A stretch of 64,000 nucleotides of DNA from NCBI RefSeq assembly GCF_038002345.1, contig NZ_JBBOCJ010000001.1:6696001-6760000 (forward strand), read 5' to 3'. The first letter of the stretch is position 1, and each line of letters begins with the position of its first letter. This document shows positions 1 to 64,000 of the stretch, in pieces. The position numbers and the translations under genes are program-made. This stretch comes from Paenibacillus sp. FSL M7-0420. GTDB taxonomy: Bacteria > Bacillota > Bacilli > Paenibacillales > Paenibacillaceae. The notes below the pieces were generated by a model. That model was given only the letters and a program-made list of their open reading frames with translations, did not search any database and was not told the origin of the DNA.

Positions 1-2308
1 GCTCAAGCGTATAGATGTAGGTTCCCGGTGTATCATTAGTAAGATCCTGAATCCGCATTACGAAGTCCTTTTGACTGCCAGCAAAGCTGGTGGTGTAACG
101 TTGATCTGCAAACACCGGGCTTGCTGTATTAGCAGCACTGGCGTTAGCCGGAATATCAAGCGACAATATATTTTTGGTACCCAGGTTCAGGTTCAGCTTC
201 ACAGCCCCGCTGCCTCGCAGCACCAAATCGTAGGTTTTTAGACTAGTTGTATACTTTGTTTCATTATAAATAAAATCAGGTGTCAAATTGAACAGCTTCG
301 TGAGCAGTACATCCGTTGGTCCAAAATTAGCGTCCGGGAATGTAGGTCTCCCTGTGCCTAAGGCCGGCTGGAACTTGCTGATGGTTGATACATTCTCATC
401 GAGAATATAGACGCGCAGCTCCTTACGGACCTCACGGACCTGTCCTTTTTCATCTACCCCTGTTCCTGTCAGAACAATTTTGTTCTCTCCAAATACGATG
501 GGTCCCTCTTTGGCATCAATCTTTAAATCCACTGAAAAAGTACCGTCACTTGGGTTGGGCCATTTCTCAGTCCCAGTAGGCTTCATTTTTATTCCATTCA
601 CATACATTTCAGCCAGGAAGTAACTACTTCCCAGATTAAAATCGATATACTGTCCTTTTACGTTCAATACTTTGCTCTCGCTGGAGTTAATCACATAAGT
701 CTGTCCATCCGTAAGGTTGGATACATAAATATAGCTCTTGGAAGCAAATGAAATATTTACGTCCTTATTTGAGGAAGAACCACTAATCTTGAAGCGAACA
801 GTCTGATTTCCGTTCTGGAAATCAGTAATTTTAAAGATGTGCTCTGTAGACGATGGCGACTTCACCCATTCAGGAGTCAACACTCTGGTGGACAAAGGCA
901 AATATTGTGCAGTTAGATTAACAGGTGTGGTTGTTACTGCCGTATTGGTTTTGACCAAGATATAGAATTCTCCAGAATCGACCTTAGCCCCATTCAGCGC
1001 TACTCCGGCAGGTACTATCCCTGTTGTTGGGTCATATCCCGGCAAATACTTCATATCTGTAATTACAATGTTATTCTTCATATACTGAAAATCAATGGAC
1101 CGGTTAACGGTCTTGGTTCCATACGCTACTGAAAGATTGTGCGTCTGCTTTTCTAAACGGTTAGCCGGTGTTGCATTATCCTTGTTTAGAGTCAGAGGGA
1201 TTTTAAAGGTTACCAACCGATAAGCAGGCGCATCCTTAATTGGGGATGGCACCAAAATTTCTTTATCTCCTACCAAAGATACTTTGCCATTGCTTTGAAG
1301 TTCTAATCCTCCTCCATATTCAATAGCAGGTACTACACTATCCAGCTTCACAACTGCCGAACCGCTGAAAGGCACTCCGGCATTGTCTGGAACCATCATC
1401 TGGACAAATAGGCTGGCAGTATCTTTATCCTCTGTCATCACCGGCTGATCTCCGTACAAGAGGTCTTGCCCTTGACCGGTACTATCCCCTAAGTACATAG
1501 CGACTATTGGGTTCTTCTCATCATAATAGAAAATTGAATATTGAAAGCTGAGTGTGTCAGAACCATTCTGTACAACCAGCTTAAGGCTGTTCACCCCAGG
1601 CTTAAGCTCCATACGCTGGGAAAAGAAAGTGCCATCCTGCAATAATGATGTGCTTGAAGCAGTACCATCATTAAGAGAAACTGTAACCTTAGTAGCATTC
1701 TGGGCCTTACCTTCAAGTGTAATTTCCTTGTTAGCTACCACCAACTGAGCGCCTTCATTCAAATTCAGCTTCTCTGATCCCCCAAGAACCTGAAGCTTCT
1801 CCACATAGGGGACCTTATCAAACAGAACATAAAATGCTTCTGAGCGGTCATTGCTGCCCTGTGATCCGGTCAATGTTATCCGGTTCATACCAGGATACAG
1901 GGTCAGATTGGCACTGAAACGGTTATCGGGGCTGTCAACATCCAGTTGGACCACTCCCGGTGTTACGTGTGTAGGATCTTCCAGCCATTTGTTGTTCTGC
2001 TGATCCCAATTTAATAATTGTACATTTGCTCCGAGTGTAGAACTCGTTACCTTTGTAAAGGTACCTGTAACTGTCAGGCTTGCATCTGTCACCTGCAATA
2101 CATTATCTCTGGCAATTTGCTTTGACGGCACTGAAGAAGACGGAAGTAAAGTCAGATCAACCGTATTCCGCAGCTTTTGATTATCCGGTGTAAAGTAACT
2201 GGTCGGCTTATCTGCAGCCGCCGCAATATTCATAAGTCCAGGCGGGACTAAGGATACCAATAAAGCGAGCAGAAGTGTCCAGATAAATGTTTTTTTCATG
2301 CGCTGCAT
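1..2308 (-). CDS. Large secreted surface protein, C-terminal part outside the window
   Basis: An open minus-strand frame runs from an ATG at 2308 to the window edge, about 769 codons, with no stop. The N-terminus is basic (MQRMKKTF), followed by a hydrophobic stretch and an AAAA-type cleavage region, so it should be exported by Sec. The start is set by a GGGAGAGG ribosome site 8 bases upstream. The visible mature part is Thr/Ser/Asn/Val-rich with repeated beta-strand-like segments, including two related stretches 'YPGMNRITLTGS' and 'LKPGVNSLKLVV' typical of Ig-like surface modules. No catalytic motif was seen. It lies downstream of csaB, tagA and tagO. SLH anchoring domains could lie in the missing C-terminus, but that is inference from context only. 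Confidence 0.8.
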   Translation of the reverse strand, partial: MQRMKKTFIWTLLLALLVSLVPPGLMNIAAAADKPTSYFTPDNQKLRNTVDLTLLPSSSVPSKQIARDNVLQVTDASLTVTGTFTKVTSSTLGANVQLLNWDQQNNKWLEDPTHVTPGVVQLDVDSPDNRFSANLTLYPGMNRITLTGSQGSNDRSEAFYVLFDKVPYVEKLQVLGGSEKLNLNEGAQLVVANKEITLEGKAQNATKVTVSLNDGTASSTSLLQDGTFFSQRMELKPGVNSLKLVVQNGSDTLSFQYSIFYYDEKNPIVAMYLGDSTGQGQDLLYGDQPVMTEDKDTASLFVQMMVPDNAGVPFSGSAVVKLDSVVPAIEYGGGLELQSNGKVSLVGDKEILVPSPIKDAPAYRLVTFKIPLTLNKDNATPANRLEKQTHNLSVAYGTKTVNRSIDFQYMKNNIVITDMKYLPGYDPTTGIVPAGVALNGAKVDSGEFYILVKTNTAVTTTPVNLTAQYLPLSTRVLTPEWVKSPSSTEHIFKITDFQNGNQTVRFKISGSSSNKDVNISFASKSYIYVSNLTDGQTYVINSSESKVLNVKGQYIDFNLGSSYFLAEMYVNGIKMKPTGTEKWPNPSDGTFSVDLKIDAKEGPIVFGENKIVLTGTGVDEKGQVREVRKELRVYILDENVSTISKFQPALGTGRPTFPDANFGPTDVLLTKLFNLTPDFIYNETKYTTSLKTYDLVLRGSGAVKLNLNLGTKNILSLDIPANASAANTASPVFADQRYTTSFAGSQKDFVMRIQDLTNDTPGTYIYTLE

Positions 2309-2421
2309 GTCATTAACCTCTCCCTTTTGTTGATGATAATTATTTTATCGGTCCAGCAGCCCATAATATGAAGGACTCCGCCCAACTTTTCTGTAAGCGG
2401 CATCCAGATCTGCAATAAGAC

Positions 2422-2455
2422 AAAAAAAAGGGCGTACCCTTATGGAAGGTTACGC
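2422..2455 (-). terminator. Rho-independent terminator after the tagO-like gene
   Basis: Read on the minus strand, the stem GCGTAACCTT/AAGGGTACGC (one mismatch, 4-base loop) is followed by a run of eight T. It sits between the stop at 2506 and the start of the surface protein at 2308, so the surface protein probably has its own promoter. Confidence 0.75.
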
Positions 2456-2505
2456 ACGGATATTTAATGAAACAATTTGTGAATTGTATTCAGCTTCAAA
2501 AGAAA

Positions 2506-3633
2506 TTATAGCTTACTGCCCCGCTCTTGCCCAACCTTCATCCGCATCCGCAAAAACAAATCAATCACCGGGCGCTTGGTCTTGCTGATGACGCCGGTGA
2601 TCTCTGCGCCGATCTGCAGGAAGAAGAGCATGACGCAGATGACTACGAAGGTAACCCAGTTGGCTTCGTAGAGCGAAGCGGAGGTCTGGATGACTGCCAG
2701 GATACCGAAGAATGCGGCAATGCCGTAGATAATCAGTACCGTCTGGCGGTGGCTGAAGCCCAGCTCACGCAGGCAGTGATGGAGATGGCCTTTGTCCGGA
2801 GCGAAGATCGGCTTCTTCTGCAGCTTGCGCCGGACGATGGCGAAGAACGTATCCGATAACGGAACTCCGATAATCAGGAGTGGTGTGATGAATGAGACCA
2901 CCGCAATCTGTTTGAAGCCGAGGAGTGCAAGCAGTGCCAGGCAGAAGCCGAGGAACAGCGAGCCCGTATCTCCCATGAAGATTTTGGCGGGATGGAAGTT
3001 GAAGAACAGGAATCCCAGAATGCTGCCCAGAAGCAGCAGACAGAGCAGGGCAACCATGGTGTTCCCCATCAGGAAGGCCATGACGGCAATCGTAGCAATG
3101 GCAATACCGGATACGCCTGCTGCAAGCCCGTCCAGCCCGTCGATCAGGTTCACGGCGTTCGTGACGCCGACAATCCAGAAGATCGTCAGAGGGATGGCAA
3201 TCCAGCTCTCCAAGGAAGAATAGCTATTATGAAAAGGAATATTTACGAAATCTACCGTGATGCCAAACCCGAAAACTACAATACAGGCAGCGGCAATCTG
3301 GCCCAGCAGCTTCACTTTGGCTGATAGCTCAAAACGGTCATCCAGACCGCCGATCAACACAATCAGGCCTCCGCCGCATAGCAGCGCTTTAATGAAATTA
3401 GCCTCCCGGGGAGTGAAGTCATACGGAATAATCGGTAATACGGCAAGCAGGCCTAACACAAACGCCAGAAATATGCCGAGTCCGCCAAGGCGGGGCATGA
3501 TCTTCGTATGCACTTTCCGGGCATTTGGCACATCTGTCGCACCGATCTTAATGGCGAATTTCTTCACGAACGGCGTCAAAAGCAGTGCAAGCCCCATGCA
3601 CACAACGAATCCGGCGATGTATATGATTAACAT
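2506..3633 (-). CDS. tagO: Undecaprenyl-phosphate GlcNAc-1-phosphate transferase (MraY/WecA/TagO family)
   Basis: A polytopic membrane enzyme of 375 aa that moves GlcNAc-1-phosphate from UDP-GlcNAc to undecaprenyl phosphate, the first step of wall polymer synthesis. Family signatures are visible: the GGLDD segment near residue 96, NAVNLIDGLDG near 158-168, MGDTGS near 219-224 and the GHLHH histidine motif near 285. About ten hydrophobic segments cover the protein. GGAGGT lies 11 bases before the ATG, a little long. It follows the tagA-like gene on the same strand. With TagA and WecB it would start a linkage unit for a teichoic-acid-like or secondary wall polymer. The tagO assignment rests on this context; wecA-like use is possible. 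Confidence 0.9.
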   Translation of the reverse strand: MLIIYIAGFVVCMGLALLLTPFVKKFAIKIGATDVPNARKVHTKIMPRLGGLGIFLAFVLGLLAVLPIIPYDFTPREANFIKALLCGGGLIVLIGGLDDRFELSAKVKLLGQIAAACIVVFGFGITVDFVNIPFHNSYSSLESWIAIPLTIFWIVGVTNAVNLIDGLDGLAAGVSGIAIATIAVMAFLMGNTMVALLCLLLLGSILGFLFFNFHPAKIFMGDTGSLFLGFCLALLALLGFKQIAVVSFITPLLIIGVPLSDTFFAIVRRKLQKKPIFAPDKGHLHHCLRELGFSHRQTVLIIYGIAAFFGILAVIQTSASLYEANWVTFVVICVMLFFLQIGAEITGVISKTKRPVIDLFLRMRMKVGQERGSKL

Positions 3634-3746
3634 GTGAAAAGTCGACCTCCATTTCTCTACCGCATTGAATTATACGCTGAACCAAAAACAAATTCCAATA
3701 CTGTTTTTAGGCGATACCACGGATTTTTTCAGTAAATTTCCTCATT

Positions 3747-4505
3747 TTACTGGTCTTTTGTGACTTTATCTTTCTCTCGTACCACTTTTACTGCGAATTT
3801 CGGCAGCGCAAGCATTCTTTTGTAACGTGTAGGTTCCTTGAGCAGCCGGTATAACCATTCTGCCCTTAATTTCTGGAAGGCCACAGGGGCACGGCGGCTC
3901 TTGCCGGAGATCACATCAAAGCTCCCGCCGACACCCATCATCACCGGGATCTGCAGCCGGGCTTTGTATTTGGCGATCCATGGCTCCTGGCTGTCCGCTC
4001 CTCTGGCAACAAAGAGCAAGTCAGGCTTCGCTTCAAGGATTCCGCTCACAATTTGTTCATCCTCTGCCGGACCAAAATACCCGTCATGATATCCTGCGAT
4101 GACAATACCGGGATATCTTGTTTGTAACCGGGAAGCCGTCTCGCGAATCACCTCAGGGGTTGAACCGAGCAAATATACTCTCCAGTTATAGCTTTCGCCT
4201 TGGTGCAATAATTCATGTAAAAGATCAAAGCCCGCTACACGCTCAGCTACAGGCTCCTGACAATAATTCGCGGCCCACACCACTCCGGTTCCGTCAGGGA
4301 CGACCAGCTCTGCTGATTTCATAATCTCCATATAAGACGGATTCTCCAGCGCCGCCATGACCATAATCGGATTGGCAGTAATTACCTGATGAGGCTCACG
4401 CTTATGAACCGCCTCTGTCAGATAGGAAACGGTGGTCTTCATATCCGCCTTGGATACTCGTATACCAAAAATGGGTACTGTCGGTAATGCGCTATCTGCT
4501 TTCAC
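3747..4505 (-). CDS. tagA: WecG/TagA/CpsF family glycosyltransferase
   Basis: A 252-aa protein of the GT26 family, which adds ManNAc to lipid-linked GlcNAc. The conserved N-terminal PDGTG motif (near residue 68) and the C-terminal GGSFDVISGKSRRAP segment are visible. The central motif, usually of the form G-x-P-x-QE-x-W, reads GADSQEPWI here, so QE and W are kept but the proline is not. Translation starts at GTG (4505), 7 bases after the csaB stop codon, with AAGGATGA upstream. The close spacing points to co-transcription and coupling with csaB. The substrate UDP-ManNAc would come from WecB at 25686-26861. Confidence 0.88.
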   Translation of the reverse strand: MKADSALPTVPIFGIRVSKADMKTTVSYLTEAVHKREPHQVITANPIMVMAALENPSYMEIMKSAELVVPDGTGVVWAANYCQEPVAERVAGFDLLHELLHQGESYNWRVYLLGSTPEVIRETASRLQTRYPGIVIAGYHDGYFGPAEDEQIVSGILEAKPDLLFVARGADSQEPWIAKYKARLQIPVMMGVGGSFDVISGKSRRAPVAFQKLRAEWLYRLLKEPTRYKRMLALPKFAVKVVREKDKVTKDQ

Positions 4506-4512
4506 TTGTCAC

Positions 4513-5676
4513 TCATCCTTTACGGCCGAAATATTGGACAATTCGCCGGGCCGGCGCCTCTGCCTCTTGGGTAAGCGCGGCAATCAGCGGCTCCCGCTCC
4601 TGCTTCCAGCGCTCCCCTGAGCTCAGCAGCTCCAGAAGCCCGGCAGCCACCTTGTCTGCCTCCAGTGTATCTGTCTTGCCTACCGGCTGACAATCCACCC
4701 GCTCAAGAAAATGATCAATCTTCGGATCATAAGAGACGCCCATCAGCGGAACAAGCTGTCCCGCAGCATAGATAAGGCTGTGCAGCCGCATGCCTATAAG
4801 CGCCTGGCACTGGCTTACCTCCCGCAGCATCTGCAGCGGATGAAGCGCATCCTCACGGATCGTTACCGATCCTCCATTGTCTTCTATACTCCGGCCCAGC
4901 TTCTGCATTACATAGCGGGAAGCCTCATTGTCCGCAGAATGATGGAAGGGCAAAAAGTGTACATGGAGCGGCTGGACCGCAGAAGCCTTCACAAGGCCTT
5001 CAGCCAACGCGTCCAGCTCCTTACGGGACTGCTCCCAGAAGCGGACAGAGACACCTACAGTAGCGGGCACAACTTGCAGGCCAGGATCTGGCGTATCCCC
5101 AATCAACGTCCCTTTTTCTACTCCTGGCTGCATATCCTTAGGCAACTCCAGACCCATAACCGGGTCAGGTACTACCTCTACTTCATCAATACTAAGCCCC
5201 ATAGACTGAAGCAACAGGCGGGACTGTTCATCCCGCACGGAGATATAGGCACATTTCCGGAAAATGGATTTGATCAGCGGATGAAACAGCTTGCGGTTCA
5301 CCGGGCCGATTCCCTGGGAATAGATAAATACCGGCTTCCCCATCCACTGGGCCAGCTTGATAATACCGAGGTAATACGGAATGGTCTTGCTGCTTGTAAC
5401 ATCCTGAAGCAGGCTGCCGCCACCGCTGATCAGGCCCGCACTTTCTGATATGGCTCTGCGGACCTCTCCCAGCTTCATCCGGTGTACAGATTCCACCCCG
5501 TACGTGGCAGCCGTCCACTCCGGATCAATGGATAAGACCACAGGCGCAAGCGTTATTCCGGCGGCCTGGGACTGCTTGCGCAGAGCATTCAGAATCGACT
5601 GCAGAACGGCTTCGTCTCCGCTGTTGCGGAAGCCGTAGAAGCCGGAGATTACAATTTTTTGAGGAGTGGTGACCAT
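4513..5676 (-). CDS. csaB: Polysaccharide pyruvyl transferase CsaB
   Basis: CsaB adds ketal pyruvate to the secondary cell-wall polymer, the ligand of SLH domains. The family signature GFYGFRNSGDEA is at the N-terminus and GLISGGGSLLQD lies about 75 residues further on. A GT-B-like C-terminal half carries IGMRLHSLIYA, typical of the family. The frame opens at 5706, but the ATG at 5676 fits the usual N-terminus better and has GGAAGG 11 bases upstream; this gives 387 aa. The gene overlaps the end of the DUF5693 gene by 28 bases, so the two are probably coupled. Confidence 0.9.
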   Translation of the reverse strand: MVTTPQKIVISGFYGFRNSGDEAVLQSILNALRKQSQAAGITLAPVVLSIDPEWTAATYGVESVHRMKLGEVRRAISESAGLISGGGSLLQDVTSSKTIPYYLGIIKLAQWMGKPVFIYSQGIGPVNRKLFHPLIKSIFRKCAYISVRDEQSRLLLQSMGLSIDEVEVVPDPVMGLELPKDMQPGVEKGTLIGDTPDPGLQVVPATVGVSVRFWEQSRKELDALAEGLVKASAVQPLHVHFLPFHHSADNEASRYVMQKLGRSIEDNGGSVTIREDALHPLQMLREVSQCQALIGMRLHSLIYAAGQLVPLMGVSYDPKIDHFLERVDCQPVGKTDTLEADKVAAGLLELLSSGERWKQEREPLIAALTQEAEAPARRIVQYFGRKG

Positions 5677-7691
5677 CGTTTCCAACATCCTTCCGCAATC
5701 TGCCATACCCCAACAGCGATAATACCGATGATCAGGCCAAGTCCAAGACCCAGGAGTCCGCGGATCAGCGAGATCAGCACAGGCGAATGAATATGGGCAA
5801 AGGTATCCACCATAGATAACTGCCCAATAACAGCAATAATCATAATGAAGGCTGCGCTCCGGTATTTATAGGCCAAGAATGCGCCGAGGATAAAGAGCGG
5901 ATGTGCCAGCAGGAATTCCTTGTTACGCGGTCTTACCCCAACGGTATTCTCCAGGAAGACACGCAGGATTTTCTCCGGTGCACTTACACTTCCGGCATTC
6001 CCGGTCCGGCTCAAATAATACATCCCCACGATACCGATCACACCGGCGGCAATGACCATAGCGAGTGTAATCGGCGTCCGCAGCAGCTTACCTGTCTTGT
6101 TAAAGGCAAAATCCCCACGGTACAAAAGCACATAGATTGCGGTAAGCCCGATCGGGGCCAAATGCAGCAGACTCACACCGCGGAACTGTTCCAGTACCAG
6201 GGCATAGGTGATATTGTTCAGCAGTGCAATGACGAAAGGCACCGCACTGAAGGTGATTAACGCAGTTTTGACATACAGGACCAGACTATGCGTCAGACGG
6301 CGGCGCGGGCTCATTACGGCAAAGGTTAACGGATTGGCGCGCAAAGGCGGACCCATCTCATTAATTTTGCGGATAGCCAGTATTATAGCCAGGGTAGGCG
6401 CACTTATGGCTACGGCAAGCGCAAGCGCCTGTTCAAATAATGCCGGCTTCAGAACCAGCAGACCTGCACTTCCAACCAGTCCAAGCACCCATACTGGCAG
6501 AGTAAGCCAAGGAATGAAGTAGGAGAACAGCAGCGCAACCATAGCCACCGCTCCGATTACCGCAATCAGCTTGAAGTAACGCTGGAAGGAGGAGTCGCTC
6601 ACATCAAATGCTGTAGCTTGTCCAATCTTGAAGCCGTTCGCCTCAATCTTAGCCACCGCACCCTCAGGTCCGCTGAGACTCTCAATCAGGTTATCCAGCG
6701 TATCTGTGATAGCTGCCTTCTTGGTGTCTCTGGAGGGAATCGTATTCAGATAGATCATGCGGATATTGCGGTCTTTGGTGCCCAGCGCGAACCGGTCTGC
6801 GATCACTTCAGTCTTCAGGCTGGAATCCGCCTCGCTGAGTGAATACAGGCGCGTCACGTTGTAATCCAGCATATAAGCCAGCTTGGAGAAGCCCTTCTGC
6901 TGAACCTTAATATTCTCGATTGCCGCAATTCCCATCCCGTGCTGCTTCAGGAGATCGGCGAAGACGGTCAGACTGCCCGTATCTGCATCATCGGAGTACC
7001 CTTTGACAGACTCTCCTTCAAAAAGAATCCGCTTGACGCCAAGCTCGGCGTAACGGTCCAGCAGCTTCTTCACGGCATCCTGATTGTATGCCAGTGAGTC
7101 TACAAGCCGGGGCACAATGCTGAAGCCCTTCCCGTGCAGCATTTCCAGGGTAATCGGGTCCGGCTGCAGCGGCTTGAGCGTTGCATCCTCCAGCGGTGTC
7201 TGGATGATCAGCCCCTGCTGGCCGCGGTAGTTCCATTCTTCCGTCCGGATGTCCAGTCTGCTGAAGGCATCGCGGATAACCGGTGAGAGCATTTCACTGT
7301 TCTTCGCACTGGTAAAGAGGACATATGTATAGTTCTCATTCTCCGGAATCACAGTATCGGTAAGATTGGCGATATCAGACGCTCCCCAGATCATCAGGCG
7401 GCGCGCCTTGCGGAAATCCTCCAATGTATTCTCATAGATAGCCATACTCTGAACACCCGCTGCCTTCAGCCGGTCCAGCTGCTCGTTGATATAATCCTGC
7501 GGGTTCTCCCGGTAGCTCGCAACCTCAACCAGATCGCGGTAATCAAAGACAAACTCAACCGTTTTGGAAGACTTCTCTGTCTGTAGACGGTCATATACGA
7601 CCGGAAGCGCACCGATCAGACCTATCACCATAATGATCCATAACCACTTGCGTGATGCTATATTCCAGCGTTGCCATTTCTGCTGCACCAA
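5649..7691 (-). CDS. DUF5693 family multi-pass membrane protein
   Basis: A 680-aa protein that I recognise only as DUF5693, a family found next to csaB in Paenibacillus and relatives. Residues 16-33 form one membrane segment. Residues 40 to about 365 are a soluble, probably extracytoplasmic, mixed alpha/beta domain that starts VEFVFDYRDLVEVAS. The C-terminal 300 residues contain about ten hydrophobic segments. No catalytic motif is clear. Because it is translationally linked to csaB and upstream of tagA and tagO, a role in exporting or modifying the wall polymer is a reasonable inference, not an established function. Confidence 0.85.
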   Translation of the reverse strand: MVQQKWQRWNIASRKWLWIIMVIGLIGALPVVYDRLQTEKSSKTVEFVFDYRDLVEVASYRENPQDYINEQLDRLKAAGVQSMAIYENTLEDFRKARRLMIWGASDIANLTDTVIPENENYTYVLFTSAKNSEMLSPVIRDAFSRLDIRTEEWNYRGQQGLIIQTPLEDATLKPLQPDPITLEMLHGKGFSIVPRLVDSLAYNQDAVKKLLDRYAELGVKRILFEGESVKGYSDDADTGSLTVFADLLKQHGMGIAAIENIKVQQKGFSKLAYMLDYNVTRLYSLSEADSSLKTEVIADRFALGTKDRNIRMIYLNTIPSRDTKKAAITDTLDNLIESLSGPEGAVAKIEANGFKIGQATAFDVSDSSFQRYFKLIAVIGAVAMVALLFSYFIPWLTLPVWVLGLVGSAGLLVLKPALFEQALALAVAISAPTLAIILAIRKINEMGPPLRANPLTFAVMSPRRRLTHSLVLYVKTALITFSAVPFVIALLNNITYALVLEQFRGVSLLHLAPIGLTAIYVLLYRGDFAFNKTGKLLRTPITLAMVIAAGVIGIVGMYYLSRTGNAGSVSAPEKILRVFLENTVGVRPRNKEFLLAHPLFILGAFLAYKYRSAAFIMIIAVIGQLSMVDTFAHIHSPVLISLIRGLLGLGLGLIIGIIAVGVWQIAEGCWKRWSPLLKKL

Positions 7692-7827
7692 AGTACCTCC
7701 TCTTTCACTTTAAAGCTGATTGCTACTTACAGACGCCGACCCTCTTGCCAGCGGCAAATTGAAGCGGAAACGGAGGTCTGTCCATCTGGAGCAGCTCCGT
7801 TTCCGCAGGGAAGTTATCTATTGCTTA

Positions 7828-9546
7828 TTATTTCCCGTCTACCCGTGCCATAACCTGACTGGTCAATTCCGCAACCTTGTGCTTGGCGTTGTCCAGAGAT
7901 TCACCCACCACGGCAAAATACACTTTGATCTTCGGTTCCGTGCCGGAAGGGCGCAGGCAGAACCAGGAGCCGTCCGACAGCAGATATTTCAGCACGTTCT
8001 CCTTAGGCAGACCGTCCAGTCCCAGGGAGTAGTCCAGCACCTGTGTTACGGATGCCCCGGCGATTTCGTGCGGCGGGCTGGTCCGCCAGTCATTCATGAT
8101 CCCCTGAATCTGGGCCACTCCATCCTTGCCCTTCAGCGTGCGGGATTCCAGGCTCTCCAGGAAGTATCCGAACTGTGCATACAGCTCTTGCAGCACATCG
8201 TACAGGGTCTTGCCCTGGGCCTTGTAATAGGCACCTGCTTCAGCGATCAGCATTGCAGCAAGGACTGCATCCTTGTCACGGGCATAGTTGCCGGCCAGAT
8301 AGCCGTAGCTTTCTTCATATCCGAACAGATACGTGTACTCGCCGGACTGCTCGAACTGGTTCATCTTCTCCCCGATATATTTGAACCCGGTCAGAGTGTT
8401 GAACACTGTAGCGCCATAATGGCTGGCTACAGCAGCACCCATCTCACTGGTTACAATGGTCTTGACTACAGCGCCGTTAGCCGGCAGCTTCCCTTGTTCC
8501 TGTAAACGGCTCAGGTAATAATGAATCATGAGCGCGCCGGACTGATTCCCGGACAGCACTACAAATTTGCCTTCGTTGTCACGAACCACAGCGCCCATAC
8601 GGTCAGCATCCGGGTCTGTACCGATCAGCAGATCCGCATTCAGCTCTTCGCCCAGCTTCATCGCCAGGGTGAAGGCTTCACGTTCCTCCGGATTCGGTGA
8701 TTTCACGGTAGAGAATTCGGAATCCGGCTGTTCTTGCTCAGGAACTACATGTACCTGAGTGAAGCCGATCTTCTCCAGTACACGGCGGACCGGAAGATTG
8801 CCTGTCCCGTGCAGCGGAGTATAGACAATGGAGAAGTCACGGCCCAGCGAAGAGGCAATCTCTTCACGGCTGACACTTACCGCAGCAACCGTATCCGTAA
8901 ATGCCTCGTCCTCTTCGGCCCCCAGCCAGTGCAGCAGGCCTGCGCTCTCTGCAGCCTCCTGAGACATGCGCTTCACTCCGTTGAAGGAGTCCACATTCAG
9001 AATATTAGCAATAACCTTCTCCGCTTCATGCGGCACCAGCTGTCCGCCCTGGGCATTGTAGACCTTGTATCCGTTGTATTCAGGCGGATTGTGGCTGGCA
9101 GTGATTACAATGCCTCCAGACGCCTTCAAATGACGGACGGTAAAGGACAACTGCGGCGTAGAGCGCAGGGAAGAGAACAGGTGGGTCTCAATTCCGTTGC
9201 CGGCGAGTACAAGCGCAGCCTCCAGCGTGAATTCCGGCGAGAAGCGCCGGGAATCGTGGGCAATAACCACCGAGGGTCTGCCTTCTCCCGTATGCTGTCC
9301 CAGAATGTAATCAGCGAAGCCCTGAGTAGCCCGGCCGACAGTATAACGGTTCATCCGGTTACTGCCTGCTCCGATGACTCCGCGCAAACCGCCTGTACCA
9401 AATTCAAGATCTCTATAGAATCGTTCTTCCAGTTCCTTGGGTTCACCGGCAAGAGCCTTCAGCTCTTCTTTGGTGTTCTCGTCGACAGAAGGGTCCTGCA
9501 GCCAGCGTGTCAGAGTATCCTGCGCCTTCGGGCTTAATCCAGTCAT
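7828..9546 (-). CDS. pgcA: Phospho-sugar mutase, alpha-phosphoglucomutase type
   Basis: A 572-aa enzyme that interconverts glucose-1-phosphate and glucose-6-phosphate, supplying UDP-glucose for envelope glycans. The phosphoserine motif ITASHNPP is at residues 148-155 (Ser151), the metal loop GTDPDADRMG lies near 305, and the phosphate-binding RPSGTEPKIK is near the C-terminus. Length matches the Bacillus PgcA/YhxB type, which is longer than bacterial GlmM. It sits upstream of the DUF5693-csaB-tagA-tagO block on the same strand, with 137 bases between, so it may have the same regulation or simply be adjacent. Confidence 0.93.
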   Translation of the reverse strand: MTGLSPKAQDTLTRWLQDPSVDENTKEELKALAGEPKELEERFYRDLEFGTGGLRGVIGAGSNRMNRYTVGRATQGFADYILGQHTGEGRPSVVIAHDSRRFSPEFTLEAALVLAGNGIETHLFSSLRSTPQLSFTVRHLKASGGIVITASHNPPEYNGYKVYNAQGGQLVPHEAEKVIANILNVDSFNGVKRMSQEAAESAGLLHWLGAEEDEAFTDTVAAVSVSREEIASSLGRDFSIVYTPLHGTGNLPVRRVLEKIGFTQVHVVPEQEQPDSEFSTVKSPNPEEREAFTLAMKLGEELNADLLIGTDPDADRMGAVVRDNEGKFVVLSGNQSGALMIHYYLSRLQEQGKLPANGAVVKTIVTSEMGAAVASHYGATVFNTLTGFKYIGEKMNQFEQSGEYTYLFGYEESYGYLAGNYARDKDAVLAAMLIAEAGAYYKAQGKTLYDVLQELYAQFGYFLESLESRTLKGKDGVAQIQGIMNDWRTSPPHEIAGASVTQVLDYSLGLDGLPKENVLKYLLSDGSWFCLRPSGTEPKIKVYFAVVGESLDNAKHKVAELTSQVMARVDGK

Positions 9547-9593
9547 GTCAATCTCTCCTTCTCCATCTATAATGTATAAGTTTATAACAGAAA

Positions 9594-10016
9594 CTAGCTG
9601 AGTGCGAACATAATCTCGCCGGAAGCTACCGTCTTTCCGTCCACCTTGGCAGTGGCTTGTCCTTTGCCGATACTGCCTTTAAGCCGGGTAATCTCTACCT
9701 CAAGCACAAGGGTATCGCCGGGAACAACCTGTCCACGGAAGCGGAAGCCGTCAAGCCCGGCCAGAAAACCGATTTTGCCCCGGTTAGCTTCTACGCCAAG
9801 AATAGCCACAGCGCCCACCTGAGCCAAGGCTTCCGTAATCAGCACACCCGGCATCACCGGGAAGCCAGGGAAGTGTCCGGCGAAAAACGGCTCGTTCACT
9901 GTAACATTCTTGATGCCTACCGCACGTTTGCCCATTTCTATTTCAGTAATTCTGTCCACCAGCAGAAATGGGGGCCGGTGGGGGATTATTTCTTGAATCT
10001 CATTGGTATTCATCAT
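9594..10016 (-). CDS. fabZ: 3-hydroxyacyl-ACP dehydratase FabZ
   Basis: FabZ removes water from 3-hydroxyacyl-ACP in type II fatty acid synthesis. The frame opens at 10124 but the first ~36 residues are basic and Cys-rich and unlike the family. The ATG at 10016 has GGGAG 10 bases upstream and gives 140 aa, the normal FabZ length. Family motifs are [10 protein letters not shown], the catalytic His in [11 protein letters not shown] and the catalytic Glu in TEALAQ. The position beside flhO/flhP and mbl is the same as in B. subtilis (ywpB). Confidence 0.95.
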
Positions 10017-10319
10017 GATTATAAAGCTCCCTTCGGTTATAACCGCGTCTATGAACCTCCGCCTACAGCAGCACTTTTGTTTTATTCTCCGCCGTCTCTG
10101 CATAAATATGGACAGCTTCGGCAAAAACTATAATTATCCTTCACCACCTGCAGCAGTGGAGGTTAAGATAAGGGGCTTTCTCCACCGCACGCGGCAGCAT
10201 GGCGGAGAGGGCCCTTTTTGGCGCTCTTAGGGCACGCCATCATTATACATTTTTCAGTATAAAAAAGAAAACTCCCCTGCACAACAAGGGAGCCTCCGAT
10301 ATCGGTATGCCATAACGCT
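10017..10319. other. Intergenic region with a plus-strand hairpin plus T-run
   Basis: No gene is visible. It is the leader of fabZ on the minus strand. On the plus strand, arms at 10173-10186 and 10201-10214 (GGGC-tt-TCTCC-a-CC against GG-c-GGAGA-gg-GCCC) are followed by five T at 10215-10219. This looks like an intrinsic terminator, yet no plus-strand gene precedes it. Confidence 0.4.
10260..10292 (-). terminator. Probable terminator after the epuA-like gene
   Basis: On the minus strand CTCCC and GGGAG enclose an 11-base loop, followed by TTTTC and then a run of T. It is the likely end of the mbl-flhO-flhP-epuA transcription unit, separating it from fabZ. Confidence 0.6.
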
Positions 10320-10559
10320 TTAAGGTGCGAACACCAGATCATATACATGCTTCCACGTGCTCCACAGGAGCACATCACTTAGTTCCTTTTTGCCGAGGAT
10401 CACATACCCTACGACCAGCCCGCCTCCAAGCGCGGCAACCAGCAGCAATGGAATCAGGAACCACTGGATAATGGTCCAGGCCCTAATCCTGCGCCGCTTC
10501 ACCGGCTGCTGCTGTTCCTCTTCTGCTTTCTGTGCAGTCTTAACCTTCTCACGACTCAT
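10320..10559 (-). CDS. Small EpuA-like membrane protein (often labelled RNA polymerase subunit beta)
   Basis: A 79-aa protein with a highly charged N-terminus (Lys/Glu/Gln/Arg-rich, residues 1-28), one membrane segment (about 31-53, WFLIPLLLVAALGGGLVVGY) and a short tail ending WSTWKHVYDLVFAP. This matches the EpuA/PF11772 family, which databases sometimes name 'DNA-directed RNA polymerase subunit beta' although nothing in the sequence resembles RpoB. It starts 9 bases after flhP stops, so it is probably in the same operon. Function unknown. Confidence 0.75.
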   Translation of the reverse strand: MSREKVKTAQKAEEEQQQPVKRRRIRAWTIIQWFLIPLLLVAALGGGLVVGYVILGKKELSDVLLWSTWKHVYDLVFAP

Positions 10560-10568
10560 TCCTTCACC

Positions 10569-11390
10569 TCACGCGCGCATGTTATTAGCCAGGCCCAGCA
10601 TCTGGTCACTGGAGGACAGCGCCCGGGCAGCAAGCTGATACGTACGCTGAATCTGCATCATCTCCGTCATTTCCCGGCTCAGATCCACGTTAGAGGATTC
10701 CAGATAGCCTGAGCGAACGCCTACATCCTTCGCTTCGCCCGCTGCTCTTGGCACGAATGCCTGCTGCGTTGTCACGCCCTCAGCCAATACATAGAAATTA
10801 CCATCTACAGCTTGCAAAGCATTCTTGCTGAGCGGCTCAACTATCATTAAGCTGCCTGCCAGGACAGGCGGCTGTTTCTCATCCGTCTTAGTCCACACCT
10901 GCCCGCGCTCATCAATAGCAGCACTTACATTAGCCCCTACGCTGAGCGGAGTACCGTTAGCACCCAGCACAGGATTGCCGGTATTGTCCACAAGAATCAT
11001 CTTATCCTTATTGGCCGTATCCGGGGTGAAGTGGAAATTCCCCTGGCGGGTATATGCCGTTTCACCGTTCACCTGAACGCCGAACAATCCATTGCCTTGA
11101 AGCGCCAAGTCCGTAGGCTTCCCTGTCTCCTGGAGCGTGCCTTCCTCCCAATTACTTGACACTGTAGGCACACGCACACCAAAGCCGATATTGAAGCCCA
11201 GCGGCATGCTGCGCCCAGGCTGGTTATAATCCTTGGACTGCTGCTGTACACGGGTAAGCACATCCTCGAACGAGCCTTGCTTGCTCTTATAACCATTGGT
11301 ATTCATATTGGCAATGTTATCCGCAATAATATCCAGCCGCTGCTGCAGACTGGCCATTGAGACAGAAGCACCGATTGTCGAGTTGTTCAC
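10569..11390 (-). CDS. flhP: Flagellar hook-basal body protein FlhP (FlgG-like)
   Basis: A 273-aa rod/hook-family protein. The N-terminal rod signature (ADNIANMNTNGYKSKQ, near residues 23-38) and the C-terminal coiled segment (LSREMTEMMQIQRTYQLAARAL) that pack in the flagellar axial structure are present. It follows flhO and mbl exactly as in B. subtilis, where FlhO and FlhP form the distal rod. Naming as FlhP rather than FlhO rests on gene order. Confidence 0.9.
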   Translation of the reverse strand: MNNSTIGASVSMASLQQRLDIIADNIANMNTNGYKSKQGSFEDVLTRVQQQSKDYNQPGRSMPLGFNIGFGVRVPTVSSNWEEGTLQETGKPTDLALQGNGLFGVQVNGETAYTRQGNFHFTPDTANKDKMILVDNTGNPVLGANGTPLSVGANVSAAIDERGQVWTKTDEKQPPVLAGSLMIVEPLSKNALQAVDGNFYVLAEGVTTQQAFVPRAAGEAKDVGVRSGYLESSNVDLSREMTEMMQIQRTYQLAARALSSSDQMLGLANNMRA

Positions 11391-11463
11391 AGGTCTAACC
11401 TCCTACTAGCTTGATAAGAAGAAACTGGCTTACACCATCAGTGTAATCGTCCATGCAGCCCGG

Positions 11464-12342
11464 CTATACCCGGCCGACTTCATTCACGGCCTTCTGCAGG
11501 CTGCTGTCATAGAACTGGATCACTTTCTGATTCGCTTCATAAGCGCGGTAAGCGGCGTTCATATCCACAGTGACCTGAGTGGCATCCACATTAGAGTTCT
11601 CAAGGTAACCCTGCCGTACCTGCAGATTATCCGTTCCATTAGAGAAGCGGATGTCTGCGGCCTCCGCATCATCGGCATGGAAAACCCCGTTGCCATCACG
11701 CACCAGCTCCTGCGGTCTTGTGATGACGCTGATTCCGATCCGGGTGCCTGAAGGCTGTCCGGTAGCATTGTTAATCAGATTGCCCTGCCCGTCCACTGTA
11801 AGGTTATCCTGGGGCCCTGTCAACCGCAGCGGATTGCCGTTACTGCCCAGCACTCTGAATCCGCCCGAGCTAAGCACTTCCCCTGTAGGAGCAACGGTAA
11901 AGCTTCCGTTACGTGTATATAAATTATTGCCTTCATTATCCTGAACTGTAAAGAACGCCTGGGGCCGGTAAGTAACCTCGCCATCCGGACTGATATATTT
12001 ACCCGAGCCGTCAAAAGCAAGGTTGGTCCCAGGATTATCGGGGTCCTCGACCTGCAAGTCGGTGGACAGCGCAAAATCTGTGCTTTTTCCGCTCTCAATG
12101 AGGTCGCCCTGCAGGTATTGGGAGACGGACTGCTCGGCAAAAACCCCGGTGTTGATCCGTCCGACGGGTCTCGCAGCGCCCCCGTTCATCGCGGTGACCA
12201 GCACCTCGGGAAAAGCGTGGCTGACACTGTCTACCTGCTTGTACCCCGTAGTATTTAAATTGACCAAGTTCTGCGTCGCCGTATCATGTCTGCGCTGCTG
12301 CGTCACCATTCCTGCTGCGGCTGTATATAATCCTCTGAGCAT
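11464..12342 (-). CDS. flhO: Flagellar hook-basal body protein FlhO (FlgF/FlgG-like)
   Basis: A 292-aa protein beginning MLRGLYTAAAGMVTQQRRHDTATQN, the typical flagellar rod N-terminus, with NLVNLNTTGYKQVD near residue 30. The C-terminus has the matching helical segment VDMNAAYRAYEANQKVIQ. The FlgE/F/G core lies between. It follows mbl by 49 bases on the same strand. It is about 20 residues longer than the neighbouring flhP product. Confidence 0.9.
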   Translation of the reverse strand: MLRGLYTAAAGMVTQQRRHDTATQNLVNLNTTGYKQVDSVSHAFPEVLVTAMNGGAARPVGRINTGVFAEQSVSQYLQGDLIESGKSTDFALSTDLQVEDPDNPGTNLAFDGSGKYISPDGEVTYRPQAFFTVQDNEGNNLYTRNGSFTVAPTGEVLSSGGFRVLGSNGNPLRLTGPQDNLTVDGQGNLINNATGQPSGTRIGISVITRPQELVRDGNGVFHADDAEAADIRFSNGTDNLQVRQGYLENSNVDATQVTVDMNAAYRAYEANQKVIQFYDSSLQKAVNEVGRV

Positions 12343-12391
12343 GAGGTCAGTCCCTTCCTGGAATCTGCTGTTCTCCCTTATTATCGGCAGG

Positions 12392-13390
12392 CTAGAACTT
12401 TTTCTTAACCACCTTGTCCAAATGATCCAGCATAATTCCCGTGCCCTTGACTACGCAGTGCATCGGGTCTTCAGCCACCCAGACCGGAACATGTAGCTGT
12501 TCAGAGAGCAGCTCGTCCAGTCCGTTAAGCAGGGCGCCTCCGCCGGTCAACACAACTCCACGGTCAATAATATCTGCCGACAGCTCAGGAGGCGTACGCT
12601 CCAGCACCGACTTGGCCGCAGCCACAATCGACGAAACCGGGTCCCACAGCGCTTCCTTCACCTCGCTGGATGAAATGGTAAGAGTCTGGGGCAAACCGCT
12701 CACCATGTCACGCCCGCGGATATCCATCTCTGCCTTCATGCCGCCCGGACGTACCGAGCCGATGGTCACTTTGATATCCTCCGCCGTACGTTCACCGATC
12801 AGTAGCTTATATTTCTGTTTAATATATCTTAAAATGGCATCGTCGAACTTGTCCCCTGCGATCTTAATGGAAGAGGCGGTAACGACGTCGCCCATGGACA
12901 ATACGGCTACATCCGTCGTTCCGCCGCCAATATCGACGACCATATTTCCGCTAGGCTGATAAATGTCCATTCCTGCGCCAATGGCTGCAGCTTTGGGCTC
13001 TTCCTCCATGAAGACCTCTTTGGCCCCGCTGCGCTCTGCCGCCTCACGGATGGACTTCGTTTCCACAGAAGTAATATTGGTGGGAGCACAAATCAAAATA
13101 CGGGGCCGCGAATACCAGGTCCGGCCGCCAACGCTGTCAATAAAGTATTTGAGCATCATTTCCGTAATGGCAAAGTCGGCGATTACCCCGTCACGGAGCG
13201 GACGAATCGTCGTAATATTTCCAGGTGTCCGCCCGACCATCCGGCGTGCCTGTTCACCAACCGCAAGGACCCTCTTCGTATCACTTTCAAGTGTGACTAC
13301 GGAAGGTTCATCCAGAACGACTCCCCTTCCCTTGACATGAATGAGCACGTTGGCTGTGCCGAGATCGATTCCGATATCCTTGCTAAGCAT
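12392..13390 (-). CDS. mbl: MreB-like cell shape protein Mbl
   Basis: A 332-aa bacterial actin that guides lateral wall synthesis with RodA and PBP2-type enzymes. The phosphate-1 motif DLGTANVLIHVKG (residues 9-21), phosphate-2 motif DIGGGTTDVAVLS and adenosine motif GGGALLNGLDELL are all visible. A GGGGGC ribosome site precedes the ATG. Identification as Mbl, rather than MreB or MreBH, rests on its position between spoIIID and flhO, as in B. subtilis. Confidence 0.93.
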   Translation of the reverse strand: MLSKDIGIDLGTANVLIHVKGRGVVLDEPSVVTLESDTKRVLAVGEQARRMVGRTPGNITTIRPLRDGVIADFAITEMMLKYFIDSVGGRTWYSRPRILICAPTNITSVETKSIREAAERSGAKEVFMEEEPKAAAIGAGMDIYQPSGNMVVDIGGGTTDVAVLSMGDVVTASSIKIAGDKFDDAILRYIKQKYKLLIGERTAEDIKVTIGSVRPGGMKAEMDIRGRDMVSGLPQTLTISSSEVKEALWDPVSSIVAAAKSVLERTPPELSADIIDRGVVLTGGGALLNGLDELLSEQLHVPVWVAEDPMHCVVKGTGIMLDHLDKVVKKKF

Positions 13391-13517
13391 AATGAAAGAG
13401 CCCCCAAAGTGTTATTTTAAATGAGAAAAGATGATTGTACCAAATTTAAAAATACCATACTTTAGGGGGTGAGTACAATGGACTAAACCTGAATTATGGC
13501 GCGAAAATCCGAAAATC

Positions 13518-13805
13518 TCATGGCTTTGAGGCTACGGCAACCTCACGCTTCTTACCTGTGGTTTTCTTATATTTAATTTTTGTGGCTTCTCCCCCCCGAA
13601 GATGACGGATGGACTTGTGATATTCGAGAATGTGCTTCACCTGATCAGCCAGATCCGGATTGATTTCCGGCAGCCGTTCGGTTAAATCTTTATGCACCGT
13701 GCTTTTTGAAACGCCAAATTCCTTGGCTATGGTCCGGACCGTGTGCCTGGTTTCCACGATGCAGCGTCCGATTTTAATGGTACGTTCCTTGATGTAATCG
13801 TGCAC
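13518..13805 (-). CDS. spoIIID: Sporulation transcription factor SpoIIID
   Basis: A DNA-binding regulator of mother-cell genes during sporulation. The N-terminus HDYIKERTIKIG and the helix-turn-helix region (VRTIAKEFGVSKSTVHKDL) are almost the same as in B. subtilis. I place the start at GTG 13805, with GGGAGG 7 bases upstream, rather than the in-frame TTG at 13820; this gives 95 aa. The tail after KIKYKKTTG is basic. A sigma-E-like promoter lies just upstream, as expected for this gene. Confidence 0.95.
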   Translation of the reverse strand: MHDYIKERTIKIGRCIVETRHTVRTIAKEFGVSKSTVHKDLTERLPEINPDLADQVKHILEYHKSIRHLRGGEATKIKYKKTTGKKREVAVASKP

Positions 13806-13838
13806 GCTCCCGCCTCCCAACTGTGAATAGTTTGGTAC

Positions 13839-13866
13839 ATTATATGAGGGGCGGGCCTATATATTC
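13839..13866 (-). promoter_or_regulatory. Sigma-E-like promoter of spoIIID
   Basis: On the minus strand a GAATATA box (13860-13866) is followed after 13 bases by CATATAAT (13839-13846). This agrees with the known sigma-E pattern (ATATT-like -35, CATA-x-A-x-T -10, 13-15 bp spacing). SpoIIID is sigma-E controlled in B. subtilis. Confidence 0.55.
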
Positions 13867-14026
13867 GCGCTTTCAGGACATGACAAGCTCAGGAAGGCTC
13901 ATTTTATTTGTCGGACAACCCAATTCACTGCATTTCATAGCCCTATTCCCAGAATAGAACCTGCCGGACTGTCCATTTCAAGTAGAAAAAAAGCAGGAGG
14001 CTTCCGCCCCCTGCTGATTATTCGGC

Positions 14027-14764
14027 TTAGCGCTGCGGAAGCAGATCCGAAGGATTCACAATCTTGCCGTCCTCATGCACTTCAAAGTGCACATGGTTGC
14101 CCAGATCCTTCTCCATCTCATTGCGTCCCGCTGTTGCCAGCGTATCGCCCTGCTTCACTTCGTCGCCCTGCTTCACTTTGGTTTCACCCAGACTCTGATA
14201 GACCGTCTTCAGATCGCCGGGAGAGGTAATCTCGATTACCTTACCCAATACAGCAACATCTTCCACTCTGGTGACTTCACCGCTGAGCGCCGCCTTCACA
14301 TCAAACGTCTTGTTGTCCTCACGGGCAATATCAATTCCGGTGTTGGTGACAAAGGTATTGTTGTACTGCACCATCGCCGCAATATGATTCTCTTCCGTGC
14401 CGTTCTCATCGTAGTACGGTTTGACCACTTCCACTTCACTCGGGCTTGCTACCGGCCAGACCAGGCTTTCGGCTGATGCGACAACTTCCAGGGCTTCGGG
14501 ATCACCGTTTGCGGCTCCGGTTTTGCTACCGGCCTCACCTTGGGATACTACCGCGGCGTTGTCCGGATTCAGCGGCTTCTGGCCGGCATCCTGATAGACC
14601 CACACCAAGGTTAGTATAAGTGCCGCTGCCGCCGTGTAGACTGCCGGGAATACCCACCGTTTGGATAACAGTCTGCTCCATGAAGAAGGCTTGGCGCCTG
14701 AATCTCCCTGCTTGTTTTTGAGAGATTCATCATGGGTTGATTTGATTTTGTCTTGTTCATTCAT
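14027..14764 (-). CDS. spoIIQ: Forespore protein SpoIIQ (degenerate M23/LytM domain)
   Basis: A 245-aa membrane-anchored protein: charged cytoplasmic N-terminus, one membrane segment at about 37-57, then an extracytoplasmic M23-type domain. SpoIIQ pairs with SpoIIIAH across the engulfing septum. The usual first zinc ligand (His in H-x3-D) is Asn141 here (NTGID), while Asp145 and the later HVHFEV motif remain. B. subtilis SpoIIQ also lacks that His, so this one is probably not an active peptidase. It lies between spoIID and spoIIID as in B. subtilis and has a sigma-F-like promoter. Confidence 0.9.
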   Translation of the reverse strand: MNEQDKIKSTHDESLKNKQGDSGAKPSSWSRLLSKRWVFPAVYTAAAALILTLVWVYQDAGQKPLNPDNAAVVSQGEAGSKTGAANGDPEALEVVASAESLVWPVASPSEVEVVKPYYDENGTEENHIAAMVQYNNTFVTNTGIDIAREDNKTFDVKAALSGEVTRVEDVAVLGKVIEITSPGDLKTVYQSLGETKVKQGDEVKQGDTLATAGRNEMEKDLGNHVHFEVHEDGKIVNPSDLLPQR

Positions 14765-14785
14765 ATGGTTATCACCTCAGTAACC

Positions 14786-14813
14786 AGTGTTACCGGGCGC
14801 TTCGCTTTTATAC
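14786..14813 (-). promoter_or_regulatory. Sigma-F-like promoter of spoIIQ
   Basis: On the minus strand GTATA (14809-14813) is followed after 14 bases by GGTAACACT (14786-14794). This fits the sigma-F/G consensus (GTATA, GG-x-A-A-x-A-x-T, about 15 bp apart). It lies 22 bases upstream of the spoIIQ start codon, which has GAGGTGAT before it. Confidence 0.6.
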
Positions 14814-14825
14814 GTATCTTGCAGA

Positions 14826-15991
14826 TTATTTTTTCAGAAGAGTTGAGATTCCGGTAAAAGAGACCCCGCTGTAGTAGTGTTTGAGAATCTGCGTGGCTGT
14901 CTTCCCCTGCTTCGCCATCCCGTTCGCCCCCCACTGGCTCATACCGACACCGTGGCCGTTGCCATACGTGGTGATCTGTACCTTCCCCGCTTGGCGCTTC
15001 CAGGTGAACTGGCTCGAGCGCAGCCCCAGCTTCTCTCTCACTTCCCGCCCGGTAAACACCTTCCCACCGATAGAGATCTGTTTGATCCGGTGGCCGGCTG
15101 TCAGCGACAGTACCTCCGCTGGCAAGCTGGTGGAGGATTGAGAGGAGACCGGCAGCGCCTTGCCCGAAGCTCCCAGACTGGCTGCTGCCGGAAGGTCCTT
15201 GGTTCCAAGGCCCAGCTTGCTGCGCAGCTCCGAATTGCTGAAGGTGTAGCTTACCGCCAGGTTCGGGGTGATCTGCAGCTCCCACGGGCTGGCTACACTG
15301 CGCAGATAGGGAACCGCAGCATTCCAATACTCCTCGGAGTTCTCGGTATAACCTCCGCTGGAGGCGAAGAAGGAAGCCGTGATCGGCTGCCCCTGATAGG
15401 TCATGATGGTCCCGCGCGTCTCCAGGACCGCGCGGCGGATCTTCGCCAGTCCGGCGCGCTTGCTGCCGGACGCCCAGTCCCGTTCCAGCACGGCCCGGGA
15501 TACGTAAGCCTGATGGCTTACCGTATCGCTCACATCCGCTTCGGGAACGGGTACCCCGCTGTGGTCGCCGGCGGCCAGACGGCGGGCAATGAACGTGCGG
15601 GCCGCTACGGCCTGCGCCTTGAGCGCTTCGAGCTCAAATTCGGCCGGCATCTCGGCCGCCAGCACGCCGCTGACGTATTCCTCCAGCGGCAGGGTCTCTA
15701 TTTGTCCACTCCGCGACAAATAGACGGAGACCTCCGGCTGCGGCGCCTCTGCGGCAGCCGGTTCCGGCGCCGCCGGAGCGGCCGTGGCCTGCGGCACAGC
15801 CGGGGGCGCCGGCGGCTGTTGTCCCCGCGCTGCGGGACAACAGCCAGCGGCAGCAGCAGCGCCGCCAGCAGGGGCGCTGCCAGCCAGGCGGCGGGGGCCA
15901 GCCGCCGCAGGGGGCGCACGCCGCGCCGCCGCGCGCGCGCTACGCTGCGCGCACGCTTCAGGATGCGGCGCAGGTTGATTAACTCTTTCAT
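14826..15991 (-). CDS. spoIID: Stage II sporulation protein D (SpoIID), apparent frameshift near residue 55
   Basis: SpoIID is a lytic transglycosylase needed for septal wall thinning and engulfment. The N-terminus (ATG 15991, AAGGAG 8 bases upstream) gives MKELINLRRILKRAR, a basic region and a membrane segment. The catalytic part, LPLEEYVSGVLAAEMPAEF to GHGVGMSQWGANGMA, is in another frame whose first start codon is only at 15797. The frames meet in a 12-bp perfect inverted repeat (15814-15825 / 15834-15845). One extra G in the GGGG run there would join them into a Pro/Ala linker (PQRGGQQPPAPPAVP). A sequencing error at this hairpin is the simplest explanation; a real inactivating mutation is the alternative. 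Confidence 0.82.
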
Positions 15992-16113
15992 CTCTATGGC
16001 TCCTTCCGTAAGCACCGGTGATTCTTATAGATATGAATTTGCGCCACCTGCTAGAACGGGATTTTGAGAGAAAGAGAGTTGCGGAATCCCCTGGAACATA
16101 TAAGGTGAATTCC

Positions 16114-16147
16114 CAAAAAAAGGACCAGCCGCTTAGCGGCTGGTCCT
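16114..16147 (-). terminator. Strong terminator after murA
   Basis: A perfect 12-bp stem (AGGACCAGCCGC and its complement, 3-base loop) is followed by seven T on the minus strand. It ends murA transcription and so separates murA from spoIID. Confidence 0.9.
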
Positions 16148-16167
16148 AATACTTGTAAGAATAACTA

Positions 16168-17544
16168 TTATACCCAAGACGGCTGAATCTGGAAACGGGG
16201 TCTGATCTCTTCGGCTTTGGAGGATTCGCTTCTGGCCGGTTCAGGCTTAAGCGCTTCTTCCTTCGCAGCATGAACAGCCGACTCTTCCATGGAAATCCGC
16301 CATATGTCCGCACCAAGTCCTGACAGCTTCTCAGCCAGGTGCACATACCCGCGGTCAATGTGATGCGTTCCGCTAACTTCTGTAGTGCCTTCCGCCACAA
16401 GTCCTGCCAAAATAAGCGCAGCTCCTGCACGCAGGTCCGTAGCACATACCTTAGCGCCGACCAGACTGGCATTGCCGGTCACGATTGCAGAACGGCCCTC
16501 AATCTTGATCTCCGCATTCATGTTGTGGAATTCATCCACATGCATGAACCGGTTCTCGAAGACAGTCTCTGTCACTACGCTGGTTCCTTCCGAACGGAGC
16601 AGCAGCGCCATCATCTGTGACTGCATATCTGTCGGGAATCCCGGGTAAGGTAATGTCTTGAGATCGACAGCCTTCAGCGGCTTGTCGCTGATGACACGGA
16701 CTCCGTTCTCATCCGGGATAATCGTAACGCCCATTTCCTCCATCTTGGCAATCACCGGACCCAGATGGTCGGCAATAGCTCCCTCAACATACACATCACC
16801 GCCCGTAATCGCCGCTGCCGCCATGTAGGTTCCAGCTTCGATCCGGTCAGGAATGACATGATGTCTTACGCCGTGCATACGCTCAACGCCTTCAATCCGG
16901 ATCACTCCGGTACCGGCTCCGCGTACTATGCCGCCCATCCCGTTCAGGTAATTGGCAAGGTCAACAATCTCCGGCTCTTTCGCGGCGTTCTCAATCACTG
17001 TGGTGCCTTCGGCAAGCGCGGCAGCCATCATTATATTTTCGGTCGCTCCTACGCTGGCCACATCCAGGTAAATCTTGGCGCCGCGCAGTCTCCCGTTACT
17101 TTTCGCATCAATATAGCCCTGGCCCAGACTAATCTCGGCCCCAAGCGCTTCAAAACCCTTCAAATGCTGGTCAATCGGCCTAGTTCCAATGGCACAACCG
17201 CCAGGCAGAGAAATACGAGTATGCCCCATACGGGACAGGAGCGGGCCCATAACCAGGAAAGAAGCCCTCATTTTGCGTACCCATTCATATGGTGCTTCAC
17301 AGGAAGTAATATTGGTGGCATCTACTTCAATCACATCGTTCTGGTATGTAATACCTGCACCCAGAGATTCCAATACCTTGTTAATCGTCATTACATCGTC
17401 TAACGGAGGTGCGTCCACAATGACGCTGACTCCTTCTTCTGCCAATAGAGAGGCGGCTATGATCGGTAGTACGGAATTTTTTGCGCCGCTGACTTTCACG
17501 CTCCCGGTCAATCTGTTGCCACCGCGGACGATAAATTTGCTCAT
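16168..17544 (-). CDS. murA: UDP-N-acetylglucosamine 1-carboxyvinyltransferase MurA
   Basis: MurA transfers enolpyruvate from PEP to UDP-GlcNAc, the first committed step of peptidoglycan synthesis and the fosfomycin target. Lys22 in the SGAKNS motif and the active-site Cys117 in [14 protein letters not shown] are present. At 458 aa it is about 25-35 residues longer than usual; the surplus is a charged C-terminal tail after the conserved domain (from about [17 protein letters not shown]). Gene order next to spoIID matches murAA of B. subtilis. Confidence 0.95.
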
Positions 17545-17660
17545 TTCGGTTTCCCTCCGCGTCCATTATTTCTGAAATTAATTTTGAGGTTAAAATTCGT
17601 CTGTTAAGATATTGAATATTCCGCCATTGCGTCTTAGGTGCAGATTCCTTGCTTAACTTC

Positions 17661-17700
17661 AGTGTTGACATAATAAAACCTTATTATTCGACACTTTTTT
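17661..17700 (+). other. Imperfect palindrome followed by a T-run on the plus strand
   Basis: AGTGT-x-GA-x-(ATAATAA) pairs with (TTATTAT)-x-TC-x-ACACT around an AACC-like loop, and six T follow on the plus strand. It lies between murA and the DUF1146 gene, both on the minus strand. It may be a terminator for an unseen plus-strand RNA or an operator. Confidence 0.35.
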
Positions 17701-17741
17701 CACTGCATCAGCCTATACAGATATAACCAAAGCTGCTGCCG

Positions 17742-17999
17742 TTAAAACATCCGTCCTATAAGTCCGCTCCAGCCCAGATAATCAAGCAGGAACCCGGCCA
17801 CGAAGTGACCTAGAACAATCGCCAAGAGCAGGTGCAGCAGTCTGCCCTGAGGGCTCTTGGGATATCTTATGACCAAATCCAGCTTAAGGTTCTGAAGTGA
17901 CCACCAGGATAATGCAACGCAAATCAAAGAAACAACCATCGAAATCATATTGCTGGTGCCGATTGCACCCGACAACTCAGCGGATAAACGTGTGCTCAT
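17742..17999 (-). CDS. DUF1146 family small membrane protein (YwzB-like)
   Basis: An 85-aa protein with two hydrophobic segments (about 19-36 and 57-76) separated by a charged loop, LQNLKLDLVIRYPKSPQ, characteristic of the DUF1146/YwzB family. YwzB has the same place in B. subtilis, between the atp operon and murAA. No function is known to me. It stands alone, with 235 bases to atpC and 197 bases to murA. Confidence 0.8.
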   Translation of the reverse strand: MSTRLSAELSGAIGTSNMISMVVSLICVALSWWSLQNLKLDLVIRYPKSPQGRLLHLLLAIVLGHFVAGFLLDYLGWSGLIGRMF

Positions 18000-18194
18000 A
18001 TTAGCCCCCTGTGTTAGGTACTCGGAAATCGACTCTTATATCATACTTGTGCAGGGGAAAAGAATCCAGTACTTTTACGAAATTTTAAACAATTGGGTCT
18101 TTATATGCAGATCTGATGACGATATGTTCATACTCTGCTAGATTCGTGCAAGCAACATCACCCTTGCGGGGGACCAAAAACATATAAATTCTTT

Positions 18195-18227
18195 CAAAAA
18201 AAGCAGTCAAGCCCAGGGCTTGACCGC
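18195..18227 (-). terminator. Terminator of the ATP synthase operon
   Basis: On the minus strand GCGGTCAAGCCC pairs with GGGCTTGACTGC (one G-T pair, 1-base loop centre) and is followed by seven T, immediately after the atpC stop codon. Confidence 0.9.
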
Positions 18228-18234
18228 TTATCTG

Positions 18235-18657
18235 CTACTGTTGTCCTTTGCCGGTCGAAACTTTGATCCGCGTTACAGCACGCTGCAATGCCAGCTCCGC
18301 ACGGCGGTGATCGATCTCATCCTGCTTGCTTTGCAGCTTAAGGCGGCGCTCAGCCCGCTCCTTAGCCGCTTCAGCGCGTTCCACATCAATATCCCGGGGC
18401 AGCTCAGCACTTTCAGCCAGCACCGTTACCTTATCTTTGTGCACTTCAACGAAGCCGCCATGCACAGCGATGGAGACTGTAACGCCGTCCGCCTTAACGC
18501 TAAGCGGAGCAACCTGAAGCGGGGTGACGAGCGGAATATGTCCCGGGAGAATCCCCAGTTCACCATTCACGCCGCGTACCGTCAGACTGTTCACTTGCTT
18601 GGAGTAGACCAGATGCTCCGGAGTAACTATTTCGAGCAAAAAGGTATTCACTTCCAT
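18235..18657 (-). CDS. atpC: ATP synthase F1 subunit epsilon
   Basis: A 140-aa central stalk subunit that also regulates the enzyme. The N-terminal beta-sandwich (LLEIVTPEHLVYSKQVNSL to ILPGHIPLVTPL) and the C-terminal two-helix part (DVERAEAAKERAERRL) are visible. It is the last gene of the operon, followed directly by a terminator. Confidence 0.95.
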   Translation of the reverse strand: MEVNTFLLEIVTPEHLVYSKQVNSLTVRGVNGELGILPGHIPLVTPLQVAPLSVKADGVTVSIAVHGGFVEVHKDKVTVLAESAELPRDIDVERAEAAKERAERRLKLQSKQDEIDHRRAELALQRAVTRIKVSTGKGQQ

Positions 18658-18713
18658 TCCTCCTCAAAGCTTTACAGAATAAAGCCCGATCCCCCAGCAT
18701 AGCATGCTTAGGG

Positions 18714-20135
<1,422 letters not shown>

Positions 20136-20164
20136 TTACATATGGACCTTGAGGCCCACTCATA

Positions 20165-21034
20165 TTAAGACTGCGCGTTCGCACCAGCCACGATCTCGGT
20201 AATTTCTTGCGTAATGGCCGCCTGACGGGCACGGTTGTACGTAAGTCTAAGTTCTCCGATCATTTTTGACGCGTTCTTCGTTGCACTGCCCATCGCTGTC
20301 ATCTTGGCTCCCAGCTCGCTGGCCTTGCCGTTCAGAAGAGCACCATAGATTAAAGTTTCGGCATATTTCGGAAGCAGAACCTCCAGCACGCCTGCAGGTG
20401 AAGGCTCATATTCATAAGCAGCAGATGCTCCGTGATGCCCGCCTTCCCCAACGCCTTCCATAGGCAGAAGTCTGTCTACAGTCGGAACCTGGCTGATCGC
20501 ATTAACGAACCGGTTGTAGCAAATGTAGATCTCATCATAGACGCCTGTCTCGAACTGGTTAACCGCCGAATAGGCAATCGACTTGATGTCGGCAAATTTC
20601 GGGGTATCGGACAGCTCGGTGATTTCTTCTACAATGGGATATTCACGGCGCCGCAAAAAGTCACGGCCTTTGCGCCCGATCACAAACAGCGCATACTCAT
20701 CCTTGGACTTATGGCGTTCTGCGATCAGCATCGTTACTTTACGCAGAATATTCGCATTGTAGCCGCCGGCAAGACCTCTGTCCGAGGTGATGATCAGATA
20801 ACCTGTTTTTTTGACAGGCCGGCTGACCAGCATCGGGTGCTGGAGATCCTGCGTACCGGCAGCAATACTCGAGACGACCTCTTTCAGCTTCTCTGAATAC
20901 GGACGGGCTGCTTCCGCCTTCTCCTGCGCCTTGCGCAGCTTGGATGCAGCGACCATCTCCATCGCTTTGGTGATCTGTCTGGTGTTCTGAACGCTCTTAA
21001 TTTGACGTTTAATATCGCGCATGCTTCTTGCCAT
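20165..21034 (-). CDS. atpG: ATP synthase F1 subunit gamma
   Basis: The rotor shaft subunit, 289 aa from the ATG at 21034 (MARSMRDIKRQIKSV), which has AGAGGTGGTG upstream. The frame extends further back, but those residues come from an intergenic duplication. The conserved C-terminal helix LRLTYNRARQAAITQEITEIVAGA is intact. Confidence 0.96.
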   Translation of the reverse strand: MARSMRDIKRQIKSVQNTRQITKAMEMVAASKLRKAQEKAEAARPYSEKLKEVVSSIAAGTQDLQHPMLVSRPVKKTGYLIITSDRGLAGGYNANILRKVTMLIAERHKSKDEYALFVIGRKGRDFLRRREYPIVEEITELSDTPKFADIKSIAYSAVNQFETGVYDEIYICYNRFVNAISQVPTVDRLLPMEGVGEGGHHGASAAYEYEPSPAGVLEVLLPKYAETLIYGALLNGKASELGAKMTAMGSATKNASKMIGELRLTYNRARQAAITQEITEIVAGANAQS

Positions 21035-21048
21035 GATTTCACCACCTC

Positions 21049-21130
21049 TGAGCTTTGACGTAGTCAAAGCTAACTTCGTAAGCATAAGCTGAGCTCTGGC
21101 GTACCAAAGCTAACCTCGTAAGCATAAACG
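21049..21130. repeat. Two-copy tandem repeat of about 40 bp between atpA and atpG
   Basis: The block around AAAGCTAACTTCGTAAGCAT occurs at 21065-21087 and again with one change at 21105-21127. The preceding TGAGCTTTGACG (21049) is matched by TGAGCTCTGGCG (21090). It fills almost the whole atpA-atpG gap. It looks like a recent duplication and may affect coupling or RNA stability. Confidence 0.75.
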
Positions 21131-21144
21131 GTAGACTCTATATA

Positions 21145-23215
<2,071 letters not shown>

Positions 23216-23219
<4 letters not shown>

Positions 23220-23713
23220 GATCGGCCTCCTACCTCTTTGAGGTATTGATCAACAAGCTGTTCCTGCTCGCCGTCAGCTGCAACTTCCTTCTCAAGCAGC
23301 TTCGAGGCAATGCGGACCGAGGCTGTGCCCAGCTCGCTGCGCAGCGCTTCTACCGCTTTGTTCTTCTCGTTCTCAATGTCACGGACCGCTTCGTCTTTCA
23401 GACGGCTCGCTTCCACATGGGCCTGCTCAAGAATCTTGTCAACCTGGTTGTTGCTGGTAGCCTGGGACTGCTGAATGATAGCCTGTGCCTCTTGGCGTGC
23501 CTGCTGCAGGGCCTGCTTCTGCTCTTCTACATAAGCGACCGCCTGCTCTCTGGTCTTGGCTGCTTCATCCATTTGCTGCAGCACCATTTCGCGGCGCTTC
23601 TCCATAATTCCGAACAGCTTGCTGAAGGCAAATTTGCTGAGCAGGAAGTATAGAATTACAAAAGCAGCAATAGAAAACACTATATTGGTCCAAATGATAT
23701 CCACTGAGGTCAC
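23216..23713 (-). CDS. atpF: ATP synthase Fo subunit b
   Basis: The membrane-anchored stator stalk, 165 aa. One N-terminal membrane segment (about 6-26, IVFSIAAFVILYFLLSKFAF) is followed by a long charged coiled coil rich in Glu, Lys, Gln and Ala up to the C-terminus. It overlaps atpH by 4 bases. Confidence 0.95.
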
Positions 23714-23801
23714 TCCCTTCCGTTACCGCGGCTTGCGGACATATACAAAAGTAAGGCGCGGATGGCACTTGCCCTCCCCGCCAAACCGTAAAAACGGTTT
23801 A

Positions 23802-24056
<255 letters not shown>

Positions 24057-24120
24057 TTAATAATATAAAATCTCCCGCGAAGAGTGTTCCGGCAGCTGCC
24101 GCTATCCTCACGGCAGCTTA

Positions 24121-24888
24121 TTAATGCGCTTCTTCCTCGTGGATCGTCATCTGTGCGATGTAGACCATCGTCAGAATCGTAAAGATAAAGGCCTGAAGCG
24201 CCCCGACAAAGATACTGAAGCCCTGCCAGATGGCCAGGAACGGAATACTGAACAGTCCCAGCTTCAGAATGACGGTAATCAGAACTTCACCGGCAAAGAT
24301 GTTAGCGAATAGACGGATGGCAAGCGCCACCGGCTTCGCCAGATTCTCAATGATGTTCAGCGGCAAGAAAATTGGAAACGGCTCAATATAATGTTTGAAA
24401 TAATGCTTGCCGTTCAGCTTGATGCCCAGGTAGTTCATGAGTACAAACACAACGATCGCAAGTCCTGCGGTTACGTTAATGTCTGCAGTCGGCGATTTGT
24501 ACCACAGAATCTCAGCATGCGCGCCATCGGCCAGGTTCTTGGTTGCTTCAATAACATGTCCAAAAATATAGACCGGCTTATCAGCTTCTGTAATGAAGGA
24601 AAACGGCAGACCAAGGAGATTGGAGACGAAGATAAACAGTATCAGCGTCAATCCCAGTGATATGTAAGGCTTTCCCTTCTTCAAATCCATGGCGCTGCTG
24701 ATCAGTCCCTGTACAAATTCGACCACCCATTCCATAAAATTCTGGAGCTTGGATGGATTCTCAACCGACAGGTTGCGGACGGACAGCATGACCAGTACGA
24801 ACACAATCACCGAGCTGATTACCAGCATCAGCACAGCAGACAGGTCAATCGGTATTCCGCCAACATAGATTAAAGGCATTTCGTGCAT
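24121..24888 (-). CDS. atpB: ATP synthase Fo subunit a
   Basis: The 255-aa stator channel subunit with about six membrane segments. The essential Arg is in ALAIRLFANIFAGE, near residue 188. A GGGGG ribosome site lies upstream of the ATG. It follows atpI by 29 bases. Confidence 0.95.
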   Translation of the reverse strand: MHEMPLIYVGGIPIDLSAVLMLVISSVIVFVLVMLSVRNLSVENPSKLQNFMEWVVEFVQGLISSAMDLKKGKPYISLGLTLILFIFVSNLLGLPFSFITEADKPVYIFGHVIEATKNLADGAHAEILWYKSPTADINVTAGLAIVVFVLMNYLGIKLNGKHYFKHYIEPFPIFLPLNIIENLAKPVALAIRLFANIFAGEVLITVILKLGLFSIPFLAIWQGFSIFVGALQAFIFTILTMVYIAQMTIHEEEAH

Positions 24889-24917
24889 AGTATCATCCCC
24901 CTTTCTCGTTAGTATGG

Positions 24918-25295
24918 CTACAGCTTATTCTTGATTCCTAGATATATCCCCACGGGAATAGCCAGAAGCTGGGGGATGAACAGGCCGATAATCGTTGCCT
25001 CCAGCGAGAAATGCTCATATTTGACTGAGAACATGGTCACCAGAATTCCAAAACTGATTCTTGTAGCAAAACCAAGGCTGAAGGAGCTTTTCCCTTGCTT
25101 CGCCACCGCTGCTGTCACTCTTCTGACCTTAAGGGCCAGATAACGGAAATTAACCAGTCCTGCCAGCAAGCCGAGTGTCATTCCCAGAGTAACTGCACGG
25201 GTCTCATGATGGAGAGCCCACCCCATTACCAATCCTGCCATAATGATTACTGTCACCCTGGTGACGATATTGATTACGGGAGTCATATTATCCAT
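24918..25295 (-). CDS. atpI: ATP synthase subunit I
   Basis: A 125-aa membrane protein with four hydrophobic segments, thought to assist c-ring assembly. It keeps the typical layout and the place upstream of atpB. It overlaps the end of the atpZ-like gene by 8 bases, so the two are translated together. Confidence 0.88.
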   Translation of the reverse strand: MDNMTPVINIVTRVTVIIMAGLVMGWALHHETRAVTLGMTLGLLAGLVNFRYLALKVRRVTAAVAKQGKSSFSLGFATRISFGILVTMFSVKYEHFSLEATIIGLFIPQLLAIPVGIYLGIKNKL

Positions 25296-25521
25296 TTTGC
25301 TCCCCCAAAAAATTTTTGATTAGCAAAGCAACATTCACAACTCCGAGAATCAACCCGGTAATTGTTCCGATAGCCAGCCAAAAGGCAGGTCCGTCCATCA
25401 GATTGCGCAGCCACTTTGCCACAAAAAAGCCTATTACAATGTAAGCGGCGAGCAAGCTGCCCGCACCCCCGAGTACTAGAGCCGTACGCCCCAGTCCAGG
25501 CTCATTCTTTGGTTCCTTCAT
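25288..25521 (-). CDS. AtpZ/AtpI family small membrane protein
   Basis: A 77-aa protein with two membrane segments (about 15-33 and 45-66) and the typical motif GPAFWLAIGTITGLILGVVN. Proteins of this family (AtpZ) lie at the head of atp operons and associate with ATP synthase assembly or magnesium/calcium transport. It is the first gene after the promoter. Confidence 0.82.
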   Translation of the reverse strand: MKEPKNEPGLGRTALVLGGAGSLLAAYIVIGFFVAKWLRNLMDGPAFWLAIGTITGLILGVVNVALLIKNFLGEQNG

Positions 25522-25539
25522 AGGCTACAATCCCAACTA

Positions 25540-25569
25540 ATTTTACTGAATATCCAGACTCTTTGTCAA
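25540..25569 (-). promoter_or_regulatory. Sigma-A-type promoter of the ATP synthase operon
   Basis: On the minus strand a perfect TTGACA (25564-25569) and TAAAAT (25540-25545) are 18 bases apart, 20 bases upstream of the first gene's start codon. Confidence 0.75.
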
Positions 25570-25645
25570 TTCACAGAAAATTGCCCAAAATCGCATGAAA
25601 ATATGAAAATAATCACAGCAAAATACACCAAAACCATATAAACCG

Positions 25646-25660
25646 TACAGTTTAACTGTA
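25646..25660. promoter_or_regulatory. Perfect 7+1+7 palindrome between wecB and the atp promoter
   Basis: TACAGTT-t-AACTGTA. It has no T-run, so it is not a typical terminator. It lies upstream of the atp promoter and just after wecB. It could be a binding site or a weak hairpin; no regulator is indicated. Confidence 0.35.
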
Positions 25661-25685
25661 TGCTGCTTTTATTAACGTTAGTATA

Positions 25686-26861
25686 TTAGTTGTCTTGCCC
25701 TGTTTTATCATTTGTGAACATTGTGTGAAATTCTTCCGGACGTTCTTGAACAGCTCCGAAATGGTGCAAAATCGCATTGACAATCCTCTCGGAGGCTTTG
25801 CCGTCTCCATACGGGTTGGCGGCCCGGCTCATCGACTCATACAGGTTCTGATCAGTTAAAAGAGCATGTGTCCGTTGATACACCTTCTCCTCGTCCGTTC
25901 CCACAAGCTCCAGTGTTCCGGCCTCGATCCCTTCCGGGCGCTCGGTTGTATCACGCAGCACAAGCACAGGAACTCCAAAGGAGGGAGCTTCCTCCTGCAG
26001 GCCGCCGGAATCGGTCAATATCAGGTGGGTATGCGGATAAAAGTTATGCAGGTCAACGACATCCAGCGGATCAATCAGCTTGATTCTAGGGTGTCCGCCG
26101 AGGATCTCATGCGCCGGTTCCTTGACTGCCGGACTCGGGTGCACGGGATACACAATGGCTACATCTTCAAATTCATCAGCGATTCTTTTGACTGCACGGA
26201 AAATATGACGGTGCGGTTCGCCTTGGGATTCTCTGCGGTGCGCCGTCATCAAAATAAGTCTTTTTCCTGAAGCAAAATCAAGGACCGGATGCCGGTAGTC
26301 CGGCTGTACGGTATATTGAAACACATCAGTTACGGTATTGCCTGTGATATAAATACTTGATTCTTTTTTGTTCTCGTGTCTCAGGTTGCCCGCTGACCAA
26401 TGAGTCGGAGCAAAATGCAGATCAGCAAGCACGCCTGTCAGCTGACGGTTCATTTCTTCCGGATAAGGCGAAAGCTTGTTCCATGTCCGAAGACCTGCTT
26501 CCACATGCCCAACCTGAATCTGCTGCAGGAAAGACGCATAGCTGGCCAGGAAGGTGGTCAGGGTATCGCCATGTACAAGCACGAGGTCCGGCTTCACTTC
26601 GCGGAGCACCGGCTCCAGGCCTTCGAGCACCCGGATCGTGATCTCATTGAGCGTCTGGCGGTCCTTCATTACGTCCAGATCATAATCCGGGGTAATCTTG
26701 AACACCTCAAGCACCTGATCCAGCAGCTCCCGGTGCTGCGCAGTTACACAAACAATCGATTCAATCTGCTCAGGATGTCTGTTCAGCTCCAGAACCAGAG
26801 GCGCCATCTTGATTGCCTCGGGGCGCACTCCGAAAATCGTCATTACTTTAATTTTGGACAT
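25686..26861 (-). CDS. wecB: UDP-N-acetylglucosamine 2-epimerase (non-hydrolysing)
   Basis: A 391-aa GT-B-fold enzyme that converts UDP-GlcNAc into UDP-ManNAc (also called MnaA). The N-terminal FGVRPEAIKMAPLV, the VHGDTLTTFLASYAS loop, HRRES near residue 213 and the C-terminal TDSGGLQEEAPSFGVPVLVLR signature are all present. It supplies the sugar for the TagA-like transferase at 3747-4505. It follows upp on the same strand, with 64 bases between. Confidence 0.95.
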   Translation of the reverse strand: MSKIKVMTIFGVRPEAIKMAPLVLELNRHPEQIESIVCVTAQHRELLDQVLEVFKITPDYDLDVMKDRQTLNEITIRVLEGLEPVLREVKPDLVLVHGDTLTTFLASYASFLQQIQVGHVEAGLRTWNKLSPYPEEMNRQLTGVLADLHFAPTHWSAGNLRHENKKESSIYITGNTVTDVFQYTVQPDYRHPVLDFASGKRLILMTAHRRESQGEPHRHIFRAVKRIADEFEDVAIVYPVHPSPAVKEPAHEILGGHPRIKLIDPLDVVDLHNFYPHTHLILTDSGGLQEEAPSFGVPVLVLRDTTERPEGIEAGTLELVGTDEEKVYQRTHALLTDQNLYESMSRAANPYGDGKASERIVNAILHHFGAVQERPEEFHTMFTNDKTGQDN

Positions 26862-26925
26862 AAGCCCTTCCCTCTCTTCTGAAAACTGCAGTCTATTGTG
26901 TTCGTTCTATTATTATCTGTGCTTC

Positions 26926-27555
26926 TTACTTGGTTCCGTACAGTCTGTCCCCGGCATCTCCGAGTCCCGGAACGATATATCCGTGATCATTCAAATGATC
27001 GTCAAGCGCCGCAACATAGATATCCACATCCGGATGAGCAGCTTGTACAGCCGCAACACCTTCCGGGGCAGCAATCAGGTTCATCATCTTGATCTGGGTG
27101 CAGCCGCGGTTCTTGAGCGAGGTAATCGCCGCAATGGCAGAGCCGCCTGTAGCCAACATAGGATCGATTACGATCAGCTCACGTTCCTGGACATCCGTAG
27201 GAAGCTTAATGTAGTACTCCACCGGCTGCAGGGTGTCCGGATCACGGAACAGGCCTACATGACCTACCTTCGCCGCAGGAAGCAGCTTAAGAACACCTTC
27301 CAGCATGCCAAGACCGGCGCGCAGAATCGGAATCAGTCCGAGCATTCTTCCCGAAATCACCTTACTCTGCGTTTCCTGCACTGGCGTCTGCACCGTAATG
27401 GTCTCCAGCGGGATATCACGTGTAATCTCATAAGCCATAAGTGTTGCTACTTCATCGACATGCTCCCTGAAGTCTTTTGTGTTGGTCCGCACATCGCGAA
27501 TGAATGTCAATTTGTGCTGAATCAATGGATGATCGCAAATCACCAATTTTCCCAT
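26926..27555 (-). CDS. upp: Uracil phosphoribosyltransferase
   Basis: Makes UMP from uracil and PRPP (pyrimidine salvage). The PRPP-binding motif [10 protein letters not shown] and the C-terminal uracil-binding [13 protein letters not shown] are visible. I use the ATG at 27555 ([15 protein letters not shown]), with GGAGGGA upstream, giving 209 aa, the normal length. The frame opens 13 codons earlier without a ribosome site. It lies between glyA and the wecB/atp genes; in B. subtilis upp is also between glyA and atp. Confidence 0.95.
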
Positions 27556-27901
27556 GTTGTCCCTCCGGTAATTGTAAGTCTTATTTATAGCCAAAGTAAG
27601 CGCTGTGCTTCTCAGGTGGCTAAATCCTATCTATTATATCATCACCAAGGCCGCTTTTCACCTACAGATAGACAAATCCGCAGGTCCCCCCGCTTACTGT
27701 AAATTCCCAGCCCATGGAAGCTTAAGGCAATATAGCCACCTCTCTGGATATAAAACAAAGTTTAGTTTGTACGATTAAGCGCTTTTAATACTATTCACAG
27801 TTCTTTCACTACTTTTATTGAAAATTCCATGAACTTTCATGTAACTTTCAGTATAATTCACACGTTTTCTTGGCAGCCATTTGTGAACATTATGTAACAG
27901 C
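27556..27901. other. Gene-free region between glyA and upp
   Basis: No gene seen. It is AT-rich and must hold the upp promoter. At 27774-27789 there is an AAGCGCTT core (attAAGCGCTTttaat) resembling a catabolite-response element, but the outer positions match poorly. A TTTGTGAACATT motif at 27880 is also found at the end of wecB (25710). Confidence 0.4.
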
Positions 27902-27947
27902 AAAAAAAGCCCTTGCGTAAATCCGGCGGAACCAGATACGCAAAGGC
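27902..27947 (-). terminator. Terminator after glyA
   Basis: On the minus strand GCCTTTGCGTA pairs with TACGCAAGGGC (one G-T pair) around a large loop, and a run of seven T follows. Confidence 0.75.
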
Positions 27948-27966
27948 GATGTTAGAGAGACTCAGA

Positions 27967-29214
27967 TTAATACTGCAATCCAGGGTAAATCGGATATTGT
28001 TCAGTCAGCTTAGCTACCTCACGGGCTGCCTGGGTCAAGTTAGCTTCATCCTGCGGGTTCTTCAGGACAGTAGCAATAATCCGGCCGATCGTAACCATAG
28101 CCTGCTCATCCATTCCGCGTGACGTAACTGCCGGTGTACCGATGCGGATACCGCTGGTGACGAACGGGCTGGTCGGGTCAAACGGAATTGCGTTCTTGTT
28201 GACTGTAATTCCGATGGAGTCGAGCACCTTCTCAGCATCCTTGCCGGTAATGTTCAGGTTGCGGGTATCGAGCAGGATCAGATGGTTATCGGTTCCGCCG
28301 GATACAATATTAATCCCTTCGCCGACAAGGGTCTCCGCCAGCACCTTGGCATTCTTAATTACGTTCTCGGCATAAGTCTTGAATGAAGGCTGCAGCGCTT
28401 CGCCGAACGATACGGCTTTGGACGCAATCACATGCATCAAAGGTCCGCCCTGGGAACCAGGGAAGACCGCTTTATCAATCGCGGCAGCCCATGGCTGTCT
28501 GCACAGAATCATCCCGCCGCGCGGACCGCGCAGGGTTTTGTGCGTAGTTGTAGTGACGAAGTGGGCATGAGGAACCGGATTCGGGTGAAGACCGGCAGCT
28601 ACCAGACCGGCAATATGAGCCATATCGACCATGAACAGAGCGCCCACATCATTTGCAATCGAACCGAGTGCAGCAAAATCAATCGTACGCGGATACGCGC
28701 TCGCACCGGCAACGATCATTTTGGGACGGTGCTTGAAGGCGGCTTTGCGCACTTCATCATAATCGATCAGGAAGGAATCCTCCTGTACGCCATAGGCCAC
28801 GAAGTTATACAGAATTCCGGAAGCATTCACCGGGCTGCCGTGGGTCAAATGGCCGCCATGCGCCAGATTCATACCGAGAACGGTATCGCCGGGCTTGAGC
28901 GCAGCCAGATATACAGCCATATTAGCCTGTGCGCCGGAATGAGGCTGCACGTTGGCATGCTCGGCACCGAACAGCTCCTTGGCACGGTCACGGGCCAGGT
29001 TCTCTACGATATCCACATCTTCACAGCCGCCGTAGTAACGCTTGCCGGGATAACCTTCGGCGTATTTGTTCGTAAGCACGGAGCCCATAGCCTCCATGAC
29101 GGCTTCACTTACAATATTCTCTGAGGCAATAAGTTCAATGTTCGCACGCTGACGGCTCAGTTCGAGGCCCATCGCTTCCAGTACTGCCGGGTCACTTTTA
29201 CGCAATTGTTCCAT
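27967..29214 (-). CDS. glyA: Serine hydroxymethyltransferase
   Basis: A 415-aa PLP enzyme that interconverts serine and glycine while charging tetrahydrofolate with a one-carbon unit. The PLP-binding lysine is Lys226 in [16 protein letters not shown]-terminal [13 protein letters not shown] and YPGKRYYGG are conserved. It follows the ywlG homologue as in B. subtilis and ends with its own terminator. Confidence 0.97.
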
Positions 29215-29272
29215 GTTTCTAATTTCCTCCCTGTAACTCTGATTTATGTGGTGTTAGTTAAACCCTCTCACT

Positions 29273-29926
29273 TCAGTCACAATTCACGGAACCGCTAGTC
29301 TCAGGCGTGCGGTACACGGCCCGTTCCCCGCCGATCAGCGGCGGTCTGCTCCATGCGGCATTTACCCGGGCAGCCCCGATAACCCGCAGGCTAGGCCGGT
29401 AAGGTACGGCAATCCGGCGCAGATGCATGCCAATCAGGGTCTCCCCGATATCTATACCGGCATGAGCTTCAATCGTCTCTGCCAGTACCGGATCTGTCAT
29501 GGACTGGTAGGCCGCTGCAGCCATAGAGCCTCCGGCCCCCGGAATGGGTACAGCCGACACCTCTCTGAGACCAAGGGCTTCCAGCAGAGCGCGTTCCATC
29601 ACGAGCGAACGGTTCAAATGCTCGCAGCATTGATAGACCGGGTGAAAACCAAATTCATCCGCAATCTGCGTAATCCCCTCCAGCAGCTGCCGCGCAACCT
29701 CCAGCGCACCGCCTGTCCCAATCCGCTTGCCCGCCACTTCGCTGGTGCTGGCTCCGACGACCAGGATCTTCCCCGGACCGAGCTTGCCCGCTACTGCAAG
29801 TTCACGCGTTACCGCAGCAGTGGCTGCGGCCAAAGAAAGCTCCCCGCCGCCCGTTAGCTGCTGCTCTGCAGCCGCCATACCGGATAAGCGATCCTCCCCT
29901 GACTTTTGCTTCAGGACTTCCTCCAT
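29273..29926 (-). CDS. TIGR01440/DUF436 family protein (YwlG-like)
   Basis: A protein of about 217 aa from the ATG at 29926 (MEEVLKQKSGEDR; AAGGGGGC 8 bases upstream); the frame opens 11 codons earlier. Family features are VVGASTSEVAGKRIGT, YQCCEHLNRSLVMER and the C-terminal HAGIDIGETLIGMHLRRIAVP. Its function is not known to me. Gene order ywlE-ywlG-glyA is that of B. subtilis, except that rpiB (ywlF) is missing between ywlE and ywlG. Confidence 0.85.
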   Translation of the reverse strand: MEEVLKQKSGEDRLSGMAAAEQQLTGGGELSLAAATAAVTRELAVAGKLGPGKILVVGASTSEVAGKRIGTGGALEVARQLLEGITQIADEFGFHPVYQCCEHLNRSLVMERALLEALGLREVSAVPIPGAGGSMAAAAYQSMTDPVLAETIEAHAGIDIGETLIGMHLRRIAVPYRPSLRVIGAARVNAAWSRPPLIGGERAVYRTPETSGSVNCD

Positions 29927-29979
29927 CTTACCGCCCCCTTCAACCGTTTCTGATTTCAATGGAGATGCAACTTTTAAAC

Positions 29980-30022
29980 AAAAAAGAGCAGTCCGCAGGT
30001 TGAACTGCGGATGTGCTCTTTT
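29980..30022 (-). terminator. Terminator after ywlE
   Basis: On the minus strand AAGAGCA and CCGCAG pair with CTGCGG and TGCTCTT across a small internal loop, then six T follow. The complement also ends in T, so it could act in both directions. Confidence 0.75.
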
Positions 30023-30148
30023 GCCCAGGCGACCGGCCGTTTATTCCAGGTGCTCCATCGTGGTTTCATCCACACTCGTCGCCAGTTACACCGGAACCGG
30101 ATCATATTTATTACATCTTAAGGGATTGGCGGCAAAAAATCAACCACT

Positions 30149-30745
30149 TCAAAGCCGTCTCAGCGATTCAAGCTTATCGAGCAGACCATACAGCGCCGTA
30201 CGGATCTCGGCAGCCGCCAGCTCGTAATCTTCACGCGAGCCGCCGAACGGATCACTGATATCGAAGCTGGGGATACGCTGGCGGATCTCAATCATCCGCT
30301 GCATAGCCGCAGCATCCGGCTCGGTGCCCAGGGCCAGATTCAGCTCTGCATCTGCATACAAGCTGTCCAGCTCCCGGATATCGGCGTTCACGGATTCCTG
30401 CGTCTGGACATACTCCTTAAGGGTATGGGTCTTGGGTACCGCTTCAGGAAAATATTGCAGCAAGCGCCGCTTATGCGCTCCTGTCAGGGTGAGGATCAGA
30501 TCGGCCCAAGCCACTGCCTCCCCGTCCAGCTGAGAGGATACGATGCGGTCCTGAATCCCTTCATCCTGGAGAATGCCGGCAGCATGTCTGGATATGGAAG
30601 TACCCGGGACAGCAGAAACTCCGGCAGACCGCACCTCCACATGAATGCCCCGCTCCTTCGCAAGCTTCCGCAGAAGCCCTTCGGCCATGGGACTACGGCA
30701 GGTATTACCTGTGCAGACAAATAAAATATGCAGCAACCTTTCCAC
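30149..30745 (-). CDS. ywlE: Low-molecular-weight protein arginine phosphatase YwlE
   Basis: A 198-aa enzyme of the low-molecular-weight phosphatase fold. The P-loop FVCTGNTCRSPMAEG lies at residues 9-23 (Cys11, Arg17). Thr15 in the loop matches the Thr known to favour phosphoarginine over phosphotyrosine in YwlE. The general-acid region DISDPFGGSREDYE is near residue 160. It is about 40 residues longer than the B. subtilis protein, mainly through an insertion in the middle (VPKTHTLKEYVQTQESVNAD region). It should remove McsB-made arginine phosphate marks. Confidence 0.88.
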   Translation of the reverse strand: MERLLHILFVCTGNTCRSPMAEGLLRKLAKERGIHVEVRSAGVSAVPGTSISRHAAGILQDEGIQDRIVSSQLDGEAVAWADLILTLTGAHKRRLLQYFPEAVPKTHTLKEYVQTQESVNADIRELDSLYADAELNLALGTEPDAAAMQRMIEIRQRIPSFDISDPFGGSREDYELAAAEIRTALYGLLDKLESLRRL

Positions 30746-30811
30746 CTCCGGTAAACATTATAATTTCGGTATGAAGCAAGCTTAAAAATTATGGGTATTG
30801 CCGTTATTGTA

Positions 30812-31408
30812 TCAAAAGATGAACATCAAGCCAAACGCCAGGAGAATGGCTCCGCCCAGCGCTTCCCCGTACTCTCCGAGGCCGCGGCTCACCCGCCTGC
30901 CCAGCAGCAGCCCTGTAATGGACATGACACCGCCGCAGGCACCGAAGGCCAGCACGGTTAGAATAATACTATTCACAAACATCCCCAGCGAAACCCCGAC
31001 CGAGAAAGAATCCACACTTACACTGAGCGAGATCAGCAGCATGCCCCACACTGTCCGGTGATCCATCTGCCGGCTGCTGCCGCCGTCTTCCTGGCGGAAG
31101 GAATTGAACACCATATGTCCGCCCAGCAGAACAAGCAGGCCTCCGGCAGCATAGGTGGTAACCTGTCCCAGCAAATGGCCGACATAGCTGCCCGTGAACA
31201 AGCCCAGCAGCGGCATCAGCACATGAAAAAAAGCAATCAGCAGGCTAAGCTGCAGCACATGCAGCAGACGGATGCCCCTCATCCCGATGCCCACGCCAAG
31301 CGAGAACGCATCCATCCCCAGCGCAACTGCCATAATGGCCACTGTTACTATCTGGCCCCAGCCCCCATGTATTCCGCCCCAGCCCCCAACCATTCCGTCC
31401 CAGCCCAT
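30812..31408 (-). CDS. mntP: Manganese efflux pump MntP
   Basis: A six-helix exporter with the internal duplication ALGMDAFSLGVGIG (near residue 30) and SVSVDSFSVGVSLG; the paired Asp residues bind Mn. The ATG at 31408 has GGAGGG 8 bases upstream and gives 198 aa. The N-terminus is an odd Gly/Trp-rich stretch (MGWDGMVGGWGGIHGGWGQ) made by short DNA repeats and absent from typical MntP. I looked for a yybP-ykoY manganese riboswitch upstream and saw none. Confidence 0.9.
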   Translation of the reverse strand: MGWDGMVGGWGGIHGGWGQIVTVAIMAVALGMDAFSLGVGIGMRGIRLLHVLQLSLLIAFFHVLMPLLGLFTGSYVGHLLGQVTTYAAGGLLVLLGGHMVFNSFRQEDGGSSRQMDHRTVWGMLLISLSVSVDSFSVGVSLGMFVNSIILTVLAFGACGGVMSITGLLLGRRVSRGLGEYGEALGGAILLAFGLMFIF

Positions 31409-31530
31409 GAATAGCCCTCCACCCTGAGTCCGTAAGTTCTTGTACAACAACGATATGCGGACAAGATGGTATTCATGACTGCGGGGTGTATGGCAGGAAC
31501 TGGAGATTCTGGCTTGTCACGGACTGAGAA

Positions 31531-31703
31531 GCCGTTATTTTTGAGAATAACCACTTTTGCGCGGGCTAACGGACTCCCATGCGCTTATCTGCTGACTTCC
31601 ACCCCAAAATGAGCTGGCGGAGAGGAAATAAGCGCATTACAGTCCTTTAGGCCTGGAAAATGGGCTAATATGAGAAAATAACGGCATTACGGTCCGCAAG
31701 GCC
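31531..31703. repeat. Structured intergenic element with nested inverted and direct repeats
   Basis: Outer arms GCCGTTATTTT (31531-31541) and its perfect complement (31675-31685) enclose inner arms ATGCGCTTAT (31579-31588) and complement (31628-31637). Two direct copies of AATAA-(GC/CG)-GCATTAC-x-GTCC-x4-AGGCC lie at 31627-31653 and 31677-31703. No gene is visible in 31409-31735. The arrangement looks like a dispersed intergenic repeat rather than a simple terminator. Confidence 0.65.
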
Positions 31704-31735
31704 ATCCGGAATGAACGGGGGATAATAATTCGGCG

Positions 31736-33010
31736 TTATTCTGCGTCGATCACCGAATCACCGGCGGCTTTCATCAGCCGGTTCATGATGGCTGCGCCGA
31801 GGCCCGTGACCGGGCAGGCCTCGGCCAGAATGTACGTGGCCCCCGCTTCATCGAAGCGCCGCAAGGCGGCATACAGGAAGCGGGCGGCCTCCTCCGGCGA
31901 GGACAGCGAGCCGAGAGACACCGTGCAGGCGGCCGGGTCGGCGGGATACAGGGCCCTATGCTCCTCGAAGAGGAGCAGGCCCGTGATCTCGCCCGCCCGC
32001 TGCGCCGCCTGCAGCAGCCCTGCGGCGGTCTCCGCCACGCGCTGCGCGGAGGAGCCGCGTACGATGCCAAGCGCGCCGCGCGGGGCATAGTGCGTGTACT
32101 TCATGCCCGGCGCGCGCGGCGCCGGGCTGCTGCCGGCGGCCGCCTGCGCAGCAGCGCCGGCTTCGCCGCCGGGCACGGCTGCCGGCGGCACAGGCACGGA
32201 CCCGCCGCCGGATGCACCGGCAGGCGTGTCCGCCCCGGCGGCCGGCTCCGCTGCGGCCGCTTCAGTGCCGGTCACCGCTGCGAGCTGCTCGGCGGTGATG
32301 CCCCCGGGACGGAGCACGGCTACCGTCCCGTCCGGCTGCACCTGCACCACGGTCGACTCCAGGCCGACCCCGGCCGCGCCGCCGTCCAGCACCCCGCCGA
32401 TATATCCGGCGAGGTCTTCCAGCACATGGGCGGCCAGCGTCGGACTCGGCCGCCCGGAGCGGTTGGCGCTGGGCGCGGCAACCGGACAATCCGCCGCCCG
32501 CAGCAGCGCAAGCGCCACCGGATGATCCGGCATGCGCACGCCAACCGTGTCCAGGCCCGCCGTCACCAGCGGCGAGAGAACGCCGGGACGCACCGGCAGC
32601 ACCAGCGTCAGCGGGCCGGGCCAGAACGCATCGATCAGCGCCTCGGCCACCGGATGCACCTCCGTCACCAGGCGACCGAGATCCTCCCGCCGGGCAATAT
32701 GCACGATCAGCGGGTTATCCGAAGGACGGCCTTTGGCTGCGAATACCGCTTCTACCGCTGCAGTATTCCGCGCATCTGCGCCCAGTCCGTACACCGTCTC
32801 CGTCGGAAAGGCCACCGTCTCCCCGCTCCGCAGCAGCGCTGCCGCTTCCGAGATCATGTCCAGATCACTCCCGCCCGGCTGCCAACCGGCAGAGCTACCC
32901 GATCCGCCATCCCTTCCCTCCTTGCCGGAAACGAGGCTCCAGTACAGGGTAGATTCTATATGACCGCTGCGGCGCTGGGCCGCAAACGGTGAATGCTTAT
33001 CCTCTGTCAT
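31736..33010 (-). CDS. ywlC: L-threonylcarbamoyladenylate synthase (Sua5/YwlC)
   Basis: Makes threonylcarbamoyl-AMP for the t6A37 modification of tRNA. The YrdC domain spans about residues 52-245 (ETVAFPTETVYGLGADA, AAKGRPSDNPLIVHI) and the Sua5 domain about 305-424 (starting PGMKYTHYAPRGAL). At 424 aa it is about 70-80 residues longer than usual. The surplus is an Ala/Gly/Pro/Glu-rich linker (residues about 248-303) of very high GC. The gene is next to mntP and spoIIR, as in B. subtilis (ywlC-ywlD). Confidence 0.92.
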   Translation of the reverse strand: MTEDKHSPFAAQRRSGHIESTLYWSLVSGKEGRDGGSGSSAGWQPGGSDLDMISEAAALLRSGETVAFPTETVYGLGADARNTAAVEAVFAAKGRPSDNPLIVHIARREDLGRLVTEVHPVAEALIDAFWPGPLTLVLPVRPGVLSPLVTAGLDTVGVRMPDHPVALALLRAADCPVAAPSANRSGRPSPTLAAHVLEDLAGYIGGVLDGGAAGVGLESTVVQVQPDGTVAVLRPGGITAEQLAAVTGTEAAAAEPAAGADTPAGASGGGSVPVPPAAVPGGEAGAAAQAAAGSSPAPRAPGMKYTHYAPRGALGIVRGSSAQRVAETAAGLLQAAQRAGEITGLLLFEEHRALYPADPAACTVSLGSLSSPEEAARFLYAALRRFDEAGATYILAEACPVTGLGAAIMNRLMKAAGDSVIDAE

Positions 33011-33152
33011 CTATCATCACTAGCTTTCTGATTGAATTATTACGCAAGTGGAAACGGCTTTGCCGTCCTTTATTATAGCGCGAAGCATATAAATTCTTAT
33101 CTTTGCACAAAGTCATCCTGACGGATGAATAGGATTACCTTCACGCCAGTAC

Positions 33153-33385
33153 AATGTATGCTGTTTTTCACATACATTTGGTCCATACGCCTGCATGGTA
33201 GCCAATGTATGCTGTTTTTGGCATACATTTGGGCCATACTCCTTCACGCCAGCATAGTATATGCTGTTTTTCATATACATTCGGGCATGCACCTCCTATA
33301 TCAGCACAATGTATGCTGTTTTTCACATACATTTGGTCCATAAGACCCTGTGCCAGCTTATTGCATTCGGTTTTAGGAAGCTTGT
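33153..33385. repeat. 51-bp hairpin tandem repeat, family 1, array A (4 copies plus a degenerate one)
   Basis: Units begin at 33153, 33204, 33256 and 33308, with a worn copy near 33359. Each has TGTATG, a loop of the form CTGTTTTTCA, then CATACA, then a ~28-bp spacer that is also repeated. In the third unit the stem is TATATG/CATATA, a compensating double change that keeps pairing. It fills the gap between spoIIR (stop 33537) and ywlC (start 33010). No coding role is evident. The same family recurs at 43674 and 55485. Confidence 0.9.
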
Positions 33386-33536
33386 CCACAACAGGAGGAA
33401 TCTATAGTTTACTATACGGCCAAAAACGGCCCCCTCAGGTGGAGCCGCTTCTGCTCAAGTGCTGCAATCATCGTACCATATCCGGCGCAAAAACTGTAGA
33501 ATCCAATCTGCGTCTACACTATGCTTCTCAGTACAT

Positions 33537-34328
33537 TCAGGCGAACAACCCGCAGATCCAGCTCCAGATATTCTTCAGCAGCTCCCACACGAAGAACTTC
33601 ACCTTCGGTGTCTCTGCAGCATCACCCGCGTTTCCTTCCTTGTTAGCAGAATCCGAGAGACCGGATACTGCCCCTTGCGCTGTTCCAGCCGCAGCCTTCA
33701 CCTTCGCACCGTCTCCCGAAGCCTTGGCTGAGACCTTAGCCGCATCCTTGGCCCCCGCCTTCGCAGCAGCCGGTTCTGCAGCCGCAGCATCCCCTGTTCC
33801 CGCATCGATGAAGCAGAGCGGCGGAAACAGCACACACCACCAGTTCTGCCCTTTGCCTGCTCCAAGTGTGACCCGGACGGCCTCGTATTCTCCGGCAGGA
33901 TAGACCCGGCCGCCATACATTTTGGTCGGAAAAGGAACCGTGCCCAGCTCCACCTGATAGCCGTATTCAATCCCGCGCTGCGCCAGCTCTCTGCCCACCA
34001 GCTCATTCAGCTCCGGCAGATGATTACGGATCAGGGCACGGGCCTGCTCCAGGCTCTGCGGATCTTCCAGCCCGGCCACCCACTGGTTGATCTGCTTCAC
34101 GATCCGGTCACGAATCTGGCGCTTGACCAGCTGATCCCCGGTGCCGTCCGAATTCGCCAGAATACGCAGACGGATTGACTCCTGCGGGATCGATACCTCC
34201 GCTACGGCGGCATCGCTTTTTTGCCCTTCCCAGGCCATCATCAGAATCATAAAAAAACAAATTAAAATGGCAGTATACTTAAAGGTAATCCGCAGGGAAT
34301 CCCCTCGCTCCAGCTTAACATCCTCCAT
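33537..34328 (-). CDS. spoIIR: Stage II sporulation protein R (SpoIIR)
   Basis: A forespore-secreted signal that activates SpoIIGA and so pro-sigma-E processing. From the ATG at 34328 (MEDVKLERGD; AGAGGGG 9 bases upstream) it is 263 aa. A membrane/signal segment at about 18-32 is followed by the core IRLRILANSDGTGDQLVKRQIRD and the hallmark NWWCVLFPPLCFID. After the core there is a ~60-residue Ala/Lys/Gly-rich linker and then KVKFFVWELLKNIWSW. The longer frame up to 34502 overlaps the RodA-like gene and is unlikely to be used. Confidence 0.92.
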   Translation of the reverse strand: MEDVKLERGDSLRITFKYTAILICFFMILMMAWEGQKSDAAVAEVSIPQESIRLRILANSDGTGDQLVKRQIRDRIVKQINQWVAGLEDPQSLEQARALIRNHLPELNELVGRELAQRGIEYGYQVELGTVPFPTKMYGGRVYPAGEYEAVRVTLGAGKGQNWWCVLFPPLCFIDAGTGDAAAAEPAAAKAGAKDAAKVSAKASGDGAKVKAAAGTAQGAVSGLSDSANKEGNAGDAAETPKVKFFVWELLKNIWSWICGLFA

Positions 34329-34434
34329 CTTCCGCAGCCCCTCTCCCTCTGAACCTCTTATGTTCCCAGTATGTCCAGGAATGAGAGACTGCAAACCTAG
34401 TAATCTATTATTCATGAAGTAGGGACGGAAGCAC

Positions 34435-35631
34435 CTAGTTTTTGGACAAAAGGGATTTGCCCTTCGTGTCCGGCTGCGGCAGCGGGAGATCGTCCTCCAC
34501 ATCCTGCCCGTAGAGCCTTACACTCATCGCAATCCCCATACAGGCCATATTAATCAGCAGCGAGGTTCCGCCGTAGCTGATGAACGGCAGAGTAATGCCG
34601 GTCAGCGGCATCAGTCCGGTCATCGCTCCGATATTCTCCAGAATCTGATACAGCAGCATTGCCACGATCCCGACTATCAGCAGCGGCCCGCCGCGGTCCC
34701 TGCATTCCAAGGCAATCAGGATTAATCTGTGGATCAGGATAAAAAAGAGCATCAGCAGCGCCGCTGCACCCAGGAAGCCGAATTCTTCCCCAATCTGCAC
34801 AAAAATCGATTCCGAATACAGATACGGCACACGGTTGCTCTGTACGGAGCTGCCCTGCAAATAGCCTTCTCCCTTCAAGCCTCCGGAGCCAATCGCCGTC
34901 TGGGCATTTTTCGTCTGATAGCTAGCAGTGCTGCTGGCCAGCTCAGGCACCAGCCAAGGGTCAAACCGGCTGACGAAGTGATCACGGCCCAGCGTTTTCT
35001 CAATAAAATCAACCGTCTGCTCGTGATAGTTGATATAACACAAGATGAAGCCCAGAATCGCCCCGCCCGCGATGATCAGCCCGATCAGCGCATGCGAGAA
35101 TTTGATACGCCCGATCCATAGCAGGCCAAGCAGGATTACGATATAACTGAGCGCATTGCCCAGATCATTCTGGACGATGACCAGCGCGCAGGGCATGAAT
35201 GCAATCAGACCCAGCGGCACGACATCGCGCCAGAACTGGAGCCGGGTTTTATTTTTGCGGACAAGCACGGTGGTCAGAAAAATAATCAGAATCAGCTTGA
35301 ACAGCTCCGCCGGCTGAATACTTAAATCTCCAATACCAATCCAGCCCTGGGCACCGTTCTTCACCTTGCCGAAAAAGCTGACCGACAGCAGAATCCCGAT
35401 CCCGGCGATGTAAATATAGAGTCCATACCGCACCAGCAGGCGGTAATCGAACAGGGTGATCAGGATAAACGCGATAAACCCCAGCGCATAATATTTCAGC
35501 ATGGTGATATGCATACCATCCAGGCCGTCTCTTCCATGAGTCACGCTATAAATGGAGAAGATACAGATCCCCATCAGCACAATCAAAATCAGCACAATGC
35601 TGCCGTCTATTCTTTTGATTCTCTGCAACAT
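34435..35631 (-). CDS. FtsW/RodA/SpoVE family glycosyltransferase, copy 1
   Basis: A 398-aa SEDS-family protein with about ten membrane segments; such proteins polymerise lipid II together with class B PBPs. Visible features are QPAELFKLILIIFL, VIVQNDLGNALSYIVIL, the catalytic-type Asp region and the C-terminal PLTGITLPFISYGGTSLL. It starts MLQRIKRIDGSIV and is closely similar along its length to the next gene upstream. Elongation (RodA-like) is more likely than division, but sequence alone does not decide. Confidence 0.88.
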   Translation of the reverse strand: MLQRIKRIDGSIVLILIVLMGICIFSIYSVTHGRDGLDGMHITMLKYYALGFIAFILITLFDYRLLVRYGLYIYIAGIGILLSVSFFGKVKNGAQGWIGIGDLSIQPAELFKLILIIFLTTVLVRKNKTRLQFWRDVVPLGLIAFMPCALVIVQNDLGNALSYIVILLGLLWIGRIKFSHALIGLIIAGGAILGFILCYINYHEQTVDFIEKTLGRDHFVSRFDPWLVPELASSTASYQTKNAQTAIGSGGLKGEGYLQGSSVQSNRVPYLYSESIFVQIGEEFGFLGAAALLMLFFILIHRLILIALECRDRGGPLLIVGIVAMLLYQILENIGAMTGLMPLTGITLPFISYGGTSLLINMACMGIAMSVRLYGQDVEDDLPLPQPDTKGKSLLSKN

Positions 35632-35869
35632 AAGGATAACCCCTCAACCTCTCCGGATTAGGAATCCGCCCGCTGTAGCCATCCCAGGCTGCAATCCACT
35701 AATTTCCATTGTAATGCAATTGGGAGCATTTATTCAATTTTTCTATTTCTGCATAGCTGACCCACATCCCCCACCCTCTAGGCACAACAAAATCACCCTG
35801 CGGGTGAACGATGCTAATGCCTCTCTCACCGGCCGCTTTTAAGGAGAAAATCATAATTTCCTAAACCGC

Positions 35870-35912
35870 AAAAAAAATACCGGAACCCTTCGTTAACGAA
35901 GAATTTCGGTAT
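35870..35912 (-). terminator. Terminator between the two RodA-like genes
   Basis: On the minus strand ATACCG...CGGTAT with an inner TTCGTTAACGAA is followed by eight T. A sequence TTTAGGAAATTATGATTTTC follows and is almost repeated after the terminator at 55731, see findings. Confidence 0.8.
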
Positions 35913-35967
35913 GGATGAAGCAGCATCCAGCCCCCCTAAAGGCGCGGGCTTTACTATTCTTAATAAG

Positions 35968-37161
35968 TTAGCTTCTTTTGGCGGGGGCGGCGGAAGAATA
36001 CAGTGCAGGACTCGGCAGATCCTCCTCCACCTCTTGCCCATGCAGACGCACGCTCATTACAAGCCCTATGCTCGCCATATTGATCAGCAGTGAGGTTCCC
36101 CCGAAGCTGATGAACGGCAGCGTAATCCCGGTCAGCGGCATCAGGCCCAGGAAGGCCCCGATATTCTCAAAGATCTGGTACAGCAGCATCGCCACCACCC
36201 CGACGATCAGGAATGGTCCGCCCCTATCCTTGCACTCCAGTGCAATTAGTATCATCCGGTGAATGAGGATAAAGTACAGCAGCAGCACCAGCGCCGACCC
36301 GACAAAGCCGTATTCCTCCGCAATCTGTACAAAAATGGAGTCCGAATAGGTGTATGGCACACGGTCAGTCTGCACCGAGCTGCCTGTCATATAGCCTTCA
36401 CCGCTCATGCCGCCGGAGGCGATGGCCATTTTGGCGTTCTTCGTATGGTAGATCGCCTTGGCCGTTGCCTTATCCGGCACCAGCCACGGGTCGAAGCGCT
36501 CGATCCAGTGCGAGCGTTTGATATCTACCAGGAAATCCTTAATTTCATCGTGATAATGAATATAGCTCATAATTCCGGCAGCCGCAGAGCCGCCTATAAC
36601 CAGCAGCCCGATCAGCGCATGGGTGAATTTAATATTGCCGATCCACAGGAGACCGATCAGAATAACGATGTACGAGAGCGCATTCCCCAGGTCATTCTGG
36701 CTGATTACGATGACAAACGGCATGAGACTGAATAATCCCAGCGGAACCACATCACGCCAGAACAGCAGCTTATTTTTATTCTTGCGTACAAGCACAGCTG
36801 CCAGGAACAGAATCAGAATCAGCTTGAACAGCTCCGCCGGCTGAAGACTGAAGCTTTCGCCGAACTTGATCCACCCTTGTGCGCCGTTCTGCTCTGTACC
36901 GATGAAGCTGACCATTACCAGAATGCCAATCCCCGTGATGTAGACATATAACGCATATTTTACAAGCAGGCGGTAATCCACGAACGTCAGCCCGATAAAG
37001 GCAACAAAGCCCACGATATAGAATTTGATCATCTTAATATGCGACCCGTCCAGCCTCTCACGCCCGTGGGTCACACTATATATGGAGAAAATGCTGACCA
37101 CCATCAGCAGCACAAGAATCACCAGGATAACGCCGTCAATCTTCTTAATCTTCTGAAGCAT
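35968..37161 (-). CDS. FtsW/RodA/SpoVE family glycosyltransferase, copy 2
   Basis: A 397-aa paralogue of the downstream gene, sharing start (MLQKIKKIDGVI), the QPAELFKLILILFL motif, VISQNDLGNALSYIVIL and PLTGITLPFISFGGTSLLINMA. A terminator separates the two, so they are controlled apart. The pair looks like a tandem duplication that has diverged, perhaps with one copy used during sporulation since spoIIR follows. That last point is speculation. Confidence 0.88.
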   Translation of the reverse strand: MLQKIKKIDGVILVILVLLMVVSIFSIYSVTHGRERLDGSHIKMIKFYIVGFVAFIGLTFVDYRLLVKYALYVYITGIGILVMVSFIGTEQNGAQGWIKFGESFSLQPAELFKLILILFLAAVLVRKNKNKLLFWRDVVPLGLFSLMPFVIVISQNDLGNALSYIVILIGLLWIGNIKFTHALIGLLVIGGSAAAGIMSYIHYHDEIKDFLVDIKRSHWIERFDPWLVPDKATAKAIYHTKNAKMAIASGGMSGEGYMTGSSVQTDRVPYTYSDSIFVQIAEEYGFVGSALVLLLYFILIHRMILIALECKDRGGPFLIVGVVAMLLYQIFENIGAFLGLMPLTGITLPFISFGGTSLLINMASIGLVMSVRLHGQEVEEDLPSPALYSSAAPAKRS

Positions 37162-37769
37162 ATTCTGTCTCCTTACTCAGTACTGGTTCTTCCCGTTCTT
37201 GTCCCCTGGCAGCCGCCCAGGCAGAAGTTCCGTCCTGTCTATTGTAAAGGAAGGGACCGCCTAAATACAATTTACCAAAGATTGGGGCTCGTCTGCTTCG
37301 CCCGAGGAGATTGTGCTTGCGCGTACGCTCCCAATGCCCTCACGCGCCCCTCGCTTTCCCAGCCATTCAGCGATAGGCATATCTACTCCGCCCCTCGTTC
37401 TCCCGGCCATTCAGTAATAAGTGTATTTTGTGCAATTAAAAGTAGTAAAAATGATGGTTTTCCTCTTCTAATTGTAGTCTGTACAACTAAATTTGTTTGA
37501 TTACGGGAACATCGGGTGCGGAGGGAAATTTAAGTGTACGTTATACAGTTAAACAGATTATGGATGGAATATTAGATAATTTAGTTGTACAAAGTGCATT
37601 TAGCGCAGCGATTGCAGCTTAATGGGGCACGGCAAATCTTCAGCAGGCTATTTGTTAAAATTAGACTCGAAGCATGGCCGTCACTGCGGTGAAAACTGGA
37701 CTTCCAACCGCAACAGCAGCGCCGCTCCTTCTAAAAATGACGCCGCACCAGACGGTTACACCGGCCCGG
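37162..37769. other. Gene-free region with two kinds of repeat
   Basis: No gene seen over about 600 bases. A 38-bp segment beginning CGCCCCTCG is repeated at 37345-37382 and 37389-37426 (period 44, with several changes). Further on, a perfect 14-bp inverted repeat TGTACAACTAAATT occurs at 37480-37493 and in reverse at 37578-37591. A related TTTTGTGCAATTAAA is at about 37426. The promoter for the RodA-like gene should lie near 37170-37260. Confidence 0.6.
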
Positions 37770-38915
37770 CTACGTCCGTCCCCGGCGGGCTATCCCGAGC
37801 ACATGCCGGGGAATCCCGGCGAGATCATCGATGGTGATGATCTCGTCCCAATGTCCGGCTGCCCGCAGCAGTCCGGCTACCTGCTCGGCCTGCCCCTGGC
37901 CGAGCTCGAAGCCGACCAGGCGCGGCGGAGCCGGGAGCAGCGGCAGCTGCTCCATCATGCGGCGGTACGGGTCCAGCCCGTCCCCGCCGCCGTCCAGTGC
38001 CGTGCGCGGCTCATGATCGCGCACCTCGCGCTGCAGCCCGGCGATGTCGCCGCCGGGGATGTACGGCGGGTTGGAGACGAGGATATCCGTCTCCAGCCCC
38101 GCGAACGGCTCGAGCAGATCGCCGAGCCGCAGGTCCACCGCCGTGCCGTGCCGCTGCGCATTGCGCCGGGCCACGGCCAGCGCGCCGGGCGAGATATCGC
38201 CAGCGCAGACCCGCCACGCCGGCGCTTCCGCCGCCAGCGTGACGGAGATGGCTCCGCTGCCGGCGCCGATATCGACGGCGGTCAGCGGCCGTGCGGCGCC
38301 GGCTGCGCCTGTGCCGCTCTCCCGGCGGGCGGCGATGCGGCCCGCCGGGCTGTGGGCGGCTGCTTCATCCGCAGCCGCCATAGCTTCCGGTGCGGCTTCG
38401 CCCCGCACCCCGCCGACCTCGCCGCCCGCTGCTTGTCCCTGCTCGTCTCCTCCAGCTTCCGGTGCGGCTTCGCCCCGCACCGTGCCGCCCTGATCGCCCG
38501 CTGTCATATCCAGCGTGCATCCATCGGCCGCCACCATTCCGTCCGGCCACAGCTCCGCGCCGTACTTCAGAATCGCCTCGACGAGCAGCTCCGTCTCCGG
38601 GCGGGGGATCAGCACATCGGGCGTGACCTCGAAGGCCCGGCCGTAGAACTCCTGCTCGCCGGTGATGTATTGCACCGGTTCTCCCGCCGCCCGGCGGGTC
38701 ACCAGCGCTTCCCATTCGGCCTTGCGCGCCAGCGGGAACGGATCAGCCAAGGCCATGTAATACGCCGCCCCGGACAAGCCCAGCACATGCTCCAGCAGGA
38801 GCTGGCTGCTGCGCTGCGGCTCCGTAAGGCCGTGTCCGGCCAAAAAAGAAGAAGCCTCCGCAAAGGCTTCCCGGATGCTTTGCACGTCAGGCATGACATA
38901 AGAGTCGTGTTTCAA
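37770..38915 (-). CDS. prmC: Peptide chain release factor N5-glutamine methyltransferase PrmC, with a large insertion
   Basis: Methylates the Gln of the GGQ motif in release factors, here presumably RF1 encoded just upstream. The N-terminal helical domain (to about residue 128, GRAFEVTPDVLIPRPETELLVEAIL) and the SAM domain (AVDIGAGSGAIS; catalytic SNPPYIPGGD) are intact. Between them is an insertion of about 85-95 residues, Gly/Ala/Glu-rich and very GC-rich. It contains a repeat (RGEAAPEA twice, 30 residues apart). At 381 aa it is far longer than the usual ~285. It is 4 bases from prfA, so the two form an operon. Confidence 0.92.
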   Translation of the reverse strand: MKHDSYVMPDVQSIREAFAEASSFLAGHGLTEPQRSSQLLLEHVLGLSGAAYYMALADPFPLARKAEWEALVTRRAAGEPVQYITGEQEFYGRAFEVTPDVLIPRPETELLVEAILKYGAELWPDGMVAADGCTLDMTAGDQGGTVRGEAAPEAGGDEQGQAAGGEVGGVRGEAAPEAMAAADEAAAHSPAGRIAARRESGTGAAGAARPLTAVDIGAGSGAISVTLAAEAPAWRVCAGDISPGALAVARRNAQRHGTAVDLRLGDLLEPFAGLETDILVSNPPYIPGGDIAGLQREVRDHEPRTALDGGGDGLDPYRRMMEQLPLLPAPPRLVGFELGQGQAEQVAGLLRAAGHWDEIITIDDLAGIPRHVLGIARRGRT

Positions 38916-38919
38916 AGCA

Positions 38920-39987
38920 TTATTCTCCTTTTTCCATCAATTCTGCTTGTTCCGCAATTGACAGTGCCGAGATAATCTCGGTAATATCCCCGTTCATCAC
39001 CTGATCCAGACGGTGGAGGGTTAAGCCGATCCGGTGATCCGTCACACGGCTCTGCGGGAAGTTGTAGGTACGGATACGCTCACTGCGGTCACCGGTTCCC
39101 ACCTTGCTTTTACGTTCTCCGGAATACTTCGCTTCCTCTTCCTGCCGCTTCAAATCCGAGATCCGGGTACGCAGCACCTTCAGCGCCTTATCCTTATTGG
39201 AGTTCTGGGACTTGCCGTCCTGGCAGGTAGCCACGATCCCCGTAGGTACGTGGGTTACACGTACTGCTGATTTGGTCGTGTTAACGGACTGTCCGCCCGC
39301 GCCGCTCGAACAGAAGGTATCGACACGGATATCCTTGTCATGAATCTCGATTTCGAAATCTTCCGCTTCCGGCATTACGGCCACGGTAGAGGTAGAGGTA
39401 TGGATACGTCCGCCGGATTCTGTGGTAGGGATGCGCTGCACACGGTGTGCGCCGCTTTCGAATTTCATTTTGCTGTAAGCGCCGCGCCCGGTAATTTGGA
39501 AGATGACTTCCTTGAAGCCACCGAGATCATTCGTGTTCACATCCATCAGCTCTACGCGCCAGCCCTGGGTATCGGCATAACGGGTATACATCCGGTAGAG
39601 GTCAGAGGCGAACAAGGCCGCTTCGTCCCCTCCGGCTGCGCCGCGGATTTCCACGATTACGTTCTTGTCGTCGTTAGGGTCCTTAGGCAGCAGGAGCAGA
39701 CGAATCTTCTCCTCAAGAACGGCCTGACGCTCGGACAGGTCATCGATTTCCATCTTGACCATTTCTTTCATTTCATCATCAAGCTTCTCGGCCTGCATCA
39801 TCTTCGCGGCTTCAAGCTCTTCCATTACGTTCTTATATTCGCTATACGCCTCGAAGGCGGGCTGCAAGTCGGATTGTTCTTTGGAATAGTCCCTCAGTTT
39901 CTTACTGTCGCTTGCAACATCCGGGTCACATAGCAGTTCACTGAGTTTCTCATAGCGGTCCGCCAGGGATTGCAATCGGTCCAACAA
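38920..39987 (-). CDS. prfA: Peptide chain release factor 1
   Basis: Recognises UAA and UAG and releases the finished protein. The GGQ motif is in [16 protein letters not shown] near residue 230. The domain carrying [14 protein letters not shown] is present and the length (355 aa) is normal. prmC follows within 4 bases. Confidence 0.97.
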
Positions 39988-40273
39988 GGGAATTCACCTC
40001 TCCTGATTCAAATTCTTCGTTCATTATTACTTTAAATTGTTGCTACAACTGAAGTAGATATACGACTTTATATTATACCACCACAAGCCTCAATTGGCTA
40101 CAGTACATGCGGCGGGCCGGGGATTTTTTTAAATTAAGATTCTGTATGATCTTATGATGTTGAGCCTCCGGCCAGCTTATACACCGGCACCGAGTCCGAA
40201 TGACGCAAAGAAACCATCCAGCAAGCAAGTACCTCTACTCCTGAATGGCCTCTCTATAACAAGCGAAAAGTAT

Positions 40274-41374
40274 CTATACGTTGAACCGGAAATGCATAAC
40301 GTCGCCGTCCTGCACCAGATATTCCTTGCCTTCCAGACGCAGCTGCCCGCGTTCCTTGGCACCGTTCATTGAACCTGCCGCCACCAGATCGGTGTAAGCC
40401 ACAACCTCCGCACGGATAAAACCGCGCTCGAAATCAGTGTGAATCACGCCCGCTGCTCCAGGGGCCTTAGTGCCCTTGCGGATAGTCCAGGCACGAACCT
40501 CTTGAACACCCGCAGTGAAATAAGTGTACAGACCCAGCAGCTTGTAAGCCGCTTTGATCAGACGGTTAAGCCCGGATTCCTGCAGACCCAGCTCCTCCAG
40601 GAACATCGCCTTGTCTTCGCCTTCCAGCTCTGCAATCTCCGCTTCCACCTTGGCACTAATCGGCACGACTTCAGCATTCTCGGCTGCTGCGAATTCACGG
40701 ACCTGCTGCACATAAGGATTCTCCTCGGCAGTCGCCACTTCATCCTCGCCCACATTCGCCGCATACAGCACCGGCTTCAGCGTGAGCAGGTGAAGATCAC
40801 GCACGATCTGGCGCTCATCGTCAGACAACTCCAGACTGCGTGCAGGCTGGTCCTGATACAGGGCTTCCTTTACGCGCTCCAGTACTTCTACTTCCTGGGC
40901 GTATTTCTTGTCGCCGCCCTTGATATTTTTGCGGGAACGCTCAATCCGCTTCTCCACGCTCTCCAGGTCGGCCAGAATCAGCTCCAGGTTAATCGTCTGG
41001 ATGTCGCTGATCGGATTCACCTTGCCGTCCACATGGGTCACGTTCTCATCGACGAAGCAGCGCACCACATGAACAATGGCATCCACCTCGCGGATATGGG
41101 CCAGGAACTTGTTGCCCAAGCCTTCGCCCTTGCTCGCACCGCGCACCAGTCCGGCAATATCGACGAATTCAAAAGCGGTCGGAACCGTCTTGTTCGGCTG
41201 TACCAGCTCCACCAGCTTATCCAGACGTTCGTCCGGTACTTCTACAACCCCGACGTTCGGGTCGATGGTGCAGAACGGATAGTTGGCGGATTCTGCGCCC
41301 GCTTGTGTAATTGCATTGAATAATGTCGATTTGCCTACGTTGGGAAGTCCAACGATACCTGCTTTCAAAGCCAT
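40274..41374 (-). CDS. ychF: Redox-regulated ATPase YchF (Obg-like)
   Basis: A 366-aa P-loop protein that binds ATP rather than GTP and associates with ribosomes. The P-loop GLPNVGKST is at residues 8-16, the switch [17 protein letters not shown] at about 69-85, and the altered G4 motif is NVGED. The coiled-coil and TGS domain ([14 protein letters not shown]) complete it. No partner gene is close; 286 bases separate it from prfA, in which I see nothing notable. Confidence 0.96.
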
Positions 41375-41538
41375 TTATATGACAACTCCTATTTTCGGTT
41401 GGTTTGATCACCGCATGAAATCCCGAACTGATCTCAAACCATTATATATTAGAACAAATTCTCCAGCAACAGCGGATGTCAAGGGCGGGCAGCCAAACTC
41501 ATCTTACCGGGTAAAAAATATTTACTTGGCGCTGCCCG

Positions 41539-41793
41539 TTGTGGTCGGTTTATCAATTACATTTGGCCTACACAGCGCTTCTGCTCCTATTGTGGTCGGT
41601 TTTTCGACTACATCCAGCCTACACGGCGCGTCCGCTCCAATTGTAATCGGTTTTCCGACTACATCCAGCCTACACGGCGCGTCCGCTCCAATTGTGGTCG
41701 GTTTTTCGACTACATCCAGCCTACACGGCGCGTCCGCTCCAATTGTAATCGGTTTTTCGACTACAATTCGACTACACGTTGCGCTAGTCCCAT
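41539..41793. repeat. 51-bp hairpin tandem repeat, family 2, array D (5 copies)
   Basis: Units start at 41539, 41590, 41641, 41692 and 41743, an exact 51-bp period; the middle three are nearly identical. Each has TGTGGTCG (or TGTAATCGG), a T-rich loop and CGACTACA, forming a hairpin, then a shared spacer (TCCAGCCTACACGGCGCG). The array sits between ychF (start 41374) and the acetyltransferase (stop 41948). It aligns without gaps to family 1, see findings. The first and last units are the most diverged. Confidence 0.92.
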
Positions 41794-41863
41794 TTTTTTC
41801 GTTTTTCCGTGAATCCTTGGCTCACATACCGCCGCACTTACTCCCGAACACTGCCCCTTATGC

Positions 41864-41885
41864 AAAAAGACTCCTTGAGGAGTCC
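41864..41885 (-). terminator. Terminator after the GNAT gene
   Basis: On the minus strand GGACTCCT pairs with AGGAGTC around a very short loop, and five T follow. Confidence 0.75.
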
Positions 41886-41947
41886 AGTTACTTCGGCTGG
41901 TGCTGTGCAGAACCTTATGCCGCCTGGTGCTACTTTCCGCCTGCGGC

Positions 41948-42421
41948 CTACAGCGTCTTGGACATTGTGATGTCTGTAACCTGGAAGCCCATTTTCTTGT
42001 ATAGCCCGAAGGCGCGTTCGTTATGCCCAAAGACATGCAGGCCGATCTTGGCCGCCTTCAGCTTCTTAGCTTCTTCATCCAGCAGGAGCAGTGTCTGCTT
42101 GCCATATCCCTGGCCCTGGAACGGCTCAAAGATATAAATGTCATAAATGAACGCCTCCCGCACCCCCCGGTTCTCGGTCACGTTGAACCACAGATAACCG
42201 GCTTGAGTCCCCGAAGTCTCCTCTACTACCGAATAGAAATAAGCTCCCGCCGTATTGAGGCCTTGCGGCAGGTAGCGATTCATCGATTCCTGGGCCTGCG
42301 CTAACGCTGTATCTGCATCCCAGGCACCGGCTTGTACTTTCTCTTCTGCGTAGTCGCGGGTTGATTGCTTCAAGAACGACTGAAACGCAGTTTCGTCCAT
42401 CGGGACCAATGTAATCGTCAT
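41948..42421 (-). CDS. GNAT family N-acetyltransferase
   Basis: A 157-aa protein with the acetyl-CoA binding pattern FQGQGYGKQTLLLLDEEAKKLK (Q-x-x-G-x-G/A, near residues 100-121) and the C-terminal GLYKKMGFQVTDITMSKTL typical of GNAT. The first half has little specific similarity that I can name, so the substrate is unknown. It lies 44 bases downstream of fni on the same strand and may be read with it. Confidence 0.85.
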   Translation of the reverse strand: MTITLVPMDETAFQSFLKQSTRDYAEEKVQAGAWDADTALAQAQESMNRYLPQGLNTAGAYFYSVVEETSGTQAGYLWFNVTENRGVREAFIYDIYIFEPFQGQGYGKQTLLLLDEEAKKLKAAKIGLHVFGHNERAFGLYKKMGFQVTDITMSKTL

Positions 42422-42465
42422 TTGGATACCTTCCTTCGGTTCTGATTATAAAAGCAAGCCTGACG

Positions 42466-43611
42466 TCAGCGCCGGACCAGACGCGGCGTTCCGCGCAGTG
42501 CGTCAAGGTCCGGTGCACCGATGCCGAACATCACTGTCCGCAGCTCCAGCTCTACCTGGGCCAGCGCCTGATCCAGCGCCTCCTCGGAGCTGACGGCCGG
42601 ACCCAGCAGCCCCCGTCCGAAGCCTGCCAGATCAGCGCCAAGGGCCAGCGCCTTGGCGGCATCGACGCCGTGCTTCAGTCCGCCGCTGCCGATCAATGCC
42701 CCGCGCGGGGAGACCGCGCGGACCTCGGCAATGCACTCCGCCGTGGGAATCCCCCAGTCGGCGAAGGCCTCCGCAGCCGCACGCCGTACCGGATCAATGC
42801 TGCGGAACTTCTCCACCTGGCTCCACGAAGTGCCGCCTGCTCCGGCAACATCAATGAAGGCAGCACCCGCCTGATACAGCCGGGCAGCCGTATCGCCGTC
42901 AATCCCCCAGCCGACCTCCTTGATCCCCACTGGAATCTCAAGGCTCCGGCACAATGCCTCTATCCGCTGCAGCAGGGAACCGAAGCCGGTGTCACCCTCG
43001 GGCTGGAATACCTCCTGCAGCCCGTTCAGATGGAGAACCAGCCAGTCCGCTCCGGCAATCTCAACCGCCCGGCGGCATTCTTCTACCCCGAAGCCGTAAG
43101 CGAGCTGCACGGCTCCGACATTGGCAATGACCGGAATTGTGGGTGCATTGGCCCGCACATGGAAGGTAGCCGCCAGCTCCGCGCGTTCTACAGCCGCGCG
43201 CACCGAGCCGACGCCAAGCGCCCAGCCCCGGCGCTCCGCCGCTTCGGCCAGCCGCTCATTGATCTTCCCTGTAGCCGTGCTCCCCCCGGTCATGGAGCTG
43301 ATCAGCAGCGGGGTACGCAGCGTACGGCCTAAGAACTCAGTACCCAGTGAGATGGTATCGTAATCCAGCTCCGGCAGCGCGTTATGGCGGAACCGGTACT
43401 GCTCGAACCCGGTTGTAATTCCGCTGCCTGCCACATCTTCATTCAGGCAGAGCCGCACATGCTCAATCTTCCGTTCCCCGGTTCTGGAGTCGGGCAGCAG
43501 AGATTTATGTCCGGAAGGACCTGAGCCTGCTGTCTGCTGCCCTTGCTGGACATATGTGCCTAACTGCTCCACAGCGCTCTGCGGCACACCGTTTCGCGGC
43601 ATATCATTCAT
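42466..43611 (-). CDS. fni: Type 2 isopentenyl-diphosphate delta-isomerase
   Basis: An FMN-dependent enzyme that interconverts IPP and DMAPP. The ATG at 43611 (MNDMPRNGVPQ) has GGAGG 8 bases upstream and gives 381 aa; the frame opens 12 codons earlier. Typical features are RKIEHVRLCLNEDV, LISSMTGGSTATGKINERLA, PVIANVGAVQLAYGFG and the FMN-phosphate region IGSGGLKHGVDAAKALALGAD. It supplies precursors for the carotenoid operon on the other side of the repeat array at 43674-44312. Confidence 0.93.
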   Translation of the reverse strand: MNDMPRNGVPQSAVEQLGTYVQQGQQTAGSGPSGHKSLLPDSRTGERKIEHVRLCLNEDVAGSGITTGFEQYRFRHNALPELDYDTISLGTEFLGRTLRTPLLISSMTGGSTATGKINERLAEAAERRGWALGVGSVRAAVERAELAATFHVRANAPTIPVIANVGAVQLAYGFGVEECRRAVEIAGADWLVLHLNGLQEVFQPEGDTGFGSLLQRIEALCRSLEIPVGIKEVGWGIDGDTAARLYQAGAAFIDVAGAGGTSWSQVEKFRSIDPVRRAAAEAFADWGIPTAECIAEVRAVSPRGALIGSGGLKHGVDAAKALALGADLAGFGRGLLGPAVSSEEALDQALAQVELELRTVMFGIGAPDLDALRGTPRLVRR

Positions 43612-43673
43612 GCTGTCTTCCTCCGTTTCTGCTGCACTATTTCTCAAACTATAACAACATCACCCTACGGAGA

Positions 43674-44312
43674 ATGTATGCTGTTTTTCGCATACATTCG
43701 GCCATGTGCCTGTGTGCGAGCACAATGTATGCTGTTTTTCACATACATTCCGCCATACGCCCGCCTGCGAGCACAATGTATACTCTTTTCCACATACATT
43801 CCGCCATACGCCTGCCTGCGAGCACAATGAATACTGTTTTCCACATACATTCCGCCATATACCCGCCTGCGAGCACAATGTATACTGTTTTCCACATACA
43901 TTCCGCCATACGCCTGCCTGCGAGCACAATCTATGCTGTTTTCCACATACATTCCGCCATACGCCTGCCTGCGAGTACAATGAATACTGTTTTTCACATA
44001 CATTCCGCCATACGCCTGCCTGCGAGTACAATGAATACTGTTTTCCACATACATTCCGCCATATACCCGCCTGCGAGCACAATCTATACTGTTTTTCACA
44101 TACATTCGAGCCATAAGCCTACCTGCGAGCACAATGTATACTCTTTTTCACATACATTCGGCCATACGCCTGCCTGCGAGTACAATGAATACTGTTTTCC
44201 ACATACATTCGGCCATACGCCTGCCTGCGAGCACAATGTATGCTGTTTTCCACATACATTCGGCCATAAGCCTGCCTGCGAGCACAATCTATTCGGTTTT
44301 TAGCATACATTC
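43674..44312. repeat. 51-bp hairpin tandem repeat, family 1, array B (13 copies)
   Basis: Thirteen units start at 43674, 43724, 43775, 43826, 43877, 43928, 43979, 44030, 44081, 44133, 44184, 44235 and 44286. The period is 51 with single-base slips. The right half CACATACATTC is almost invariant; the left half varies (TGTATG, TGTATA, TGAATA, TCTATG, TCTATA). The last unit has TCTATTCGGTTTTTAGCATACA. Because 51 is a multiple of 3 and the unit lacks stops, several frames on both strands stay open with 17-residue repeats. I read these as by-products. It lies between the carotenoid operon end and fni. Confidence 0.95.
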
Positions 44313-44401
44313 AGCAACAAAGTCACTCTACGAGTTATTCATCTACTTGCAATATATCCCGCTCCACAATTACCTTCCATTATAGCACAACTATTGCACA
44401 T

Positions 44402-44430
44402 CCCCGCTCCGCCGTTGAACGCTGGCGGGG
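44402..44430 (-). terminator. Possible hairpin end of the carotenoid operon
   Basis: On the minus strand CCCCGC and GCGGGG enclose an inner partly paired CCAGCGTT...ACGGCGG, 10 bases after the last stop codon of the operon. No T-run follows, so its role as a terminator is uncertain. Confidence 0.4.
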
Positions 44431-44440
44431 TCCTCACTCT

Positions 44441-45916
44441 TCATACATGGCTTGCAATATATTCGCCCACCAGCCTGCCCGACAAGGACACCACAGGGGT
44501 TCCCCCGCCTGGATGCGTGGTTCCGCCTACATACCACAGTCCCTTAACATCCCTGGAACGGTTGCCCGGGCGGGAGAAGGTCTGCTTCACCGTATTGGAG
44601 GATATCCCGTAAATGGCCCCCTGATGTGCCAGCGTATCGCGGGCGATATCCTGCGGTGTGTAACGCTCCAGCACATCTGCGGACGACAGCCCTCTCACAC
44701 CGTGACTCTCCAGTACAGAAATCACCCGCTCCCCGTACGCATCCCTCTCCTCACTCCAGTCACAGGCCGGGCTCAGATAAGGCGCATTAGCCAGAATGAA
44801 CAGGTTGCTGCCGCCCGCAGGCGCCATCTCAGGCTCGGAATAACCGGAGTGGCATACATACACTGTCGGTTGCTGCGGCGGACGCTTATGCTCGAAGATA
44901 TCCTTGAATTCCTGCTCATAGTTCTCCGGGAAAAATACCGTATGATGCAGCAGCTTATCATACGTGCGCGGCACGCCTGCCAGCGTTACCAGCCCGGACA
45001 GGGACGGTTCGTAAGCTTCAATCCTGCGGTCCGTCATTCCCGGACGAACTGCTTCAGGAAGCAGCATCCGGTTGATGCTCAGGACATCGCCACCGGCAAT
45101 CACAGTCTTGGCCGGGTAGAAGCCTTGCGCCGTATCCACACCTTCCACCGCACCGGATACTACGGAAATTCCTGTTACCTCCGTGCCTGTAATCAACCGT
45201 ACGCCCAAATTCCGGGCGAGTGCAGACAGACCGCTGATTAATTCATAGGTGCCGCCCTTCACACCGTATACGCCCTCCTGAATCTCCAGATGACCAAGCA
45301 TGGCGAAGATGGAGGGGGAACGATACGGCGATGATCCCACATAGGTGGCATAGCGGCCAAGCATAGCCAGGGTATGCGGGTGACTGAAGTAGCGGAGCAG
45401 CAAGCCATGCAGGCTGAGAAAAGGCCTTACGCGCACCAGGTCCCGCACAAGCGAAGGGGACAGCTTATCCCTCCAGGACAGCAGCAGCCTGTTCAGGAAC
45501 TGCTTCTCGCTAAGCTGATACAGCCGTGAGGCTTCCGCCAGAAACTCCGGGAACCGCGCAGCATCTGCCGGGCTGTAGGAGGCCATCTGCTCCTGCATTC
45601 GCCCGGTATCCCTTGAGAAATCGACAACCTTGCCGTCTGCGAAGATATTGCGGGTACGCGGCTCCAGCTCATAGAGCTGGACATAATCCTCCATGCGGGC
45701 TCCCGCAAGCTCATAGAGCGAGCGGAAGACATGAGGCATCGTAATTGTACTTGGGCCGCGGTCGAAGGTGTAACCCCCTGCCTGCACACGCTGCAGCTTG
45801 CCGCCCGGATGCTGCTGACGTTCCAGCACAGTGACTTCCCAGCCTTCAGCGGCAAGGGTGACCGCACAGGACAGCCCACCGAATCCGGCGCCTATGATCA
45901 CTGCCTTCGGTTTCAT
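44441..45916 (-). CDS. CrtI/CrtN-type carotenoid desaturase or oxygenase, third copy
   Basis: A 491-aa FAD flavoprotein. The N-terminal dinucleotide fold is IIGAGFGGLSCAVTLAAEGWEV with ERQQHPGGKLQ, then FDRGPSTITMP. The C-terminal signature is GLWYVGGTTHPGGGTPVVSLSGRL. It is the last gene of the carotenoid operon and overlaps the glycosyltransferase gene by 4 bases (ATGA). Compared with the other two family members in the operon it has its own N-terminal region, so it probably acts on a different intermediate. A 3,4-desaturation or terminal oxidation is possible. The exact reaction cannot be read from the sequence. Confidence 0.88.
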   Translation of the reverse strand: MKPKAVIIGAGFGGLSCAVTLAAEGWEVTVLERQQHPGGKLQRVQAGGYTFDRGPSTITMPHVFRSLYELAGARMEDYVQLYELEPRTRNIFADGKVVDFSRDTGRMQEQMASYSPADAARFPEFLAEASRLYQLSEKQFLNRLLLSWRDKLSPSLVRDLVRVRPFLSLHGLLLRYFSHPHTLAMLGRYATYVGSSPYRSPSIFAMLGHLEIQEGVYGVKGGTYELISGLSALARNLGVRLITGTEVTGISVVSGAVEGVDTAQGFYPAKTVIAGGDVLSINRMLLPEAVRPGMTDRRIEAYEPSLSGLVTLAGVPRTYDKLLHHTVFFPENYEQEFKDIFEHKRPPQQPTVYVCHSGYSEPEMAPAGGSNLFILANAPYLSPACDWSEERDAYGERVISVLESHGVRGLSSADVLERYTPQDIARDTLAHQGAIYGISSNTVKQTFSRPGNRSRDVKGLWYVGGTTHPGGGTPVVSLSGRLVGEYIASHV

Positions 45917-47064
45917 TCATAACGCCTTCCTTTCCATTCATAGCCTCCGCGTGTGCGGCTTCCGCGCCAGGACGCCACAGCAATCAAGGACAGGCAGAGC
46001 ATGCTCGCCGGGAGAAGGAGACAGAACCAGAAAGGCTGCCGTCCGGCAGCATCACTAGTCCGTTTCACGGCCAGACCCGCAAGTAGCGCAGCAGCAGGCC
46101 AGAGCGCCGCGCTTAGCTGTCCGCTTAGGGCATAGTACAGAACGGCGGCGGTGGGCACCGCATACAGCGACAGATATGCAATAAGCACACCCAGCAGCAG
46201 CAACGGGCTGCGGCCGATACCGGCATAGATATTCTTCCGGTAGCCGTTCCATACTTGCCGGGCATTGTGGTACATCCGCATGAACACCTGCTCCGTAACA
46301 TCCATGAGCGTCACCGTTCCGCCCGACCGCTTCACGGCGCGGGCCAGCGCCATGTCATCCACCAGCTCGCTGCGGATGGCCTCATGCCCGCCGCAGCTGT
46401 CGTAACTGTCCCGGTGAATCAGGATGAAGCCTCCATGCGCCGCAACAAAGCGCGGATCTCTGGAGCCGCGGACCAGCGGAATGGGCAGGTGGCAGATGAT
46501 GGTGAAGACCATCAGGGGAACAACCAGCCGCTCCAGCCAGGTTCCGGTCATCTGCCGGGGGAAGCCGGTAATCATGCCGCCGCCCGCAGCGGAGGCAGCA
46601 GAAAGCGCCGTCTGAAGCGCCCCGTGCTGAAGACGGACATCTGCGTCCAGGAACAGCAGCCAGTCTCCGCTTGCCGCTTCTGCAAGCTGAGCGCAGGCAT
46701 GGGACTTGCCCAGCCAGCCCTCCGGCAGCACTCTTCCCTTCAGAACGCGTACACCACTGCCCGCTGCTGCGGCAATAGCCCCCGTTCCGTCAGTGGATGA
46801 ATCATCCAGTACAATAATCTCCATCCCGATTATGCCGGTGCTTGAGGCCAGCACAGAGGAGAGGCAGTCCCCAATATTATCCGCTTCATCCCGGGCGGGG
46901 ATCAGTACCGATAAGCTCAAGGCCCGTGAGGATGCCGTTGCTTTTGCTGACAGCGCCTGCGATCCTGGTGCTGCCCCCAGCTTGGGGAGCTGCGCTGCAT
47001 TCCATATTGCGAACAATAGCTGGAGCAGCACAATACCGGTTACAGCCTGAAAGAATACGTTCAT
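45913..47064 (-). CDS. Family 2 glycosyltransferase of carotenoid type (CrtQ-like)
   Basis: A 383-aa membrane-associated GT-A enzyme. N-terminal membrane segment (about 5-20), then the nucleotide-sugar fold LSVLIPARDEADNIGDCLSS, the DSSTDGT motif, FLDADVRLQHGAL (metal-binding D-x-D) and a Q-x-x-R-W-like region YHNARQVWNGYRKN. Four hydrophobic segments end the protein. In staphyloxanthin-type pathways such enzymes glucosylate a carotenoid carboxylate or hydroxyl. It overlaps genes on both sides by 4 bases. Confidence 0.85.
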   Translation of the reverse strand: MNVFFQAVTGIVLLQLLFAIWNAAQLPKLGAAPGSQALSAKATASSRALSLSVLIPARDEADNIGDCLSSVLASSTGIIGMEIIVLDDSSTDGTGAIAAAAGSGVRVLKGRVLPEGWLGKSHACAQLAEAASGDWLLFLDADVRLQHGALQTALSAASAAGGGMITGFPRQMTGTWLERLVVPLMVFTIICHLPIPLVRGSRDPRFVAAHGGFILIHRDSYDSCGGHEAIRSELVDDMALARAVKRSGGTVTLMDVTEQVFMRMYHNARQVWNGYRKNIYAGIGRSPLLLLGVLIAYLSLYAVPTAAVLYYALSGQLSAALWPAAALLAGLAVKRTSDAAGRQPFWFCLLLPASMLCLSLIAVASWRGSRTRGGYEWKGRRYE

Positions 47065-47801
47065 CCGCTCCCACCGCCCGGCCGCAGCAGGTCAAGCCAT
47101 TCATTGGTAGATCTCCCCCGGCGGAGCAGCGGCCTGAATTCATCCGGCATATAGCCTTGATGATTAAGTACTCTGCTGCGGTGTGACTCCAGTTGTCCGC
47201 TAAGAACAGTCTCCAGCTCACGGGCTACGCTTGAGCGGTCCATCTCCGCCCAAGGGAGCAGCAGCGGCGCACCGGCCAGCAGCGTAGCTTCCGGCTTCGT
47301 ATGCCGGAACAGGCCGTGGTATAGCGTCACTGGGACTACGGCCGCCCCCGGACTGAGCCGCAGCGCCAGGGCCGCCCCTTCCTTCAGGCTCAGCGGCCGG
47401 TGCTCCAGCGGCCGGATTTCGCCTTCGGGATACATCCAGACACTCTCACCCTTTTGCAGCAGTCCGGCTGTATACCGCAGAGAAGCCCGCGCATCTCCGG
47501 CATTGCCGGGGTTAATGGAATAGGCGCCGAGCTTCCTGAAGAAGGCATACTTCCGTAGCTGCTCCTCTTCCATCATGAAATAATGCCGCTTCCCCGGAAG
47601 CTTCCCTGCGGCGTGATAGGCCAGCAGGCCGTCCCACCACGAGCTGTGATTCATAAGGTAGAGAATCCCCCGCCCGGCAGCGGCAGCGGGCTGAAGCTCT
47701 CCGCTGACTCCTATGAAGTGGAAATGCCTGCGCAGCAGATAGAAGGAATTATAACGGTAGAATAACCAGTCAAACCTTCCCGATGGAACGGCTTCCAGCA
47801 T
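47061..47801 (-). CDS. PlsC-type acyltransferase, probably for carotenoid glycoside
   Basis: About 246 aa from the ATG at 47801 (MLEAVPSGRFDWLF; GGGAG 8 bases upstream); the frame extends 10 codons further back without a ribosome site. The acyltransferase motifs are NHSSWWDG (H-x4-D) and YPEGEIRPLEHRPLSLKEGAA. In a carotenoid operon this would esterify the sugar with a fatty acid. It overlaps the CruF-like gene by about 32 bases and the glycosyltransferase gene by 4. Confidence 0.85.
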   Translation of the reverse strand: MLEAVPSGRFDWLFYRYNSFYLLRRHFHFIGVSGELQPAAAAGRGILYLMNHSSWWDGLLAYHAAGKLPGKRHYFMMEEEQLRKYAFFRKLGAYSINPGNAGDARASLRYTAGLLQKGESVWMYPEGEIRPLEHRPLSLKEGAALALRLSPGAAVVPVTLYHGLFRHTKPEATLLAGAPLLLPWAEMDRSSVARELETVLSGQLESHRSRVLNHQGYMPDEFRPLLRRGRSTNEWLDLLRPGGGSG

Positions 47802-48555
47802 AGCGTAGACTCCCTTCGGCCAAAGCGGCACCTGCCCCCGCGATCACCGCGCAGGCAGGCAATCCCTCTGTCAGGCTGATCAGGCCGAACAGGATCAGGA
47901 TCGCCTGATACAGGCGGGTACCCCGGCGGGCAGCCAGGCGGGTGAACGGCACAGCCGGGAGCAGCATGGACAAGGCAGCGCCTGCAATCAGCCAGCCGCC
48001 GAAATTGCTCCAGGGCACCTGATAGAAGCCCCCGCCGCCCTCCCAATGCCAGAAGTTCCTGGCATGGGCAACAGGATCGAGCACCAGATCCATCAGGACC
48101 GTCCAAAAGCCGACCTGCACGGCCCGCAGCAGCAGGAGCCTGAGGCCGCGCTGTCCGAAATCATGGCTGATCAGCACGGCATTGCACACAACCGCAATCC
48201 AGGCGAAGCCCAGTGTAACCGGCACACCAAATAATAAAGGCCCGAGAATAGTAGAATAATTATAATCCCCAAACAACCGGCCGGAATGCACGCCTACCCA
48301 TTCCACCGCCATTCCGCCTAACCAGATAAGAGCCGCAGCATACCAGAATCGCTTGGTCATCCGGCCTCCCGAAGAATTGACTGACCAGTCAGACATGAAG
48401 GGTTTGAACTGCCCCTTGATTAATAAGTCCAGCCCATAGGCACCATAGAATACGAGAAATAATCCGTTAGAGAATTTCAGGCTGTCCGGAATTCCGAACA
48501 CGATCAGCAGCAGCGCACCGATGGTATACCAGATCCAAAAAAGGGTTCGGACCAT
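47770..48555 (-). CDS. CruF-like carotenoid biosynthesis membrane protein
   Basis: A 261-aa protein with about seven hydrophobic segments. The central part, HSGRLFGDYNYSTILGPLLFGVPVTLGFAWI followed by LDPVAHARNFWHWEGGGGFYQVPWSNFGGW, is typical of the CruF/DUF422 family. Members are carotenoid 1',2'-hydratases. Within this operon it would hydrate the psi end of a linear carotenoid, creating the hydroxyl for the glycosyltransferase. It starts directly after crtM stops. Confidence 0.82.
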   Translation of the reverse strand: MVRTLFWIWYTIGALLLIVFGIPDSLKFSNGLFLVFYGAYGLDLLIKGQFKPFMSDWSVNSSGGRMTKRFWYAAALIWLGGMAVEWVGVHSGRLFGDYNYSTILGPLLFGVPVTLGFAWIAVVCNAVLISHDFGQRGLRLLLLRAVQVGFWTVLMDLVLDPVAHARNFWHWEGGGGFYQVPWSNFGGWLIAGAALSMLLPAVPFTRLAARRGTRLYQAILILFGLISLTEGLPACAVIAGAGAALAEGSLRYAGSRSIGKV

Positions 48556-48557
48556 CG

Positions 48558-49415
48558 TTAGACCACCGCAGTTCTTGCACCGGCATACCGCACAACCGTA
48601 CGCTGGAACAGCTGGAGCTTGGCTTCATCGGTGACATAGGATCTTTTGCGGAAAACATCATACCCGTCTGCCTCCACAGCATCCAGAATAGCAGCATAGA
48701 AGGATGCGGCAAGTTCAATGGCAAGGCCGCTCTCCAAAGGATACGTATGCACATGCTCCAGCCCTCGCCGGAACCAGTCCAACGCTTCTGTCCGCAGCTC
48801 CTGGATAACGGCAGTAAAACGGTGATTGACCTCCCCGTTCTCCAGCTCCCGCTGGCTGTAGCCATGTCCCTCCATCACCTCAAGCGGCACATATCTGCGT
48901 CCTCTCCGGAGATCCTCACCCACATCGCGGATGATATTGACCAGTTGCATTCCTATCCCCAGCGCAATCCCCGATGTCCGTGCCGCTTCACTCTGATCAT
49001 CCCGCAGAACAGGCAGCAGCATCTCCCCTACCGTTCCCGCTACAAGATAACAGTAATCCTTAAGCTGCTCCATCGTGTCATAGGCTGTGAAGGTAAGATC
49101 TCTAAGCTGTCCCTCCATTTGCAAAAGAAACGGGTCACGCTGAAGCTGCGGGAAGCTGCTGAACAGCCAGCGCAGCGCCGGCCAGATGAAATGCCCGTCC
49201 GCCTGCTCCAGATTCATGAAATGCTCCCGCAGCTCATGAATGCTGTACGGCGCGCCTTCCGGCTCATCCACACTATCGTCTATAATCCGGCAAAAGGCAT
49301 AAATCACATGCACCGCCTCACGCCTGGGACTTGGCAGAACATCAAACGCCTTATGGAACGAAGTGGACCCTTTCTTCATCAGTTCCTCACATTGCTGCAG
49401 TATCCTTTCATCCAT
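48558..49415 (-). CDS. crtM: Phytoene/squalene synthase family protein, probably dehydrosqualene synthase CrtM
   Basis: A 285-aa head-to-head prenyl synthase. The first Asp-rich motif DDSVD is at residues 46-50 and the second, DVGED, at 164-168, followed by LRRGRRYVPLE. The companion genes are CrtN-type, which suggests C30 dehydrosqualene (4,4'-diapophytoene) rather than C40 phytoene. Chain length cannot be fixed by eye. It overlaps the preceding gene by 8 bases. Confidence 0.88.
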   Translation of the reverse strand: MDERILQQCEELMKKGSTSFHKAFDVLPSPRREAVHVIYAFCRIIDDSVDEPEGAPYSIHELREHFMNLEQADGHFIWPALRWLFSSFPQLQRDPFLLQMEGQLRDLTFTAYDTMEQLKDYCYLVAGTVGEMLLPVLRDDQSEAARTSGIALGIGMQLVNIIRDVGEDLRRGRRYVPLEVMEGHGYSQRELENGEVNHRFTAVIQELRTEALDWFRRGLEHVHTYPLESGLAIELAASFYAAILDAVEADGYDVFRKRSYVTDEAKLQLFQRTVVRYAGARTAVV

Positions 49416-50928
49416 GTACGCTCATCTCCTTTATTATTTCCTGAACGGCAAGCTTCGCTCCCTGCATCACGATCGGCACACCGCCGCCCGGATGGACGGA
49501 AGCACCTGCGGCATACAACCCCTTGAGCGGATAAGGCTTCGGCTGGGGCCGGAATACCCCCGACTGGCTCAGCAGCGGTGCAATACCGAAGCTGCCCCCG
49601 CCATACATTCCTTCCTGCTGCGCATCGGCAGGTGTTCTCAGCCTGCGCCAGATCACACTCGCGGCAAGCCCGGGGAAGCCCCGCTTCTCGGCATCTGCCA
49701 TGACTTTGTCGGCTAGTGCTCCGGCTATTTCCTCCCAGTTCTTATCCGGTGCCGCCGGGACGGGAACAAGGAAATACAGCACGCTCTGTCCAGGAGGAGC
49801 TGCACTGTCGTCCAGCGCTACCGGATTAAATACATAATAAGATGAATCCTGGGGGATTTGTCCCCGGTCAAACAGCTCATGTAAGCTGCTGTTCAGACTG
49901 TCCGGCAGGAAGAACTGGTGCACCAGCGACTCCGGCCACTGCTTATCCGTGGCTGCATAGATCAGCAGACAGCCCGAGGAGGGCTTCCAGCTTCCGCGTT
50001 TTATGGCCTTGGCCGATATGTGTCTGTCCTTATCCGCTGTCACACCCAGCGCCCGTTCCTGCTTGAATACACCAGGCGGCAGCAATTGCTCCACATTCGG
50101 GAAATCTCCATTGTACAGAACGGCATCATAAGGAATCGACTGCCCCTGAACAACAACTCCGTAGCAGCGGCTTCCTTCAACAAGCAAGGATTCCACCTCA
50201 GCGCCCGTATGAATCTGTACCCCGCGGTCTTCCAGCTCCCGGGCCATGATCTGCGGCAGCGTCCCGTATCCGCCCTTCAGCATCCAGATGCCGAAGGCAT
50301 GCTCGGCATAAGGAAGCATGGTGTAGATACCGGGTGTGCGGAAGGGTGCTCCTCCAATATAGAGGCTCTGCAGGGAGAACGCATCCTTAAGCTCCTCGTT
50401 GCGGAAATACTGCCCGATAGCAGAGCGCAGATTCTGGTAAGCACGCAGGCGGACCATCAGCGACAGGTTAGCCGGACTGAAGAATTCCCGCCCGCTGGCA
50501 TACCCCCGCTCCAGGAACGACGTCCGCCCCTGCGGATACAGCACTGACATGTCCTTCATGAACCGGGTGAAGCCCTTGCCCTCTCCGGGATAAAACCGGT
50601 CAATCTCCTCCGCCTGCGCCGACGCATCTGCGAATTTGGTCAGCACCCGCCCGCTTCTGAAGTGAACCCGGTAGAGCGGATCACAGCGCAGCAGCTCCAG
50701 GCTGGATCGCGGAAGGCCGCCTTCCTCCAGAATAGCGAGAAGCATCTCCGGCAGCAGCACGATGGTAGGGCCGCGGTCAATCCGGTAGCCGTCCTGCTCT
50801 TCAAAGGCCACTCGCCCGCCCGCTTGGGGTGCCCGTTCATAGATCACCACCTCATGTCCCTGACGGGTAAGCAGCAGCGCTGCCGTCAGCCCGCCGATTC
50901 CGCTGCCTACGATGGCTATGCGGCTCAT
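49408..50928 (-). CDS. CrtN/CrtP-type carotenoid desaturase or oxygenase, second copy
   Basis: A 506-aa FAD enzyme: AIVGSGIGGLTAALLLTRQGHEV at the N-terminus, then GGRVAFEEQDGYRIDRGPTIV, and the C-terminal signature GLYAAGASVHPGGGVPIVMQGAKLA. It overlaps the first crtN gene by 4 bases and crtM by 8. The paired arrangement crtN-crtNb-crtM suggests one desaturase and one terminal oxygenase (CrtNb/CrtP type), but which is which is inference. Confidence 0.88.
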   Translation of the reverse strand: MSRIAIVGSGIGGLTAALLLTRQGHEVVIYERAPQAGGRVAFEEQDGYRIDRGPTIVLLPEMLLAILEEGGLPRSSLELLRCDPLYRVHFRSGRVLTKFADASAQAEEIDRFYPGEGKGFTRFMKDMSVLYPQGRTSFLERGYASGREFFSPANLSLMVRLRAYQNLRSAIGQYFRNEELKDAFSLQSLYIGGAPFRTPGIYTMLPYAEHAFGIWMLKGGYGTLPQIMARELEDRGVQIHTGAEVESLLVEGSRCYGVVVQGQSIPYDAVLYNGDFPNVEQLLPPGVFKQERALGVTADKDRHISAKAIKRGSWKPSSGCLLIYAATDKQWPESLVHQFFLPDSLNSSLHELFDRGQIPQDSSYYVFNPVALDDSAAPPGQSVLYFLVPVPAAPDKNWEEIAGALADKVMADAEKRGFPGLAASVIWRRLRTPADAQQEGMYGGGSFGIAPLLSQSGVFRPQPKPYPLKGLYAAGASVHPGGGVPIVMQGAKLAVQEIIKEMSVHG

Positions 50929-52481
50929 AACGGAACCCCCGCACCTGCGCCGGGCGCACCCGCCTGTACGTTGAACCGCCTCCGCACAGCCTGGTCATGC
51001 TCCCGCAGCAGCCGTGCGCTGATCTTGGCCGACTCGAAGATCGTCGGCAGGCCGCTGCCCGGATGGGTTCCCCCGCCGACCAGCCAGATGCCGCGTACCT
51101 CCTCGAAGGTATTATGCGGCCGCAGATGCATCATCTGCCCAAGATTATGGGCCAGATTGAAGGTGGCCCCGTTATATACATTCTGCTGGTTCTGCCAGTC
51201 CAGCGGGGAGAAGAACAGGCTCTCTTCCACGCGTCCGGCGATTCCCGCCAGCTGCGGAATTTGCTCCAGCCGCTCCATCATCCAGTTCTCTACCTCCTCA
51301 CGCTCCTGCTCCCAGTTAATATCGGCACTCAGATTAGGCACCGGCATCAGCACGTAGAGCGAGGACTTACCGGGAGGCGCCAGTGTCTTATCGATGACTG
51401 ACGGATTATGGATATAGATAGAAGCATCCTCTGACAGCACGCCCAGCTCCGTGATCTCTCTGACATTACGCCGGTAATCGTCCGCGAAATGAACCGAATG
51501 ATGACTGAGGTCCACCTCTCCATCCACACCGAGGTAGAGCATGGCGGTGGAGCAGGAATATCTTTTGCGGGCAATCTTGGCAGGAGTGTATTTCTTCAGA
51601 AGCCCGGGCTCGAACAGCTGTGTCATCGCAGAGCCAAAGTCTGCTCCAATCACAATATAATCCACATCCACCTTCTCCCCGTTCTCCAGCAGCAAGCCTG
51701 CGGCCTGCCCGTCCTTGACGATAATGCGGTTCACTCCGCTTGTGGTATGCACCCGCCCGCCATGCTCCTGGATGACCTGAGCCATAGCCTGAAGCACACG
51801 GTTAATGCCGCCAGACGGATGGTACAGGCCGTAACGGTGCTCCATGTACGACAGAATCGTGAAGGTGCCCGGACATTCCCAAGGCGACATCCCAAGATAC
51901 TTGGCCTGGAACGAGAACGAGAACCGCAGCCGTTCATCATCGAAATAACGGGACAGCCGGTTATACACGGTGTCTGTAGCGTTCAGCTTGGGCAGCGCGT
52001 GGAACACATCTCTTTTAACATAATCCCCTAACGATTGGAACGGACGCTGCAGCAGCGGAATCACCCGCTCCAGCTTGTCGGCTTCTTCTGCCATGAACCG
52101 GCGGTAGCCGCTGCCGTTGCCGGGGAACAGCCGCTCAATCTCCTCAGCCGTCTGATCCTGGTTCGTGGAGGGCGTAAATACGGTATCTCCAAAATGCAGT
52201 GAATACAGCGGATCAAGCGCTGTAAGCGAGACATAGTCATGCACCGAACGCCCTGCCAGAGTGAACAGCTCCTCCAGCAAATGCGGCATCATCAAGAAGG
52301 TGGCTCCCCGGTCAAAACGGTAGTCTCCCAGCTTCAGTTCGCCTGATCTTCCGCCAACTTCTGCCTGTTGTTCATAGAGATCGACTTCATATCCTTCGGC
52401 GGCAAGCAGCATGGCGGCGGCCAGCCCGCCCGGTCCTGCGCCAATTACTGCGACTTTTGCGGTATCTGTGGTTCGGATCAA
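50925..52481 (-). CDS. crtN: Diapophytoene desaturase CrtN (first gene of the carotenoid operon)
   Basis: A 518-aa FAD enzyme from the TTG at 52481, which has GGAGG 7 bases upstream; an in-frame TTG at 52502 has no such site. The motif VAVIGAGPGGLAAAMLL is at about residues 9-25, then FDRGATFLMMP, and C-terminal GIWLVGGGTHPGSGLPTIFESAKIS. It introduces conjugated double bases, giving yellow to red C30 pigments. The promoter with CarH-like sites lies within 70 bases upstream, giving a very short leader. Confidence 0.9.
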   Translation of the reverse strand: MIRTTDTAKVAVIGAGPGGLAAAMLLAAEGYEVDLYEQQAEVGGRSGELKLGDYRFDRGATFLMMPHLLEELFTLAGRSVHDYVSLTALDPLYSLHFGDTVFTPSTNQDQTAEEIERLFPGNGSGYRRFMAEEADKLERVIPLLQRPFQSLGDYVKRDVFHALPKLNATDTVYNRLSRYFDDERLRFSFSFQAKYLGMSPWECPGTFTILSYMEHRYGLYHPSGGINRVLQAMAQVIQEHGGRVHTTSGVNRIIVKDGQAAGLLLENGEKVDVDYIVIGADFGSAMTQLFEPGLLKKYTPAKIARKRYSCSTAMLYLGVDGEVDLSHHSVHFADDYRRNVREITELGVLSEDASIYIHNPSVIDKTLAPPGKSSLYVLMPVPNLSADINWEQEREEVENWMMERLEQIPQLAGIAGRVEESLFFSPLDWQNQQNVYNGATFNLAHNLGQMMHLRPHNTFEEVRGIWLVGGGTHPGSGLPTIFESAKISARLLREHDQAVRRRFNVQAGAPGAGAGVPL

Positions 52482-52504
52482 GCAACGTCCTCCTTCGTTC
52501 AAAC

Positions 52505-52546
52505 ATTATACAAAAACTATACAATAGTGATACAAATATCATACAT
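52505..52546 (-). promoter_or_regulatory. Carotenoid operon promoter overlapping four 11-bp operator repeats
   Basis: On the plus strand TACA starts at 52509, 52520, 52531 and 52542, exactly 11 bp apart, each within ATACA. On the minus strand a perfect TATAAT (-10 box) lies at 52505-52510, inside the first repeat; no good -35 box is visible. CarH/LitR regulators bind 11-bp direct repeats containing ACA that overlap promoters, so this is a strong candidate operator for the regulator encoded next door. Confidence 0.82.
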
Positions 52547-52615
52547 ACTTTGCCGGGCTATGTAAATATCATCTGCCAGACTTCCAGCAATTTGGTTGCT
52601 AGACTTGTCCACAGC

Positions 52616-52656
52616 AAAAGAACCGGCCAGCCCTGTACAAGGGTTCTGACCGGTTC
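52616..52656 (-). terminator. Terminator after the carH-like gene
   Basis: On the minus strand GAACCGG-t-CAG-aa-CCCT pairs with AGGG-c-TG-g-CCGGTTC, followed by four T. It separates the regulator transcript from the carotenoid operon. Confidence 0.75.
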
Positions 52657-52693
52657 CTATGGAATCTACTTCAATTAAAATCCGCTATATTTG

Positions 52694-53623
52694 CTACGCT
52701 CTATGCCGGGTTGTGGCATATTCCTGATCGAACCAGGCTTGCCACTTCTCCGGCGGCTCCGCCATCACATAGGTGGCGTTGGTATCCTGGAGGCTGATTG
52801 CCTCATAAGCTTTACCGCCCGCGATGAGCTGCATCTCCGGGTACAAGCTGCCGAGCCGTTCAAGCAGCTCCTCCGTATAGGGGACCAGCGAACCATTCGT
52901 AACGGATAGGCAGACAGCTCCGATCCGTTCTTGCTTCTCCAGCAGCTCCATCACACCGTCCTCGGGGGTATTGGCCCCCAGATAGATCACTTCAACCCCG
53001 TTTCTGCGCAGGAACAGCGAGAACAGCAGCAGGCCGACCTGGTGATGCTCTCCTGCCGGGCAGAAGGCAAGCACCTTGTGCAGATGGGCATACACCGGGA
53101 ACACGTGAAAGAACTGGGACAGCCGGTTCGAGATCATATGTGTCATATAATGCTCCTGGGCCACGGTTGCCGTCCCTTGCTCCCAGGCATCGCCAACCTT
53201 CACCAGAACAGGCACCAGCACCTGATGGACCATCGCCTCATAGCCGTACAGGGAGAACCCGAAATCGATCAGGGCATCCGCCCGCTCGCCCTGGATGTCG
53301 AGCAGCGCTGCATAGATCTGCTGCCTCATTTTGTCCAAGGCATCCTTAGGGTCACCGCCCGCAACGGACATACGCTCATCCAGGTCCTTCTGCTTATGCT
53401 GCTTCAGCATCCGCACGGCATGTGAGATACTGATGCCCTGTTTATCGGTCTGTTCCTTCAACCAGCGAAGGTCCTCAATATTCTCTTGGTTGTACAGCCT
53501 ATAGCCGGATTCGGTACGTTCCGGGACGACAGCCTGATACCGGTTCTCCCACGCCCGCAGAGTGACAGAGGGAATATCGAGCATTTCGACGACCTGTTTG
53601 ATGGAATACACGATGGATCTCAC
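52694..53623 (-). CDS. CarH/LitR-type MerR regulator with B12-binding domain
   Basis: A 309-aa regulator. The MerR helix-turn-helix covers about residues 5-75 (VTLRAWENRYQAVVPERTESGYRLY). A helical bundle follows with W147-x9-E157-H158, the CarH/LitR motif that holds adenosylcobalamin, then the Rossmann-type B12 domain with E192-x-H194-x2-G197 (His194 as the probable cobalt ligand). In known members the dark tetramer with B12 represses carotenoid genes and light breaks it. The start is a GTG. It lies upstream of the carotenoid operon on the same strand with a terminator between, and has TACA repeats in its own promoter. Distantly related MerR-B12 proteins without light sensing are the alternative. 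Confidence 0.88.
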   Translation of the reverse strand: MRSIVYSIKQVVEMLDIPSVTLRAWENRYQAVVPERTESGYRLYNQENIEDLRWLKEQTDKQGISISHAVRMLKQHKQKDLDERMSVAGGDPKDALDKMRQQIYAALLDIQGERADALIDFGFSLYGYEAMVHQVLVPVLVKVGDAWEQGTATVAQEHYMTHMISNRLSQFFHVFPVYAHLHKVLAFCPAGEHHQVGLLLFSLFLRRNGVEVIYLGANTPEDGVMELLEKQERIGAVCLSVTNGSLVPYTEELLERLGSLYPEMQLIAGGKAYEAISLQDTNATYVMAEPPEKWQAWFDQEYATTRHRA

Positions 53624-53635
53624 TGCCTTCCTGTT

Positions 53636-53693
53636 TACACTGAATACATTTGAAGATTCAAACCTTATACAAATTATTTACACTCATTATACA
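53636..53693. promoter_or_regulatory. Second set of 11-bp TACA repeats, between carH and the PLD gene
   Basis: TACA begins at 53668, 53679 and 53690 (exact 11-bp steps), with further TACA at 53645 and 53636 out of that register. On the minus strand a TATAAT is embedded (within TTGTATAATGAG). This suggests that the regulator controls its own gene, and possibly the divergent phospholipase-D-like gene at 53879. Confidence 0.65.
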
Positions 53694-53878
53694 ATTGCAT
53701 CTGTGTTATGTCACCAGAACTTGTATGATGCAGCTCCATGGTACGGTGCGGATGAAATGGAGCGCTTATTGTAACACTAGATTTTTCAGGGATTTTGCCA
53801 TCAGCTGCTTCACTTCTCCTTAGCGGGCGTTATAGGTATTTACAATGCTGGCCCCGCAGCAGACCCAGGAGGATTATT

Positions 53879-55426
53879 ATGAATCAAGGCCGCCGTCCCG
53901 TCACACCCGAACAGTTACATATCACGCTGGCTTCCGGCGCCATTACGCCATCCCGCCACAAGCGCCAATGGCAGTTCTTCCTGCGCCGCCGCTCCAGACT
54001 CCTGATGGCCCTGACCCTTCTTCTCCTCTGGCTGGCCGGGGTGATGATCTATCAGACCCATAAGCCGCTGCCGCCCGGACTTTCTGCGGAGAGTCCTGCG
54101 TATAAGGTGAATACGGTCGCCTTCTGGCATGATCTGACTTACCAGGACAACAGCGGGAAGCAGGCAAGGGAAGAACAGATTCTGCCCCGAATCCTGCAGA
54201 TTATTGAAGAGTCCAGACAGTTCCTCGTGATCGATCTGTTCCTGTTCAATAACTATACCCATACAGACCAGCAGTTCCCCGCTGTCAGCAGACAGCTTAC
54301 CGATAAGCTGCTTGCCCAGAAAGCCGCCCATCCCGCGATGGAGATCGTCTTCATCACCGATGAGGTGAATACGAATTACGGCTCTGCGCCTAATGCCCTC
54401 CTGGAAGAGATGAGAGCCGCCGGTATTAAGATCATCATGACGGATGTAGACGGTCTGCGGGACTCGACTCCTGCCTATTCTGCGGTCTGGCGCGCCTTCA
54501 TCCAGTGGTTCGGGCAATCCGGCACCGGCTGGATTCCGAATCTGATGGCCAGCGGAGGACCGGACATTACCGCACGTTCCTACCTGAAGCTGCTCAATGT
54601 CAAAGCGAACCACCGCAAGGTCGTGCTCAGCGAGAACACTGCCCTGATCTCCTCCGGCAATGTACATGATGCCAGTGCTTATCATTCCAACATTGCCCTG
54701 GAGGTGCAGGGTCCAATCCAGGAGGATATTCTGCGGAGTGAGCAGGCGGCGGCTAATCTCTCGGGAGCCGGTCCCTTGCTGAGCAAGCCTCCTGAATTCA
54801 AACCGCCCGCTGCCGTATCCGGGGAACCTTCGCTTGAAGTCCGCTATCTGACCGAAGGCAAGGTATACAAATATGCCCTGGATGGGATCGCTGCGGCAGG
54901 ACCCGGGGATGTCATCTGGATGGGGATGTTCTATCTGGCGGATGACGGAATTATTGATGCCCTGCTTGCCGCAGATGCCCGCGGCGCCCAGGTGAGGCTG
55001 CTGCTTGATCCCAACCAGAATGCCTTCGGACGGGACAAAATCGGCATCCCCAACCGTCCCGTTGCCATGGACCTGGACCGCCGCTCTCAAGGAAATATTC
55101 TGATCCGCTGGTACAATACAGGCGAGGAGCAGTATCACAGCAAGCTGATGTTCATTGCCAAGGCGTCAGGCGACTCTACCCTGCTGGGCGGATCAACGAA
55201 CTTCACAGCCCGTAATCTGGACGACTATAACCTGGAGAATGACCTCTATGTATCCGTTCCGCGGGAACAGCCGCTGTATGCGGAGGTGGAGGGCTACTTC
55301 AACCGGCTATGGAACAACGAGGGCGCTGAATACAGCCTGCCGCTCACGGAATATCAGAGTGAGGTCACCTGGTTGAAATACATCCTCTACCGGATACAGA
55401 CCCGGCTTGGCTTCACTACCTTCTGA
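53879..55426 (+). CDS. Phospholipase-D-like (HKD) protein
   Basis: A 515-aa protein from the ATG at 53879, with AGGAGG 6 bases upstream; the frame opens at 53795 without a ribosome site. One membrane segment (about 41-58) anchors it, with the rest probably outside. Two PLD-type motifs are seen: NHRKVVLSENTALISSGN and YHSKLMFIAK...GGSTNFTARN (H-x-K and N). It resembles cardiolipin synthases only in these motifs, so the substrate may be a phospholipid or something else. It is divergent from the carH-like gene and convergent with cls. Confidence 0.82.
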   Translation: MNQGRRPVTPEQLHITLASGAITPSRHKRQWQFFLRRRSRLLMALTLLLLWLAGVMIYQTHKPLPPGLSAESPAYKVNTVAFWHDLTYQDNSGKQAREEQILPRILQIIEESRQFLVIDLFLFNNYTHTDQQFPAVSRQLTDKLLAQKAAHPAMEIVFITDEVNTNYGSAPNALLEEMRAAGIKIIMTDVDGLRDSTPAYSAVWRAFIQWFGQSGTGWIPNLMASGGPDITARSYLKLLNVKANHRKVVLSENTALISSGNVHDASAYHSNIALEVQGPIQEDILRSEQAAANLSGAGPLLSKPPEFKPPAAVSGEPSLEVRYLTEGKVYKYALDGIAAAGPGDVIWMGMFYLADDGIIDALLAADARGAQVRLLLDPNQNAFGRDKIGIPNRPVAMDLDRRSQGNILIRWYNTGEEQYHSKLMFIAKASGDSTLLGGSTNFTARNLDDYNLENDLYVSVPREQPLYAEVEGYFNRLWNNEGAEYSLPLTEYQSEVTWLKYILYRIQTRLGFTTF

Positions 55427-55484
55427 ATGGGAAAAGAACACATTTCACCCTAAACGGGTGAATAAAATACCTGCGCGCAAACAC

Positions 55485-55690
55485 AGTGTATGCTGTTTTT
55501 GGCATACATTCGGCCATGCGCCTGCATGCGAGCACAATGTATGCTGTTTTTCACATACATTCGGGCCATGCGCCTGCATGCGAGCACAATGTATGTTGTT
55601 TTTCACATACATTCGGGCCATGAACCTGCATGCGAGCACAATGTATGCTGTTTTTCGCATACATTCGGGCCACACGCCTGCGCGCCACTT
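55485..55690. repeat. 51-bp hairpin tandem repeat, family 1, array C (4 copies)
   Basis: Units start at 55485, 55536, 55588 and 55640. Each has TGTATG (TGTATGT in the third), loop CTGTTTTT, CATACA, then a spacer with a second small hairpin CATGC-gcct-GCATG. They lie between two convergent genes, where no promoter is needed. This is the cleanest version of family 1. Confidence 0.92.
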
Positions 55691-55730
55691 ATCCAAAACA
55701 GAAGAAAATCATAATTTTCTAAAAACAAAA

Positions 55731-55769
55731 AACGGTACCGCGTCCCAAAGGACGGTACCGTTTTTTTGT
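55731..55769. terminator. Bidirectional terminator between the PLD-like gene and cls
   Basis: ACGGTACCG and its complement form the stem, with AAAAAA on the left and TTTTTTT on the right, so it can stop transcription from both sides. The 8-bp unit GTCCGCTT is repeated three times immediately after, up to the cls stop codon. Confidence 0.9.
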
Positions 55770-55792
55770 TGTCCGCTTGTCCGCTTGTCCGC

Positions 55793-57301
55793 TTACAGCA
55801 GCGGAGACATCAGCCGGGCTGCGGATTCCAGCAGCCGCTCCAGCAGTCTTTTCTCCATGAAGGTCTCATGGACAATCTGCCGCGTGGACTGCAGGTCACG
55901 CTCGAAGTCTGCGACAATGCGCGAGACACTCTCGGTCTGCAGCAGCAACGCGTTCACCTCGAAATTAAGATGGAAGCTGCGCATATCCATGTTCGCTGTT
56001 CCAATCGTAGCAATCTCCCCGTCTGCAATCAGCAGCTTGGAGTGGATGAAGCCCTTCTCATATTCATAGATCTTCACACCGGACTCCAGCAGCGCCGGGA
56101 AGTAGGAGTGGGAGGCCAGGAACGGAATCCATTTATCCGGCTTGGCCGGGAACAGCAGGCGGACATCCAGCCCCGACATCGCCGCCACACGCAGCGCAGT
56201 CAGTATATCCTCATCGGGGATGAAGTAGGGACTTGCGATCCAGACGGATTTTTCCGCTGTAGTTATCATGGAGAAGAAAATATTCTTGAGTGCACGCCGC
56301 TCATTATCCGGGCCGCTGGCAATAATCTGCACCGCCCCGTCTCCGGTAGTGAAGCGAAGCTGCGGGGAGAGGTAATCCTGCTCCAGGATCTTCTCGCCGG
56401 TCGTGTGCATCCAGTCCTGCAGGAAGATAATCTGCATCGTCCGCACCGCTTCGCCCCTCAGCAGCATATGTGTATCCCGCCAGAACCCGTAGGTCTTGCT
56501 GCGGCTCAGGTACTCATCCCCTACATTCAGCCCGCCCATGAAGCCGACATCGCCGTCGATGACCACGATTTTGCGGTGATTGCGGTAATTCACCCTGCTG
56601 GAGAAAAAGGAGGTCGAGTTGCCGTAAGCAGCCACCTGCACCCCCGCATCACTAAGCTCCTTAAGAAAGGCTCTGGAGAGCTGCATGCTCCCGACCGCAT
56701 CATACATGAACCGGACCGCAACGCCCGCGCGGGCTTTCTCAATCAGAATCTGCTGAATGCGCGTGCCGATATGATCCGCCCGGAAAATATAATATTCCAT
56801 ATGGATATGATGCTGCGCCTGCCGCAGCTCCAGCAGCAGTGTCCCGAAGGTCTCTTCTCCGTTGGTCAGAATGCGAGACTCTGAATTGAAGGAGATCGGC
56901 GTGCGACCGAGCCGCTGGGACAGGCCCAGCAGCTTCTGCTGCGATGGGCTGAACACCGACCAGTCCTGGTGCATCCGCAACGCATCGTTCTCAATCCGTT
57001 CATAGGCCATGAGGTCGCGCTGGGCCTTCTTGTCATACTTACGCCGCTTGAATACATTCTGCCCGAACAGGAAATAGAACACCAGCCCCAGCACCGGGAT
57101 CAGCGCGAGCAGCAGAATCCAGGACACTGTGGTGGAGGGATTGCGGTTCTCCATGAAGATCCCCAGCGCGACAGAGATGACCGTCAATGTCGAAAATATA
57201 CTGATAATGGTTCCGGCTGTACTGCCGAAAATCCCAAATCCAAAATAATAGAAAGCCAGCATAGCCGCTATGATGACCATAGCCTGCAGTCCTCTTCTCA
57301 T
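55793..57301 (-). CDS. cls: Cardiolipin synthase
   Basis: A 502-aa membrane enzyme that joins two phosphatidylglycerol molecules into cardiolipin. Two membrane segments lie in the first 70 residues. The two HKD motifs are HRKIVVIDGDVGFMGGLN and HSKLLIADGEIATIGTAN. Length and layout match Bacillus ClsA. It is convergent with the PLD-like gene. Confidence 0.94.
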   Translation of the reverse strand: MRRGLQAMVIIAAMLAFYYFGFGIFGSTAGTIISIFSTLTVISVALGIFMENRNPSTTVSWILLLALIPVLGLVFYFLFGQNVFKRRKYDKKAQRDLMAYERIENDALRMHQDWSVFSPSQQKLLGLSQRLGRTPISFNSESRILTNGEETFGTLLLELRQAQHHIHMEYYIFRADHIGTRIQQILIEKARAGVAVRFMYDAVGSMQLSRAFLKELSDAGVQVAAYGNSTSFFSSRVNYRNHRKIVVIDGDVGFMGGLNVGDEYLSRSKTYGFWRDTHMLLRGEAVRTMQIIFLQDWMHTTGEKILEQDYLSPQLRFTTGDGAVQIIASGPDNERRALKNIFFSMITTAEKSVWIASPYFIPDEDILTALRVAAMSGLDVRLLFPAKPDKWIPFLASHSYFPALLESGVKIYEYEKGFIHSKLLIADGEIATIGTANMDMRSFHLNFEVNALLLQTESVSRIVADFERDLQSTRQIVHETFMEKRLLERLLESAARLMSPLL

Positions 57302-57396
57302 ATGTACCCTACCTTCTCATTCCGCCGATTCTCACCAAAATGACACATTTATATCTTACATGAAGAATCCGTTTCTTCCTACTGAAACCTGCAAAT

Positions 57397-57425
57397 TTGT
57401 ATTGCTGCAGGATATATAATATAAT
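57397..57425 (+). promoter_or_regulatory. Promoter of the tetR-RND operon
   Basis: TTGTAT (57397-57402) and a perfect TATAAT (57420-57425) are 17 bases apart. The likely start point falls in the palindrome at 57431. Confidence 0.65.
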
Positions 57426-57430
57426 CTCAC

Positions 57431-57465
57431 TGACCAATCAGTCAAATACAGAACTGTCTAGTCAG
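57431..57465 (+). promoter_or_regulatory. Probable TetR operator
   Basis: TGAC-CAATCA-GTCA (57431-57444) followed by CTGTCTAGTCAG (57454-57465), both near-palindromes with TGAC/GTCA halves typical of TetR-family sites. Their position at the transcription start suggests that the TetR regulator represses its own operon. Confidence 0.55.
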
Positions 57466-57484
57466 AACGGGGGCCTATATCGCC

Positions 57485-58399
57485 TTGACCGCTAAAAGCA
57501 TGACCAAAAAAGAACAAATCATTAAGACCGCCATGCAGCTGTTCGCTGTAAAAGGCTCCTCCTCCACCTCCATGCAGGAGATTGCCGAATTATGCGGGAT
57601 CTCCAAAGGAAGTCTGTATCTGATCTTCAAATCCAAAGAGGAGCTGGAGCGCAGTATATACATCTACTGCTTCCGGATGATTCATGATCCGCTGCAGCAG
57701 GAGGAGCAGGCAGCAGGCATAGAGCCCAGGGAGAAGCTGCGGAACCAGCTCGAAATACTGCTTAGTCATGTATACGAGCTGCGCGAATTCCTGCAGCGCC
57801 AATTCCAGGAGGTGGCCGGCCGGGGTGTAGCCGAGATTCCCGATTGGGTGAAGCAGAACAACGCCGCCCTGCTGCGCTGGTTCCAGCAGAAGCTGGAGCT
57901 CATGTACGGCCCAGAGATTCTGCCCTATGCAGGCGAGCTGTGCGTGCTCAGCCACGGCATGATCAGTTCCAGCATCAAGCTGCTGTTCGGTCAGGAGACT
58001 GTTGTCTCCATCCCTGAGCTGGCTGACCGGCTGGTGGACTGGCTGGACATTATGGTCTCCGGCCTGCTTGCAGGGAAGCCCGCCCCTCTGATCTCTTCCG
58101 CAGTCCTTGCCGGATGGGCCGAGGGTCAAGGAGAAGGACCGCGCCAGAGCCCGCTTCAGCTGATTAAGGCGATGAAGCTCCTGCTCAGTGAAGCGGACGG
58201 AATACACCACGAGCATGCCGAAGACGGCCTGGAGTCCCTAAGCATTCTGGAGAACGAGATCCTAACCTCCCAGCCCCGTAAAGCGATCATTCAAGGGATG
58301 CTGGCCAATCTTGAGGGGTATCCCGGGCTATCCGGCGAGCTAAGTCAATTGAAGAAAGTATTCGCTCCTTATATGCACACTTCCTGCGGATTTCATTAA
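57485..58399 (+). CDS. TetR/AcrR family regulator of the RND exporter
   Basis: A 304-aa repressor with an N-terminal helix-turn-helix (IIKTAMQLFAVKGSSSTSMQEIAELCGISKGSLYLIFKSKEEL, residues about 12-54) and a long C-terminal ligand domain, larger than the usual ~190 aa. The start is taken as TTG 57485 with GGGGG 11 bases upstream; an ATG at 57500 is possible. The same pair, TetR then SwrC-type exporter, exists in B. subtilis as yerO-swrC. Confidence 0.88.
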   Translation: MTAKSMTKKEQIIKTAMQLFAVKGSSSTSMQEIAELCGISKGSLYLIFKSKEELERSIYIYCFRMIHDPLQQEEQAAGIEPREKLRNQLEILLSHVYELREFLQRQFQEVAGRGVAEIPDWVKQNNAALLRWFQQKLELMYGPEILPYAGELCVLSHGMISSSIKLLFGQETVVSIPELADRLVDWLDIMVSGLLAGKPAPLISSAVLAGWAEGQGEGPRQSPLQLIKAMKLLLSEADGIHHEHAEDGLESLSILENEILTSQPRKAIIQGMLANLEGYPGLSGELSQLKKVFAPYMHTSCGFH

Positions 58400-58463
58400 G
58401 CGAAGCGCAGATGCGGCACGCCTGTAATATCAAGATTAAATGTACTGGAGGTTCTTTTTACTG

Positions 58464-61400
58464 ATGAAAAGCCTAATTAATTTCTCGCTCCGCAACAAAT
58501 TCGCCGTCTGGCTGCTGACGATCATTATTGTCTTCGCCGGTCTATACAGCGGATTGACTATGAAGCAGGAGACCCTGCCTAACATTAGTATCCCTTATCT
58601 CAGCATTACTACTATTTATCCTGGAGCCGCACCCGAAGGGGTCGTGAATGACGTCAGCAAGCCGCTGGAGCAGAAGCTCCGCAACGTAGACGGCGTGAAG
58701 ATGCTGACCTCCACCTCTCTGGAGAACGCCTCCAGCGTCACCATTGAGTTCGACTACGGCACGAACCTGGACAATGCCACAGCAGCAGTGCGGGAAGCCT
58801 TGAACGAGGTGAAGCTGCCGGATGAGGTGCAAAAGCCGCAAATCTCGCGCTTCAGTCTCAGCTCGCTGCCGGTCATCTCCCTCAGCATCTCTGATGAGAG
58901 CTCCGGCGATCTGGAGGAGCTGACCCGGGTTGCCGAGAATGATATCCGCCCGGCGCTGGAGGATATCGAAGGCGTCGCCTCTGTGCAGATTGCCGGACAA
59001 TATGTCAAAGAAGTGTCCCTGAAGTTCAATCAGGAGAAGCTGAAGCAATACGGACTGACCGAGGATACGATCAAAGGCATCATCCAGGCCTCCTCCCTGC
59101 GGGTGCCGCTCGGATTGTTCGAGATGGACAAGTCACAGAAGGCTGTTGTGGTTGACGGCAACATCACTACGGTGGAGGACTTGCAGAATGTCAGCATTCC
59201 GCTGGTTCCTTCCGCCCCTGGTGCTGCCGGGGCAGGAGCTGCCGGTGCGGGAGCCGGGGAAGCAGGCGGTGCAGCTTCAGGTGGTGCTAGTGCTGCTGGC
59301 GGCACCAATGCTGCGGCTGGCAATAACGGCGCTGGCGCTGGCGCCATGACCGGGCTGCCGACGGTGAAGCTGAGCGAGCTTGCCACTATCGAGGTGGTCG
59401 GCAAATCGGAATCAATCTCCCGCACCAACGGCAAGGAATCGATCGGGATTCAGATTGTGAAGGCCAATGATGCCAACACCGTCGATGTCGTGAACGGGGT
59501 CAAGGACAAGACAGAAGAACTGAAGCAGCAATACAAGTCGATGGATCTCACCGTTCTGCTGGATCAAGGCAAGCCGATTGAAGATTCCGTGAACACGATG
59601 CTGTCCAAGGCTGCCTTCGGCGCCCTGTTCGCCGTGCTTATCATCCTGCTGTTCCTGCGCAATATCCGTTCTACCATTATTTCTATTATCTCGATTCCAT
59701 TATCACTGCTGATTGCAGTATTATGCCTGCGGCAAATGGATATTACGCTGAACATGATGACACTCGGCGCCATGACCGTAGCCATCGGGCGGGTAGTCGA
59801 TGACTCCATCGTCGTCATTGAGAACATCTTCCGGCGGCTTACGCTGACCGGCGAGAAGCTTCGCGGCAGAGAGCTGATCAGCGCGGCTACCCGTGAGATG
59901 TTTGTGCCGATTATGTCCTCAACCATTGTGACGATTGCCGTCTTCCTGCCGCTCGCTTTTGTCAGCGGTATGGTCGGTGAGCTGTTCCTGCCGTTTGCCC
60001 TCACTATGGTATTCGCGCTGCTGGCTTCACTGGTGGTTGCCATTACCCTGGTGCCTGCACTGGCCCATACCCTGTTCCGTAATGGACTCAAGAAGGGGAA
60101 AAAGGGCCACGAAGACAAGCCCGGCGCATTGGCGGGCGGGTATGTCCGAATCCTGGACTGGTGTCTCTCGCATAAGCTGATCACCTTGGGTGTTGCTGTC
60201 CTGCTGCTGGCAGGCAGTCTGTTCCTGATCAAGCCGATCGGCGTCAGCTTCCTGCCTTCCCAGGAGGAGAAGAATGTTACGCTTACCTTCTCCCCGAAGG
60301 CCGGTCAGACGCTGGAGGATGTGAAGGCGCAGGGCCTGAAGGCTGAGAAGTTCATTCTGGCCCAGCAGCATCTGGACAAAATGCAATATTCCATCGGCGG
60401 CAGCGGCCCGTTCGGAATGGGCTCAGGCAATTCAGGCTTGTTCTATGTCACGTATGACAGCAATACGCCTGATTTCGATACCGTGAAGGAGAAGTTAATT
60501 GAAGGCTTAAGCCAAGAGGTGCCGGATGGCGTGTGGGGCGATTTGTCCGGCATGGCCGGAGGCGGACTGGGCGGCAGTACCCTTACTGTCAACATCTACG
60601 GCGATACGCTGGAGCAGCTCAAACCGGTGGCCGATGAAATTGCCGGAATTGTTCAGGCAGACACCAAGAACTTCAAAGACGGGAAGACCAGCCTCTCCGA
60701 AGCTTATGAACAATACACCATCGTCGCTGACCAGGCTAAGCTTAGCTCACTGGGCTTAACAGCCGGACAGCTTGCGATGAAGCTGAGCCCCGCTGGAACC
60801 CGGCCTGTACTGACTGAGGTAGAGCTGGACGGCAAGAATTACAAGGTCTACATGGAGACGGACAAGGATTCCTACAGCAGTATTCAAGAAATGCAGGCTG
60901 CCACGCTCACTTCTCCACTGGGCATTACCGTACCGATTGGTGAGGTAGCAAGGATTGAACAGGGCCAGTCCCCGGATTCCATTACCCGTGAAGACGGCAA
61001 AATGAAGGTCGAGGTTACCGCCGACATTATCTCCAGTGACATTAATAGTGCATCCAACGCCGTTCAGGACAAAATAGATGCCCTTGATCTCCCGGACGGC
61101 GTGACCATCACCTTCGGCGGAGTCACCGAGCAGATTAATGAGACCTTCGGGCAGCTTGGTATCGCCATGCTGGCGGCTATAGCCATTGTATACTTCGTGC
61201 TCGTAGTCACCTTCGGCGGCGGTCTCGCACCGTTCGCCATCCTGTTCTCGCTGCCGTTCACAGTTATCGGCGCTCTTGTCGCCCTGCTCCTCGCTGGCGA
61301 GACCTTGAACGTCTCGGCACTGATGGGCGCACTGATGCTAATCGGGATCGTGGTCACCAATGCGATTGTCTTAATTGACCGCGTAATCCATAAGGAACAA

Positions 61401-61658
61401 GAGGGGATGTCTACCCGCAAGGCGCTGCTTGAGGCCGGGGCTACCCGCCTTCGTCCGATTCTCATGACTGCGCTAGCGACCATTGGCGCCCTGCTGCCAC
61501 TGGTTACCGGCCTTGAGAACAGTGCCGGGATCATCTCCAAGGGGCTTGGCGTAACCGTCATCGGCGGTCTGGTCAGCTCCACGCTCCTGACCCTGGTCGT
61601 TGTACCGGTGGTGTATGAGTTCCTGATGAAGTTTCGGAGTAAGAAGACTTACGAATAA
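58464..61658 (+). CDS. RND family efflux permease (SwrC/AcrB-like)
   Basis: A 1064-aa proton-driven exporter with the usual 12 membrane segments in two halves. The N-terminus NFSLRNKFAVWLLTIIIV and the segment IGRVVDDSIVVIENIFRRL (with the proton-relay Asp pair) are typical. SwrC of B. subtilis exports surfactin and resists it. The ATG at 58464 has GGAGG 12 bases upstream, and the 8 residues encoded before it are unlikely. At about residues 250-294 there is a Gly/Ala-rich insertion of some 45 residues in the porter region. It lies 65 bases after the tetR gene. Confidence 0.9.
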   Translation: MKSLINFSLRNKFAVWLLTIIIVFAGLYSGLTMKQETLPNISIPYLSITTIYPGAAPEGVVNDVSKPLEQKLRNVDGVKMLTSTSLENASSVTIEFDYGTNLDNATAAVREALNEVKLPDEVQKPQISRFSLSSLPVISLSISDESSGDLEELTRVAENDIRPALEDIEGVASVQIAGQYVKEVSLKFNQEKLKQYGLTEDTIKGIIQASSLRVPLGLFEMDKSQKAVVVDGNITTVEDLQNVSIPLVPSAPGAAGAGAAGAGAGEAGGAASGGASAAGGTNAAAGNNGAGAGAMTGLPTVKLSELATIEVVGKSESISRTNGKESIGIQIVKANDANTVDVVNGVKDKTEELKQQYKSMDLTVLLDQGKPIEDSVNTMLSKAAFGALFAVLIILLFLRNIRSTIISIISIPLSLLIAVLCLRQMDITLNMMTLGAMTVAIGRVVDDSIVVIENIFRRLTLTGEKLRGRELISAATREMFVPIMSSTIVTIAVFLPLAFVSGMVGELFLPFALTMVFALLASLVVAITLVPALAHTLFRNGLKKGKKGHEDKPGALAGGYVRILDWCLSHKLITLGVAVLLLAGSLFLIKPIGVSFLPSQEEKNVTLTFSPKAGQTLEDVKAQGLKAEKFILAQQHLDKMQYSIGGSGPFGMGSGNSGLFYVTYDSNTPDFDTVKEKLIEGLSQEVPDGVWGDLSGMAGGGLGGSTLTVNIYGDTLEQLKPVADEIAGIVQADTKNFKDGKTSLSEAYEQYTIVADQAKLSSLGLTAGQLAMKLSPAGTRPVLTEVELDGKNYKVYMETDKDSYSSIQEMQAATLTSPLGITVPIGEVARIEQGQSPDSITREDGKMKVEVTADIISSDINSASNAVQDKIDALDLPDGVTITFGGVTEQINETFGQLGIAMLAAIAIVYFVLVVTFGGGLAPFAILFSLPFTVIGALVALLLAGETLNVSALMGALMLIGIVVTNAIVLIDRVIHKEQEGMSTRKALLEAGATRLRPILMTALATIGALLPLVTGLENSAGIISKGLGVTVIGGLVSSTLLTLVVVPVVYEFLMKFRSKKTYE

Positions 61659-61931
61659 ATAAGGGATGAACTTCAGTTTCAGTTATAAGAGCTGATTGTA
61701 AGAACATAGCGTAAAGCTCAGACGTCACTACAGTGGATATTTGGACTTCCGGCCGCTGTTGTCTCCAGATTTCCTGATTTAGACCGCTTGTTGCGGTAGA
61801 AATCCGGAGACAAAGGCGGACGCTACCGCTCCTACAGTTCCAAAATCCCCCTCCGATCCTACACGCTTTTTGTATTTTCTTTCAATCAAAACCTATAAAG
61901 TGAAAGCTTAAGTTCAAGACCCCCGCGAGCA
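61659..61931. repeat. Intergenic region with a large imperfect hairpin
   Basis: No gene seen. TTGTCTCC-a-GATTTC (61759-61773) pairs with GAAATC-c-GGAGACAA (61799-61813), one mismatch in 15. An inner stem ACCGC/GCGGT lies at 61783-61797 and the arms extend outward to about 61753-61818. No T-run follows, so it is probably a dispersed palindromic repeat rather than a terminator. Confidence 0.6.
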
Positions 61932-61973
61932 GAAAAAAAGGCGCCCTTCCGGTTGATGGAAGGGCGCCTTTTT
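61932..61973. terminator. Strong bidirectional terminator
   Basis: A 14-bp perfect stem (GGCGCCCTTCC with flanking A/T) with a GGTTGAT-type loop has AAAAAAA on the left and TTTTT on the right. It ends the TorD-like gene on the minus strand and can also stop transcripts from the exporter. Confidence 0.92.
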
Positions 61974-61992
61974 GATTGAGCATGGTTACTTA

Positions 61993-62688
61993 TTAAGCCA
62001 TCGCCGCCGCACTGCTCTCCAGCGAAGCCTTCCAGGCACGCAGCATGTGCAGATCCTGCGGCAGGAATTCCTCCAGCATATGGCTGAGCCCCAGATAGAG
62101 CGGGCTGTCGGTTGCAGCGTTCATTCTCGCACAGAATTGTGGAGTCCACTTCAGCAGATGCTCTTCGAGGAACCTCTCCTGGATCTCCAGAAGCTCCATC
62201 GCACTGCGGATCGAGAAGCTGTTGTACAGCATCCGTTCATGCAGCACGGCCATGAATTCCAGCTCAATGGCAATGTGGTCGTCGGCTTCGCCGCTGCACT
62301 TCTTGAAGACAATCCCCGCCGAAGCGTACACATCCGAGAGCACGTTGCAGAATTCTTCCTCACGGCCCAGCTGAGCCGCTTCACGGGCTACGAAGGAGCT
62401 GACCGCGCGCTCGTTCATCAGACGTTTGTATTCGAGTTTCTCTTTCTCACAGATGGCCGGTAGCATAGACGGCTCCTGGCTGCACAGATAACGCTTCAAT
62501 TCACGGCCGCCTTCGGTCATCTCCGCAGCGACACTCATCTCACGGTTACGGCTCCACTGGGCGACCAGTGAGAGAGATGGTTTTCTTCCATAGAAGTCCA
62601 CCAGCAGCTGATATATTAATCCCCGACTCTCCAGCCAGCGGCTGCAAGCCTCCGGCACGACAAGCGATGGAACAGTTGGTATGGTCAT
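61993..62688 (-). CDS. TorD family molybdoenzyme chaperone
   Basis: A 231-aa all-helical protein resembling the TorD/NarJ-like chaperones that help insert molybdenum cofactor into nitrate or DMSO-type reductases. The visible family part is ELEFMAVLHERM in the middle, with a final helix AWKASLESSAAAMA. Its neighbour moaA makes molybdopterin precursors, which fits. No reductase gene is in the window. The assignment is from overall pattern, with no strict motif. Confidence 0.65.
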   Translation of the reverse strand: MTIPTVPSLVVPEACSRWLESRGLIYQLLVDFYGRKPSLSLVAQWSRNREMSVAAEMTEGGRELKRYLCSQEPSMLPAICEKEKLEYKRLMNERAVSSFVAREAAQLGREEEFCNVLSDVYASAGIVFKKCSGEADDHIAIELEFMAVLHERMLYNSFSIRSAMELLEIQERFLEEHLLKWTPQFCARMNAATDSPLYLGLSHMLEEFLPQDLHMLRAWKASLESSAAAMA

Positions 62689-63014
62689 TTTGCAAATCCT
62701 CCCTACATAGTTTGCCGGATACCCGGGGTATCCTTAGGGATCGCCGCCTGAGCCTTCCGGTATCATAGCTGTGCTTCGCAAAAGTAAAAGGTTCTAAAGT
62801 TTGAATCTTCCGCACCTAAATTATATCGAAATTGATAAGCGCTTTCGGTGAGCATTCTATGACCATTCCCTGGAATTGTCGCACTTTTGTCATAATTAGG
62901 CTGCTGCTTTGGCCTTCTGTCCCCCTATGCTTTAGATTGTCCGCTTGTGCATTGACGCAGCCGACTGCTTTCTTTAAAATTTAAACTAAAATCAACAGGT
63001 GAAGGAGCAACGCT
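62689..63014. other. Divergent promoter region between the TorD-like gene and moaA
   Basis: No gene seen. It should contain promoters for both sides. A GATAAGCGCTTTC segment around 62835-62850 has the AAGCGCTT core of a catabolite-response element but otherwise fits poorly. I saw no convincing FNR box or molybdenum-cofactor riboswitch. Confidence 0.4.
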
Positions 63015-64000
63015 ATGGAGCCGCTGACTGACCCTTTTGGACGCATACATGATTACCTCCGTATCTCGGTTACAGACCGCTGCAACCTGCGCTGTATCTA
63101 TTGTATGCCCGCCGAAGGAATGCAATTCCAGCCGCAGGACGAGATTATGAGCTACGAGGAAATTGCCGCTGTGGTGGAGGCGCTTGCGCCCCTGGGCCTG
63201 CGGAAGGTCCGGCTGACGGGGGGCGAACCGCTGGTCCGCAAGGATCTGGAGAAGCTGGTAGCCATGATCTCCGCTATACCCGGCATTGAAGATATCTCAT
63301 TGACGACGAACGGGCTGATGCTTCCTGCCAAAGCGGCTATCCTGAAGCAGGCCGGGCTGTCCCGGGTGAACATCAGCCTGGATTCGCTGCGGCCGGACCG
63401 CTTCTCGATGATTACCCGTGGCGGCGATGTTGCCAAGGTGCTGAAGGGAATTGAAGCCGCAGAAGCCGCCGGCCTGTCCCCGATCAAGCTGAATGTCGTG
63501 CTGATGAAAGGCATCAACGATGACGAGATCAAGGATTTCATCGCCTTGACCTTGAACGGCCCGCTCAATGTTCGCTTCATTGAATACATGCCGATCGGCA
63601 GCGCCAGCGATGCCTGGCGGCAGACCTATCTGCCGCTGGAGACTGTAGTAGAGGCCTGCAAGGAAGCTGGCTGGACCACCGAGGAGGCCGACATGCCCTC
63701 CGGGAATGGCCCTTCCCAGAACCGGCTTATCACCGGCGCGAAGGGAACCTTCGGGCTGATCCATCCGGTCAGCGAGCATTTCTGCGACAATTGCAACCGC
63801 CTGCGCCTGACCGCCGACGGCAACATCAAAGCCTGCCTGTACTGGCAGGACGAATATAATGTGCGCCCGCTGATCAGCGACCCTGCGGCGGTACAGGCCC
63901 TGTTCCGCGAGGCGCTCGGCAACAAGCCGCATAACCATGAAATGGCCCTGGCCCTGGAGCACAAAGCCCAGAGCCACACCCCCACCGCCCGCCGCATGTC
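63015..64000 (+). CDS. moaA: GTP 3',8-cyclase MoaA (C-terminal end outside the window)
   Basis: A radical SAM enzyme that begins molybdenum cofactor synthesis by rearranging GTP. The SAM cluster CNLRCIYC has Cys23, Cys27 and Cys30. The second cluster site is [20 protein letters not shown]. The ATG at 63015 has AAGGAG 7 bases upstream. The last visible residues, TPTARRM, are just before the usual GG end, so only a few residues are missing. Confidence 0.95.

Follow-up and report, generated by a model that had tools for sequence, protein, structure and literature searches.

What keeps the carotenoid genes of Paenibacillus sp. FSL M7-0420 in check, and does light lift that control? The window that we analysed, a stretch of 64,000 nucleotides from this genome, carries a MerR-type regulatory gene followed by a pigment operon, and an earlier note had proposed that the regulator is a B12-bound tetramer which light breaks apart, turning the operon on. 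Our analysis leads to much the same answer: the protein is very likely a photoreceptor and repressor of the CarH/LitR type that depends on B12, whose tetramers would repress both the crt operon and its own gene, carH, in the dark and let go of them in the light. In this Paenibacillus a pigment operon of seven genes would thus be under a probable B12 light switch, and to the earlier note we add a putative control of the regulator by itself.

A CarH-type regulator with complete cobalamin motifs

The regulatory gene carH (52694-53623, minus strand, GTG start) was assigned by domain search, PDB sequence match and structure model. Its product has a MerR-type winged HTH at residues 6-75 (PF13411, MerR_1, 58.3 bits), a four-helix B12-binding domain at residues 100-168 (PF02607, B12-binding_2, 37.9 bits) and a B12-binding Rossmann domain at residues 183-274 (PF02310, 44.5 bits), all over the Pfam cut-offs. 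By sequence it matched Thermus thermophilus CarH in the PDB (5c8d, E 6.5e-28), and with its structure model (mean pLDDT 86.7, pTM 0.70, built on 26 sequences) Foldseek returned full-length chains of T. thermophilus CarH at ranks 1-12, the DNA-bound 5c8e at rank 1. The model lay at an rmsd of about 3.3-3.8 from B12-domain chains but of 7.4-21.4 from most full-length CarH chains, so it does not reproduce the domain arrangement. The best-scoring NCBIfam model was the equivalog NF052513 (TransRegCarH), yet its 147 bits fall below the cut-off of 400, and we therefore assign the protein to the CarH/LitR family on its domains, its motifs and its operator, but not to that equivalog. It is the single CarH match at E <= 1e-60 in its genome.

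The two residue patterns described in the earlier note, W147-x9-E157-H158 and E192-x-H194-x2-G197, are both present in the translation, and alignment finds them complete (W147, E157, H158; E192, H194, G197). We presume that the first acts at the adenosyl group and that the second contains the lower axial histidine. Among 36 aligned rows, which include a Thermus row and repeated copies of some genomes, Wx9EH is found in 35 and ExHx2G in 34. One locus (L019; G046 C10:70625-72417) has two adjacent CarH-like matches, the first with Gln for the axial His and the second interrupted by one TAG; the carH matches of G108 (L139/L189) and G121 (L190) have one in-frame TGA each, and the crtN1 match of G121 has one TAA.

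The resemblance to T. thermophilus CarH/LitR (5c8d, 5c8e, 5c8f, 3whp) covers domain order, both cobalamin motifs and fold, with 28-34% identity among the matches listed. At the position of Thermus His132 (Thermus numbering), which we take to be part of the light-state ligand pair, the protein has Glu148, so that a light-state ligand pair of the same type cannot form as it does in Thermus. Glutamate stands there in 32 of the 36 rows and histidine in the Thermus row alone. A second difference falls at R176/D201, presumably a subunit-contact pair of Thermus CarH, where the window protein has His193 and Asn218.

The glutamate could be taken to mean that the CarH fold and operator are kept while the signal is B12 status or redox, another form of cobalamin being made effective through Glu148 so that the protein reports B12 supply. 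The genome has three cobalamin riboswitches over the cut-off, which point to B12-responsive genes and would suit such a role. We nevertheless consider it unlikely, since both cobalamin motifs are intact and the predicted target is a carotenoid operon, a usual output of light protection. Moreover, dark- and light-state structures titled for the Thermus H132A variant are listed in the PDB, so that His132 is not needed for a B12-bound fold. Together with an adenosyltransferase (PF01923, 205.6 bits) encoded in the same genome, the riboswitches suggest that the cell can probably make or salvage adenosylcobalamin, in agreement with the reading of the protein as a light-responsive repressor.

In Myxococcus xanthus, CarA and CarH repress carotenoid genes, and CarA acts without B12 beside the B12-dependent CarH. 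Both share the MerR-type DNA-binding domain with the window protein, and 2jml, an M. xanthus entry for that DNA-binding domain, was matched by the PDB sequence search. Unlike M. xanthus with its pair, the genome studied here has one match with its B12 motifs intact, and an action of the CarA type, independent of B12, appears less likely for it on the strength of those motifs.

The carotenoid operon

Downstream of carH and in the same direction, on the minus strand, lies a seven-gene operon. It begins with crtN1 of the phytoene desaturase family (TIGR02734; 50925-52481), whose mechanical open reading frame starts at 52502 and whose likely start, as read from the sequence, is a TTG at 52481 behind GGAGG. 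There follow, by family or domain matches, crtN2 of the phytoene desaturase family (49408-50928), a squalene/phytoene synthase gene (crtM/crtB; 48558-49415), a gene for a CruF-like membrane protein of the Caroten_synth family (47770-48555), a PlsC-type acyltransferase gene (47061-47831), a gene for a family 2 glycosyltransferase (45913-47064) and, as the last gene, crtN3, again of the phytoene desaturase family (44441-45916). The order carH-crtN1-crtN2-crtM-cruF-plsC-GT-crtN3 recurs in 14 of the 16 Paenibacillus loci with names, crtN3 being truncated by the end of the locus; loci L097 and L100 gave matches for carH to crtM only. In Thermus, too, a carotenoid gene adjoins carH, namely that of a phytoene/squalene synthase, but the neighbour there is divergent, whereas here the operon follows in the same direction.

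Between carH and crtN1 there is a hairpin with a short T run (52615-52661, minus strand), recognised as an inverted repeat and possibly the terminator of carH. The RNA fold of 52591-52695 reaches -34.9 kcal/mol, and the consensus terminator scan made no call at the hairpin. Since so strong a hairpin separates the two genes, the carH and crt transcripts may be separate.

Repeat arrays over two promoters

The TACA motif, which reads TGTA on the coding strand, occurs four times before crtN1, at 52509, 52520, 52531 and 52542, with the exact 11-bp spacing that had been claimed for it, and the four copies form a putative crt operator on the minus strand (52509-52545). That such a register is unlikely by chance also proved right, as the gap between carH and crtN1 (52503-52693), shuffled 20,000 times with its dinucleotides preserved, did not once produce four in a row. 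When spacings from 5 to 30 were tried in the same gap, runs of more than two motifs occurred at spacing 11 alone. The earlier note had further placed the -10 box of the crt promoter within the repeats, and this is borne out, the better-supported box being TATGAT (52543-52538), which lies in the gene-distal repeat. With TTTACA (52566-52561) as -35 and a 17-bp spacer it makes up the predicted crt promoter (52538-52566, minus strand). A TATAAT-like sequence in the proximal repeat region (52505-52510) was also considered as the crt -10, and was set aside on its absence from the consensus promoter scan, which gave TTTACA-17-TATGAT.

A second array, absent from the earlier note, overlaps the promoter of carH itself. 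Three TACA motifs at 53668, 53679 and 53690, again at exactly 11 bp, form a putative auto-operator (53668-53693, minus strand); a run of three was reached by 2 of 20,000 shuffles of 53624-53870. The carH promoter (53686-53714, minus strand) is predicted from GTGACA (53714-53709), a 17-bp spacer and TATAAT (53691-53686), the -10 once more lying in the distal repeat. Over 52480-53900 the consensus scan gave four promoter-like sites against a shuffle mean of 1.3. Two of these sites fall on the coding strand, and they are the promoters just described, GTGACA-17-TATAAT for carH and TTTACA-17-TATGAT for crt. Both promoters thus have a common design in which the -10 is in the gene-distal repeat and the other repeats extend toward the gene, so that a bound protein would cover the -10 and the start region, as judged from the predicted promoters.

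The design suggests how the switch could work. In the dark, tetramers carrying adenosylcobalamin would sit on the 11-bp TACA repeats over the -10 and start region of both promoters, on four repeats at crt and three at carH, and would block RNA polymerase. Light would break the cobalt-carbon bond, the tetramer would fall apart and leave the DNA, and the pigment operon and carH would then be transcribed. The regulator would thus probably use vitamin B12 as its light sensor, with the pigment genes off in the dark. We infer DNA binding, B12 binding, oligomeric state and light response as steps of this scheme; the identity of the ligand, the tetramer and the direction of the light effect are carried over from the CarH family. 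The dark-repressor reading of the earlier note is supported by the family, the ligand motifs, the operator spacing, the promoter overlap, the carotenoid linkage, the conservation described below and the adenosyltransferase. Its argument that four repeats specially suit a tetramer we do not retain, because repeat number varies: there are three at the carH promoter, three to five at crt in relatives, and three in the Thermus carH region against four at crt here.

In T. thermophilus HB27, TACA-11-GACA-11-TACA is found upstream of carH, with motif and spacing as in the window. The CarH/LitR protein of Bacillus (Priestia) megaterium has four-repeat operators, one repeat more than Thermus, that overlap the -35 or the -10; it regulates carotenoid genes and has spx as a further target. 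The anatomy described here would then be close to the one known from a Gram-positive relative. B. megaterium would differ by its further target spx, as in the present genome no further exact triple repeat was found in promoters.

The arrays within the genome and across the genus

The exact pattern TACA-N7-TACA-N7-TACA has four matches in the 7.67 Mb genome and none in the reversed-pattern control. Two of them overlap at the crt promoter, a third precedes carH, and the fourth, at 7602387, falls within an open reading frame for a collagen-like protein (L006); beyond these four the exact search found no triple repeat in the genome. Allowing one mismatch gave 29 matches, a number that includes the four exact ones and overlapping neighbours, against 13 in the control. 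A profile based on sequence alone, to which the sites in the window themselves had contributed, was scored on 150 of 2802 first-look candidates and placed only the carH and crt promoters at E < 0.001; four further matches ranged from E 0.34, the next best, to 2.6. From the exact, one-mismatch and profile searches we claim no third CarH target in this genome. Across nine relatives that carry carH, 40 matches to the exact triple were found against 7 in the reversed control, so that single matches away from carH and crt in these genomes may be due to chance. A further array of two overlapping exact triples, that is four repeats, was seen in one of these nine (G018 C11:17864-17900; L049/L110), between two genes that by eye resemble those of a GGDEF/EAL protein and of a FAD oxidoreductase.

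We then compared 100 genomes of the genus, the present one included, taking carH at E <= 1e-60 and crtN1 at E <= 1e-100. At these thresholds carH is found in 45 and crtN1 in 41, and all 41 genomes with crtN1 have carH (G069 and G107, with 28% matches to a different desaturase, are excluded from the 41). Exact 11-bp runs of at least three motifs precede carH in 39 of its 45 genomes and crtN1 in 38 of its 41 (five repeats in 7 genomes, four in 25 and three in 6), although the compared genomes are related and these counts are not independent; named loci and numbered genomes are in part the same (for instance L096 is G108 and L099 is G018) and were not summed. Spacings of 9, 10, 12 or 13 bp, or the opposite strand, gave no run of three upstream of carH or crtN1. 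The runs are retained while the flanking sequence varies, and TTTAC[AT]-17-TATNAT is read at the place of the crt promoter in 33 of the 41 crtN1 genomes, a further reason to prefer it over the proximal TATAAT-like sequence. Loss of the repeats in relatives that keep the regulator, which would have spoken against the proposed switch, is thus rare on the crtN1 side.

Five of the six genomes without a run at carH (G085, G094, G108, G109 and G110) have the outer motifs 22 bp apart and one base changed in the middle motif, and the sixth is the distant G097, with a CarH homologue of 40%. One of the three lacking a run at crtN1, G108, has a degraded array over the same promoter. Four genomes have carH without crtN1 at the threshold, namely G010, G069, G107 and G097. 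The 16 kb around carH in G010 gave no match to any crt gene; there carH is followed by fni and retains its array; in G069 and G107 crtN3 is the sole crt gene matched near carH.

Relocated carotenoid operons and a palindrome at their promoters

The other two genomes without a run at crtN1 are G062 and G079, in which the crt genes lie away from carH, about 2 Mb from it in G062 and on another contig in G079, and carH adjoins fni. The direct-repeat run is absent there and a palindrome of related half-sites is found instead: both crt promoters have TTTRCAAACMTTATAC-N7-GTATAATGTTTGTAAA, which in G079 amounts to two 11-bp half-sites facing two inverted ones, and a common 39-bp palindrome of CarH-like half-sites lies over the promoter (L180 1934-1972 in G062, L182 1932-1970 in G079).

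Finding such similar half-sites as a palindrome at a distance from carH might mean that the arrays are the sites of another regulator and that carH is a mere neighbour. By eye, no MerR-type gene was noticed near the relocated crt genes among the frames of about 10-12 kb upstream in G062 and G079 and of 8 kb downstream in G062; some kb away lie frames that by eye look like an ArsR protein, a PadR protein and a response regulator. We regard this explanation as very improbable, because an array is also present at carH's own promoter, even in G010, where crtN1 was not found, because crtN1 was never found without carH in the 100 genomes, and because motif and spacing equal those of the Thermus carH region. 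That the repeats are chance A+T-rich promoter sequence has a negligible probability: TATA-like promoter sequence does resemble TGTATAAT, but the genome-wide counts, the shuffles (0 and 2 of 20,000 reaching the observed runs) and the control spacings in relatives, which never reach three while the 11-bp runs persist amid varying flanks, lead us to reject it.

With the CarH-type switch as the preferred reading, the observation holds, the locus is well conserved, and a known type of system explains it well. What goes beyond an ordinary example of that type is the glutamate at the His132 position and the palindrome at the relocated crt genes. The putative operators come in two architectures: three to five direct repeats where crt and carH are neighbours and, in the two genomes with a relocated crt, a 39-bp palindrome of two plus two half-sites. 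Paenibacillus CarH could tentatively be seen as a variant photoreceptor, with another light-state cobalt chemistry (through Glu148, water or another residue) and more than one operator architecture; we find this conceivable but lean against it. Were it true, natural variation would offer a way to test both the operator grammar of the family and what the second histidine does. The genus in any case provides material for comparing DNA recognition by CarH and its light-state cobalt ligands, comprising crt arrays of three to five repeats, Glu148, missing or relocated crt genes and the palindromes.

Other features of the locus

Beyond the crt operon and a repeat array, the window has a gene at 42466-43647 that we read as fni, which we take to be a type 2 isopentenyl diphosphate isomerase (Pfam gave FMN_dh for the G010 copy). 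In G010 (L108), G062 (L181) and G079 (L183) fni stands directly after carH.

Tandem arrays with a unit of 51-52 bp are present in the window at 33137-33342, 43673-44312 and 55482-55681, and each unit has a 26-bp dyad, AATGTATGCTGTTTTTC[A/G]CATACATT. Genome-wide the dyad has 161 matches at no more than one mismatch, with 0 in the control. The 63 matches listed without a mismatch divide by strand: below 3.4 Mb the minus strand has 36 of 38, and above 3.7 Mb the plus strand has 22 of 25. Among these matches, then, the dyad seems to be oriented according to the half of the chromosome in which it lies.
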